Notes under the pieces: generated by a model
What the model was told of the DNA's origin: nothing
The model's input: the letters and a program-made list of their open reading frames with translations, nothing else
Database searches by the model: none
Translations under genes and position numbers: made by a program
Part shown: in pieces, positions 1-28,248 of the stretch
Layout of the letters: each line of letters begins with the position of its first letter
Position numbering within the stretch: position 1 is the first letter of the stretch
Source: a virus
Virus record (IMG/VR): IMGVR_UViG_3300044733_004998
Location: 1-28,248 of that record
Length of the DNA: 28,248 nucleotides
Reading direction: 5' to 3' (one strand)

Positions 1-84
1 AGGGCGAACTTCCTTAAGAACGACGCCACACTGGAAGAAATGCAGGCAATTCTTCGCTACATGGAGAGTCACCAGCCACGGTGA
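1..84 (+). CDS. C-terminal end of an unknown protein (partial)
   Basis: The first frame is open from base 1 to a TGA at 82-84 and gives 27 residues ending ESHQPR. The charged, Leu/Met-containing stretch looks like a helical C-terminus, and the next gene starts 16 bp later on the same strand. The 5' part lies outside the window, so no function can be assigned. It could be chance reading in an intergenic region, but its spacing to the next gene suits a real gene end. Confidence 0.45.
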   Translation, partial: RANFLKNDATLEEMQAILRYMESHQPR

Positions 85-100
85 CGAGTCCCCTTCTCTA

Positions 101-298
101 ATGCAGACCCTCGATCAACACAATCAGCAGGCGCTGGGCATGTTCCAGCTAAACACCCAGCCCCATCCCAACGGGATCGCTTGCCCTGAGTGCCAACAGG
201 AGCTGATGGACTCCAACCCATCAGTTTGCCTTACAAGTTGGCCACCGCAGTATGGGGTGCATTGCCCAAGCTGCAGCTACACCGGCACTCGTTACTAG
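101..298 (+). CDS. Small zinc-ribbon-like protein
   Basis: A 65-residue protein with two CxxC pairs (CPEC near residue 28 and CPSC near residue 55) separated by about 24 residues. This is the usual layout of a zinc ribbon that binds one zinc ion. There is no other domain, so it is probably a small nucleic-acid- or protein-binding accessory factor. It is the last gene before a strong terminator at 360-383, so it probably ends a transcription unit coming from outside the window. The family is not recognised. Confidence 0.6.
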   Translation: MQTLDQHNQQALGMFQLNTQPHPNGIACPECQQELMDSNPSVCLTSWPPQYGVHCPSCSYTGTRY

Positions 299-359
299 TC
301 TTTGACCCCTCTGGCTATCAGGATTGCCAATAAGCAAGCTTTATTAAGAATCCAGCTAC

Positions 360-383
360 GCCGGGCCGTTTGCCCGGCTTTTT
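360..383 (+). terminator. Rho-independent terminator upstream of integrase
   Basis: A perfect 7-bp stem GCCGGGC/GCCCGGC (360-366 and 372-378) with a CGTTT loop is followed directly by TTTTT at 379-383. It closes the unit ending with the zinc-ribbon gene and insulates the integrase gene at 421. Confidence 0.85.
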
Positions 384-420
384 ATTGCGTGCTATTATGC
401 TTAAGCTTATTTTTGGCATT

Positions 421-1275
421 ATGTCCATTACCCTTGTCGAAGCCTGGGAGCAGTTCGTCGCCGAACGCTCGATCGCGCTCTGCCCAACGAGCCTCACTTC
501 CGACTACAAGCAAACGACCAAGTGGCTCAACCGCTGTCCTGTACAAGATTTTGAACAGGGGCGGCAGATTTTGACCTGGGTGCTGCAGCAGCATCCAGTC
601 CTTTCAGGGCGTCGCGTCGCCATGTACGTACGCAGTCTTTACAGGTGGTCTGTGCAGGAAGACATCGCGATCCTGCCCCGTAACCCAGTCGCCAGCTTCC
701 GCATGCCGAAAAAGCCGCAGCGAGATGAAGACGTAATCGTAATTCCACGCGAAGAAGTTGGAATTCTGCTTGCAGCGCTTGAGGCCAAACTCACTTATCG
801 CGACGTGAATTGGGCGTTATATGCCGAATTTATGCTTCAAACCGCAATGCGCACAGGTGAAGTGCGTGCCATGAGATGGGACGACATCAAGGACAGTCGC
901 GTGCTTGTTCACTCGAATTACACGCTGACCCACGGCTTGAAGAACAGCACGAAAACCAACAAGCGCCGCTCGGTGCCACTCAACAAGAAATGCATTGAAA
1001 TTCTGGCGCAGGTCCCCAAGGAGAATGATTACGTCTTCCCTTGGGACAGGCTTGCATTTCAAAGCTTTTTTAGGCGACGTGCGGTGCAACTTCATCAAGC
1101 CGGCTTGGTGTCTCACGTTTATCGTCCATACGATGCTCGCCACACTGCAATCAGTCGCTGGCTAGAAGCTGGAATTCCGATCACGCAGATCGCAGCCTGG
1201 GCGGGTAACACTGCAAACATTATTTTCAAGCACTACGCCGGCACAACCAAGGAGTACGAAATGCCCGTGCTTTGA
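421..1275 (+). CDS. int: Tyrosine recombinase (phage integrase)
   Basis: A 284-residue tyrosine-family site-specific recombinase, which would integrate or excise the phage DNA at an att site. The N-terminal ~105 residues form the helical core-binding region. The catalytic domain shows Arg144 (TAMRTGE), a Lys in the hairpin TKTNKRRSVPL near 178-182, Arg240-His241 (YDARHT) and the nucleophile Tyr272 (FKHYAG). Two usual histidines are substituted: Tyr237 before DAR, and Asn263 in place of the His of the LGH box. Both substitutions occur in active relatives. ATG at 421 is chosen because upstream codons run back into the terminator. A second terminator follows the stop, so int is a unit of its own. 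No att core was identified. Confidence 0.9.
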   Translation: MSITLVEAWEQFVAERSIALCPTSLTSDYKQTTKWLNRCPVQDFEQGRQILTWVLQQHPVLSGRRVAMYVRSLYRWSVQEDIAILPRNPVASFRMPKKPQRDEDVIVIPREEVGILLAALEAKLTYRDVNWALYAEFMLQTAMRTGEVRAMRWDDIKDSRVLVHSNYTLTHGLKNSTKTNKRRSVPLNKKCIEILAQVPKENDYVFPWDRLAFQSFFRRRAVQLHQAGLVSHVYRPYDARHTAISRWLEAGIPITQIAAWAGNTANIIFKHYAGTTKEYEMPVL

Positions 1276-1298
1276 ATCGGTAATCCGCCGTGTCATTC

Positions 1299-1337
1299 AG
1301 TGGCGATACTGCTAAATTTGTTTTATCGCCACTTTTT
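1299..1337 (+). terminator. Rho-independent terminator after integrase
   Basis: A perfect 10-bp stem AGTGGCGATA/TATCGCCACT (1299-1308 and 1324-1333) with a 15-nt loop runs into TTTTT at 1333-1337. It lies 24 bp after the integrase stop and only 3 bp before the next start codon at 1341. Confidence 0.85.
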
Positions 1338-1340
1338 CTT

Positions 1341-1652
1341 ATGGCAACCACGTTTGAATGGCACGTCGCCAATATGGAGCACTACACCGCCGACGGCGTG
1401 GTATTTACGGTGCATTATACGATTGGCGCCAATGATGGCACCTACAGCAGCTCGGCGTATGGGTCTATTGGCCTTGAAAAGCCCGAGCCCGGCGACATGA
1501 TTCCCTATGCCGAACTGACTGAAGAGTTGGTGGTTGGCTGGGTGAAGCAACACTTCGGTGAAGAGAAAGTCGACGAAATCGAAGCCGCACTGCAGGCGCA
1601 GTTGGATCAACAGCATGCACCCACCACTGCACCTGGTCTGCCATGGGCGTGA
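1341..1652 (+). CDS. Conserved cyanophage-type small protein (DUF7936-like)
   Basis: A 103-residue protein beginning MATTFEWHVANMEHYT. It contains a beta-rich half (VVFTVHYTIGAND, SSSAYGS), the element IPYAELTEELVVGWV at about residues 54-68, and a C-terminal helix ending in PGLPWA. From memory, this pattern of an N-terminal W-x-V-A-N, a central YA-L-TEE and a terminal PW matches a small T4-/T7-like cyanophage family (DUF7936); the name is not verified. Start 1341 is preferred because an upstream start at 1290 would put the terminator hairpin inside the gene. The function is unknown. It heads the run of small genes leading to the endolysin. Confidence 0.75.
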   Translation: MATTFEWHVANMEHYTADGVVFTVHYTIGANDGTYSSSAYGSIGLEKPEPGDMIPYAELTEELVVGWVKQHFGEEKVDEIEAALQAQLDQQHAPTTAPGLPWA

Positions 1653-1750
1653 TCATCGCTGCTGCAACATCACTGCTAGCCATCGCCATCATTGGCATGA
1701 TGGTCTGGCAGTGGTGCCACACCTACGATTGGCAGGATCGCTATAAATAA
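1643..1750 (+). CDS. Very small membrane protein
   Basis: A 35-residue reading frame whose ATG overlaps the end of the previous gene by 10 nt. Residues 3-23 (VIIAAATS through MMVW) form one hydrophobic segment, followed by a short polar tail rich in Trp, Tyr and His. One membrane span with a small soluble tail, located upstream of an endolysin, fits a holin-like or lysis-accessory peptide. There is no motif to prove that. It is shorter than most gene callers accept, but it is tightly embedded between neighbours on the same strand. Confidence 0.6.
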   Translation: MGVIIAAATSLLAIAIIGMMVWQWCHTYDWQDRYK

Positions 1751-1752
1751 TT

Positions 1753-1887
1753 ATGGCAGTCAAAAGCAAAACCGGCACCGGTCGCGTCGAGCATCAAGCC
1801 AGCAAGCCCAAGTTGACACGCCAAGGAAATGGCAAACGGTCTAAGCCACGCGGCACGCGAAAGCTTCTGCGTGGACAGGGTCGCTAA
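1753..1887 (+). CDS. Small highly basic protein
   Basis: A 44-residue protein starting 2 bp after the preceding stop. It is rich in Lys, Arg and Gly (KSKTGTGRVEH at the start, TRKLLRGQGR at the end) and has no hydrophobic segment. I recall near-identical small basic proteins in marine cyanophages next to lysis or structural genes, but not with a function. The composition suggests nucleic-acid binding or disorder. The packed spacing and lack of other coding content support a real gene. Confidence 0.65.
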   Translation: MAVKSKTGTGRVEHQASKPKLTRQGNGKRSKPRGTRKLLRGQGR

Positions 1888-1911
1888 GCTATATCCGTAG
1901 CCAATGCTGCC

Positions 1912-2163
1912 ATGATCGAAGTCATAGCCGCAGTGGCCGGCGCAAGCATCTCGGTAGCGGCGATGGGCGCGATGGGATTTAGCCGTAAATCAGACGAAGC
2001 TCGTGATGCGGTTATTCGCCTCACGAGTGCCGTTGAACATATTGCAACACAATTAGAGGTATTGCATTCGGATATTAAGGAAGATAGAAAGGAATTTTTT
2101 TCTCGCCTTAATACCGTTGAGCAAAGGGTCTCTAAGCTGGAAGTACGTCCACCATCCTGTTGA
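1912..2163 (+). CDS. Small membrane protein with C-terminal coiled coil
   Basis: An 83-residue protein. Residues 1-23 form a small-residue-rich hydrophobic segment (VIAAVAGASISVAAMGAMGF), followed by a long charged helix with heptad-like spacing of Leu, Ile and Val (residues 33-77). One membrane anchor plus a coiled coil is typical of small phage envelope or lysis-accessory proteins, such as inner-membrane spanin-like or holin-associated proteins. There is no lipobox. It lies among other small genes upstream of the endolysin. Confidence 0.65.
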   Translation: MIEVIAAVAGASISVAAMGAMGFSRKSDEARDAVIRLTSAVEHIATQLEVLHSDIKEDRKEFFSRLNTVEQRVSKLEVRPPSC

Positions 2164-2166
2164 CCA

Positions 2167-2307
2167 ATGGACTTTATTCATCATCCAGCATTTTGGATTT
2201 GCGTCGCGGCTGCCTCTGAGCTGATTGCATTGTCGCCGCTTAAAGACAACAGCATCATCCAACTGGTCTTTCACGCCCTGCGCGCACTGAAAGGAAAAAA
2301 GCTCTGA
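2167..2307 (+). CDS. Small hydrophobic protein in the lysis cluster
   Basis: A 46-residue frame beginning MDFIHHPAFW. It has a hydrophobic centre (WICVAAASELIALSPL, residues 10-25) and a basic C-terminus (ALKGKKL). It starts 3 bp after the previous stop and its TGA overlaps the apparent start of the next gene. The pattern of a His/Trp head, a hydrophobic helix and a Lys-rich tail recalls small cyanophage proteins near lysozyme genes, from memory only. A membrane-associated role is likely, but a holin function is not shown. Confidence 0.6.
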   Translation: MDFIHHPAFWICVAAASELIALSPLKDNSIIQLVFHALRALKGKKL

Positions 2308-2564
2308 TCAGCTTCGGCAAGCCCGGTTGGCAGCGTCGTTTAGAGCAGGCCATCAGGCAATGGTGGTTTGAGCTGACGTTGCCGGCCAAGCTGGATCAAG
2401 CCGAAGCGGAGTGGCACGCAACGCAACCTGCTGAGCCCGAGCCTGTCATCGTGCATCACGCCATCGACGACGAGCTACAAACCGGTGATAGCCGCCTCCT
2501 CGGTGGCGCAATGAGCATTCACGCCCCTTGGACTGATGACGCAAAACAAGATCCGCCTGATTGA
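2304..2564 (+). CDS. Conserved small protein with probable CTG start
   Basis: The frame is open from 2304 to the TGA at 2562-2564. It begins ISFGKPGWQRRLEQ, then QWWFELTLPAKL, and ends with the acidic, Pro-containing LLGGAMSIHAPW region. There is no ATG, GTG or TTG before a TTG at 2379, which would remove the well-formed N-terminal 25 residues. The likely start is CTG at 2304, which forms a 4-nt CTGA overlap with the preceding stop just like the ATGA overlaps elsewhere here. With that start the product is 86 residues. It overlaps the endolysin start by 29 nt. Function unknown. Confidence 0.6.
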   Translation: MISFGKPGWQRRLEQAIRQWWFELTLPAKLDQAEAEWHATQPAEPEPVIVHHAIDDELQTGDSRLLGGAMSIHAPWTDDAKQDPPD

Positions 2565-3621
2565 TCTGTTCAAATATTACAAGCAATTGCCGCATCAATC
2601 TGCGGCGTTGGCTGAGCTTGAGGAGACCATCAATAAGGCCAACCCCCATATTCTCGGTCGCGACCAAGGCTGGTTCAAAACCTGGAGTCAAGGCGGCAAG
2701 CAAGGCGATTATGCCGCTGCATTCAAGCTGATCAAAGAATTCGAGGGCTGTCACCTCACCGCATACCCTGACCCGTTGTCCGGCGCGGAGCCGTACACGA
2801 TCGGTTACGGCACCACGCGCTACCCCGGCGGCAGGTCGGTTCAGCGTGGCGACAAGATCACCGTGATCGAGGCCGATATGTTTATGCGGACCGAGGTTGA
2901 TCAGATCGCAGAAAAACTTGCTCGCACTGTGCCGCACTGGGACCAGATGACAGATGGGCAGCAATCTGGCCTGGTCGACTTCGCGTATAACCTCGGCAGC
3001 GGCTTCTATGGCTCGGCTGGCTTCGAAACCATCAGCAAGCGCCTGCGCGAACAAGATTGGAATGCGGTGCCGGCTGCACTTGAGCTTTATCGCAATCCAG
3101 GCACCAATGTGGAAGCGGGCCTACTGCGTCGGCGTCGCGCCGAAGGGGCGTTATGGCGTGAAAGTCTGCCGAAACAACCCGAGATTCAGCAAGATCCTGC
3201 AAAGCTGACACCGAAATCGCCGTTTAGTGCTCGGTTGACGCCGCACATCCGCTTGGGGGAATTTGCGCTAGATCAAGAGGCAAGGCGGTTTGTAGCGCAG
3301 CATCAAGTGGATACAGCAGCAGAACTAGCGGCTTTTCTTGAGCGTGCGCGCTCGGCATTCGGCGGCAAACCAGTGATCATCACTTCAGGCTTCAGGCCGC
3401 CCGCGATCAACAAATCGGTGGGGGGCGCTTCCGGCAGTGAGCACCTGTTTAACGCGCCCGGCGTAGGAGCGGTTGACTGGTACCTAGAAGGAGTGGATAT
3501 TTACAAACTGCAAGAATGGTGCGTGCGCGAATGGCCCTATAGCACCGGCCTTGGCGCGCCTAAAAAATTTATTCACACTGGAATTCGCGCAGGACGTCCT
3601 AGGCTGACTTGGCCCTACTGA
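2536..3621 (+). CDS. Two-domain endolysin: GH24 lysozyme plus M15-type peptidase
   Basis: A 361-residue protein. After a 55-residue N-terminal extension, residues 60-208 form a T4-type GH24 muramidase. The catalytic triad is visible as Glu70 (EFEG), Asp79 (YPDP) and Thr88 (YTIGYG), and it would cleave the glycan strands. Residues 235-361 resemble the M15 D-Ala-D-Ala peptidase / YcbK-like fold. Candidate zinc ligands are His303 (SEHLF), Asp314 (VDWY) and His347 (FIHTG), with the family's SGFRPP turn at 284-289. The protein would therefore cut both sugar and peptide bonds of peptidoglycan. There is no signal peptide, so export would need a holin. The small membrane proteins just upstream are the obvious partners. 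Confidence 0.88.
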   Translation: MTQNKIRLIDLFKYYKQLPHQSAALAELEETINKANPHILGRDQGWFKTWSQGGKQGDYAAAFKLIKEFEGCHLTAYPDPLSGAEPYTIGYGTTRYPGGRSVQRGDKITVIEADMFMRTEVDQIAEKLARTVPHWDQMTDGQQSGLVDFAYNLGSGFYGSAGFETISKRLREQDWNAVPAALELYRNPGTNVEAGLLRRRRAEGALWRESLPKQPEIQQDPAKLTPKSPFSARLTPHIRLGEFALDQEARRFVAQHQVDTAAELAAFLERARSAFGGKPVIITSGFRPPAINKSVGGASGSEHLFNAPGVGAVDWYLEGVDIYKLQEWCVREWPYSTGLGAPKKFIHTGIRAGRPRLTWPY

Positions 3622-3627
3622 ATCTGA

Positions 3628-4146
3628 ATGATTCTCCACGACACCGAAATCCTGCGCCTCATCAAAGAGGAGCGGATGATCGAGCCGTTTGAGCCTGAAC
3701 TGCTAAACCCCGCGTCGCTTGACCTCAGGCTTGGTGACAACATCATGGTGGAAGTGGAGCACACGCCAGAGCTGCAGCTTCAGTCGATTGCCCACTGCAG
3801 CGCTGAGAATCCTTACTGGCTAGCACCCGGTGAATTTGTGTTAGCGGAGACACGCGAAACGTTCAACATGCCTAACGATGTGTGCGGAATGTTTTGCCTT
3901 AAATCTAGTCGTGCGCGCGAAGGTTACGAGCACAGCCACGCAGGGTTTGCAGATTGCAATTGGGCCGGAAGTAAGTTGACTTTAGAGTTGACTAATGCCC
4001 GCCGTTTTCACTCTCTTCCGTTATATTCTGGATTAAAAATTGGTCAGATGGTTTTTGTCATAACCGCTGGCATCCCCGATATTGACTACGCAAAAGTAGG
4101 ACACTACAACAATCAGCCACGTGTGATGCCAAGCTGGGAGCAGTAG
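3628..4146 (+). CDS. dcd: dCTP deaminase / dUTPase family protein
   Basis: A 172-residue trimeric-dUTPase-fold protein that converts dCTP to dUTP, giving precursors for dTMP synthesis. The Dcd signature residues are present: NPASLDLRLGD (27-37), KSSRAREG with Ser94 and Arg97, LTLELTN with the catalytic Glu120, and the LKIGQMVF strand near 136-143. The length suits phage Dcd proteins. It starts 6 bp after the endolysin stop and so is probably co-transcribed with the lysis genes. Its product would feed the dUMP-using ThyX encoded at 6498-7133. A dUTP-hydrolysing or bifunctional activity cannot be excluded. Confidence 0.82.
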   Translation: MILHDTEILRLIKEERMIEPFEPELLNPASLDLRLGDNIMVEVEHTPELQLQSIAHCSAENPYWLAPGEFVLAETRETFNMPNDVCGMFCLKSSRAREGYEHSHAGFADCNWAGSKLTLELTNARRFHSLPLYSGLKIGQMVFVITAGIPDIDYAKVGHYNNQPRVMPSWEQ

Positions 4147-4163
4147 TACTAGCTACCGTAGAA

Positions 4164-4179
4164 GCGAGTCTGGACTCGC
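4164..4179 (+). promoter_or_regulatory. Hairpin just before an HNH start codon
   Basis: The inverted repeat GCGAGTC/GACTCGC (4164-4170 and 4173-4179) ends 3 bp before the ATG at 4183. The spacer is 2 nt, so about 6 bp would pair around a 4-nt loop. There is no U-run, so it is not a terminator. Its position would block ribosome access, as is known for the I-TevI homing endonuclease message of T4. A regulatory role here is inference. Confidence 0.5.
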
Positions 4180-4182
4180 CTC

Positions 4183-4548
4183 ATGATGCACCAGATCGAT
4201 GGCGTCGAACTGGTCAGCAAAAAGGTCACAAAACAACGATTTCGCGCTTCAATTTTTGACGCTTGGCATGGTTGCTGCGCATATTGCGGTCGTCACGCCA
4301 CCACAATCGATCACGTCAAACCAAAAGCGAAAGGCGGGCTCACGGTTCCTGAGAACTGCGTGCCCGCTTGTCTTTCTTGTAATGCGTCTAAAGGTCACAT
4401 GTCACTGTGGACGTGGTGGACAATGCAGCACCATTGGAGCTGGCATCGCGCGCAACAGGTTTACGAGTGGATCACTGGCATCGGTTGCCCTTTAAGTGTT
4501 CAATATAAATTTGCGCCTGCCATAGATCATTGGCATAGCGACAGATAG
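4183..4548 (+). CDS. HNH endonuclease (copy 1)
   Basis: A 121-residue HNH nuclease. It shows structural zinc cysteines Cys32 and Cys35 (CAYCG) and Cys63 and Cys66 (CLSCN), catalytic Asp43-His44 (TIDHVKPKAKGG), Asn58 and Asn67/Lys70. After the core comes a Trp/His-rich helix (WTWWTMQHHWSWH). It is closely similar in motif order to the HNH protein at 16083-16379. A stand-alone HNH gene between metabolism genes is typical of a free-standing homing endonuclease, though a nicking or packaging role is possible. Its last 77 nt overlap the convergent gene on the other strand. A hairpin precedes its start. Confidence 0.85.
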   Translation: MMHQIDGVELVSKKVTKQRFRASIFDAWHGCCAYCGRHATTIDHVKPKAKGGLTVPENCVPACLSCNASKGHMSLWTWWTMQHHWSWHRAQQVYEWITGIGCPLSVQYKFAPAIDHWHSDR

Positions 4549-4675
4549 CGCCACCTGGCATGCAAGCTGCATAGCGCACTTCACCGATGCCAGGCTCTTC
4601 GCCAATTTCGATGTAAAAGCCTTCGCCGCAGTCAATTGCCCCCGTAGGCACTGCAGTCTCTTGCGAATCGGCCAC
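4472..4675 (-). CDS. Small hypothetical protein
   Basis: A 67-residue frame at the 3' end of the long leftward operon. GTG at 4675 would overlap the upstream gene by 44 nt; an internal GTG at 4651 would reduce this to 20 nt. The middle part (GEGFYIEIGEEPGIGEVRYAACMPGG) looks like beta strands, followed by an amphipathic helix. No family is recognised. Its 3' end overlaps the HNH gene tail-to-tail, so one of the two genes may end in dispensable sequence. Confidence 0.5.
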   Translation of the reverse strand: MADSQETAVPTGAIDCGEGFYIEIGEEPGIGEVRYAACMPGGAICRYANDLWQAQIYIEHLKGNRCQ

Positions 4676-4937
4676 CGGATGCTCTCCCTTCTGGAAACCC
4701 TAAATCACATTTTGCCGCAACTGCCTTCCAGTGGATGCATTGCTGACAATATGGATGACTGTCGTCAATCGCACGAGCGTCGGCGTAAAGCTGCTCGGCT
4801 TCTGGTACGGCTGCCTCAAGAGTGGTGGCACTCAGTGGCAGGTCAAGCTTGCCCTTTTTTGTCTTAATGCGAACCCGCCAGCCGGGTGGCGCCTCGAAAA
4901 GCACCATCCGACCAGCGTGGTAGCGCAGACTTGCCAT
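4632..4937 (-). CDS. Small protein with C-terminal Cys cluster
   Basis: A 101-residue protein with ATG at 4937, 2 bp after the dNMP kinase stop. The N-terminal half is a basic beta-rich segment (GWRVRIKTKKGKLDLPL). The C-terminal part has the pattern CQQCIHWK, C-D-L-G-F-P-E-G, then FARDC. The same C-x2-C-x-HW / C-x-LG-x-PEG / ARDC signature occurs in the protein at 6013-6300, so the two share a small metal-binding module. Function unknown. It may be a protein-binding or DNA-binding zinc module found in cyanophage accessory genes. Confidence 0.6.
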   Translation of the reverse strand: MASLRYHAGRMVLFEAPPGWRVRIKTKKGKLDLPLSATTLEAAVPEAEQLYADARAIDDSHPYCQQCIHWKAVAAKCDLGFPEGRASGGRFARDCSAYGGN

Positions 4938-4939
4938 TC

Positions 4940-5476
4940 CTACACGGGTATTTCCCGGAGTTTAGAGATCAAGTCATCAATTGTCCCATCATTTGTGATA
5001 AAGCGATCAAAACCGTCGTAGCCATCAAGACTGCCCTCGCTGGCATGACCGTGTTCGCGCGGCACGCCAGGCCGCTCGATGTGCCACATTTCGCCGCCAA
5101 GCAGTTTGACCATTGCGGCTTCGTTGGGAAAGCGCACGTCATCAGCGACTACGGCGTCGTACCGCTGAGCGCGACCTTTCCAGCAGCGCACCCAGATTTC
5201 AGGGTGAATGCACTGCCGGCCCCATTCAGTGCCGAGCGTTTGCAGCATATGCCGCACGCTGACACCAGCGTCGCCGACGACCACCTGCTTGGCTTGATGG
5301 ACAAGATAATTCGCGCCATGCTTGTCGTAGCCGAGTGATTCCAGCATGGGAATCAGCATTAGCTTGAGAGTCTCGGCAAATGGCACGATCACGTAACCGC
5401 GCTTTTCAAGGTCAAGCGCAACAGTTGACTTGCCCGACTGCGGTGCCGGGCTGTAAAGGCCAATAATCTTTTGCAT
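4940..5476 (-). CDS. Deoxynucleoside monophosphate kinase
   Basis: A 178-residue P-loop kinase resembling T4 gp1-type dNMP kinases, which phosphorylate dNMPs to dNDPs for phage DNA synthesis. The phosphate-binding loop is at residues 6-18 (GLYSPAPQSGKST, Lys16). The family element VVADDVRFPNEA (109-120) carries Asp112, Asp113 and Arg115. RHMLQTLGTEWGR (75-87) matches the substrate-site helix of phage dNMP kinases. It starts with an ATG that shares one base with the upstream TAA, which suggests translational coupling. It works in the same pathway as Dcd (3628) and ThyX (6498). Confidence 0.82.
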   Translation of the reverse strand: MQKIIGLYSPAPQSGKSTVALDLEKRGYVIVPFAETLKLMLIPMLESLGYDKHGANYLVHQAKQVVVGDAGVSVRHMLQTLGTEWGRQCIHPEIWVRCWKGRAQRYDAVVADDVRFPNEAAMVKLLGGEMWHIERPGVPREHGHASEGSLDGYDGFDRFITNDGTIDDLISKLREIPV

Positions 5477-5715
5477 TAAAGAGTTCCAGTTGTGATGTGA
5501 CCAGCCCGCATGATTTCAGCGGTATCGGACTTGAACCGCTCCCACAGGCCGGTATAAGTCCCGCGCAAACCAGGCTCTTCGTTGTCGCGATCGTACAGGT
5601 CGTACAGATAATCCATGAAATCGGCCTTACCGGTCTCGATCTGCCATGGCTGCAGCGGTTCGCAAAGCTTCTCGGCGGTCAGAGACTGGCACGCCCCAAT
5701 GAACGACTTTTCCAT
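5476..5715 (-). CDS. Hypothetical protein upstream of dNMP kinase
   Basis: With ATG 5715 the product has 79 residues; a GTG at 5748 would add 11. It is acidic and aromatic-rich (FMDYLYDLYDRDNEEPG) with probable helices and no recognised motif. Its TAA overlaps the kinase ATG by one base, so it is almost certainly in the same operon and coupled to the kinase. The upstream GTG lies on a 10-bp palindrome, GTGTCGACAC (5739-5748), which is one reason to prefer the ATG. Confidence 0.55.
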   Translation of the reverse strand: MEKSFIGACQSLTAEKLCEPLQPWQIETGKADFMDYLYDLYDRDNEEPGLRGTYTGLWERFKSDTAEIMRAGHITTGTL

Positions 5716-5806
5716 CGAAAAACCAAGGTTTGAAATACGTGTCGACACCCCACGTCAGTGGATGAGCGCCGAATGATCCGACGCCTGCGCTGGGCAGGTA
5801 CATGCC

Positions 5807-6034
5807 CTAGCGATCGGCATCAGGCAAATGGTAAAGCCGCTCAAGCTGCATCGAAGCAGGCTCAGGGATGTCTTCATCTTCGACCGCGACCGCCCAGCAG
5901 TCAGAGGGATCGGAAATCGTCCACGTCACGGGAGAACCGTGCTCCTTGACAATAATTGCCCCAATACGAGGTGAGCGAACAATCCAACGGATAATGATCG
6001 CCTCGATGGGATTCAAGAAAGGGTGGCCTCGCAT
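5807..6034 (-). CDS. Hypothetical protein
   Basis: A 75-residue frame with ATG at 6034 that overlaps the end of the upstream gene by 22 nt. It contains a hydrophobic, basic strand-rich stretch (AIIIRWIVRSPRIGAIIVKEHG) followed by an acidic C-terminal half (VAVEDEDIPEP). No family is recognised. The codon quality and operon position suit a real gene. A gap of about 90 bp with no clear gene separates it from the next one. Confidence 0.5.
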   Translation of the reverse strand: MRGHPFLNPIEAIIIRWIVRSPRIGAIIVKEHGSPVTWTISDPSDCWAVAVEDEDIPEPASMQLERLYHLPDADR

Positions 6035-6300
6035 AATTCGTTTTGAAGTAAAAGTACAGAGCAGTCACGGGCATATTCTGACCCGCCTTCTGGCAGGCCG
6101 AGGCCGCAACGACCGATCCAGTGCAAGCATGCCGCACATGGACCGCCATTATGCGCAGGCTTATATTTCTGTAACCGACCCTTCAGGGTCGCTTCAGCTT
6201 TGCCTGCATCGGTCTTCTTGTAACAAGCCGGGCATTGCAGCAAACTGGTGGTCATGCGATTACAGGTAATGCATGGCCTTGCATTTTTAGGGGCTGCCAT
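6013..6300 (-). CDS. Small protein with two Cys-rich modules
   Basis: With ATG 6300 the product has 95 residues. The first module has CITC and CPAC pairs (residues 10-13 and 23-26). The second is CAACLHW, C-G-L-G-L-P-E-G, then ARDC, the same signature as in the protein encoded at 4632-4937. It is probably a small zinc-binding protein, with function unknown. The start was chosen at ATG 6300 because it gives a modest 14-nt overlap with the NrdR-like gene; an upstream extension would run through that gene in another frame. Confidence 0.6.
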   Translation of the reverse strand: MAAPKNARPCITCNRMTTSLLQCPACYKKTDAGKAEATLKGRLQKYKPAHNGGPCAACLHWIGRCGLGLPEGGSEYARDCSVLLLQNELCEATLS

Positions 6301-6511
6301 CTGGAAAGGTAACGCGACGGTAAGAGGGCAGGCGAACGATCCTGGGTTCGCCTCTGTTGTGCTGTGCAGCGCCTTGCGGTAGCTCAACTTCAACGGTGAA
6401 TGTTTTGTAGCCGCATTTCAAGCATTTGCGATGTCTTGTAATGGACTCACTGGTGTCTCTGGCAGTGTGCGTCACGCGCATTTCGTAGTGATCGCAGCTA
6501 GGGCATCTCAC
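6287..6511 (-). CDS. NrdR-like zinc-ribbon protein without ATP-cone
   Basis: A 74-residue protein starting MRCPSCDHYEMRVTHTARD and continuing with RHRKCLKCGYKTFTVE. This is the N-terminal zinc ribbon of NrdR, the repressor of ribonucleotide reductase genes. Cys3, Cys6 and a second CxxC about 25 residues later bind zinc. Full NrdR is about 150 residues and has a nucleotide-binding ATP-cone. Here the rest is only a short Pro/Arg tail. It sits between ThyX (14-nt overlap) and small Cys proteins, so a role in deoxynucleotide metabolism fits, but direct nrd repression is unproven. Confidence 0.7.
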   Translation of the reverse strand: MRCPSCDHYEMRVTHTARDTSESITRHRKCLKCGYKTFTVEVELPQGAAQHNRGEPRIVRLPSYRRVTFPDGSP

Positions 6512-7133
6512 CGAATGCTGCCTCCGCGATGACGGGGAATTGTTCGGCGAAGATATTGCGGCAAGCTAGAGCTACTTCGCGGTGCTCGAGCTGGGTTTCT
6601 GGGCCAGACCTGAGCTGTATATAATGCAGCCACGATCGAAGTGAAGAGCACATGTATAGCGTCGTAGGCGTACACAAAGGCAGAATCCGGCGTGCGGTCT
6701 CCTTGGCGATGCCCTCCTCGAGCATCTGCTCGTACAGGGTGAATGACCGCGCGATCACATCACTGGTGCGCTCTGCCCAGTACTCCTGCATCTGAGGCTC
6801 AAGCTCATCGATGCTGTTTTGCCGGTTCTTGTGATCCTGTAGTCGCTGATGTGGCGCGTCAGCTATATCAGTTTTGGAATAGCGAGTTGAAAACTCTTGA
6901 AATGCAAACGAAGAATGCCGCAAAATCTGGGCGGCAATATCACGCTCAGTATCAATTTGCACGCACATTGTCGCCATTTGGAAGGGTGACCAGTGCGAGT
7001 GCTTGATCAGGTAACGCAGCAGCCGAGGCGCTGTCTCGTCGTTCTCCTGATTCGATGGATTGGATACGCGCGCCATACGCACGATCAGCTTCTCCGCATC
7101 CGGCGTGCAATGCACCAAACTGACGCGGCTCAC
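6498..7133 (-). CDS. thyX: Flavin-dependent thymidylate synthase
   Basis: A 211-residue ThyX, which makes dTMP from dUMP using methylene-tetrahydrofolate, NAD(P)H and FAD. The family signature is at residues 72-85, followed by SKTDIADAP. The C-terminal half contains the conserved ARRILPLCTPTTLYM and the RSWLHYIQLR helix. The signature reads RHSSFAFQEFSTRY, so the third position, normally Arg, is Ser74. Start is GTG 7133, which overlaps the upstream stop by 4 nt (GTGA). Dcd, dNMP kinase and ThyX together suggest the phage makes its own dTTP. Confidence 0.92.
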   Translation of the reverse strand: MSRVSLVHCTPDAEKLIVRMARVSNPSNQENDETAPRLLRYLIKHSHWSPFQMATMCVQIDTERDIAAQILRHSSFAFQEFSTRYSKTDIADAPHQRLQDHKNRQNSIDELEPQMQEYWAERTSDVIARSFTLYEQMLEEGIAKETARRILPLCTPTTLYMCSSLRSWLHYIQLRSGPETQLEHREVALACRNIFAEQFPVIAEAAFGEMP

Positions 7134-7342
7134 TTCACCACCTCCACCTGAGCCAACGGCCAGCGCGCAGCAGCATATTGTTTTGCACGCGCAGGTGATT
7201 CTGCGGGAATGCTGAATTTCATGGGCCTTGCGCCTGATTGCTTTACGATTAAATTAAACAATTTCGTTTTAGCACCCGCTGGCGCCCTGCTAATTCCTTC
7301 CCCATGCTGCGTCTTGCCAGCATCTTCCTCGATCCAATGCAT
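7130..7342 (-). CDS. Small hypothetical protein upstream of ThyX
   Basis: A 70-residue basic protein with ATG at 7342. The C-terminal half (KLFNLIVKQSGARPMKFSIPAESPARAKQYAAARWPLAQVEVV) reads as strand-helix-strand, with the form of a small substrate- or DNA-binding fold. I recall similar ~50-residue proteins in cyanophages, without a function. Its TGA overlaps the ThyX GTG. Only 8 bp separate its start from the oppositely oriented gene at 7351. Confidence 0.6.
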   Translation of the reverse strand: MHWIEEDAGKTQHGEGISRAPAGAKTKLFNLIVKQSGARPMKFSIPAESPARAKQYAAARWPLAQVEVVK

Positions 7343-7350
7343 GATGAAAA

Positions 7351-7554
7351 ATGGAATGGATTAGAAATAACATTTCACCCGAGCAGGAGTTGCAGCATGA
7401 ACTCGCTGCTCGTTCGATGACGGAGCGTGAGGCTAGCCTCTATCGCTCCTGTGTGATGTACCAAGACCTGCTACAGCAAGCAGTCTGGGAGATCATGCGC
7501 CTTGAACTGGCACTTGAAGATCTGCAAGCGCAAGATCCCTCGCTTCGGCCTTGA
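7351..7554 (+). CDS. Small helical protein on the opposite strand
   Basis: A 67-residue, mostly helical and acidic protein (MTEREASLYRSCVMYQDLLQQAVWEIMRLELALEDLQ) with heptad-like hydrophobic spacing, so possibly a coiled-coil dimer. It is the only plus-strand gene within a leftward operon and overlaps the end of the gene at 7493-7918 tail-to-tail by 62 nt. The preceding in-frame codon series contains a stop, so ATG 7351 is the start. Its length and helical look are similar to the protein at 15287-15511. Function unknown. Confidence 0.55.
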   Translation: MEWIRNNISPEQELQHELAARSMTEREASLYRSCVMYQDLLQQAVWEIMRLELALEDLQAQDPSLRP

Positions 7555-7918
7555 TCTCGTCAAATACAACCTGGCCAAGCTCCTCGAGTAAAAGCTCGTC
7601 CAGCCTTTGCTGATAGACGGTCACGAAACTCGTGGGTTGCGCTGCTGGCGTGGGCGCAGCCTCCATCGCCTGCTTTACCTGTGTGGCAAATGCAACGCAG
7701 ATGCGGCGCTTCTTCTTGACGCGATGAATCCAGTCCTTATCGGCCGGAATTCCTGAAGCCTGCGCTGCAACTTGCGCTTCGTTGACCTTATCGTCCATTG
7801 CTTGGACGGCGATCACTAACTCTGCATGCAGTTTGCGCGCATCAGGTGCAGTTAGCTCGTGGATTTCATGCAGCGCAACTTGACGCTCTAGGGATTTGCT
7901 GTTGAAAGTAAATTCCAT
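7493..7918 (-). CDS. Hypothetical protein in the recombination cluster
   Basis: A 141-residue charged, helical protein with ATG 7918. It has a central basic patch (HRVKKKRRICVAF, near residues 65-77) and a short Pro/Ala-rich linker, then another helical segment with QQRLDELLLEELGQVV. The layout of helices around a basic stretch suggests DNA or protein binding. It is the first gene after the SSB-like gene, separated by a hairpin-bearing 42-bp gap. I do not recognise the family. Confidence 0.6.
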   Translation of the reverse strand: MEFTFNSKSLERQVALHEIHELTAPDARKLHAELVIAVQAMDDKVNEAQVAAQASGIPADKDWIHRVKKKRRICVAFATQVKQAMEAAPTPAAQPTSFVTVYQQRLDELLLEELGQVVFDEIKAEARDLALADLQVPVQGA

Positions 7919-7933
7919 AATTTCGCGAAGTAA

Positions 7934-7953
7934 GGGGCGACAAAGGCCGCCCC
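7934..7953 (-). promoter_or_regulatory. Intercistronic hairpin
   Basis: The inverted repeat GGGGCG/CGCCCC (7934-7939 and 7948-7953) with an 8-nt loop lies in the 42-bp gap between the SSB-like gene and the next leftward gene. There is no U-run on the transcribed strand, so full termination is unlikely. It may protect the message or partly attenuate transcription. Confidence 0.45.
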
Positions 7954-7960
7954 AGGTTGA

Positions 7961-8380
7961 TCAGAAGGGCAGTTCGTCTTCGATGGTCGATACTGCACCG
8001 TTAAATGCAGTCGCGACCTGTTGCGCAGCTTGTTGCACCACAGCGGGAGGTGCAGCCACGGGTGCGGGTGCGGGCGGTGCCACCGGAGCGGGAGCAGCCT
8101 GCTGCACACGCGAATCGGGCTTGAAGCTCAAGCTCAGATACGGCTTGCCTGCTTGCGATTGCTTCTTCCAGCCCGAGATCCGAATAGGAATCTCCTGCCG
8201 CTCACCAATCGGCTGCCCGTTCATGAGGTACTGAGCAAGCGCGTACGCTTGATCAGCCGGGATGTTCATAATCCCGTCATATTGCGGGTAATTCTTGGAT
8301 GCATCGTAACGATCACCAAGACGCTGTTGAAGTTGCTCTGCGGTCTGTTGAAACAGCGCGCCACTAGCGGTAAAAGTCAA
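7961..8380 (-). CDS. SSB-like protein with acidic DELPF tail
   Basis: A 139-residue protein. Residues 1-90 look like a compact beta-rich domain (IPIRISGWKKQSQAGKPYLSLSFKP at about 63-87). Residues 92-122 form an Ala/Pro/Val linker, and the protein ends in EDELPF. A globular domain, flexible linker and acidic tip ending in Pro-Phe is the architecture of single-stranded DNA-binding proteins, whose tip recruits recombination and replication enzymes. The globular part is not a standard OB-fold that I can name. Start is TTG 8380 (TTGA overlap with the upstream stop). The RecE-like gene nearby supports a recombination role. Confidence 0.6.
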   Translation of the reverse strand: MTFTASGALFQQTAEQLQQRLGDRYDASKNYPQYDGIMNIPADQAYALAQYLMNGQPIGERQEIPIRISGWKKQSQAGKPYLSLSFKPDSRVQQAAPAPVAPPAPAPVAAPPAVVQQAAQQVATAFNGAVSTIEDELPF

Positions 8381-8709
8381 GAGACTGTCTCCTGGATTTT
8401 GGGCTTCCGACCACGCTTCGGACGCAATGCATCCTCAGGGGTTTTGGCGATGCACATCACGTAACAGCCGTCGCCATCAGTGTTTTTGCGCATCGAATAT
8501 CGCAGCTCACCGTCTTTCGACATCTGGCTGACGACCTGGGCGATCGTGGTCGGTTTGTACCCCTCGCCCGTTTCCGAATTATAGAACGAAACGGAGATCG
8601 CGTCACCTGCCTGCATGGCGAGAATTTCGTCGCGCAGTGGACTGGTCTTGCTGCGACGCGCAGTGCGACTGCGCGCCTCTTCCATTGACACCTTCTCGAA
8701 CTCCGACAT
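8377..8709 (-). CDS. Basic hypothetical protein (possible DNA-binding)
   Basis: With ATG 8709 the product has 110 residues. It starts with a charged helix rich in Arg/Lys (ARSRTARRSKTSPLRDEIL), has a middle strand-rich region (DAISVSFYNSETGEGYKPTTIAQVVSQMSK), and ends with a basic tail (LRPKRGRKPKIQETVS) that includes an AT-hook-like RGRKP. It may bind DNA. A longer start at 8766 would overlap the upstream gene by 26 nt and begin with an atypical hydrophobic leader. The 31-bp AT-rich gap before 8709 could hold a weak promoter. Confidence 0.6.
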   Translation of the reverse strand: MSEFEKVSMEEARSRTARRSKTSPLRDEILAMQAGDAISVSFYNSETGEGYKPTTIAQVVSQMSKDGELRYSMRKNTDGDGCYVMCIAKTPEDALRPKRGRKPKIQETVS

Positions 8710-8740
8710 AACGCAAAATAAAACGAACTCGATAAATAGA

Positions 8741-9289
8741 CTACACTCTTGCCTCGATTGCAGCAACCAATTGCGTTGCTTCTTCAGCCGTTAGCTCGCC
8801 CGCTGCCGTGAGCTGATCAACCCTGGCGCGCATCGCTGGCATTTGATCTGGCGTAGCTTGATGGATCGCATTCCACGCTGTCACGTAATAGCCAGTTGGC
8901 TGCAACGTCTGCACCAGCTTTCGCCGTTTTGGTGGCTGCCACTCGCACACCACCTGCTCGCGGATGTCGGGGCTGCCGAACACGCGAATACAGGGCTCGT
9001 TCCTGCGCTTAGGGAAGGGCATGATGTCCGTCGTCGCATACAACGTCAGCCGCTTCCCAATCCACTGCTGCACATCACTGCCGAACATCGCCCGGACCGC
9101 AACGGCATTCACCTTCGGCAGAACTAGCTGCAATGCGGTTTCTTCGAACCCCATCACAACCTTGTCTTCAAGGCCGCGTTCACCTTCGATCTGCTCCTTC
9201 GCAACAGATTTGATCGTGTAATTCGCCTTCCCATTCGGGATCAGGCCGGCTTTCAAAAAACGGCCCGGATACAGCTCATCAAAATTCAT
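8741..9289 (-). CDS. Conserved phage protein of recombination clusters
   Basis: A 182-residue protein starting MNFDELYPGRFLKAGLI. It has the strand KVVMGFEETALQLVLPKVNAVAVRAMFG (near 43-70), then WIGKRLTLYATTD, and a C-terminal helical segment. Proteins with this pattern (target strand, 'N..N...i..lyG', 'WiGk.itLy') are widespread in phage gene sets beside exonucleases and annealases. I recall the pattern but know of no firm function. The ATG overlaps the RecE-like stop by 4 nt. A role in recombination or as a nuclease accessory is inferred from this neighbour. Confidence 0.65.
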   Translation of the reverse strand: MNFDELYPGRFLKAGLIPNGKANYTIKSVAKEQIEGERGLEDKVVMGFEETALQLVLPKVNAVAVRAMFGSDVQQWIGKRLTLYATTDIMPFPKRRNEPCIRVFGSPDIREQVVCEWQPPKRRKLVQTLQPTGYYVTAWNAIHQATPDQMPAMRARVDQLTAAGELTAEEATQLVAAIEARV

Positions 9290-10122
9290 TCCAGTCCCTC
9301 CAGTTCAAGATCATCAGCATCGGTCGCATTCGCAGGATCATCTGCATGCGCCCAACGCGGTGTATCCATCTCAACGGTGCCCCACGATGGCCAGACTCCG
9401 CTCTCCCAGCAGCGCTTCACTGCAACGATCGCTTCCTCACGGCGACGATGACCTTCCTCGATCAGATCGGGTGACAGCACGTTGACGCTGATGTTGTGCG
9501 GCCACTGCCACTCATACGCGATCAAAACGCAGGTGTGTGGTGGCACGCCATAGCGATCTGTCCAGCCGGCGCTGTAATGCGCCATCTGCAGGTCATACGC
9601 CAGTGAATACGACTGCGCTGCAAACATCCGGGGACTCGCGGACCGTGCCTTTTTAAGGTCCACAAGAATGCCGCGATCAGGATGCTCCACGTCTGGTTTA
9701 TACCGGCAGTCGACCTCCATCAGGTTGTCGTGCCAGAAATGCGGCTCCTGACCTTGGCCATCCCTTAGCAGTGGCGCCGCATCTGGATCGCGCATCAGCG
9801 CTTCCACGACACGCAGGGCATTGTCTTCCCAGTCGCGAGTAATAACCTCGCGACCGGCTGCTTCGGACTGAAACTCGGACCAAATCGCTTTTCCCTCTTT
9901 GGTGCGACGATCGCACTGTGGAGCGACAAGGTAGCGAGTGGCGTATTCGTGAGGTTCAGTGATCAGGCAATCGACCAAGCTGCCCTGGCGCATTGCATCC
10001 GTGGGCAGGAATGGCTTGCGATCTGGATCGACGTGCTTTGCCCAGTAGTCACGGGGCGTGCCACTAATAATTGTCTTGAGCTTTGATGCTGACAGCGCTG
10101 GATGTGAGTGGTAATCAGACAC
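9286..10122 (-). CDS. RecE-like exonuclease (PD-(D/E)xK)
   Basis: A 278-residue protein matching the C-terminal nuclease part of RecE / exonuclease VIII. That enzyme degrades one strand of double-stranded DNA ends to leave tails for annealing. Visible motifs are the N-terminal SASKLK element (11-16), QGSLVDCLI (46-54), Glu126, Asp144 in YKPD, Asp155 and Lys157 in VDLKK, and the Q-containing helix YDLQMAHYSAG (176-186). The usual DLKT is DLKK here. The start is GTG 10122, which overlaps the upstream small gene by 8 nt. No RecT or Erf annealase is obvious nearby, so the SSB-like protein or an unrecognised neighbour may fill that role. Confidence 0.82.
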   Translation of the reverse strand: MSDYHSHPALSASKLKTIISGTPRDYWAKHVDPDRKPFLPTDAMRQGSLVDCLITEPHEYATRYLVAPQCDRRTKEGKAIWSEFQSEAAGREVITRDWEDNALRVVEALMRDPDAAPLLRDGQGQEPHFWHDNLMEVDCRYKPDVEHPDRGILVDLKKARSASPRMFAAQSYSLAYDLQMAHYSAGWTDRYGVPPHTCVLIAYEWQWPHNISVNVLSPDLIEEGHRRREEAIVAVKRCWESGVWPSWGTVEMDTPRWAHADDPANATDADDLELEGLE

Positions 10123-10279
10123 GATGAGATAAGTCGCGAGCGAGTTTTAGGTTTTCGAGTGAGTGGCGGAGCGCGAGAAATGACTCCGCCATCCCGTCTT
10201 GCCAGTAAATCTTGCCGAGCACCTGATCAAGCTGGTCTCGAATTGGGACCAATGCGTCCCGAAATTCTTCTGGAGTCAT
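10115..10279 (-). CDS. Small protein leading the recombination operon
   Basis: A 54-residue, charged, mainly helical protein (MTPEEFRDALVPIRDQLDQV...). It ends HRV with a TGA that overlaps the RecE-like GTG by 8 nt (GTGTCTGA). No known motif is seen. It is the first gene of the leftward unit that faces the HTH gene at 10337. It is short but fills the space exactly between a regulatory gap and the nuclease, and the overlap supports translational coupling. Confidence 0.65.
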   Translation of the reverse strand: MTPEEFRDALVPIRDQLDQVLGKIYWQDGMAESFLALRHSLENLKLARDLSHRV

Positions 10280-10289
10280 AAGTGGATAA

Positions 10290-10315
10290 AGGTACCTATA
10301 AAGGCTACCATAGCC
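10290..10315. promoter_or_regulatory. Palindromes in a divergent control region
   Basis: The 57-bp gap between divergent starts at 10279 (minus) and 10337 (plus) holds AGGTACCT (10290-10297) and GGCTACCATAGCC (10303-10315), with TATAAA between them at 10297-10302. Paired palindromes around a -10-like box are typical of operators. No good -35 element is visible for either direction. The HTH protein at 10337 is a plausible ligand; this is inference. Confidence 0.5.
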
Positions 10316-10336
10316 CTACACGAATTGTCCAGCTCC

Positions 10337-10546
10337 ATGGCCGAGACCTTCGACCGCGAACTGATCTTCTTCATGCACCGTGGTGGCATGAAGGCTGCTG
10401 CGATCGCCAGAGCACTGCAAGTGCCTTACAGCCGGGTACTCCGGACGCTTCGGCCCCCAATGTCGAATGACGCCCGCAACGATGAAACAATTCGTGATCA
10501 GGTAACTGGCCAGGATCACGAGCCGGATCAGCGCAACCCGATCTGA
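10337..10546 (+). CDS. Small HTH DNA-binding protein
   Basis: A 69-residue protein. Residues 14-36 (HRGGMKAAAIARALQVPYSRVLRTL) form a helix-turn-helix with the usual A-x3-A-x-x-L turn, and the C-terminus is polar and charged. It is transcribed away from the leftward recombination operon across a palindrome-bearing gap, which suggests a small regulator controlling one or both directions. ATG 10337 is chosen because the frame upstream shows no family-like sequence. It could also be a fragment of a larger HTH protein. Confidence 0.6.
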   Translation: MAETFDRELIFFMHRGGMKAAAIARALQVPYSRVLRTLRPPMSNDARNDETIRDQVTGQDHEPDQRNPI

Positions 10547-10571
10547 CTCGCGGCTGCAGGGGCTCGCCTTC

Positions 10572-10871
10572 TCACCCAGCGCTTTTGCGAGCAGCCTCCA
10601 CACGGCGGATTCCTGTGATCAAGTAAGCGTAGTCGCGCGTTTCCGTGACGCTAGTCTCGGCGCCGCACACGTCGCACTTGCCGATCCAGAAGCTGCTGCA
10701 CCCAACGCTATAAACGCCATATTTGTTGCCGCATTCACTGCAGCACTGGTAGGCGTTGCGGAGGCGGTCGATAAGGTCATCGGGTTCGCTTGGGCCGTGA
10801 TACGTGCATTTGCCTGGGTTTTGCATGGCTAGCAACGAGTAATAGTCAATGACGTCGTCGTAGTCGCTCAT
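10572..10871 (-). CDS. Zinc-ribbon protein
   Basis: A 99-residue protein. It has CCSECGNKYG (near 43-52), then SFWIGKCDVCGAETSVTETRDYAYL (59-83). The two CxxC pairs make a zinc ribbon, and the W-x-G-x-C-D-x-C-G / VTE-RD-YL pattern recurs in small cyanophage and cyanobacterial proteins (recalled, not searched). The N-terminal 40 residues are acidic and helical. It is the last gene of the leftward accessory run and converges on the HTH gene. Function unknown. Confidence 0.65.
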   Translation of the reverse strand: MSDYDDVIDYYSLLAMQNPGKCTYHGPSEPDDLIDRLRNAYQCCSECGNKYGVYSVGCSSFWIGKCDVCGAETSVTETRDYAYLITGIRRVEAARKSAG

Positions 10872-10901
10872 GGTTTTAGTGGGTCTGGATACGAGGTTTG
10901 G

Positions 10902-11492
10902 CTAGCTGCACTGAGGACAGTCGCAACTTACCTGCGCCAAATTGTTCTTGACGCTTTCGTAGCGAGCTGGAGATCTTGCCAACAGCGCATCGTTGTACGC
11001 CTTAGCCGCTTCAATCTTGCAGGTGAAAGTACCCAGCTTCACGAGCTTGTTGTCTACGCCAATCTGCGCAATCCAGCTTTTTACTCCTGCTGACCAACTG
11101 ACGCCTCTTGCACCGGACGTATTGCGAGTGCTGATTTGTTGGTTAAGCGTCTGGTCTGAGTAGGTGGCTAGCTCCAAGTTTTCAATGTTGTTGTTGAGAG
11201 GATTGCGGTCAACATGATCAACAGTTAGTTCCCCTGGATCGACCCCGTGGTGGAGCATATAAATAACCCTGGAGACAAGGTAGCCCTTGTACTGAAAGCG
11301 CACACGCCAATCAAGACGATGTGGTTGACGCCAATTACGCACCAACGTGCCGGCTACATCACCAGGTTTCATAGCGTGGAAGGTCGGCTTAATCCAAATC
11401 AACCCACTATCGATTTGGAAATCATTGACAGGAACAACCTCGAAGTGCTGCTGCAAAACTTCAAGCGGAGGTAAAGGAGATCGTTGTGCCAT
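10902..11492 (-). CDS. HNH homing-type endonuclease with AP2 domain
   Basis: A 196-residue protein. Residues 62-118 form an HNH core of the homing type: RVIYMLHHG, then LTVDHVDRNPLNNNIENL with Asp92-His93 and Asn101/Asn102. Residues 125-171 form an AP2-like DNA-binding module (SGARGVSWSAGVKSWIAQI, LGTFTCKIEAAKAYN), as in many phage-borne HNH homing endonucleases. The N-terminal 60 residues are unusual for the family, and the C-terminus ends CDCPQCS, a possible extra metal site. It sits in a row of small genes with no intron visible, so it is probably a free-standing mobile gene. Confidence 0.85.
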   Translation of the reverse strand: MAQRSPLPPLEVLQQHFEVVPVNDFQIDSGLIWIKPTFHAMKPGDVAGTLVRNWRQPHRLDWRVRFQYKGYLVSRVIYMLHHGVDPGELTVDHVDRNPLNNNIENLELATYSDQTLNQQISTRNTSGARGVSWSAGVKSWIAQIGVDNKLVKLGTFTCKIEAAKAYNDALLARSPARYESVKNNLAQVSCDCPQCS

Positions 11493-11500
11493 GGTTACGA

Positions 11501-11725
11501 CTACTGGGCTTCAAGTTCGGCGGCGATCTCTTCCAAATACCAGGCGCTTTCTTGTCCAAGTCCTGCCAGTTTGATGACCACCTGATCCGCAGCAGCGCGA
11601 AGGGCGGCGGCGAGCAAAGGTGCCATCTCCTCAGCAAAAGCAGGCAACCCTTCTGGAGGTACGTCGTATTTTGTCAGCGTCACAGCCGTTAAAACTGCCT
11701 GAGCAGCGGGTGAAAGTTCAGCCAT
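11501..11725 (-). CDS. Small Ala-rich helical protein
   Basis: A 74-residue protein with the pattern LSPAAQAVLTAV, then LLAAALRAAADQVV and a C-terminal EEIAAELEAQ. I recall this LSPAAQAVL ... AALRAAADQV layout from cyanophage and cyanobacterial hypothetical proteins, with no function known. It is entirely helical in appearance and has no Cys or basic patch. The ATG overlaps the upstream stop by 8 nt (ATGGCTGA), so it is translated with the gene at 11718. Confidence 0.65.
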   Translation of the reverse strand: MAELSPAAQAVLTAVTLTKYDVPPEGLPAFAEEMAPLLAAALRAAADQVVIKLAGLGQESAWYLEEIAAELEAQ

Positions 11726-11924
11726 TGGTAATCACCTGAATAGTTCTTGTGCAGTGCCGACGGATAATTAGCCTGTGAAATCCTTCTTGAGCGTAGGTCT
11801 GCAGATAACGCATCCCTTCACGCTGTACATCTTCCAGGCTGTTGGCTGAGCCACCGGCTTGCCATTCGCCTTCGTCATCCTCCAATTCCCACTCGTAGTG
11901 GTTGTCGTCAAGAATGTCAGTCAT
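11718..11924 (-). CDS. Small acidic hypothetical protein
   Basis: A 68-residue protein with an acidic, aromatic N-terminus (ILDDNHYEWELEDDEGEW), then a helix (EDVQREGMRYLQTYAQ) and a basic strand-like end (HRLIIRRHCTRTIQVI). It begins MTD, like several neighbours. It is the first gene downstream of a 100-bp gap with three palindromes, so it probably starts a sub-operon. Function unknown. Confidence 0.6.
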   Translation of the reverse strand: MTDILDDNHYEWELEDDEGEWQAGGSANSLEDVQREGMRYLQTYAQEGFHRLIIRRHCTRTIQVITNG

Positions 11925-11943
11925 TTAAGAGGTGGGGGAACTG

Positions 11944-11998
11944 TCCGGAAATTCCGGAATGTTTAACACGTTCTGGCAACGTGTAAGTACGGCTTACA
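11944..11998. promoter_or_regulatory. Cluster of three palindromes (operator candidate)
   Basis: Within the 101-bp gap upstream of the gene starting at 11924 lie TCCGGAAATTCCGGA (11944-11958), ACACGTT/AACGTGT with a 5-nt spacer (11966-11984) and TGTAAGTACGGCTTACA (11982-11998). Three different near-perfect inverted repeats in 55 bp suggest protein-binding sites or a folded leader RNA. There is no U-run in either direction. Confidence 0.55.
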
Positions 11999-12025
11999 AG
12001 TTGGCAAACGCAGAGGTTGATCGGA

Positions 12026-12331
12026 CTAATCTGGTAGGGGCAAAGCGTCGGCAGGAAGCCAGTGGCTGTAGCAAGCTGTGCCGCCACGGATGCGGAGCAA
12101 TGTCCACATGCCGCCATAGCCGTCCTCTTCATCAGGCTCGTACCACCAGCACAGTTGATCACCTGGCAAGCGCTCGCTCACTGGGATGGGTCGCGTCGGC
12201 CCCTCCGGCTCGGGCTCGGCTAAGGCGACGCGGGCCTGAATCATCACAGGGCTTAAGTGCATCCGCTCTGTTGGGATGCCACTGTCAATAGCGTCAATCA
12301 ACTCAGCGCACAGTTGTTTGTAATCGGTCAT
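12026..12331 (-). CDS. Small protein with DUF551-like C-terminus
   Basis: A 101-residue protein. The N-terminal part (MTDYKQLCAELIDAID...ALAE) is a helical module shared with the protein at 12370-12732. From residue 44 it shows TRPIPVSERLPGDQLCWWY, then ACYSHWLPADALPLP, the W/I-PVSERLP ... HW-LP pattern of DUF551. That small domain of unknown function is common in phages. The fusion of a short MTD helical module to DUF551 is typical of cyanophage accessory genes as I recall them. Confidence 0.7.
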   Translation of the reverse strand: MTDYKQLCAELIDAIDSGIPTERMHLSPVMIQARVALAEPEPEGPTRPIPVSERLPGDQLCWWYEPDEEDGYGGMWTLLRIRGGTACYSHWLPADALPLPD

Positions 12332-12369
12332 GGTGGTAGTGATGTTGACATGTGGGCTTGAGGTTTGTG

Positions 12370-12732
12370 TTAGTCACTAAGCTGCCTCATTTGCTCTTCC
12401 ATGTGGTCTGCCCATGCCACTAGATCGCTAGCGCGGACAAGTTGCTCACCGGTATCAGCCACCCGCCAGTGAACTGAGGCGGTGTCGCGCAGGGCTTGGT
12501 CGATCACCTTGCGAATCAACAGGACTGTGGCTCGACGGTGAAGTTGATGAGTTAGCGTGTCAGTGACAGAGGCCGGCTCCCTGTCGTCGGACACAGCCGG
12601 TCCATCTGATTCAGCCAAGGCAGCGTGAGCGATGTCCGTCCACTGCTGAAACACATCTTTGTAGCGATGCGGCCAATCGGCTTTTTCAAGGCAGTCGGTT
12701 AGCTCAACGCACAGGGCACGAAAGTCAGTCAT
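12370..12732 (-). CDS. Small hypothetical protein, paralogous N-terminus
   Basis: A 120-residue protein with ATG 12732, which overlaps the upstream stop by 8 nt (ATGACTGA). The N-terminus MTDFRALCVELTDCLEK...AALAESDGP matches the N-terminal module of the gene at 12026-12331. The C-terminal half is helical (LLIRKVIDQALRD, LVAWADHMEEQMRQL). No catalytic motif is seen. A longer start at 12798 would lie within the upstream gene. The two genes seem to share a duplicated leader module with different tails. Confidence 0.65.
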   Translation of the reverse strand: MTDFRALCVELTDCLEKADWPHRYKDVFQQWTDIAHAALAESDGPAVSDDREPASVTDTLTHQLHRRATVLLIRKVIDQALRDTASVHWRVADTGEQLVRASDLVAWADHMEEQMRQLSD

Positions 12733-13084
12733 CGAGTTTCTCCAGTGCGCGGCGGATGGTATCTGACTGATCGGTATTGCCGTAACACTCAGCCGCAAGC
12801 TCCGCCAATGCTTGCAGCGCCTGCTCCTTCAAGCTCGGCGGCTTGGGGCGGCGGGCGGTGCGAAACTTTTCCAAATCCTTTTGCATCCAAGTCTCCATGC
12901 AATAAAACGCAGAAAACCATTGCAAGCACGCCTCCAGCTCCTGATCAGCTCCCCAGCGGGCGGCTTGGGCGGCAAGAGTAAGCTCAACATCGCTCACTTC
13001 ACCAGTAATAGTGGTGCTGAAATAGGTGCCAAGCCATTGCTTGACCAGCTCAGCAGGCGGAGTAATCGGGTGTCGGTCAGTCAT
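12725..13084 (-). CDS. Conserved cyanophage-type accessory protein
   Basis: A 119-residue protein starting MTDRHPITPPAELVKQWL, with TLAAQAARWGADQELEAC in the middle, and ending PPSLKEQALQALAELAAE plus TIRRALEKLDD. I recall the ITPP-ELV-QW start and the PPSLKEQAL / IRRALE ending as typical of a common cyanophage and cyanobacterial hypothetical family. Function unknown. It is probably all-helical. Both its start (13084) and its stop (12725) lie in ATGACTGA overlaps, placing it in a tightly coupled chain. Confidence 0.7.
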   Translation of the reverse strand: MTDRHPITPPAELVKQWLGTYFSTTITGEVSDVELTLAAQAARWGADQELEACLQWFSAFYCMETWMQKDLEKFRTARRPKPPSLKEQALQALAELAAECYGNTDQSDTIRRALEKLDD

Positions 13085-13277
13085 TAGTTGTAGGAAGCGG
13101 AGGATGTAGTTGTTCCAAAGCGCACAACATGCACCAAGTGCCTTCATGGCCAGGGATAGTGCTGCTGATCGTATGAGGGTGTGTGCCGTGCTTGGGACAG
13201 ACAACTTTCGTTGGCGAGTAAACGATTGTTGGACACGGGTTGGAAACCTTGAGGTCAAGAAAGGGAAGGTCAGTCAT
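13077..13277 (-). CDS. Small His/Cys protein
   Basis: A 66-residue protein. The core CPKHGTHPHTISSTIPGHEGTWCMLC (residues 27-52) holds a CPxHG knuckle and a CxxC pair about 22 residues later, which looks like a zinc site. I recall the motif 'C-P-x-H-G-x-H-x-H-T-I-S-S ... G-H-E-G-x-W-C-M-L-C' from cyanophages. Function unknown. It starts MTD at 13277 and ends in the ATGACTGA overlap with the next gene. Confidence 0.65.
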   Translation of the reverse strand: MTDLPFLDLKVSNPCPTIVYSPTKVVCPKHGTHPHTISSTIPGHEGTWCMLCALEQLHPPLPTTND

Positions 13278-13298
13278 GAGAAAGAGAAGTGTGTAGAA

Positions 13299-13493
13299 CT
13301 AATCATCAGCCAGCTCCTCCAGCATCTGCTGGATATCAACATCCTTTAATCCCTTGGCAACGCCCTTCAACAGGCAGTAACCCACAAGTCCAGGGAAAAA
13401 CAATCCAATAATGCCGCATGCAAGCAAAAAGAAGCGGCCTTTAAAACCCAGCACATCAGCGCAGGTCTTCATCAACTCAGTCCCCTTGCTCAT
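13299..13493 (-). CDS. Small membrane protein
   Basis: A 64-residue protein with one or two close membrane segments (FFLLACGIIGLFFPGLVGYCLL, about residues 21-42) followed by an acidic helical tail (DVDIQQMLEELADD). The ATG overlaps the exonuclease stop by 4 nt. A membrane protein in an early-gene-like accessory cluster could act on the host envelope or in superinfection exclusion, but there is no motif to show that. Confidence 0.6.
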   Translation of the reverse strand: MSKGTELMKTCADVLGFKGRFFLLACGIIGLFFPGLVGYCLLKGVAKGLKDVDIQQMLEELADD

Positions 13494-14158
13494 GCCGCCA
13501 CCTCCCGCACGCCAAACTGCAGCTCAGCCACCTTCGACTCACGCATCTTTCGCAGCCAACGCCGCTGCTCACCATCCCACCTAAACCCAGCATCCTTCGC
13601 TTTTTGACGGTCGTCGTAACTCACCATCGCCATATACAACCGCTTCGGCTCCAGCGCTTGCGTAATCAGCAGCTCCAAATCAGGCTCGCGTTCCATCACC
13701 TGTGCCAGGTAAATGCAATCGGTTAACGCACGGTGCGCTGCCCACACCGGTACGCCATAGGCAAGCGCAAGGTGCGTTACAGCAGGGCGACTGCGCGTGA
13801 CACGCGGCCACTCGATGTCATCCATCGTGCAGATCCACTGCTGACCGAGCGCAGGCAGCGAGCCGTGACCAAACCATTGCCGATCAAACTCAGTGTTATG
13901 AGCCATGATGTAATCAGCCTGTTTCGCCATCGCATAGAAATACTCCATGCCAGCCCTGGCAGCTTGCGGCCGTTTGGTCAGCTCCGCCCTGATGCCATTG
14001 ATGTGCGCAACCGGATTCTCATCCGTTGGCAGCAAAAACGAGCACTGCCCTAAAACAGCACGCTCATCAACGCTAAACAAAATTCCACCCACTTCAATGC
14101 AACGTGCATCAGCAGGCGTGAGACCTGTGGTCTCTGTGTCAACAATTAGTAAATTCAT
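13490..14158 (-). CDS. DnaQ-like 3'-5' exonuclease with C-terminal extra domain
   Basis: A 222-residue protein. Residues 1-160 are a DEDDh exonuclease: Asp7 and Glu9 (DTETTG), Asp92 (NTEFDRQ) and His142 with Asp147 (AHRALTD). These are the metal ligands and general base of the DnaQ/RNase T family. Residues 175-215 form a small extra domain (YDDRQKAKDAGFRWDGEQRRWLRKM), a pattern seen in DUF5710-like modules that are often attached to phage and plasmid enzymes. It may proofread or trim DNA ends. The ATG overlaps the two-HTH gene stop by 4 nt. Confidence 0.85.
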   Translation of the reverse strand: MNLLIVDTETTGLTPADARCIEVGGILFSVDERAVLGQCSFLLPTDENPVAHINGIRAELTKRPQAARAGMEYFYAMAKQADYIMAHNTEFDRQWFGHGSLPALGQQWICTMDDIEWPRVTRSRPAVTHLALAYGVPVWAAHRALTDCIYLAQVMEREPDLELLITQALEPKRLYMAMVSYDDRQKAKDAGFRWDGEQRRWLRKMRESKVAELQFGVREVAA

Positions 14159-14523
14159 CGGCGTAAGCGATTAGAAAAATCGAAGCTATAACCTTTGCTT
14201 TCAGGTTCGCGATACGTCCTACCCTTGCAAATGTCACAGATGCAGCTTTCGCTGACATCAAATGATCTAGCAATCGATAGCAACGTCTCGCCACCTGCCC
14301 GCCTGCGCTTGATCTCATCGATCTGCGCGTCAGACATCCACCCCGTCTTGCGTCCCCGCTTGATTGGATCTTGATCCAATGGTGGGCGCCGACGAATGCG
14401 ACGAATTACACCAGTCAGCGATGGATGCACATTTACAATTCGCGAGATGGAATCGTAGTCATACCCCTGCAAGCGAAGATCCCAAATACGGTCTTCCTTG
14501 ATCAGCGAAATGCGTTGCTTCAT
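14155..14523 (-). CDS. Two-HTH DNA-binding protein
   Basis: A 122-residue basic protein. Two helix-turn-helix-like segments are visible: residues 12-40 (WDLRLQGYDYDSISRIVNVHPSLTGVIRRI) and 66-100 (IKRRRAGGETLLSIARSFDVSESCICDICKG). The second has the classical A/S-I-A-x4-V-S pattern, followed by a short RTYREPE arm. It could be a transcription regulator or part of a mobile-element-like DNA-binding family. The protein ends YSFDFSNRLRR, an ending I recall in related cyanophage proteins. It is coupled to both neighbours by ATGA overlaps. Confidence 0.7.
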   Translation of the reverse strand: MKQRISLIKEDRIWDLRLQGYDYDSISRIVNVHPSLTGVIRRIRRRPPLDQDPIKRGRKTGWMSDAQIDEIKRRRAGGETLLSIARSFDVSESCICDICKGRTYREPESKGYSFDFSNRLRR

Positions 14524-14666
14524 GGGTTCAGCAGCACTGCCTGTCCGTAAAAAGGCGCAAGGCTTGAATTCATCAGCTTGTGCCTGGCTTCAACCGCAGT
14601 CACGGCCATAATCACCTCGTAAAGGTTCAGCGCCGGGAAAGCAAATACGAAACGGCGGTCACTCAT
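14520..14666 (-). CDS. Very small hypothetical protein
   Basis: A 48-residue frame, MSDRRFVFAFPALNLYEVI followed by a helical segment and ending VLLNP. ATG 14666 overlaps the upstream stop by 4 nt and its TGA overlaps the next ATG by 4 nt (ATGA in both cases). These two exact overlaps are strong evidence that this short frame is translated. No function is recognised. Confidence 0.65.
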   Translation of the reverse strand: MSDRRFVFAFPALNLYEVIMAVTAVEARHKLMNSSLAPFYGQAVLLNP

Positions 14667-14824
14667 TTGCTAACCCACTCCCCGCACCAGTCGGTGGCTT
14701 CCGTGGGCGGCCAGCAGCCTTGCTCCCAGTCAGGATCAATCAAAGGTCCATAACGCCTGCATTCCTGCTCCCGCCAATACCGACACGTTGCGCAGAACTG
14801 CTCGCTGATCGGGATATCAGTCAT
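14663..14824 (-). CDS. Small Cys/Trp-rich zinc-binding protein
   Basis: A 53-residue protein with CATCRYWREQEC (11-22), then C-W-P-P and W-C-G-E-W near the C-terminus. Five cysteines in the order CxxC...C...C...C suggest one zinc site. This layout is common in small cyanophage and cyanobacterial proteins. ATG 14824 overlaps the upstream stop by 8 nt (ATGACTGA), and a longer start at 14881 would lie inside the upstream gene. Function unknown. Confidence 0.65.
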   Translation of the reverse strand: MTDIPISEQFCATCRYWREQECRRYGPLIDPDWEQGCWPPTEATDWCGEWVSK

Positions 14825-14951
14825 GCCGCACCACCTCCTGCGTTCCGCTATGGGTGGGGGCGTGATGCGCACCAACCTCAAGCCCGATCATCGCGAATGC
14901 CCATGCCGCGATCACCAACGAGCAAAGATCACCAATCTGACGTGCGTTCAT
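14817..14951 (-). CDS. Very small membrane protein with a strong ribosome site
   Basis: A 44-residue frame with one hydrophobic segment (LCSLVIAAWAFAMIGLEV, residues 9-26) and a polar His-containing tail. GGAGG stands 7 nt before the ATG at 14951, one of the few clear Shine-Dalgarno sites in the window, so it may be made at a higher level than its neighbours. Its TGA makes an 8-nt overlap with the next start. It lies 2 bp after the stop of the gene at 14954. Possible membrane effector; function unknown. Confidence 0.65.
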   Translation of the reverse strand: MNARQIGDLCSLVIAAWAFAMIGLEVGAHHAPTHSGTQEVVRHD

Positions 14952-14953
14952 GG

Positions 14954-15181
14954 TCAATCCTCCGACAACCGCACCAACGTGTGCCCAGCCAGCATGCCGC
15001 GCACCTTGATCAAGGCATGCGCATAATCACGCGCCTCAAGCTTGATCGTCTTCACAAGCTGCGTTGAGCGGCTCCGAACAGTGGCGACAAACTGCCGCTC
15101 CTCCTTCAGCCGTCGCAACACCTCTGCGCGGCCAGGGGATTCCGGCACCCCGCCGCGCTCCAAAATCTCAGTCCAATCCAT
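14954..15181 (-). CDS. Hypothetical protein heading the leftward accessory operon
   Basis: A 75-residue protein. The first 30 residues (MDWTEILERGGVPESPGRAEVLRRL) form a helix-turn-helix-like layout with a conserved-looking GVPESPGR turn. The middle strand region (VATVRSRSTQLVKTIKLEARDYAHALIKV) precedes a short end. It may bind DNA, but the evidence is weak. It is the first gene of the leftward chain that runs to about 10.6 kb. The region upstream of its ATG holds the hairpin GAGGT/ACCTC (15184-15195). Confidence 0.6.
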   Translation of the reverse strand: MDWTEILERGGVPESPGRAEVLRRLKEERQFVATVRSRSTQLVKTIKLEARDYAHALIKVRGMLAGHTLVRLSED

Positions 15182-15183
15182 AA

Positions 15184-15280
15184 GAGGTAAACCTCGAGGG
15201 CTCCCAAAGCCTACCCCAAATCTGGCTTAAGCGCAATGTCGCGCATAATCCGGGTCGGCAATAGGTAATGCAGTCGCATT
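15184..15280. promoter_or_regulatory. Divergent control region with two inverted repeats
   Basis: The 105-bp gap between the leftward gene starting at 15181 and the rightward gene starting at 15287 holds GAGGTAAACCTC (15184-15195) and AATGC/GCATT around AGTC (15267-15280). It is the obvious place for promoters in both directions. Candidate -35/-10 boxes are weak, so none is called separately. Confidence 0.4.
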
Positions 15281-15286
15281 GCCCTT

Positions 15287-15511
15287 GTGTACCACCAGCT
15301 CGTCTTCAGCGCTAAGCGTGACCTCGACGCATGGATCGCGCAGCACCTCCCTGCCCTCGCAGACGACACCAGCAGCCACGAAGCGGAGGAGATGGTCCTA
15401 GCACTCAGTCGCTTTGCTCGACTCGCTCAAATTCAGCTCAGCGCCATGCAGGAGCAATGGACTCAAGACGAGTGGACACGACGAAATCAAGACACTGAGT
15501 CGCCAATGTGA
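15287..15511 (+). CDS. Small helical protein
   Basis: A 74-residue helical, acidic protein (AKRDLDAWIAQHLPALADD, then EEMVLALSRFARLAQIQL and a Gln/Asp/Arg-rich tail). The start is GTG 15287; a stop lies in frame at 15266 and no ATG is available. It overlaps the VRR-NUC gene tail-to-tail by 25 nt. No family is recognised, although its size and helical character are similar to the plus-strand gene at 7351. Confidence 0.5.
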   Translation: MYHQLVFSAKRDLDAWIAQHLPALADDTSSHEAEEMVLALSRFARLAQIQLSAMQEQWTQDEWTRRNQDTESPM

Positions 15512-15864
15512 AGATTTTGTCGCACCAACGTCTCTGCATCCTCCACGCTCCGTGCCACACCCGCTATCCCACCCGCAGCACGCACCACCTTCAGCCACTG
15601 CTCCTGCTCCGGCCGCAGCCTCCCGCTCGGCGTCTTCACCTCAATACTCGTAAAGACAGCCACCCGCTGACCCACCATCTCGGGCGTCACCTCAACCGTG
15701 CGCCACCCCAGCAGGTCGCCGCCACCAGGATTGCCAACACCAAACTCAACCCACCGCCCAGTCCTTGGATCCGGTAATTTGCCGCAATTATTGCGAAACA
15801 ATCTGAGATACGGGAGCCTCCCCAGCGCCAACCTGATTCGCTGCTGTATCGCAGTCTCGCTCAC
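15487..15864 (-). CDS. VRR-NUC domain nuclease
   Basis: A 125-residue stand-alone VRR-NUC protein, a PD-(D/E)xK-type nuclease often found in phages and linked to branched-DNA processing. Motifs: VEFGVGNPGGGDLLGW with Asp50, SIEVKTPSGRLRPEQ with Glu75 and Lys77, and the C-terminal AAGGIAGVARSVEDAE. The length matches phage single-domain members. The start is GTG 15864. It probably acts with the SF2 helicase and recombination proteins on replication intermediates. Confidence 0.85.
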   Translation of the reverse strand: MSETAIQQRIRLALGRLPYLRLFRNNCGKLPDPRTGRWVEFGVGNPGGGDLLGWRTVEVTPEMVGQRVAVFTSIEVKTPSGRLRPEQEQWLKVVRAAGGIAGVARSVEDAETLVRQNLHIGDSVS

Positions 15865-15916
15865 TCCGAGCCGTGCCTGTACCTCTCGCTACCGTAAGGC
15901 AAGTTGCGGTCGGTGC

Positions 15917-16102
15917 ATGCAAGCGCACCTCGTTGAAATCAACGCCAAAGTCATCGTCCGCAGTGACACCCCCGCAGATGAGCTGCCCGCCAACATCTAT
16001 TCACAGCTCTCGGAATTCATCCACGATGATGACGACATCATCGACTTAGACGTAGGCGTATTCGTCCTTCCGCGCTGGGACGATGCGCCTTCCTCGAAGT
16101 AA
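15917..16102 (+). CDS. Small acidic protein
   Basis: A 61-residue protein, MQAHLVEINAKVIVRSDTP followed by an acidic helix and the strand IIDLDVGVFVLP. The beta-alpha-beta look and the sequence KVIV...DLDV suggest a small folded domain, but I know no function. It overlaps the HNH gene start by 20 nt. ATG 15917 was chosen because upstream sequence in this frame is Arg/Pro/Ser-rich shadow of the opposite-strand nuclease gene. Confidence 0.6.
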   Translation: MQAHLVEINAKVIVRSDTPADELPANIYSQLSEFIHDDDDIIDLDVGVFVLPRWDDAPSSK

Positions 16103-16379
16103 ACGCGATCAAATCCACCTCGCGTGGAACTTTGAATGCGCCTACTGCGGCGAATCCCTTGGTCGCTCCGGCACTCTCGATCACATCATCCCAAAAGCAC
16201 TCGGCGGCTCAGCAGAACTCCACAACGTCATCTCCTGCTGTCTCGCTTGCAATTCCTCCAAGGGCCATCGCGACTGGATTACCTGGTATCGCACTCAGCA
16301 CTTCTGGACCGATACCCGTGAATGGGCAATCGTCCAATGGCTAGGGCAAAATCAACCACGCCATCCAGAGCAGAGCTGA
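16083..16379 (+). CDS. HNH endonuclease (copy 2)
   Basis: A 98-residue HNH nuclease with Cys19 and Cys22 (CAYCG), Asp33-His34 (TLDHIIPKALGG), Asn48, Cys53 and Cys56 (CLACN), Asn57 and Lys60, then the element SSKGHRDWITWYRTQHFW. The core is closely similar to the HNH protein at 4183-4548, with the same CAYCG, PKA-GG and N-SKGH blocks. The two are probably paralogues from a mobile nuclease family. It is stand-alone and not in a visible intron. The start overlaps the preceding small gene by 20 nt. Confidence 0.85.
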   Translation: MRLPRSKRDQIHLAWNFECAYCGESLGRSGTLDHIIPKALGGSAELHNVISCCLACNSSKGHRDWITWYRTQHFWTDTREWAIVQWLGQNQPRHPEQS

Positions 16380-16407
16380 ACACACGCCTACATAAGCAGC
16401 GCACAGC

Positions 16408-16578
16408 TCAAGAATCAGCTTCAAGCTCATGGATCAATACCTTTAGCTCCATCACATAGTTACGCAACCTCGCCGCTAGGTGTATGTGCCTAGCATCACC
16501 TGTTTCGAAATACGCACAGTTATGACGGTCGACACCCTGTAGCGCTTCCTTGATCAGCGTGTTCCATGGGGCTCTCAC
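16408..16578 (-). CDS. Small hypothetical protein after the helicase
   Basis: With GTG 16578 the product has 56 residues and overlaps the helicase stop by 4 nt (GTGA). This is preferred over a start inside the helicase gene. The protein is helical, with IKEALQGVDRHNCAYFETGDARHIHLAARLRNYVMELKVLIHELE. The His-containing middle could bind metal, but there is no known motif. It is co-transcribed with the helicase and converges on the HNH gene. Confidence 0.55.
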   Translation of the reverse strand: MRAPWNTLIKEALQGVDRHNCAYFETGDARHIHLAARLRNYVMELKVLIHELEADS

Positions 16579-17972
16579 CGGAGTATTCCACTCGCGGCGG
16601 CTCGCTTCGCCTCCCGTGCAGCCATCACGCGACGCGCCCATCCTGGTTTGTATCCCCTATCGCGGGCGATCGCTTCCAATTCTGCCAAAGTTCGCGCTGA
16701 TGCTTGCTCTTTTTTCTTCTCCTTAACCTCCGCTCTCTCCAACGCAGCCGCCTCACGCATCGTAAATTCCACCAGCTCACCATCAACCTGCTGCGGACCA
16801 TTGCGCTGAATTGTCGTATAAATATGCCCGCACATCGGGCATACTGGCGCTGGCTCATGTACGCCAAAGCACATCGGACACTGCTTCACCGCAGGCGCAT
16901 CTGACTTCTTTTTCTTCTTCCTTCCCTCCAAGCTCCACTCGCGCTGGATATCAGGCATCCCGTGCTCAAATACGCAGCCCGCATGATCCAGCACCGTGCA
17001 ATGCTGCTTTCCATCAGCCAGTCTCAACCCGCGACCAATTGCCTGCAGGTAAAACGTCAAGCTCTTCGTCGGCCGCAGCAAAATAATGCACTCAATTCCA
17101 GGTACATCCACACCTGCTACCCATAACTGCGCGTTGCACACCACATCAAGCTGCCCCGTTCGCAACCCCTCCAGCGCAAATTTACGCTCATCGTTGGTCG
17201 ACTTACCGGACACCGCAACCGCTCGATACCCTGCTCGCTTAAACGAATCGGCAACATGCTCGGCATGTTTGATGCTTACGCAAAATGCCACCGCTGGCTT
17301 GCCGCTGCACATCTTGCGGTAGTGCTGCACTGCATTACCTGTAATCACATTGCGATCAACAAGCTCCTCAAGTTGATCCAGCGCATAATCGCCGCCCCTA
17401 GTGCCGACCTCGCTCAGATCAGGCTTGCTCGGTGCGAAATACTTAATCGGCGACAGCATGCCATCGCCAATCAAATCACCAGTGCTGCAGGTAGGGATGA
17501 TGCAATCAAACATCTCCCCCAGCCCCTTGCCGTCAAGCCTGCATGGCGTACCAGTCAGCCCCAAAATGGGTGGATTGCCTGCAGCTTCGATCACTTTGCG
17601 ATACGTGCTCGCAACCGCAAGGTGGCACTCATCAACGATGATCAGGCCAGGTTTCACCGCAAACGACCGTCGCATCGCCGTTTGCACCGAAACCACCTGC
17701 ACCTGCTCATACAGGTTCCGTGGCTTGCCGGACATAATGAAGCCATGGGAAATGTCAGCGCGCTTCAGCCTGCTTGATGTGTCCTCAAGGATTTCCCTGA
17801 GGTGCGCCAGAAACCAAACCCGATTGCCCTTCGCAACGGCCGAGCGGATAATCTCAGCCGCAGTAAAGGTCTTGCCAGCACCAGTCGGCGCACAGAGAAT
17901 CGGCGCTCGCCGGCCGCTTGCATAAGCAGCGCGGACATCGGCGATGGCTTTCTCTTGGTGGGGGCGAAGCAT
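16575..17972 (-). CDS. SF2 DEAD/DECH-box helicase with zinc finger
   Basis: A 465-residue superfamily 2 helicase that would unwind DNA or DNA-RNA hybrids using ATP. Motif I APTGAGKT is at 28-35, motif II DECH at 114-117, motif III TGTP at 140-143 and motif VI QAIGRGLR at 310-317. After a Lys-rich stretch (KKKKK near 352) comes a four-Cys zinc finger (Cys365, Cys368, Cys378, Cys381). This architecture fits phage replication or recombination helicases of the UvsW/RadD-like group; the exact group is not settled. ATG 17972 begins directly at the LRPHQ helicase start. A 23-bp AT-rich gap precedes it. Confidence 0.9.
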   Translation of the reverse strand: MLRPHQEKAIADVRAAYASGRRAPILCAPTGAGKTFTAAEIIRSAVAKGNRVWFLAHLREILEDTSSRLKRADISHGFIMSGKPRNLYEQVQVVSVQTAMRRSFAVKPGLIIVDECHLAVASTYRKVIEAAGNPPILGLTGTPCRLDGKGLGEMFDCIIPTCSTGDLIGDGMLSPIKYFAPSKPDLSEVGTRGGDYALDQLEELVDRNVITGNAVQHYRKMCSGKPAVAFCVSIKHAEHVADSFKRAGYRAVAVSGKSTNDERKFALEGLRTGQLDVVCNAQLWVAGVDVPGIECIILLRPTKSLTFYLQAIGRGLRLADGKQHCTVLDHAGCVFEHGMPDIQREWSLEGRKKKKKSDAPAVKQCPMCFGVHEPAPVCPMCGHIYTTIQRNGPQQVDGELVEFTMREAAALERAEVKEKKKEQASARTLAELEAIARDRGYKPGWARRVMAAREAKRAAASGILR

Positions 17973-17995
17973 GGCAAAAATAAGGATAATTTTTT

Positions 17996-18724
17996 CTATA
18001 ATAGCAGATCCCAGTCGGCGTCGGCATCCTTGCCGTGAGCGGAATGCCAAGCCTGGTGCTCCTGCTTGGTCATCACGACCAAGGTGGCCTCACGCTCGTG
18101 AAAGGCATACCAAGCCTGTGCAACTTGCTCTGGAGTAAATCGCTTTGTGCCGATGCTATCTAAATCGCAGACAGAAATCTCCCCCAGCGACCTTACGCCA
18201 AGCTCATCCCAGAAAAACCTAAAAAGCAAAGATTGAAAGCTTTCCTTATCGTGATGAACATCAAGGTCACCTGTCAGGACACTGCGATGCTTTAACTCTT
18301 CATGCAGAGGGCGAATAATGTGTCTCGCAGCCAGTTTGATATCTCTTAGCTTTCGCCTCCTGTCAAGCGATCCGCTATCGGCGTAACCAAACAAACTTCG
18401 ATCAAGCTTATAAGAAAAAACTTCACTGTCGCCATCCCCATAGTGAACCCAAAACTGATGCTGATCAGTTTTGTCTCGATATGGAGGGACATCAAGATTA
18501 AGTTCAACAAACACTGCCTCCGGTTCGCCGTGAGTCGCAAGATGCTCCTCCCACTCCTCGTGCCACCTGAGGTAGGCCATCGCGTAGTCAAGCTCGTCCC
18601 CTTCCAGCGGCATGCCTGGCTCGGCCTGCTTGCGGATCTGGTTCATGTGAGCTTCATAATCCCGATAAGCCTTCCACTGCCTTCCCGCTAGTGGTGGGCA
18701 GGGTTTTTGGCGTCTTGCCGCCAT
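17996..18724 (-). CDS. DUF3223-like protein
   Basis: With ATG 18724 the product has 242 residues. The N-terminal third is helical and charged (AYRDYEAHMNQIRKQAE). From residue 87 it shows HQFWVHYGDG, EVFSYKLDRS, a basic helix and RSVLTGDLDVHHDKESFQSLLFRF (147-170). The FSY element followed by an ltG...VHH...F pattern resembles DUF3223/DCL-type domains, which often accompany nucleases. The two adjacent His (157-158) may be a metal or active site. The C-terminus (TPEQVAQAWYAFHEREATLVVMT) is helical. It is the first gene of the operon with the helicase, and only 13 bp separate it from the divergent RHH gene. Confidence 0.6.
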   Translation of the reverse strand: MAARRQKPCPPLAGRQWKAYRDYEAHMNQIRKQAEPGMPLEGDELDYAMAYLRWHEEWEEHLATHGEPEAVFVELNLDVPPYRDKTDQHQFWVHYGDGDSEVFSYKLDRSLFGYADSGSLDRRRKLRDIKLAARHIIRPLHEELKHRSVLTGDLDVHHDKESFQSLLFRFFWDELGVRSLGEISVCDLDSIGTKRFTPEQVAQAWYAFHEREATLVVMTKQEHQAWHSAHGKDADADWDLLL

Positions 18725-18737
18725 ACGTTGAGATACA

Positions 18738-18944
18738 ATGCCTCGGAAACGTAACACAAAGCTCCCGGACCGGCTACCATGCCGCCTGAGCCGCCCATCT
18801 CGTTTGAAGCCACTCAGCATCCGACTGCCTGAACGCCAGGTCGCTTGGCTTGACCGTCAAGCTGGAGACATCGACACACGGTCTGCCCTCATCCGCCGCC
18901 TTATCGATCAGGCCATGAAGGCCGCTACACCTACCCTTAAATAA
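18738..18944 (+). CDS. Ribbon-helix-helix (CopG-like) DNA-binding protein
   Basis: A 68-residue basic protein. Residues 26-60 (LSIRLPERQVAWLDRQAGDIDTRSALIRRLIDQAM) match the RHH fold: a beta strand that enters the major groove, then two helices that dimerise. The N-terminal 24 residues are an Arg/Pro-rich arm. RHH proteins of this size usually control their own operon. Its TAA overlaps the primase ATG by one base, so it probably regulates or is co-made with the primase-helicase. The start is 13 bp from the divergent gene. Confidence 0.75.
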   Translation: MPRKRNTKLPDRLPCRLSRPSRLKPLSIRLPERQVAWLDRQAGDIDTRSALIRRLIDQAMKAATPTLK

Positions 18945-21553
18945 TGCAAAAACAATTTGATCGCGATGAGGCACGCGCCTTCATTCGCGCGCTGCGTAAG
19001 CCCGCAGATGCCATTCGCCTGCGTGCTTTTTACCATTCCGAAAACCCCGCTAAGCAAAATGACTCGGGTCGTAAGGGCGGCCCAGATCCGGCGCTAATTC
19101 GCCAATGGCAAGAAGAGGGTCGCGGTATCTACGTCGTCATCAATGACGGCGGCGATAAAGACAGCGACATCACCAATTGCCGCGCAATCTTCTGCGAATG
19201 GGACGATCGCCCCGTCGAATGGCAGGTAACCGCCTGGAGGGAGCTTGACCTCCCGGAGCCTTCTCTCCAGGTTTCAACAGGCGGTAAATCGATCCACAAC
19301 TACTGGATCTTCGACGACACCATCTCGCCCGATCACTGGCTCCCACTTCAAGCACGCTTGCTCGACTACACGCAAGCTGATCAAACGACACGAAATCTTT
19401 CGCGTGTTCTCAGGCTTCCAGGCACCTACTACGCAGATGGTTCCGGTGCATTAACCGATAAAGTCAGTATCATCCACAACTCTGAAAAGTACTACACATA
19501 CGATCAGCTTGATTCCGCTATACCCACCGAAGAACTCCAGCAAGAACTCCAACAAGCACAATCATTTACGCAGTACGAAAAGCAAGACCTTGCTGAAATC
19601 GAGAAAGCGCTGAATCACATCCCCGCCGCTATTCCTAAGACTAAAAAATATCCCTTTTATCGGAATTTGCTCTGGGCTCTCATCAAAGCCTGCGAAGAAG
19701 CAGGTGGCACCGTCGAAGATGCCAAGCGCCTCATGAAGCGCCACAGCCCGCTCTTCGCTGAAATCGATCAGGTCGCCGCATCAACCTTCAATCGCATCAA
19801 CGCTGCCTCCTTCTGGTACTGGGCTCGCAAAGACGGTTACCGCCAACCCAAGCGAGTCATCGAGCCACCGCCAGCCCTCAAGCAAGCAGCCGCTGAACCC
19901 GAAGCACCTCCCGCTGGCTCCACACTTCCCTTCCTCCTCCTCGGTCATGATCGCGGCACCTACTTCTACCTCCCACGCGAGTCCTGCCAAGTTCTCTCCC
20001 TAACTGCCGCACAGCACAACAAAAATCACTTCTTTCAGCTAGCGGACATCCAATGGTGGATTGATGGTTTCGCCGACGAAAAGGGACGAATCGACTGGGA
20101 CTCGGCTGCTAATCACATCATGCGTACCTGCATGGCGCAAGGCATCTACGATCCCTCCCGCGTGCGCGGTCGCGGTGCATGGGCCGATGCAGATCGCGTC
20201 ATCCTTCACCTCGGCAATCGACTCGTGATCGATGGCACCTCGTCCGCCATCACCAAGCTTCCCAGCTCTTTCCGCAGCTACTACTTCTACGAAAACGCCA
20301 AAGCCATTGATGGCCCAGGCTCCGATGCCCTCTTAGACGATCTCGCTCGCTCCATCGCCAATATCGCCGAACGCTTCCGCTGGGAAACTCCCGCATCCGC
20401 TCAGCTCCTCCTCGGCTGGATCGTTCTTGCGCCGGTCTGTGGTGCGCTGACCTGGAGACCTCATATATGGATCACTGGTGGCGCTGGCACCGGTAAGACC
20501 ACCATCCTCAAAACCTTTATGAAGCCACTCCTCGGTGGCATGTTTGAAGGCGCTACCGGCGGCACCACCGAAGCCGGCCTGCGCGGTCAACTCAGATCTG
20601 ACGCCATCCCCATCGTCTTTGACGAACTCGAGCAGAACGAACAAAAAGATAAGCAAATTGTTCAGAACATTCTTTCGCTGGCCCGGATCGCGTCTTCAGA
20701 AGGCGGAAAGATCTATAAAGGCACCGCAACCGGCGGATCCAACACCTTCGAGATCCGCTCCATGTTCTGCGTTTCCTCGATCAACGTCGCTTTGGTGCAG
20801 CGGGCTGACCTCGATCGCTTCTGTGTTCTCAGCTTGAGACGCGATGAGACCAAGCGAGACGACTGGGCTGAATTCGAGCAGGAGATCCTCGATACCTGCA
20901 CCGAAGAGAACGGCAGGCTTCTCGTGGCTCGCACCCTTAAGCACATCCCCACCATCCGCAAAAACGCCCGCACCCTCGCCACTGCTTTGTCACGACGCTT
21001 TGGCCAGCGCTTTGGTGATCAGTACGGCACCCTCCTCGCTGGAGCCTGGAGCCTTGAGCCGGACGGCGGGGGAGAGCTGTCGCTCGAGCAAGCCCTTCAG
21101 TGGATCGATCAGATGGACTGGCAGTCGCGCGAAATCGACGCTGAAGACGCCGACGAGAACAAGTGCCTCAACTACGTGCTCCAGCACCTGATCCAGGTTG
21201 AAGGGGGCAAGCGCATGAGCGTGATGGAGCTGATCCAGCTCGCCAGGCGAGGGGTCGTTTATGCGCTGCCGGGCAGGGACCAGGCATCGGATGAAATTGA
21301 AACCATTCTCGGTCGCTATGGGCTGCGGGCCATGCACCGAGAGCTTGCTATTGCGAATAGCAGCACGAATTTGCAGGCGATTTTGAAGGACACGCCATGG
21401 GCAGGGAATGCATATCGACAAGCTCTTCGGAGGGTGCCGGGAGCATCCGCAGCGAGCTCGCCAATTCGTTTTAAGGGCATGGGAGCGTCTCGAGCCACCC
21501 TTGTGCCGCTTGAGCAATTGGAACCCCATGAGTCTCACGTAAGTATCACTTGA
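18944..21553 (+). CDS. Primase-helicase fusion protein
   Basis: An 869-residue replication protein. The N-terminal ~200 residues look like an archaeo-eukaryotic-type (RepB-like) primase: acidic motif FCEWDD (83-88), STGGKSIHNYW with the Ser-x-His motif (111-121), and DQTTRNLSRVLRLPG (146-160). The centre (about 210-500) is a linker with helical and strand segments. The ATPase has Walker A GGAGTGKTT near residue 512 and Walker B IVFDELEQ near 557-564. The protein would make primers and unwind the fork. It starts in a TAATG overlap with the RHH gene. The base composition changes inside this gene at about 21.0-21.06 kb: C-rich before, G-rich after. Confidence 0.85.
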   Translation: MQKQFDRDEARAFIRALRKPADAIRLRAFYHSENPAKQNDSGRKGGPDPALIRQWQEEGRGIYVVINDGGDKDSDITNCRAIFCEWDDRPVEWQVTAWRELDLPEPSLQVSTGGKSIHNYWIFDDTISPDHWLPLQARLLDYTQADQTTRNLSRVLRLPGTYYADGSGALTDKVSIIHNSEKYYTYDQLDSAIPTEELQQELQQAQSFTQYEKQDLAEIEKALNHIPAAIPKTKKYPFYRNLLWALIKACEEAGGTVEDAKRLMKRHSPLFAEIDQVAASTFNRINAASFWYWARKDGYRQPKRVIEPPPALKQAAAEPEAPPAGSTLPFLLLGHDRGTYFYLPRESCQVLSLTAAQHNKNHFFQLADIQWWIDGFADEKGRIDWDSAANHIMRTCMAQGIYDPSRVRGRGAWADADRVILHLGNRLVIDGTSSAITKLPSSFRSYYFYENAKAIDGPGSDALLDDLARSIANIAERFRWETPASAQLLLGWIVLAPVCGALTWRPHIWITGGAGTGKTTILKTFMKPLLGGMFEGATGGTTEAGLRGQLRSDAIPIVFDELEQNEQKDKQIVQNILSLARIASSEGGKIYKGTATGGSNTFEIRSMFCVSSINVALVQRADLDRFCVLSLRRDETKRDDWAEFEQEILDTCTEENGRLLVARTLKHIPTIRKNARTLATALSRRFGQRFGDQYGTLLAGAWSLEPDGGGELSLEQALQWIDQMDWQSREIDAEDADENKCLNYVLQHLIQVEGGKRMSVMELIQLARRGVVYALPGRDQASDEIETILGRYGLRAMHRELAIANSSTNLQAILKDTPWAGNAYRQALRRVPGASAASSPIRFKGMGASRATLVPLEQLEPHESHVSIT

Positions 21554-21931
21554 GACGGCTGAGACTGGCAAAGCGTTACAAAGTTACGGTCACCGCAACA
21601 GCGAAATCCCTTGCAGCGCAAGGGATGTTACGGAATCACGGCTTGTAACGCTTTTCCAGAAGACACCCCCATAGATACCCCTATATATATTTATACCCAA
21701 TTATATATACAGTTTTATACACCCCTCTTACTACTACTATCTACTTATAGATAGATAGATGTTACAACGTTACAAGCCTTACCCTCACTGGGATCTCGGC
21801 GTTACGGTCACCGTAACGGACCGTTGCAACGTAACAAGCCCTTTCGTGGCGCTGGATGGGGCCTCCCGCCACACAACCGGAGAAGCCGCGCGCGCAACCC
21901 GTGGCCGGAATTTCCGCCTACGGTGGTGGCC
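21554..21931. other. Palindrome- and AT-rich gap: candidate replication origin
   Basis: This 378-bp gap has no convincing gene. Repeated GTTAC words occur at 21575, 21583, 21627, 21761, 21769 and 21801, with inverted copies at 21645 and in 21813-21836. CGTTACAAGCC (21768-21778) is inverted exactly at 21640-21650 and nearly repeated at 21830-21840. TCCCTTGC/GCAAGGGA forms a hairpin (21607-21625). CGTTACGGTCACCGTAACG (21800-21818) and CGTTGCAACG (21822-21831) are palindromes. Between them lies an AT-rich tract (21665-21760) with CTA and ATAG microrepeats. Iteron-like sites flanking an AT-rich tract beside a primase gene are the usual layout of an origin; function is inferred. Confidence 0.6.
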
Positions 21932-22657
21932 ATGGCCCGCACCATCGAATTCGACGCCCAAGCCTTGATCGGTCGCATCGATGCGTTGCGTGGTGCGCAG
22001 CTTCCGTTTGCGGGGAATCGGGCACTGAGGCAGCTCGGTTTTCAGCTCAGGCAGGACCTGCAACGTGAGATGCGGGACAAGTTCCAGAACCCGGTGCCGT
22101 TCACGCTCTCAAGCCCGCGTTATCGCGTTGATGGGCTGGAGCTCACCGTGTCGATCTCGAAGGACGGGGCGAAAGGTCAGGATCCGGCGCGGTATCTGTT
22201 CCCCGTGACTGCTGAGGGTGGCGGTGCTGGTGGCGGGAAGCCTGCGTACATCACCCGGTTCACCCGAGCGGTGAGGGCGCTGGGGATTGTGGATGCGAGC
22301 TACTACGCGATCCCGTTCCTGCAGGGCCGTGGCGTGCGGGTGAATGCTTACGGGAACATGACGCCGGGGCAGTATCAGCAGGTGCTGCAGGGTTTGAAAA
22401 CGGGCACTGGCGCTGGTCGTCAGGGTTCGCAGTGGCGGTATTTCTCGGTGCCGGATGGTCGGAAGCCTGGTAAGCGCGGTGGGTTGAAGCCGGGCATTTA
22501 CCGGGCGAAGACCGGTGACGTGCAGTTGCTGTTCACGTATGCGCGCCGGCAGCCGACAGTGCCGGTGCTGTTCGACTTCGAGGGCGTGGTGCGTGAGCGG
22601 TCGGAGACGCTGCTGCCGTCGCTGCTGAGCAAGGCGCTTGACGATGCCCTGAAATAG
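21932..22657 (+). CDS. Phage structural (minor-tail / head-tail type) protein
   Basis: A 241-residue protein. It begins with an N-terminal helical segment (IGRIDALRGAQLPFAGNRALRQLG), followed by FQNPVPFTLSS, GQDPARYLFPVTAEG, TRFTRAVRALG, NAYGNMTPGQYQQVLQGL, and near the end GGLKPGIYRAKTG and LFDFEGVVRERSETLLPSLLSKAL. This order (F-x-x-P-x-P-F-T-L, KG..A-YL-PV, R..RA-R-G, D/N-x-YGNM-x-x-GQ, PGIW/YxRTG) matches a family of siphovirus tail-assembly proteins as I remember it. ATG 21932 is used because upstream residues are Arg/Pro-rich noise. It is the only structural gene in the window. Confidence 0.65.
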   Translation: MARTIEFDAQALIGRIDALRGAQLPFAGNRALRQLGFQLRQDLQREMRDKFQNPVPFTLSSPRYRVDGLELTVSISKDGAKGQDPARYLFPVTAEGGGAGGGKPAYITRFTRAVRALGIVDASYYAIPFLQGRGVRVNAYGNMTPGQYQQVLQGLKTGTGAGRQGSQWRYFSVPDGRKPGKRGGLKPGIYRAKTGDVQLLFTYARRQPTVPVLFDFEGVVRERSETLLPSLLSKALDDALK

Positions 22658-22667
22658 CCGCTACAAT
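22638..22667 (+). promoter_or_regulatory. Sigma-70-type promoter for the ligase gene
   Basis: TTGACG (22638-22643) and TACAAT (22662-22667) each differ from consensus at one position and are 18 bp apart. The expected start of transcription, near 22674, falls in the short gap before the ligase ATG at 22692. Confidence 0.65.
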
Positions 22668-22691
22668 TCGCGGTGTTATCGCTTAGTGGTT

Positions 22692-23414
22692 ATGTCGGTT
22701 GAGTCGTTACGCAAGCAGGTGCGACAGGCAGATGCGGCCTATCGCGCTGGTGCGGCTGTGATGTCGGACGCGGAGTTCGATGCGCTGGTGGCTGAGCTGC
22801 GTGCTGTGGCGCCGTTTGCACCAGAGCTGCAGGAGCCAGGCGGTGGTACCGCGCTGCTGTCGCTGGATAACTGCCCGCTGGAGGACTGGTGGACGGGTGC
22901 GCCTGTGATTGTGCAGCCGAAGATTGACGGCGCTGCTGTGGGGCTGCGGTACGTGGGCGGTGAGCTTGCGGCGGCGTGGACCCGTAGCGGCCGGGACTGC
23001 ATGGCGGTGTTGCGTGATCTGGTGCCGGCGCAGGTGAGTGAGCGCGGCGTACTGGACGTGCGTGGTGAACTGTGGGGGCATGATGGCCGTCAGAGCGCGC
23101 CAGCAACGGCTCTAAGGCGTATGAAGGGCGGTTCAGGTGGTTTGACCTTCACGGCATTCGGAGGCGCTTTCCAGGAGCTCACAGAGGTCAACGCGATGGC
23201 GCGGCTTGAGGGGCTTGGGTTTGACTGCGTGGATTCGCTGTTCACTACCCGCATCGACGAGGTTGAGCTGCTGCATTCGCGGTGGAAGGCCGGGAAGCTG
23301 TGGAACCGCCCGTTCGCGACCGATGGCGTGGTCGTGAAGGTGGTGTGCCGTGAGCTGCAGCGCGAGCTGGGTGAGTCGAAGCGTGCGCCTTTCTGGGCGT
23401 TGGCGGTGAAGTAG
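22692..23414 (+). CDS. ligA-like: Minimal NAD-dependent DNA ligase (adenylation domain only)
   Basis: A 240-residue protein with the LigA N-terminal domain Ia (LRKQVRQADAAYRAG, MSDAEFDALVAELRA, residues 6-38) that binds NMN, and the nucleotidyltransferase core. The core has KIDG at 77-80 with the AMP-accepting Lys77, VLDVRGELW, FATDGVVVKV, and the final PFWALAVK, which matches the family's P-x-W-A-x-A-x-K motif. LigA is normally about 670 residues, with OB-fold, zinc-finger, HhH and BRCT parts. All of these are absent, and the gene ends exactly after the core. It may seal nicks poorly alone, work with a partner, or act only in adenylate transfer. A promoter lies upstream. Confidence 0.85.
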   Translation: MSVESLRKQVRQADAAYRAGAAVMSDAEFDALVAELRAVAPFAPELQEPGGGTALLSLDNCPLEDWWTGAPVIVQPKIDGAAVGLRYVGGELAAAWTRSGRDCMAVLRDLVPAQVSERGVLDVRGELWGHDGRQSAPATALRRMKGGSGGLTFTAFGGAFQELTEVNAMARLEGLGFDCVDSLFTTRIDEVELLHSRWKAGKLWNRPFATDGVVVKVVCRELQRELGESKRAPFWALAVK

Positions 23415-23453
23415 CCCGCGCGGCTCGCTTGCTAACTCTTATTTCCTTTAATC

Positions 23454-23783
23454 ATGAAACGCACATTGATCTTTTTTGCCGCAATTCTTCAGCACTTGGC
23501 ATCAGTGCCGGCGGAGGCGAGGCCAGTTACCGCAACCGTTTACGACGGCTGGTATCACGGCCGCGTTGAGTACTGCGGCGGCACTTATCAGCACTGGGGC
23601 ATCAGCGCCGCGCACCCGTGGTTGCCATGTGGAACGCGGGTGACGGTGCGGCATCGAGGGCGGGTGCTTGTGGTGCCGATCAGGGACCGCTGTGATTGCA
23701 ATTCGATCGATCTCAGCGCCGGCGCTGCGCATCGCCTTGGTGTGCCGCTGGATGGCATCGCAACCGTGCAGATCTCATATTGA
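23454..23783 (+). CDS. Exported RlpA-like double-psi beta-barrel protein
   Basis: A 109-residue protein. Residues 1-22 are a signal peptide (basic KR start, hydrophobic IFFAAILQHLASV, cleavage near AEA). The mature part resembles the RlpA/expansin-like double-psi barrel: TATVYDGWYHG, LPCGTRVTVRHRGRVLVVPIRDRCDC, and NSIDLSAGAAHRLGVPLDG, with the Asp of IRDRC and the Asp of IDLS as the usual site. Bacterial RlpA acts on septal peptidoglycan. The protein has no SPOR domain or lipobox. It may modify the host cell wall. It lies 39 bp after the ligase gene. Confidence 0.78.
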   Translation: MKRTLIFFAAILQHLASVPAEARPVTATVYDGWYHGRVEYCGGTYQHWGISAAHPWLPCGTRVTVRHRGRVLVVPIRDRCDCNSIDLSAGAAHRLGVPLDGIATVQISY

Positions 23784-23819
23784 GACTCACTGCGCTGGAA
23801 AGAATCTCATCTGTCTCAA
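23780..23819 (+). promoter_or_regulatory. TTGAGAC/GTCTCAA inverted repeat before a start codon
   Basis: TTGAGAC (23780-23786) and GTCTCAA (23813-23819) can pair 2 bp before the ATG at 23822, with a 26-nt loop. Related GTCTCA/TGAGAC words also flank the primase stop at 21531-21566. It could be a translation-control hairpin or a protein site. Confidence 0.35.
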
Positions 23820-23821
23820 CC

Positions 23822-24241
23822 ATGAAATTGATCACAAGACACACCCGCGCCCCACGAGCCGGCGCCTTCATCCGCTGCCCCTGGTGTCAGGAGGTATCGC
23901 TGGTGCATCACTTCTCCTGGAGCGCACTCGGCTGCGAGCACTGTGGAGAGATGGTCGCTAAGGATCGCTGGGGTTACTGCGACCGCAGCGAGGTCGATCC
24001 CCTCACGATCTTGCAGCTCGGCTCACCCGTCACCCTGCGCGATGGCGATGAGTGGGCGACCTGGATGCCTGCTGGTGATTGCGTGATCTCGATGTATGGC
24101 ACCGGAGGCAGTCGCTCGACGATGCGCAATCGGGTTGAGGGTCGCATTCAGGTGACGCCTGAGGTTGCGTTGCGTCAGGTGCTTACGCATCTTGACTACG
24201 GCTGGAAACTTGATGCACGCGGCAGGAAGGACGCGGAATGA
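23822..24241 (+). CDS. Zinc-ribbon protein
   Basis: A 139-residue protein with a zinc ribbon at the N-terminus: CPWC (residues 19-22) and CEHC (38-41). The remaining 95 residues are strand-rich, with VTLRDGDEWATWMPAGD and a C-terminal helix-strand (VALRQVLTHLDYGWKL). No enzyme motif is visible. ATG 23822 is used because upstream residues in this frame are Arg/Cys-rich noise. The TGA overlaps the next ATG by 4 nt (ATGA). Confidence 0.6.
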   Translation: MKLITRHTRAPRAGAFIRCPWCQEVSLVHHFSWSALGCEHCGEMVAKDRWGYCDRSEVDPLTILQLGSPVTLRDGDEWATWMPAGDCVISMYGTGGSRSTMRNRVEGRIQVTPEVALRQVLTHLDYGWKLDARGRKDAE

Positions 24242-24507
24242 GCACTGGATCGAAGTCGCTCAGGCTGGCTGATCAGCTCGTGCGTGAGCCATGGGCATGG
24301 CCTGGTGGTTACCCCTTGTATGCGGTAATGGATGACGGCAGTGTGATTTGTCGGCTTTGCGCGGAAGAAGAGCGGGAGTGGATTGCGCTGACCGACGGTC
24401 GCGACGGGTGGTGTGTGGTGCGGCTTGAGGCGAATTGGGAGGGCGAGTGCATGTGTTGCGATTGCTGCGGCAGATGGATTGAGGCGGCTTATGGGCGGGA
24501 GGGGTAG
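24238..24507 (+). CDS. Cyanophage-type WPGGYP zinc-ribbon protein
   Basis: An 89-residue protein with WAWPGGYPLYAVMDDGSVICRLC (18-41), GRDGWCVVRLEANWEG (53-69) and a final CMCCDCCGRWIEAAY. The WPGGYP-x-YAV-DDG ... W-V-V-x-EANWE ... C-x-x-CG order is one I recall as common in cyanobacterial and cyanophage hypothetical proteins. The cysteines probably bind zinc. It is the last gene before the long gene-free stretch and the compositional change. Confidence 0.7.
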   Translation: MSTGSKSLRLADQLVREPWAWPGGYPLYAVMDDGSVICRLCAEEEREWIALTDGRDGWCVVRLEANWEGECMCCDCCGRWIEAAYGREG

Positions 24508-24833
24508 GGACTCGGGGCCTGCGGGTTTTTATTGCATATAGATGCGGGCAAAAAATATTAGGAACTTGTAGGGGGGTGGTTCTTAGGGCCTTTGCGTACA
24601 CATAAGCCTTGTTTCGTTTTTAGGTGTTTTTGCGCTATGTCTGCGGACGGCGGCGCGAGGCCCCTGGCCCTGGCCGTCAAAATAAATATCCTATTCTTTA
24701 TAAATAGCGCCACACGGTTTGCATCAGCATGCAATCGCCAATGCAGCGGCAGGTGTCACGAACTCGCGGTGAGTTAATGACAGCGACAATGCGATTGCGA
24801 GGTTCGGTGACACGAACGCGCGGGGTGTTTCAA

Positions 24834-24858
24834 ACGCAAACGCGCGATGAGTTTGCGT
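24834..24858. promoter_or_regulatory. Hairpin upstream of the tandem repeats
   Basis: Exact 8-bp inverted repeat ACGCAAAC (24834-24841) / GTTTGCGT (24851-24858) with a 9-nt spacer. It lies 19 bp before the first tandem repeat and has no U-run. Confidence 0.5.
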
Positions 24859-24877
24859 CTGCAACTTGCGCCGGTCA

Positions 24878-25020
24878 GGTGATGCTCACCGACCCGTTGA
24901 GTAGGTGATGCTCACCGACCCGTTGAGTAGGTGATGCTCACCGACCCGTTGAGTAGGTGATGCTCACCGACCCGTTGAGTAGGTGATGCTCACCGACCCG
25001 TTGAGTAGGTGATGCTCACC
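24878..25020. repeat. 26-bp tandem repeats with palindromic core (5.5 copies)
   Basis: Five exact copies of a 26-bp unit start at 24878, 24904, 24930, 24956 and 24982. A sixth, partial copy (25008-25020) ends exactly after the core. Each unit begins with GGTGATGCTCACC, a hyphenated palindrome (GGTGA/TCACC around TGC), followed by GACCCGTTGAGTA. 26 is not a multiple of 3, so the block is not a coding repeat. Identity of all copies points to recent amplification or strong selection. An iteron, operator or partition-type array is possible. Confidence 0.9.
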
Positions 25021-25157
25021 GGCGCACGCGCCGAACTGGCGACGCGTCGACGCCGACGCACGCGAACGCGGCCGGCATGCGATAACGGTCGCGCCGGCCG
25101 TTGCGCTAGTGGCAACGCGTCCGCGTGGCAATCCGGCACACGTGCCCTATGCATGGC

Positions 25158-25186
25158 TTGCCATGCGGCGCGCGCGACCTTATATA
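25158..25186 (+). promoter_or_regulatory. Promoter of the cargo cassette
   Basis: TTGCCA (25158-25163) and TATATA (25181-25186) are 17 bp apart. The predicted start of transcription, near 25193, lies about 20 bp before the ATG at 25214. That leader is almost wholly the element GTTACCGCTTACCGCTT. Confidence 0.6.
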
Positions 25187-25213
25187 TGGATGCGTTACCG
25201 CTTACCGCTTGCC

Positions 25214-25849
25214 ATGCTGACCCTTTCGCTTGTTGCATCCGCCGCGCACGCCGCCGGCGTGGCGCATGCGGACGTTGTGCCGTTCGCGTGGGTTTCGGAC
25301 GTTGTGCGCACCGAAACCGCTTACCGCGCGTCGCTGGAATCAGCGCAACGCGCCGGCAACGTTTCGGACGCCGACGCCGCGCGCCGTCTTACCGAATCGA
25401 TCGGCCGCGTTTGTGACGCGGTCGCGGACGCCGGCGATGGATGGAACGTCGCGCCGGTCGTTGCGCTCGAACGCGGCAACCATGCCGACGCCGGTACGTT
25501 GCACGCTTGCGGCATTCCATATGTTCGGCCGCTTGAAACGGTCGCCGGCGGTTACGTTGCGCGCGGTCGCTCCGGTGCGGCCGTTGCGTTCGATTCAATC
25601 GTGGACGCCGTCGCGCACGCCGCCGGTCCGGTCGCGCCGGTCATTCTGCCCGGGGAAGACGCCGACGCCGTCGCGGCTGTGCTCGCGATTCGCGCCGACG
25701 CGGCCGCCGGTCGCCGTGTGAGTCTTGCCGACCTTGCGCGCGCGCAGTCTGCTGCGATTCGCGCGGACGGTGACGCCGCGCACGCGCGCGGCATTGCACG
25801 CGCCGCCGGCATGCGCGCCGCGATCAATGCCGAACTGGCGCGCGACTGA
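25214..25849 (+). CDS. Cassette gene 1: Ala-rich protein, possibly exported
   Basis: A 211-residue, very Ala-rich, Asp-rich protein of unknown family. It starts MLTLSLVASAAHAAGV, which looks like the hydrophobic and cleavage part of a signal peptide. An alternative ATG at 25190 would add MRYRLPLA and give a classical signal peptide, but that start would precede the predicted transcription start. 25214 is preceded by the TTACCGCTT element shared by all four cassette genes. The rest alternates helices and strands (WNVAPVVALERGNHADAG, IPYVRPLETVAGGYVARG). It ends AINAELARD. Its GC-rich, GAA/CTT/TTG codon use is unlike the genes left of 24.5 kb. Confidence 0.6.
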   Translation: MLTLSLVASAAHAAGVAHADVVPFAWVSDVVRTETAYRASLESAQRAGNVSDADAARRLTESIGRVCDAVADAGDGWNVAPVVALERGNHADAGTLHACGIPYVRPLETVAGGYVARGRSGAAVAFDSIVDAVAHAAGPVAPVILPGEDADAVAAVLAIRADAAAGRRVSLADLARAQSAAIRADGDAAHARGIARAAGMRAAINAELARD

Positions 25850-25877
25850 CACGCTTACCCTTTACCGCTTAGCTGCC

Positions 25878-26183
25878 ATGCATTCCCCTTTTAGATACGT
25901 TCCCGGTTGCACCGTCACCTATAGCGGCGCGACTGACACGCGCGGTTCGCAATGGGTTGCCGTGATCAAACGCGGTACAACGGCCGCCGATCGATTCCGC
26001 GCGACCGTTCCGTACGCGGAGGGTCCGGACGCGGCCGCGCTTGCCGTGGTTGAACGCTTCAATCGCGCTATGGGTGCCGATTGGCGTTTGATCGGCGCTG
26101 CGCTGTCACTTGACGGCGGCAACGCCTACGCGTATCCCGTCGGATCCGCCGAACTGGCGCCCATTGTTCCCCTTACCGCTTGA
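25878..26183 (+). CDS. Cassette gene 2: small hypothetical protein
   Basis: A 101-residue protein with VTYSGATDTRGSQWVAVIKRG (strand pair), then AAALAVVERFNRAMGADWRLIGAALSLDGGNAYAYPVG. This looks like a small alpha/beta domain with a conserved-looking YSG-TDTRGS start and SLDGG-YAYPV end. I have a vague memory of such small proteins in phage and plasmid cassettes but no named family. ATG 25878 follows the TTTACCGCTT element by 7 nt. Its TGA lies within the next gene's copy of the same element, so genes 2 and 3 are closely linked. Confidence 0.6.
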   Translation: MHSPFRYVPGCTVTYSGATDTRGSQWVAVIKRGTTAADRFRATVPYAEGPDAAALAVVERFNRAMGADWRLIGAALSLDGGNAYAYPVGSAELAPIVPLTA

Positions 26184-26187
26184 AACC

Positions 26188-26913
26188 ATGCCTGCAACCG
26201 TTACCCTTGCGCTCCCGGACGGCGCCACGATCGACGCGCCGGCTCGTTGGCGCGGTCGCGCGCTTGCCGTGCATGCGCCGGTTAATCACGTACGCGACGG
26301 CAAGCAAACGCGCGGCCTATGGGTCATCTCCGGCCACGTGCACGGATTGATGGCCGGAACGTTCCGCGGACCATTGCGCGACGCGATCGCGCTTGCGCGC
26401 TTGTGGGATGACGCGTTCGCGGCCGCGTTGCCGGCGTCGCGCGTTTCGGCGCCGTCGCTTGCGCAATGGGAGCATGCGCGCCAATGGTCGTTGCAAGTAA
26501 CCGGCGCCGAACCGGCGACCGGTCCCGGACCGTCGGCCGATGCAATCCGCATGCGCGAACGCGTCGCGGCCGTCGACGGTGACGGTGCCGAGCAGTTCCC
26601 GGCAACGCCAACGATGACGCCGGCCGGTCCCGGTCGCGTTCGATTCGCGCGCCGCTTAAACAACGGCCGCGAACGCTTGCGCAATCCCGAAACCGGCAAA
26701 GCTTTACGGATGGACGGCGACGTCGCGGCGTTTAAGGGTCCGGACCCGTTAACGCCGGTGTTTCGCTTGCTGTGGCGCGGCCAATGGGTCGACGTTCCAA
26801 CAACGGCCGAGCTTATGGAGTGGAGTCTTGACGGCGTCGCCGAAACGCCGGACGGGTCGCGCGTTGAGCCTGACGCGCCGGATTCGTGGCTGAGCTTGCT
26901 TGGCATTGTCTAA
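26188..26913 (+). CDS. Cassette gene 3: hypothetical protein
   Basis: A 241-residue protein. The N-terminal half has TRGLWVISGHVHGLMAGTFRG and AIALARLWDDAFAAALP, a strand-turn-helix unit. The middle (105-150) is a Pro/Gly/Ala linker, and the C-terminal part has a basic strand region (RVRFARRLNNGRERL) and FRLLWRGQWVDVPTTAELMEWSLDG. It might be a two-domain protein with a flexible joint. No catalytic motif is recognised. ATG 26188 follows TTACCGCTT by 6 nt and lies 4 bp after the previous stop. Its codon use matches its cassette neighbours. Confidence 0.6.
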   Translation: MPATVTLALPDGATIDAPARWRGRALAVHAPVNHVRDGKQTRGLWVISGHVHGLMAGTFRGPLRDAIALARLWDDAFAAALPASRVSAPSLAQWEHARQWSLQVTGAEPATGPGPSADAIRMRERVAAVDGDGAEQFPATPTMTPAGPGRVRFARRLNNGRERLRNPETGKALRMDGDVAAFKGPDPLTPVFRLLWRGQWVDVPTTAELMEWSLDGVAETPDGSRVEPDAPDSWLSLLGIV

Positions 26914-26937
26914 AACCCTTACCGCTTACCTAAAACC

Positions 26938-27999
26938 ATGCGCACAAACGCACCGCATCGCTTGCCGGCCGACGTTGCCGGCATGCTTGAAACGTTCGAA
27001 CTGACCTTAGGTTCGTTGCTAACAACAACGTCCGCTAAGGCCGTGCACACGGCCGCCGGCGGAACGTATAACGCCATGCACTACGCGTTACCGCAACGCC
27101 AATTAGCACGCGCGATCGATCCGCGAACCGTTGCGAGCATCGCGCCGCGCGGTTACTTGCCGGAACTGGCGGCGCTTGCGGAACGTACCGGGACCGCCGA
27201 ACTGGCGCGCCGTCACAACGGGTGCATGCATGCAACCGCCGGATGCATTGCAGGCTGCCTAGCAAGCGCCGGCCATGGCGGATTGTCGACGGACGTTGCC
27301 GCGTGTCGCGGACGGCGAACGCTTGCCATGGTCGCCGATCCGGTTACGTATACGCGCGCCATGGTTTATGCGATCGCGGCCGAACTGGCGCGTGCGGAAC
27401 GTCTTGGCATGCCGTGCGCCGTGCGGACGTGCGGAACTGACGAAACGTTCTGGGCCGGACGCGTTGCACCCATAACGCCGGCCGACGCGGTCGCAATCCG
27501 CCGGCGGTTCGGCGTCGACGTTGAAACCGGCGACGCGTTGAATCTTGCCGAAACGTTCGCGCCGATGCGCGCGCGCGGCGCCGTGCGCTTTTATGAATAC
27601 CTAAAGGCCGGCGTCGACGCGCCGACGTCGCCGCTTGCCTGGCTTGCCGCCGGTTGGCAAGACGTCACCGCATCCTTTGCAGCGGACCGGTCGACCGCTT
27701 GCCGTGATGCGATCGCGGCCGTGCGCGCCGGCTTGCGCGTTGCATTCCCGGTCCGTCTTGCGCGCGACGCGGCGCCGCTGCGATCAGTCACGATCGAAAC
27801 CTACGGCGACGCCGTTACGTTGCCGGCGGTCGACGGCGACGCGACCGGCGATGCACGTTGGAACGATCCGGCCGGTTCGGCCGTGATATTGCGGGAGAAA
27901 CGCGCACGCGGTGCGGATCGAACGATCGCGGAACGTTTCACGATCGCGGACGCGCCTACGATCAAACTAGCGGACGGCCGCCTAATTCTCACACGGTAA
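26938..27999 (+). CDS. Cassette gene 4: GP88-family protein
   Basis: A 353-residue protein matching the 'gene product 88' family of phages and plasmids. Landmarks: Cys96, Cys103 and Cys107 in the CMHATAGCIAGCLASAGHGG block, a CRGRRTL element, AVRTCGTDETFW (161-172), FYEYLKAG (218-225) and TASFAADRSTACRDAIAAVRAG (244-265), followed by VAFPVRL. In GP88 proteins these correspond to the Cys cluster, the R-x-N/C-G-T-x-D region, F-Y-DYTK and a Ser/Asn-rich turn. The function of GP88 is not established, and the Cys pattern suggests a metal site. ATG 26938 follows TTACCGCTT by 10 nt. A terminator follows 27 bp after the stop. Confidence 0.75.
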   Translation: MRTNAPHRLPADVAGMLETFELTLGSLLTTTSAKAVHTAAGGTYNAMHYALPQRQLARAIDPRTVASIAPRGYLPELAALAERTGTAELARRHNGCMHATAGCIAGCLASAGHGGLSTDVAACRGRRTLAMVADPVTYTRAMVYAIAAELARAERLGMPCAVRTCGTDETFWAGRVAPITPADAVAIRRRFGVDVETGDALNLAETFAPMRARGAVRFYEYLKAGVDAPTSPLAWLAAGWQDVTASFAADRSTACRDAIAAVRAGLRVAFPVRLARDAAPLRSVTIETYGDAVTLPAVDGDATGDARWNDPAGSAVILREKRARGADRTIAERFTIADAPTIKLADGRLILTR

Positions 28000-28025
28000 G
28001 CGTTACCGCCAAACGAAACCACAAC

Positions 28026-28052
28026 GGCGCCGCTAACAACGGCGCCTTTATT
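28026..28052 (+). terminator. Terminator of the cargo cassette
   Basis: A perfect 7-bp stem GGCGCCG/CGGCGCC (28026-28032 and 28040-28046) with a 7-nt loop is followed by TTTATT. It stands 27 bp after the stop of the GP88-family gene. Confidence 0.75.
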
Positions 28053-28054
28053 GT

Positions 28055-28085
28055 GCGCGCCAGTAGCTGACACCTACCGGCGCGC
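28055..28085. other. Long GC-rich hairpin after the terminator
   Basis: GCGCGCC (28055-28061) pairs with GGCGCGC (28079-28085). After one mismatch, GTAG (28063-28066) pairs with CTAC (28074-28077), leaving a 7-nt loop. No U-run follows except GTTTG. It could be a second terminator for either direction, a small structured RNA, or a recombination site. Confidence 0.55.
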
Positions 28086-28208
28086 GTTTGCATGCGCGGC
28101 CGTGCGCTTTGCCGGTCGCGTTTCGTTTGCATTAATTATCCTCAGAATGTAGGAAGTATTTGAAACGCCTTGCAATCGCAAACGTTGTTTATATGTTTAC
28201 ACAAACTT

Positions 28209-28232
28209 GGGTCCCTCCCGGCCCCGGGACCC
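28209..28232. other. GGGTCCC/GGGACCC hairpin near the window end
   Basis: An exact 7-bp inverted repeat (28209-28215 and 28226-28232) with a C-rich 10-nt spacer. It is not followed by a U-run, and its role is unknown. Confidence 0.45.
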
Positions 28233-28248
28233 GCGAGGTAATTCGAAT

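Follow-up and report, generated by a model that had tools for sequence, protein, structure and literature searches.

The right end of the window, by which we mean the whole 28,248-nt stretch of viral DNA analysed here, carries four plus-strand genes with pyrimidine-rich leaders, a terminator, an array of exact 26-bp repeats and an extreme composition, which confirms a preliminary description of four genes with a shared leader element, a terminator, neighbouring exact repeats and unusual codon use. The tandem array (24877..25021) consists of 5.6 exact copies of AGGTGATGCTCACCGACCCGTTGAGT, a unit that contains a GGTGA-TGC-TCACC inverted repeat, and a noncoding leader region (25022..25185, plus strand) follows it. 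The genes are g1 (25214..25849; 211 aa), g2 (25878..26183; 101 aa), g3 (26188..26913; 241 aa) and, as the last gene of the operon, a member of the GP88 family (26938..27999; 353 aa). An intrinsic terminator on the same strand (28026..28052), with the stem GGCGCCGCTAACAACGGCGCC-TTTATT at 28026-28046, is also present in the related contigs L003 and L004. Beyond it, an inverted repeat GGGTCCC...GGGACCC (28209..28232), conserved in relatives, adjoins cos, the 13-nt cohesive end AGGTAATTCGAAT (28236..28248).

Shortly 5′ of each of the four ATGs, at 25195, 25862, 26173 and 26919, stands the element TTACCGCTT. Leader 1, TTACCGCTTACCGCTTGCC (25195..25213), lies directly 5′ of the g1 ATG; leader 2, TTACCGCTTAGCTGCC (25862..25877), precedes g2; leader 3, TTACCGCTTGAAACC (26173..26187), overlaps the end of g2; and leader 4, TTACCGCTTACCTAAAACC (26919..26937), precedes the GP88 gene, all on the plus strand. 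The leaders contain no Shine-Dalgarno motif and are alike inside one cassette and unlike between cassette lineages; most likely they would load ribosomes without Shine-Dalgarno pairing. Leader 3 encodes the C-terminus of g2, PLTA*, which is identical in four homologues, and the same leader as leader 1 precedes an extra gene, gene 0, in L004 and L005. The cassette had also been credited with one promoter. A sigma-70 consensus scan of the cassette region found no promoter above chance; inspection revealed a -10-like TATATATGG just 5′ of the first leader (putative -10 element TATATAT, 25181..25187, plus strand), with similar sequences in L004, L005, L020 and L031, and this conservation is the sole support for a single promoter, which we retain as a candidate.

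The virion DNA physically ends, on its right side, with base 28248 of the window. The window, L031, L016, L020 and L034 all end in AGGTAATTCGAAT or in a closely similar sequence, and many terminase-bearing contigs begin with AGGTAATTCGAAT, three of them with apparent sequencing-adapter sequence fused there, so that the same 13 nt are found at the right and at the left ends of independent linear contigs, the pattern by which a cos phage is recognized. One contig, 3300042344_000667 (58,260 bp), bears a terminase on the left (L069) and, at the other, right end, the GP88 cassette (L031). The data show that this is a temperate cos phage with its terminase genes at the opposite, left end. An integrase is encoded in the window. 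Among right ends found by the cos pattern and long enough to be judged, GP88 was the last gene in 8 of 8, and L016, L028, L030 and L034, which were found through GP88, also carry the block as a right-terminal operon. As far as sequence comparison goes, phages of this group have the block as their standard operon at the right terminus.

Among isolates, the closest terminase has 44–48% identity, and a Synechococcus phage is just one among several near matches; the right end of Synechococcus phage S-LBS1, among the nearest terminase matches, is without an annotated cassette. A scan of a genome collection returned one match, L066, in a Gammaproteobacteria MAG. L066 carries a phage primase related to that of the window; it is likely to be a phage contig binned with that MAG, hence no pointer to the host.

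The GP88 motifs reported earlier are borne out by matches to Pfam PF17338 (E=4e-7, 30.5 bits against a gathering cut-off of 24.4) and to phrog_1617 (4e-17), and 33 of 33 GP88 homologues match the family (E<=0.1). Three cysteines, C96-x6-C103-x3-C107, are invariant. The structure model used has a pLDDT of 85, an earlier six-sequence model (pLDDT 60) having been set aside as poor; it matches viral GP88-domain models in Foldseek (best E 1.6e-11) and suggests a TIM-barrel-like fold. Fold and sequence searches of the PDB found no relative, the fold search giving weak TIM-barrel matches, none at E<0.001. Profile and fold matches are what this protein shares with the GP88 family (PF17338, phrog_1617), from which it is set apart by its fixed place as last gene of a cos-terminal operon and by its extreme DNA lexicon. 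The model also resembles A0A6S4P9N2, one of the Gp37/Gp68-like phage proteins (E 1.5e-9, target TM 0.75), but sequence identity is low (17%) and the cysteine spacing in GP88 is C-x6-C-x3-C; the CxxxCxxC cluster motif of radical SAM enzymes is absent. In the literature on GP88 proteins of the PF17338 family we found no functional work.

Profile searches of Pfam, PHROG and NCBIfam gave no family match for g1–g3 apart from a weak match of g2 to phrog_3199. NCBIfam returned nothing, and none of the four proteins matched integrase or replication families, nor PADLOC models at E<=0.1. GP88, g2 and g3 are under purifying selection among close relatives (dN/dS 0.04–0.10; for g2, which has a homologue in L016, 0.04–0.06 against L003 and L004). 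The g1 product, with a hydrophobic, Ala-rich N-terminus, evolves fast (dN/dS 0.8–2, on few substitutions).

How similar two phages are in GP88 is strongly at odds with how similar they are in the backbone. Between L003 and L031 the ligases are 99% identical and the GP88 proteins 50%, whereas between the window and L003 the corresponding values are 79% and 98%. The alignment of L003 with L031 is lost exactly from the repeat array, at whose end their similarity stops, to about 120 bp before cos. At the level of sequence, these comparisons show that the segment bounded by the 26-bp array and cos has been exchanged as a unit among related phages, with the array as the evident left border of the exchanged block; period-26 arrays are also found in L003 (6.5 copies), L031 (10) and L005 (4.1, of different sequence). 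Gene 0 is absent from the window and L002 exactly at the leader–ATG, and g3 is missing from L004 precisely between leaders; such alignments show that single genes come and go at the short leaders 5′ of start codons. Of the interpretation first offered, movement as a unit therefore stands, on the discordant similarities and the L003/L031 breakpoints. Its reading as a cargo of foreign composition finds no support in that form, the block being a standard terminal operon whose composition differs between lineages, and the satellite-type or defence-island reading is left unsupported in the absence of a PADLOC match.

The AG/CT rho of the cassette is 0.42, as compared with 0.97±0.07 (range 0.84–1.13) in 163 non-cassette 3-kb stretches; to our knowledge, an AG rho near 0.4 lies outside usual genomes. 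The four genes contain 120 AG+CT where 261±12 are expected under backbone codon use (z=-12). In the noncoding region 25022..25185, AG rho is 0.34 and the word lexicon is that of the cassette genes, with which it shares 114 7-mers against 83±8 expected. Repeated 10-mers occur at 2–3.9 times expectation in seven cassettes when protein, codons and dinucleotides are preserved; backbone genes under the same shuffle show no such excess. The lexicon differs from one cassette lineage to the next and within each is common to coding and noncoding DNA. A test for lexicon keeping among recent synonymous changes between the window and L003 was positive in the backbone control as well. Comparison of the cassettes shows that the word bias belongs to the DNA itself and passes on with the cassette, and that it is not the trace of one foreign donor. 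We know of no precedent for homologous blocks that each have different favoured and forbidden short words independently of the backbone.

Several other origins of the lexicon have to be weighed. Replication slippage or template switching could spread short words across a region, giving cryptic simplicity, and would account for the excess of repeated 8–10-mers in all cassettes and for neighbouring arrays and leaders that look homogenized within a lineage; nevertheless, we consider it unlikely. Local slippage predicts an excess at short distances and is ruled out, as repeated words show no distance dependence (obs/exp about 1 up to 2 kb) and lie mostly in different genes, also in different reading frames. 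Long-range conversion would still be compatible with these findings.

Host restriction enzymes or CRISPR PAM recognition might instead purge words from the DNA that enters first. The cassette is terminal, and the depletion of AG/CT and GG/CC, or of GCGC/CGCG, is strong, strand-independent and extends to noncoding DNA, as such avoidance at the leading end would predict. It is nonetheless quite unlikely, being weakened by L003 and L031, whose terminases, ligases and tail proteins are almost the same but whose biases are opposite (TerL is 100% identical between L003 and L069, on the same contig as L031, with GP88 AG rho 0.48 versus 1.13). It is weakened too by a second phage group, in which the GP88 gene stands alone next to ribonucleotide reductase, at a position not demonstrated to be an end, and has a similar word excess; the composition therefore does not require an end position. 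Moreover, the effect includes enriched repeated words. Because near-identical backbones carry opposite lexicons, host-driven explanations are disfavoured, and the lexicon is probably not host adaptation.

Were the lexicon a self-recognition signature, a cassette factor, most simply GP88, would act in a word-dependent manner and its own cassette would avoid or carry the words. This would fit a lexicon that goes with the cassette rather than the backbone, covers coding and noncoding DNA, appears in the lone GP88 genes of another phage group and leaves words absent where about 15 are expected (CCCAGG and CTGGGC in L016). Action of GP88 on nucleic acid is hypothetical, however; the PDB contains no close fold match, and enrichment and depletion are spread across many words with no single clean motif; we regard this explanation as decidedly unlikely. 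That the lexicon is an identity mark, by whose words such a factor discriminates nucleic acids, is highly improbable. There is just as faint a chance that the own cassette is spared or promoted and others acted on, the cassettes thereby competing and moving as self-recognizing units.

Plain horizontal acquisition from a high-GC genome, with retention of the donor composition, agrees with the GC content (66% in the block, 55% in the backbone) and with movement of the block between backbones. It has little chance of being correct, since the encoded amino acids largely account for the GC (GC3 0.69 versus 0.63), an AG rho near 0.4 is remote from the values of the phage DNA that we measured, lexicons differ from one homologous cassette to another and codon and dinucleotide content do not account for the whole excess of repeated words. 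Cassette lineages are unlike in composition, and block and backbone are discordant; a single foreign donor therefore does not explain the composition and is rejected as its sole cause. Translation-driven choice of codons and codon pairs for strong early expression is extremely unlikely: codon preferences are marked (GAA 92%, CAA 92%, CCG 79%) and most cassettes avoid Shine-Dalgarno-like words on their sense strand, but the bias exceeds that of a codon shuffle (z -7.6) and occurs in noncoding DNA, on both strands and across frames; given the noncoding DNA and the shuffles, we reject codon adaptation, which is largely refuted. Finally, an assembly chimera of two genomes, a concern raised at the outset and in keeping with the abrupt composition change near 25 kb, is refuted by homologous junctions in contigs from other metagenomes and by the contig with matching cos ends, and its probability is practically nil.

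On balance, we favour the view that the block is the right-terminal operon of a temperate cos phage, exchanged as a unit, expressed early for takeover or counter-defence around a GP88 core, and endowed with an inherited word bias. Most likely, it is an early module for host takeover or counter-defence, placed at the right and probably leading end. If, as in lambda, the right end leads at injection, transcription of the operon would begin on entry and its products would act in host takeover or counter-defence, GP88 presumably forming a fixed core with fast-changing partners such as g1. The terminase at the left end is compatible with a lambda-like order of packaging and entry. In vitro, either end of lambda DNA is ejected first about equally often (PMC10287942).

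The widespread GP88 family, so far without a function, gains a defined genetic setting: an exchangeable operon at the end of a phage DNA, in which GP88 has the fixed last place. Candidate makers of the lexicon are long-range gene conversion, word-specific selection and a cassette factor that recognizes the words. Searches for ‘foreign’ DNA by composition would need to allow for cassette lexicons.

Phage satellites and mobile islands differ from the cassette, which has no match to an integrase or replication family and a fixed position before cos in relatives. The first-step-transfer region of phage T5 and the leading regions of conjugative plasmids are terminal and serve immediate-early takeover or counter-defence; the cassette shares the position and the proposed role, although its first entry would follow by analogy and its four proteins include no recognized counter-defence gene. 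Cryptic simplicity in DNA is an excess of scrambled short repeated words, as seen here, where, in contrast, the excess is cassette-wide without distance decay, lineage-private and common to coding and noncoding DNA. Morons and other variable accessory loci of phages have their own terminator and promoter, atypical composition and variable content at a fixed site, and the cassette likewise has its own terminator, a putative promoter and these other features; unlike morons, it is exchanged whole with a fixed core gene, at cos and with a DNA-level lexicon. In cluster K mycobacteriophages, start-associated sequences lie near the ATG of non-structural genes (PMC3203893). Like the leaders described here, they are short, repeated, non-palindromic elements in one orientation just 5′ of the ATG of non-structural genes, and they differ in part between phage subgroups. 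The cluster K elements carry the Shine-Dalgarno core AGGAG (match GGGATAGGAGCCC), whereas our leaders are of the pyrimidine-rich TTACCGCTT type without this core and, unlike those elements, coincide with the joints at which genes are gained and lost.

The four-gene cassette at the right end of the window (plus strand; g1, 25214-25849; g2, 25878-26183; g3, 26188-26913; GP88, 26938-27999), the leader shared by its genes, its terminator and the exact 26-bp tandem array at its left border (24877-25021) were each found where the preliminary description had placed them. The proposed GP88-family gene scored above the Pfam cut-off in a profile search, and the other three products indeed lack a nameable family, the sole match being a weak one of g2 to phrog_3199. 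The claimed single promoter has support from conservation: TATATATGG lies immediately upstream of the first leader and comparison of relatives shows similar sequence in several of them, but a consensus scan of the cassette region found no promoter. An assembly join is ruled out, as related contigs from other metagenomes share the same junction.

Terminase-bearing contigs repeatedly begin with AGGTAATTCGAATCGCT, while cassette-bearing contigs (the window and relatives L031, L016, L020 and L034) terminate in those 13 bases, exactly or with slight variation. These shared ends are a cohesive-end site (cos; 28236-28248), and on the right the virion DNA ends physically at base 28248. In three terminase-bearing contigs, L071, L131 and L136, apparent Illumina adapter sequence is joined to the first bases at the cos end; this looks like a direct mark of a physical DNA end. 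Both ends are present in one contig, IMGVR_UViG_3300042344_000667 (58,260 bp), and in L003, L004 and L005 sequence continues across the joined ends into the two terminase genes (small and large) and the portal gene. A cos-side element pattern search, unbiased with respect to GP88, yielded ten contigs; GP88 was the last gene in 8/8 with enough DNA to judge. The cassette is the regular end-operon of this phage group.

Outside primase and cassette, L003 and L031 (the right end of the 58,260-bp contig) are nearly the same phage, with identities of 100% for TerL, 99% for ligase and 96% for tail protein, as compared with 73% for primase and 50% for GP88; for the window and L003 the values are 79% (ligase), 81% (tail) and 98% (GP88). 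The L003/L031 alignment breaks off at the array end and resumes about 120 bp before cos. These comparisons show that the cassette block is exchanged as a unit. The array period of 26 bp is common to the window, L003, L031 and L005; it is kept between lineages while the array sequence changes, as in L005. Each unit of the window array contains the inverted repeat GGTGA-TGC-TCACC, resembling a regulator or origin-protein site. The sequence at cos is GGGACTCGCGAGG, exact in L005, and one to three similar elements lie left of the array (window 24507-24600; L003 5669; L005 889; L016 6684 and 6709; L020 8092, 8133 and 8188, 13/13 exact; L150 about 3330-3390, minus strand). Cos-like elements thus lie on either side of the cassette and may act in exchange or termination. 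L002 matches the window at 99% identity elsewhere but has, at 4397-4932, two additional small genes and a repeat array unlike the window's ahead of the same cassette.

The surprising part of the locus is its composition, which is a DNA-level lexicon of favoured and avoided words. The cassette has an AG/CT rho of 0.42, whereas 163 stretches of 3 kb taken outside cassettes, from related and other phages, range from 0.84 to 1.13; the bias is seen on both strands, is stronger than when the codons of the cassette itself are shuffled (z -7.6) and extends to the noncoding DNA on either side (rho 0.34 and 0.46; 0.16 in L020). Under a null model keeping protein, codon content and dinucleotides, seven cassettes have 2 to 3.9 times as many repeated 10-mers as expected (z 5-15), an excess also found in two lone GP88 genes from a different phage group, with two backbone sets at expectation. 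In nine tests noncoding cassette DNA shares more 7-mers with the genes than it does after dinucleotide shuffling (z 3.5-10.4); three controls show no such excess. Repeated words occur between genes, often in different codon frames, and differ by lineage: L016 and L148 avoid GCGC and CGCG, which are abundant in the window. The preliminary observation was right, and stronger than originally put; its interpretation as foreign cargo acquired as a unit is half right, since the block moves whole but is this group's own end-operon and not foreign cargo.

Long-range conversion within cassettes and selection on words by a cassette-linked factor remain as sources of the lexicon, together with a cause not yet thought of; in a test for ongoing upkeep, the control was positive too. 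Host codon use, or restriction or PAM avoidance, would need to differ between the near-identical phages L003 and L031. Local slippage predicts clustering of repeated words, and no distance decay was found among those in cassettes. A single foreign donor is ruled out as the sole source by homologous cassettes each having a different lexicon.

Comparison of close relatives gives dN/dS of 0.04-0.10 for GP88, g2 and g3, which are under purifying selection; for g1 (0.8-2, few substitutions) this is not clear. The predicted GP88 structure is good (pLDDT 85) and similar to models of other viral GP88 proteins and of a Gp37/Gp68-like protein; PDB matches are weak and are TIM barrels. Three invariant cysteines, C-x6-C-x3-C, suggest a metal or iron-sulphur site; their spacing does not match the radical SAM motif. 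By analogy with lambda, the right end, opposite terminase, is likely the leading end at injection, with the caveat that in vitro lambda ejects either end first (PMC10287942). Given this likely polarity, we favour the view that the cassette would be an immediate-early takeover or counter-defence operon.

GP88 also occurs as a lone gene in a second phage group (L033, L060 and some 30 other loci, L032-L065). There the gene has about 70% GC against 48-50% in the genome, its product has a Pro/Ala-rich extension at the N-terminus, and repeated words are in excess as in the cassettes; in L033 and L060 the gene lies near ribonucleotide reductase genes. L066 (JAURHQ010000068.1), a Gammaproteobacteria MAG contig with a primase and GP88 cassette related to the window's group, is probably phage DNA within that bin. 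The window ligase ORF (22686-23414) stops once the adenylation domain is complete, and a second, small ORF (24238-24507) matches a phrog annotated as DNA ligase; the ligase is possibly split or reduced.

Comparison shows that cassette genes are gained and lost at the leaders. An extra gene 0 precedes g1 in L004 and L005. The window and L002 lack it, and there the g1 start directly follows the upstream part of the gene 0 leader; L004 lacks g3, with an exact junction of leader 3 to the GP88 body. Leaders are similar within a cassette and different between lineages: CTTACCGCTT in the window, L005 and L020, CCCCTTTATCGCTT in L150, CCTTTATCCTTTCC in L030 and CTTATCTCTTACCTGTT in L031. The leader-like TTATCGCTTA before the ligase gene (22676-22694) indicates that the leader is not restricted to the cassette and is used by at least one outside gene; leader-like sequence also precedes other small genes (L002:4472, L016:6277). 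Among published elements, the start-associated sequences of cluster K mycobacteriophages come closest; those contain AGGAG (PMC3203893), whereas the leaders here are rich in pyrimidines and lack a Shine-Dalgarno motif.
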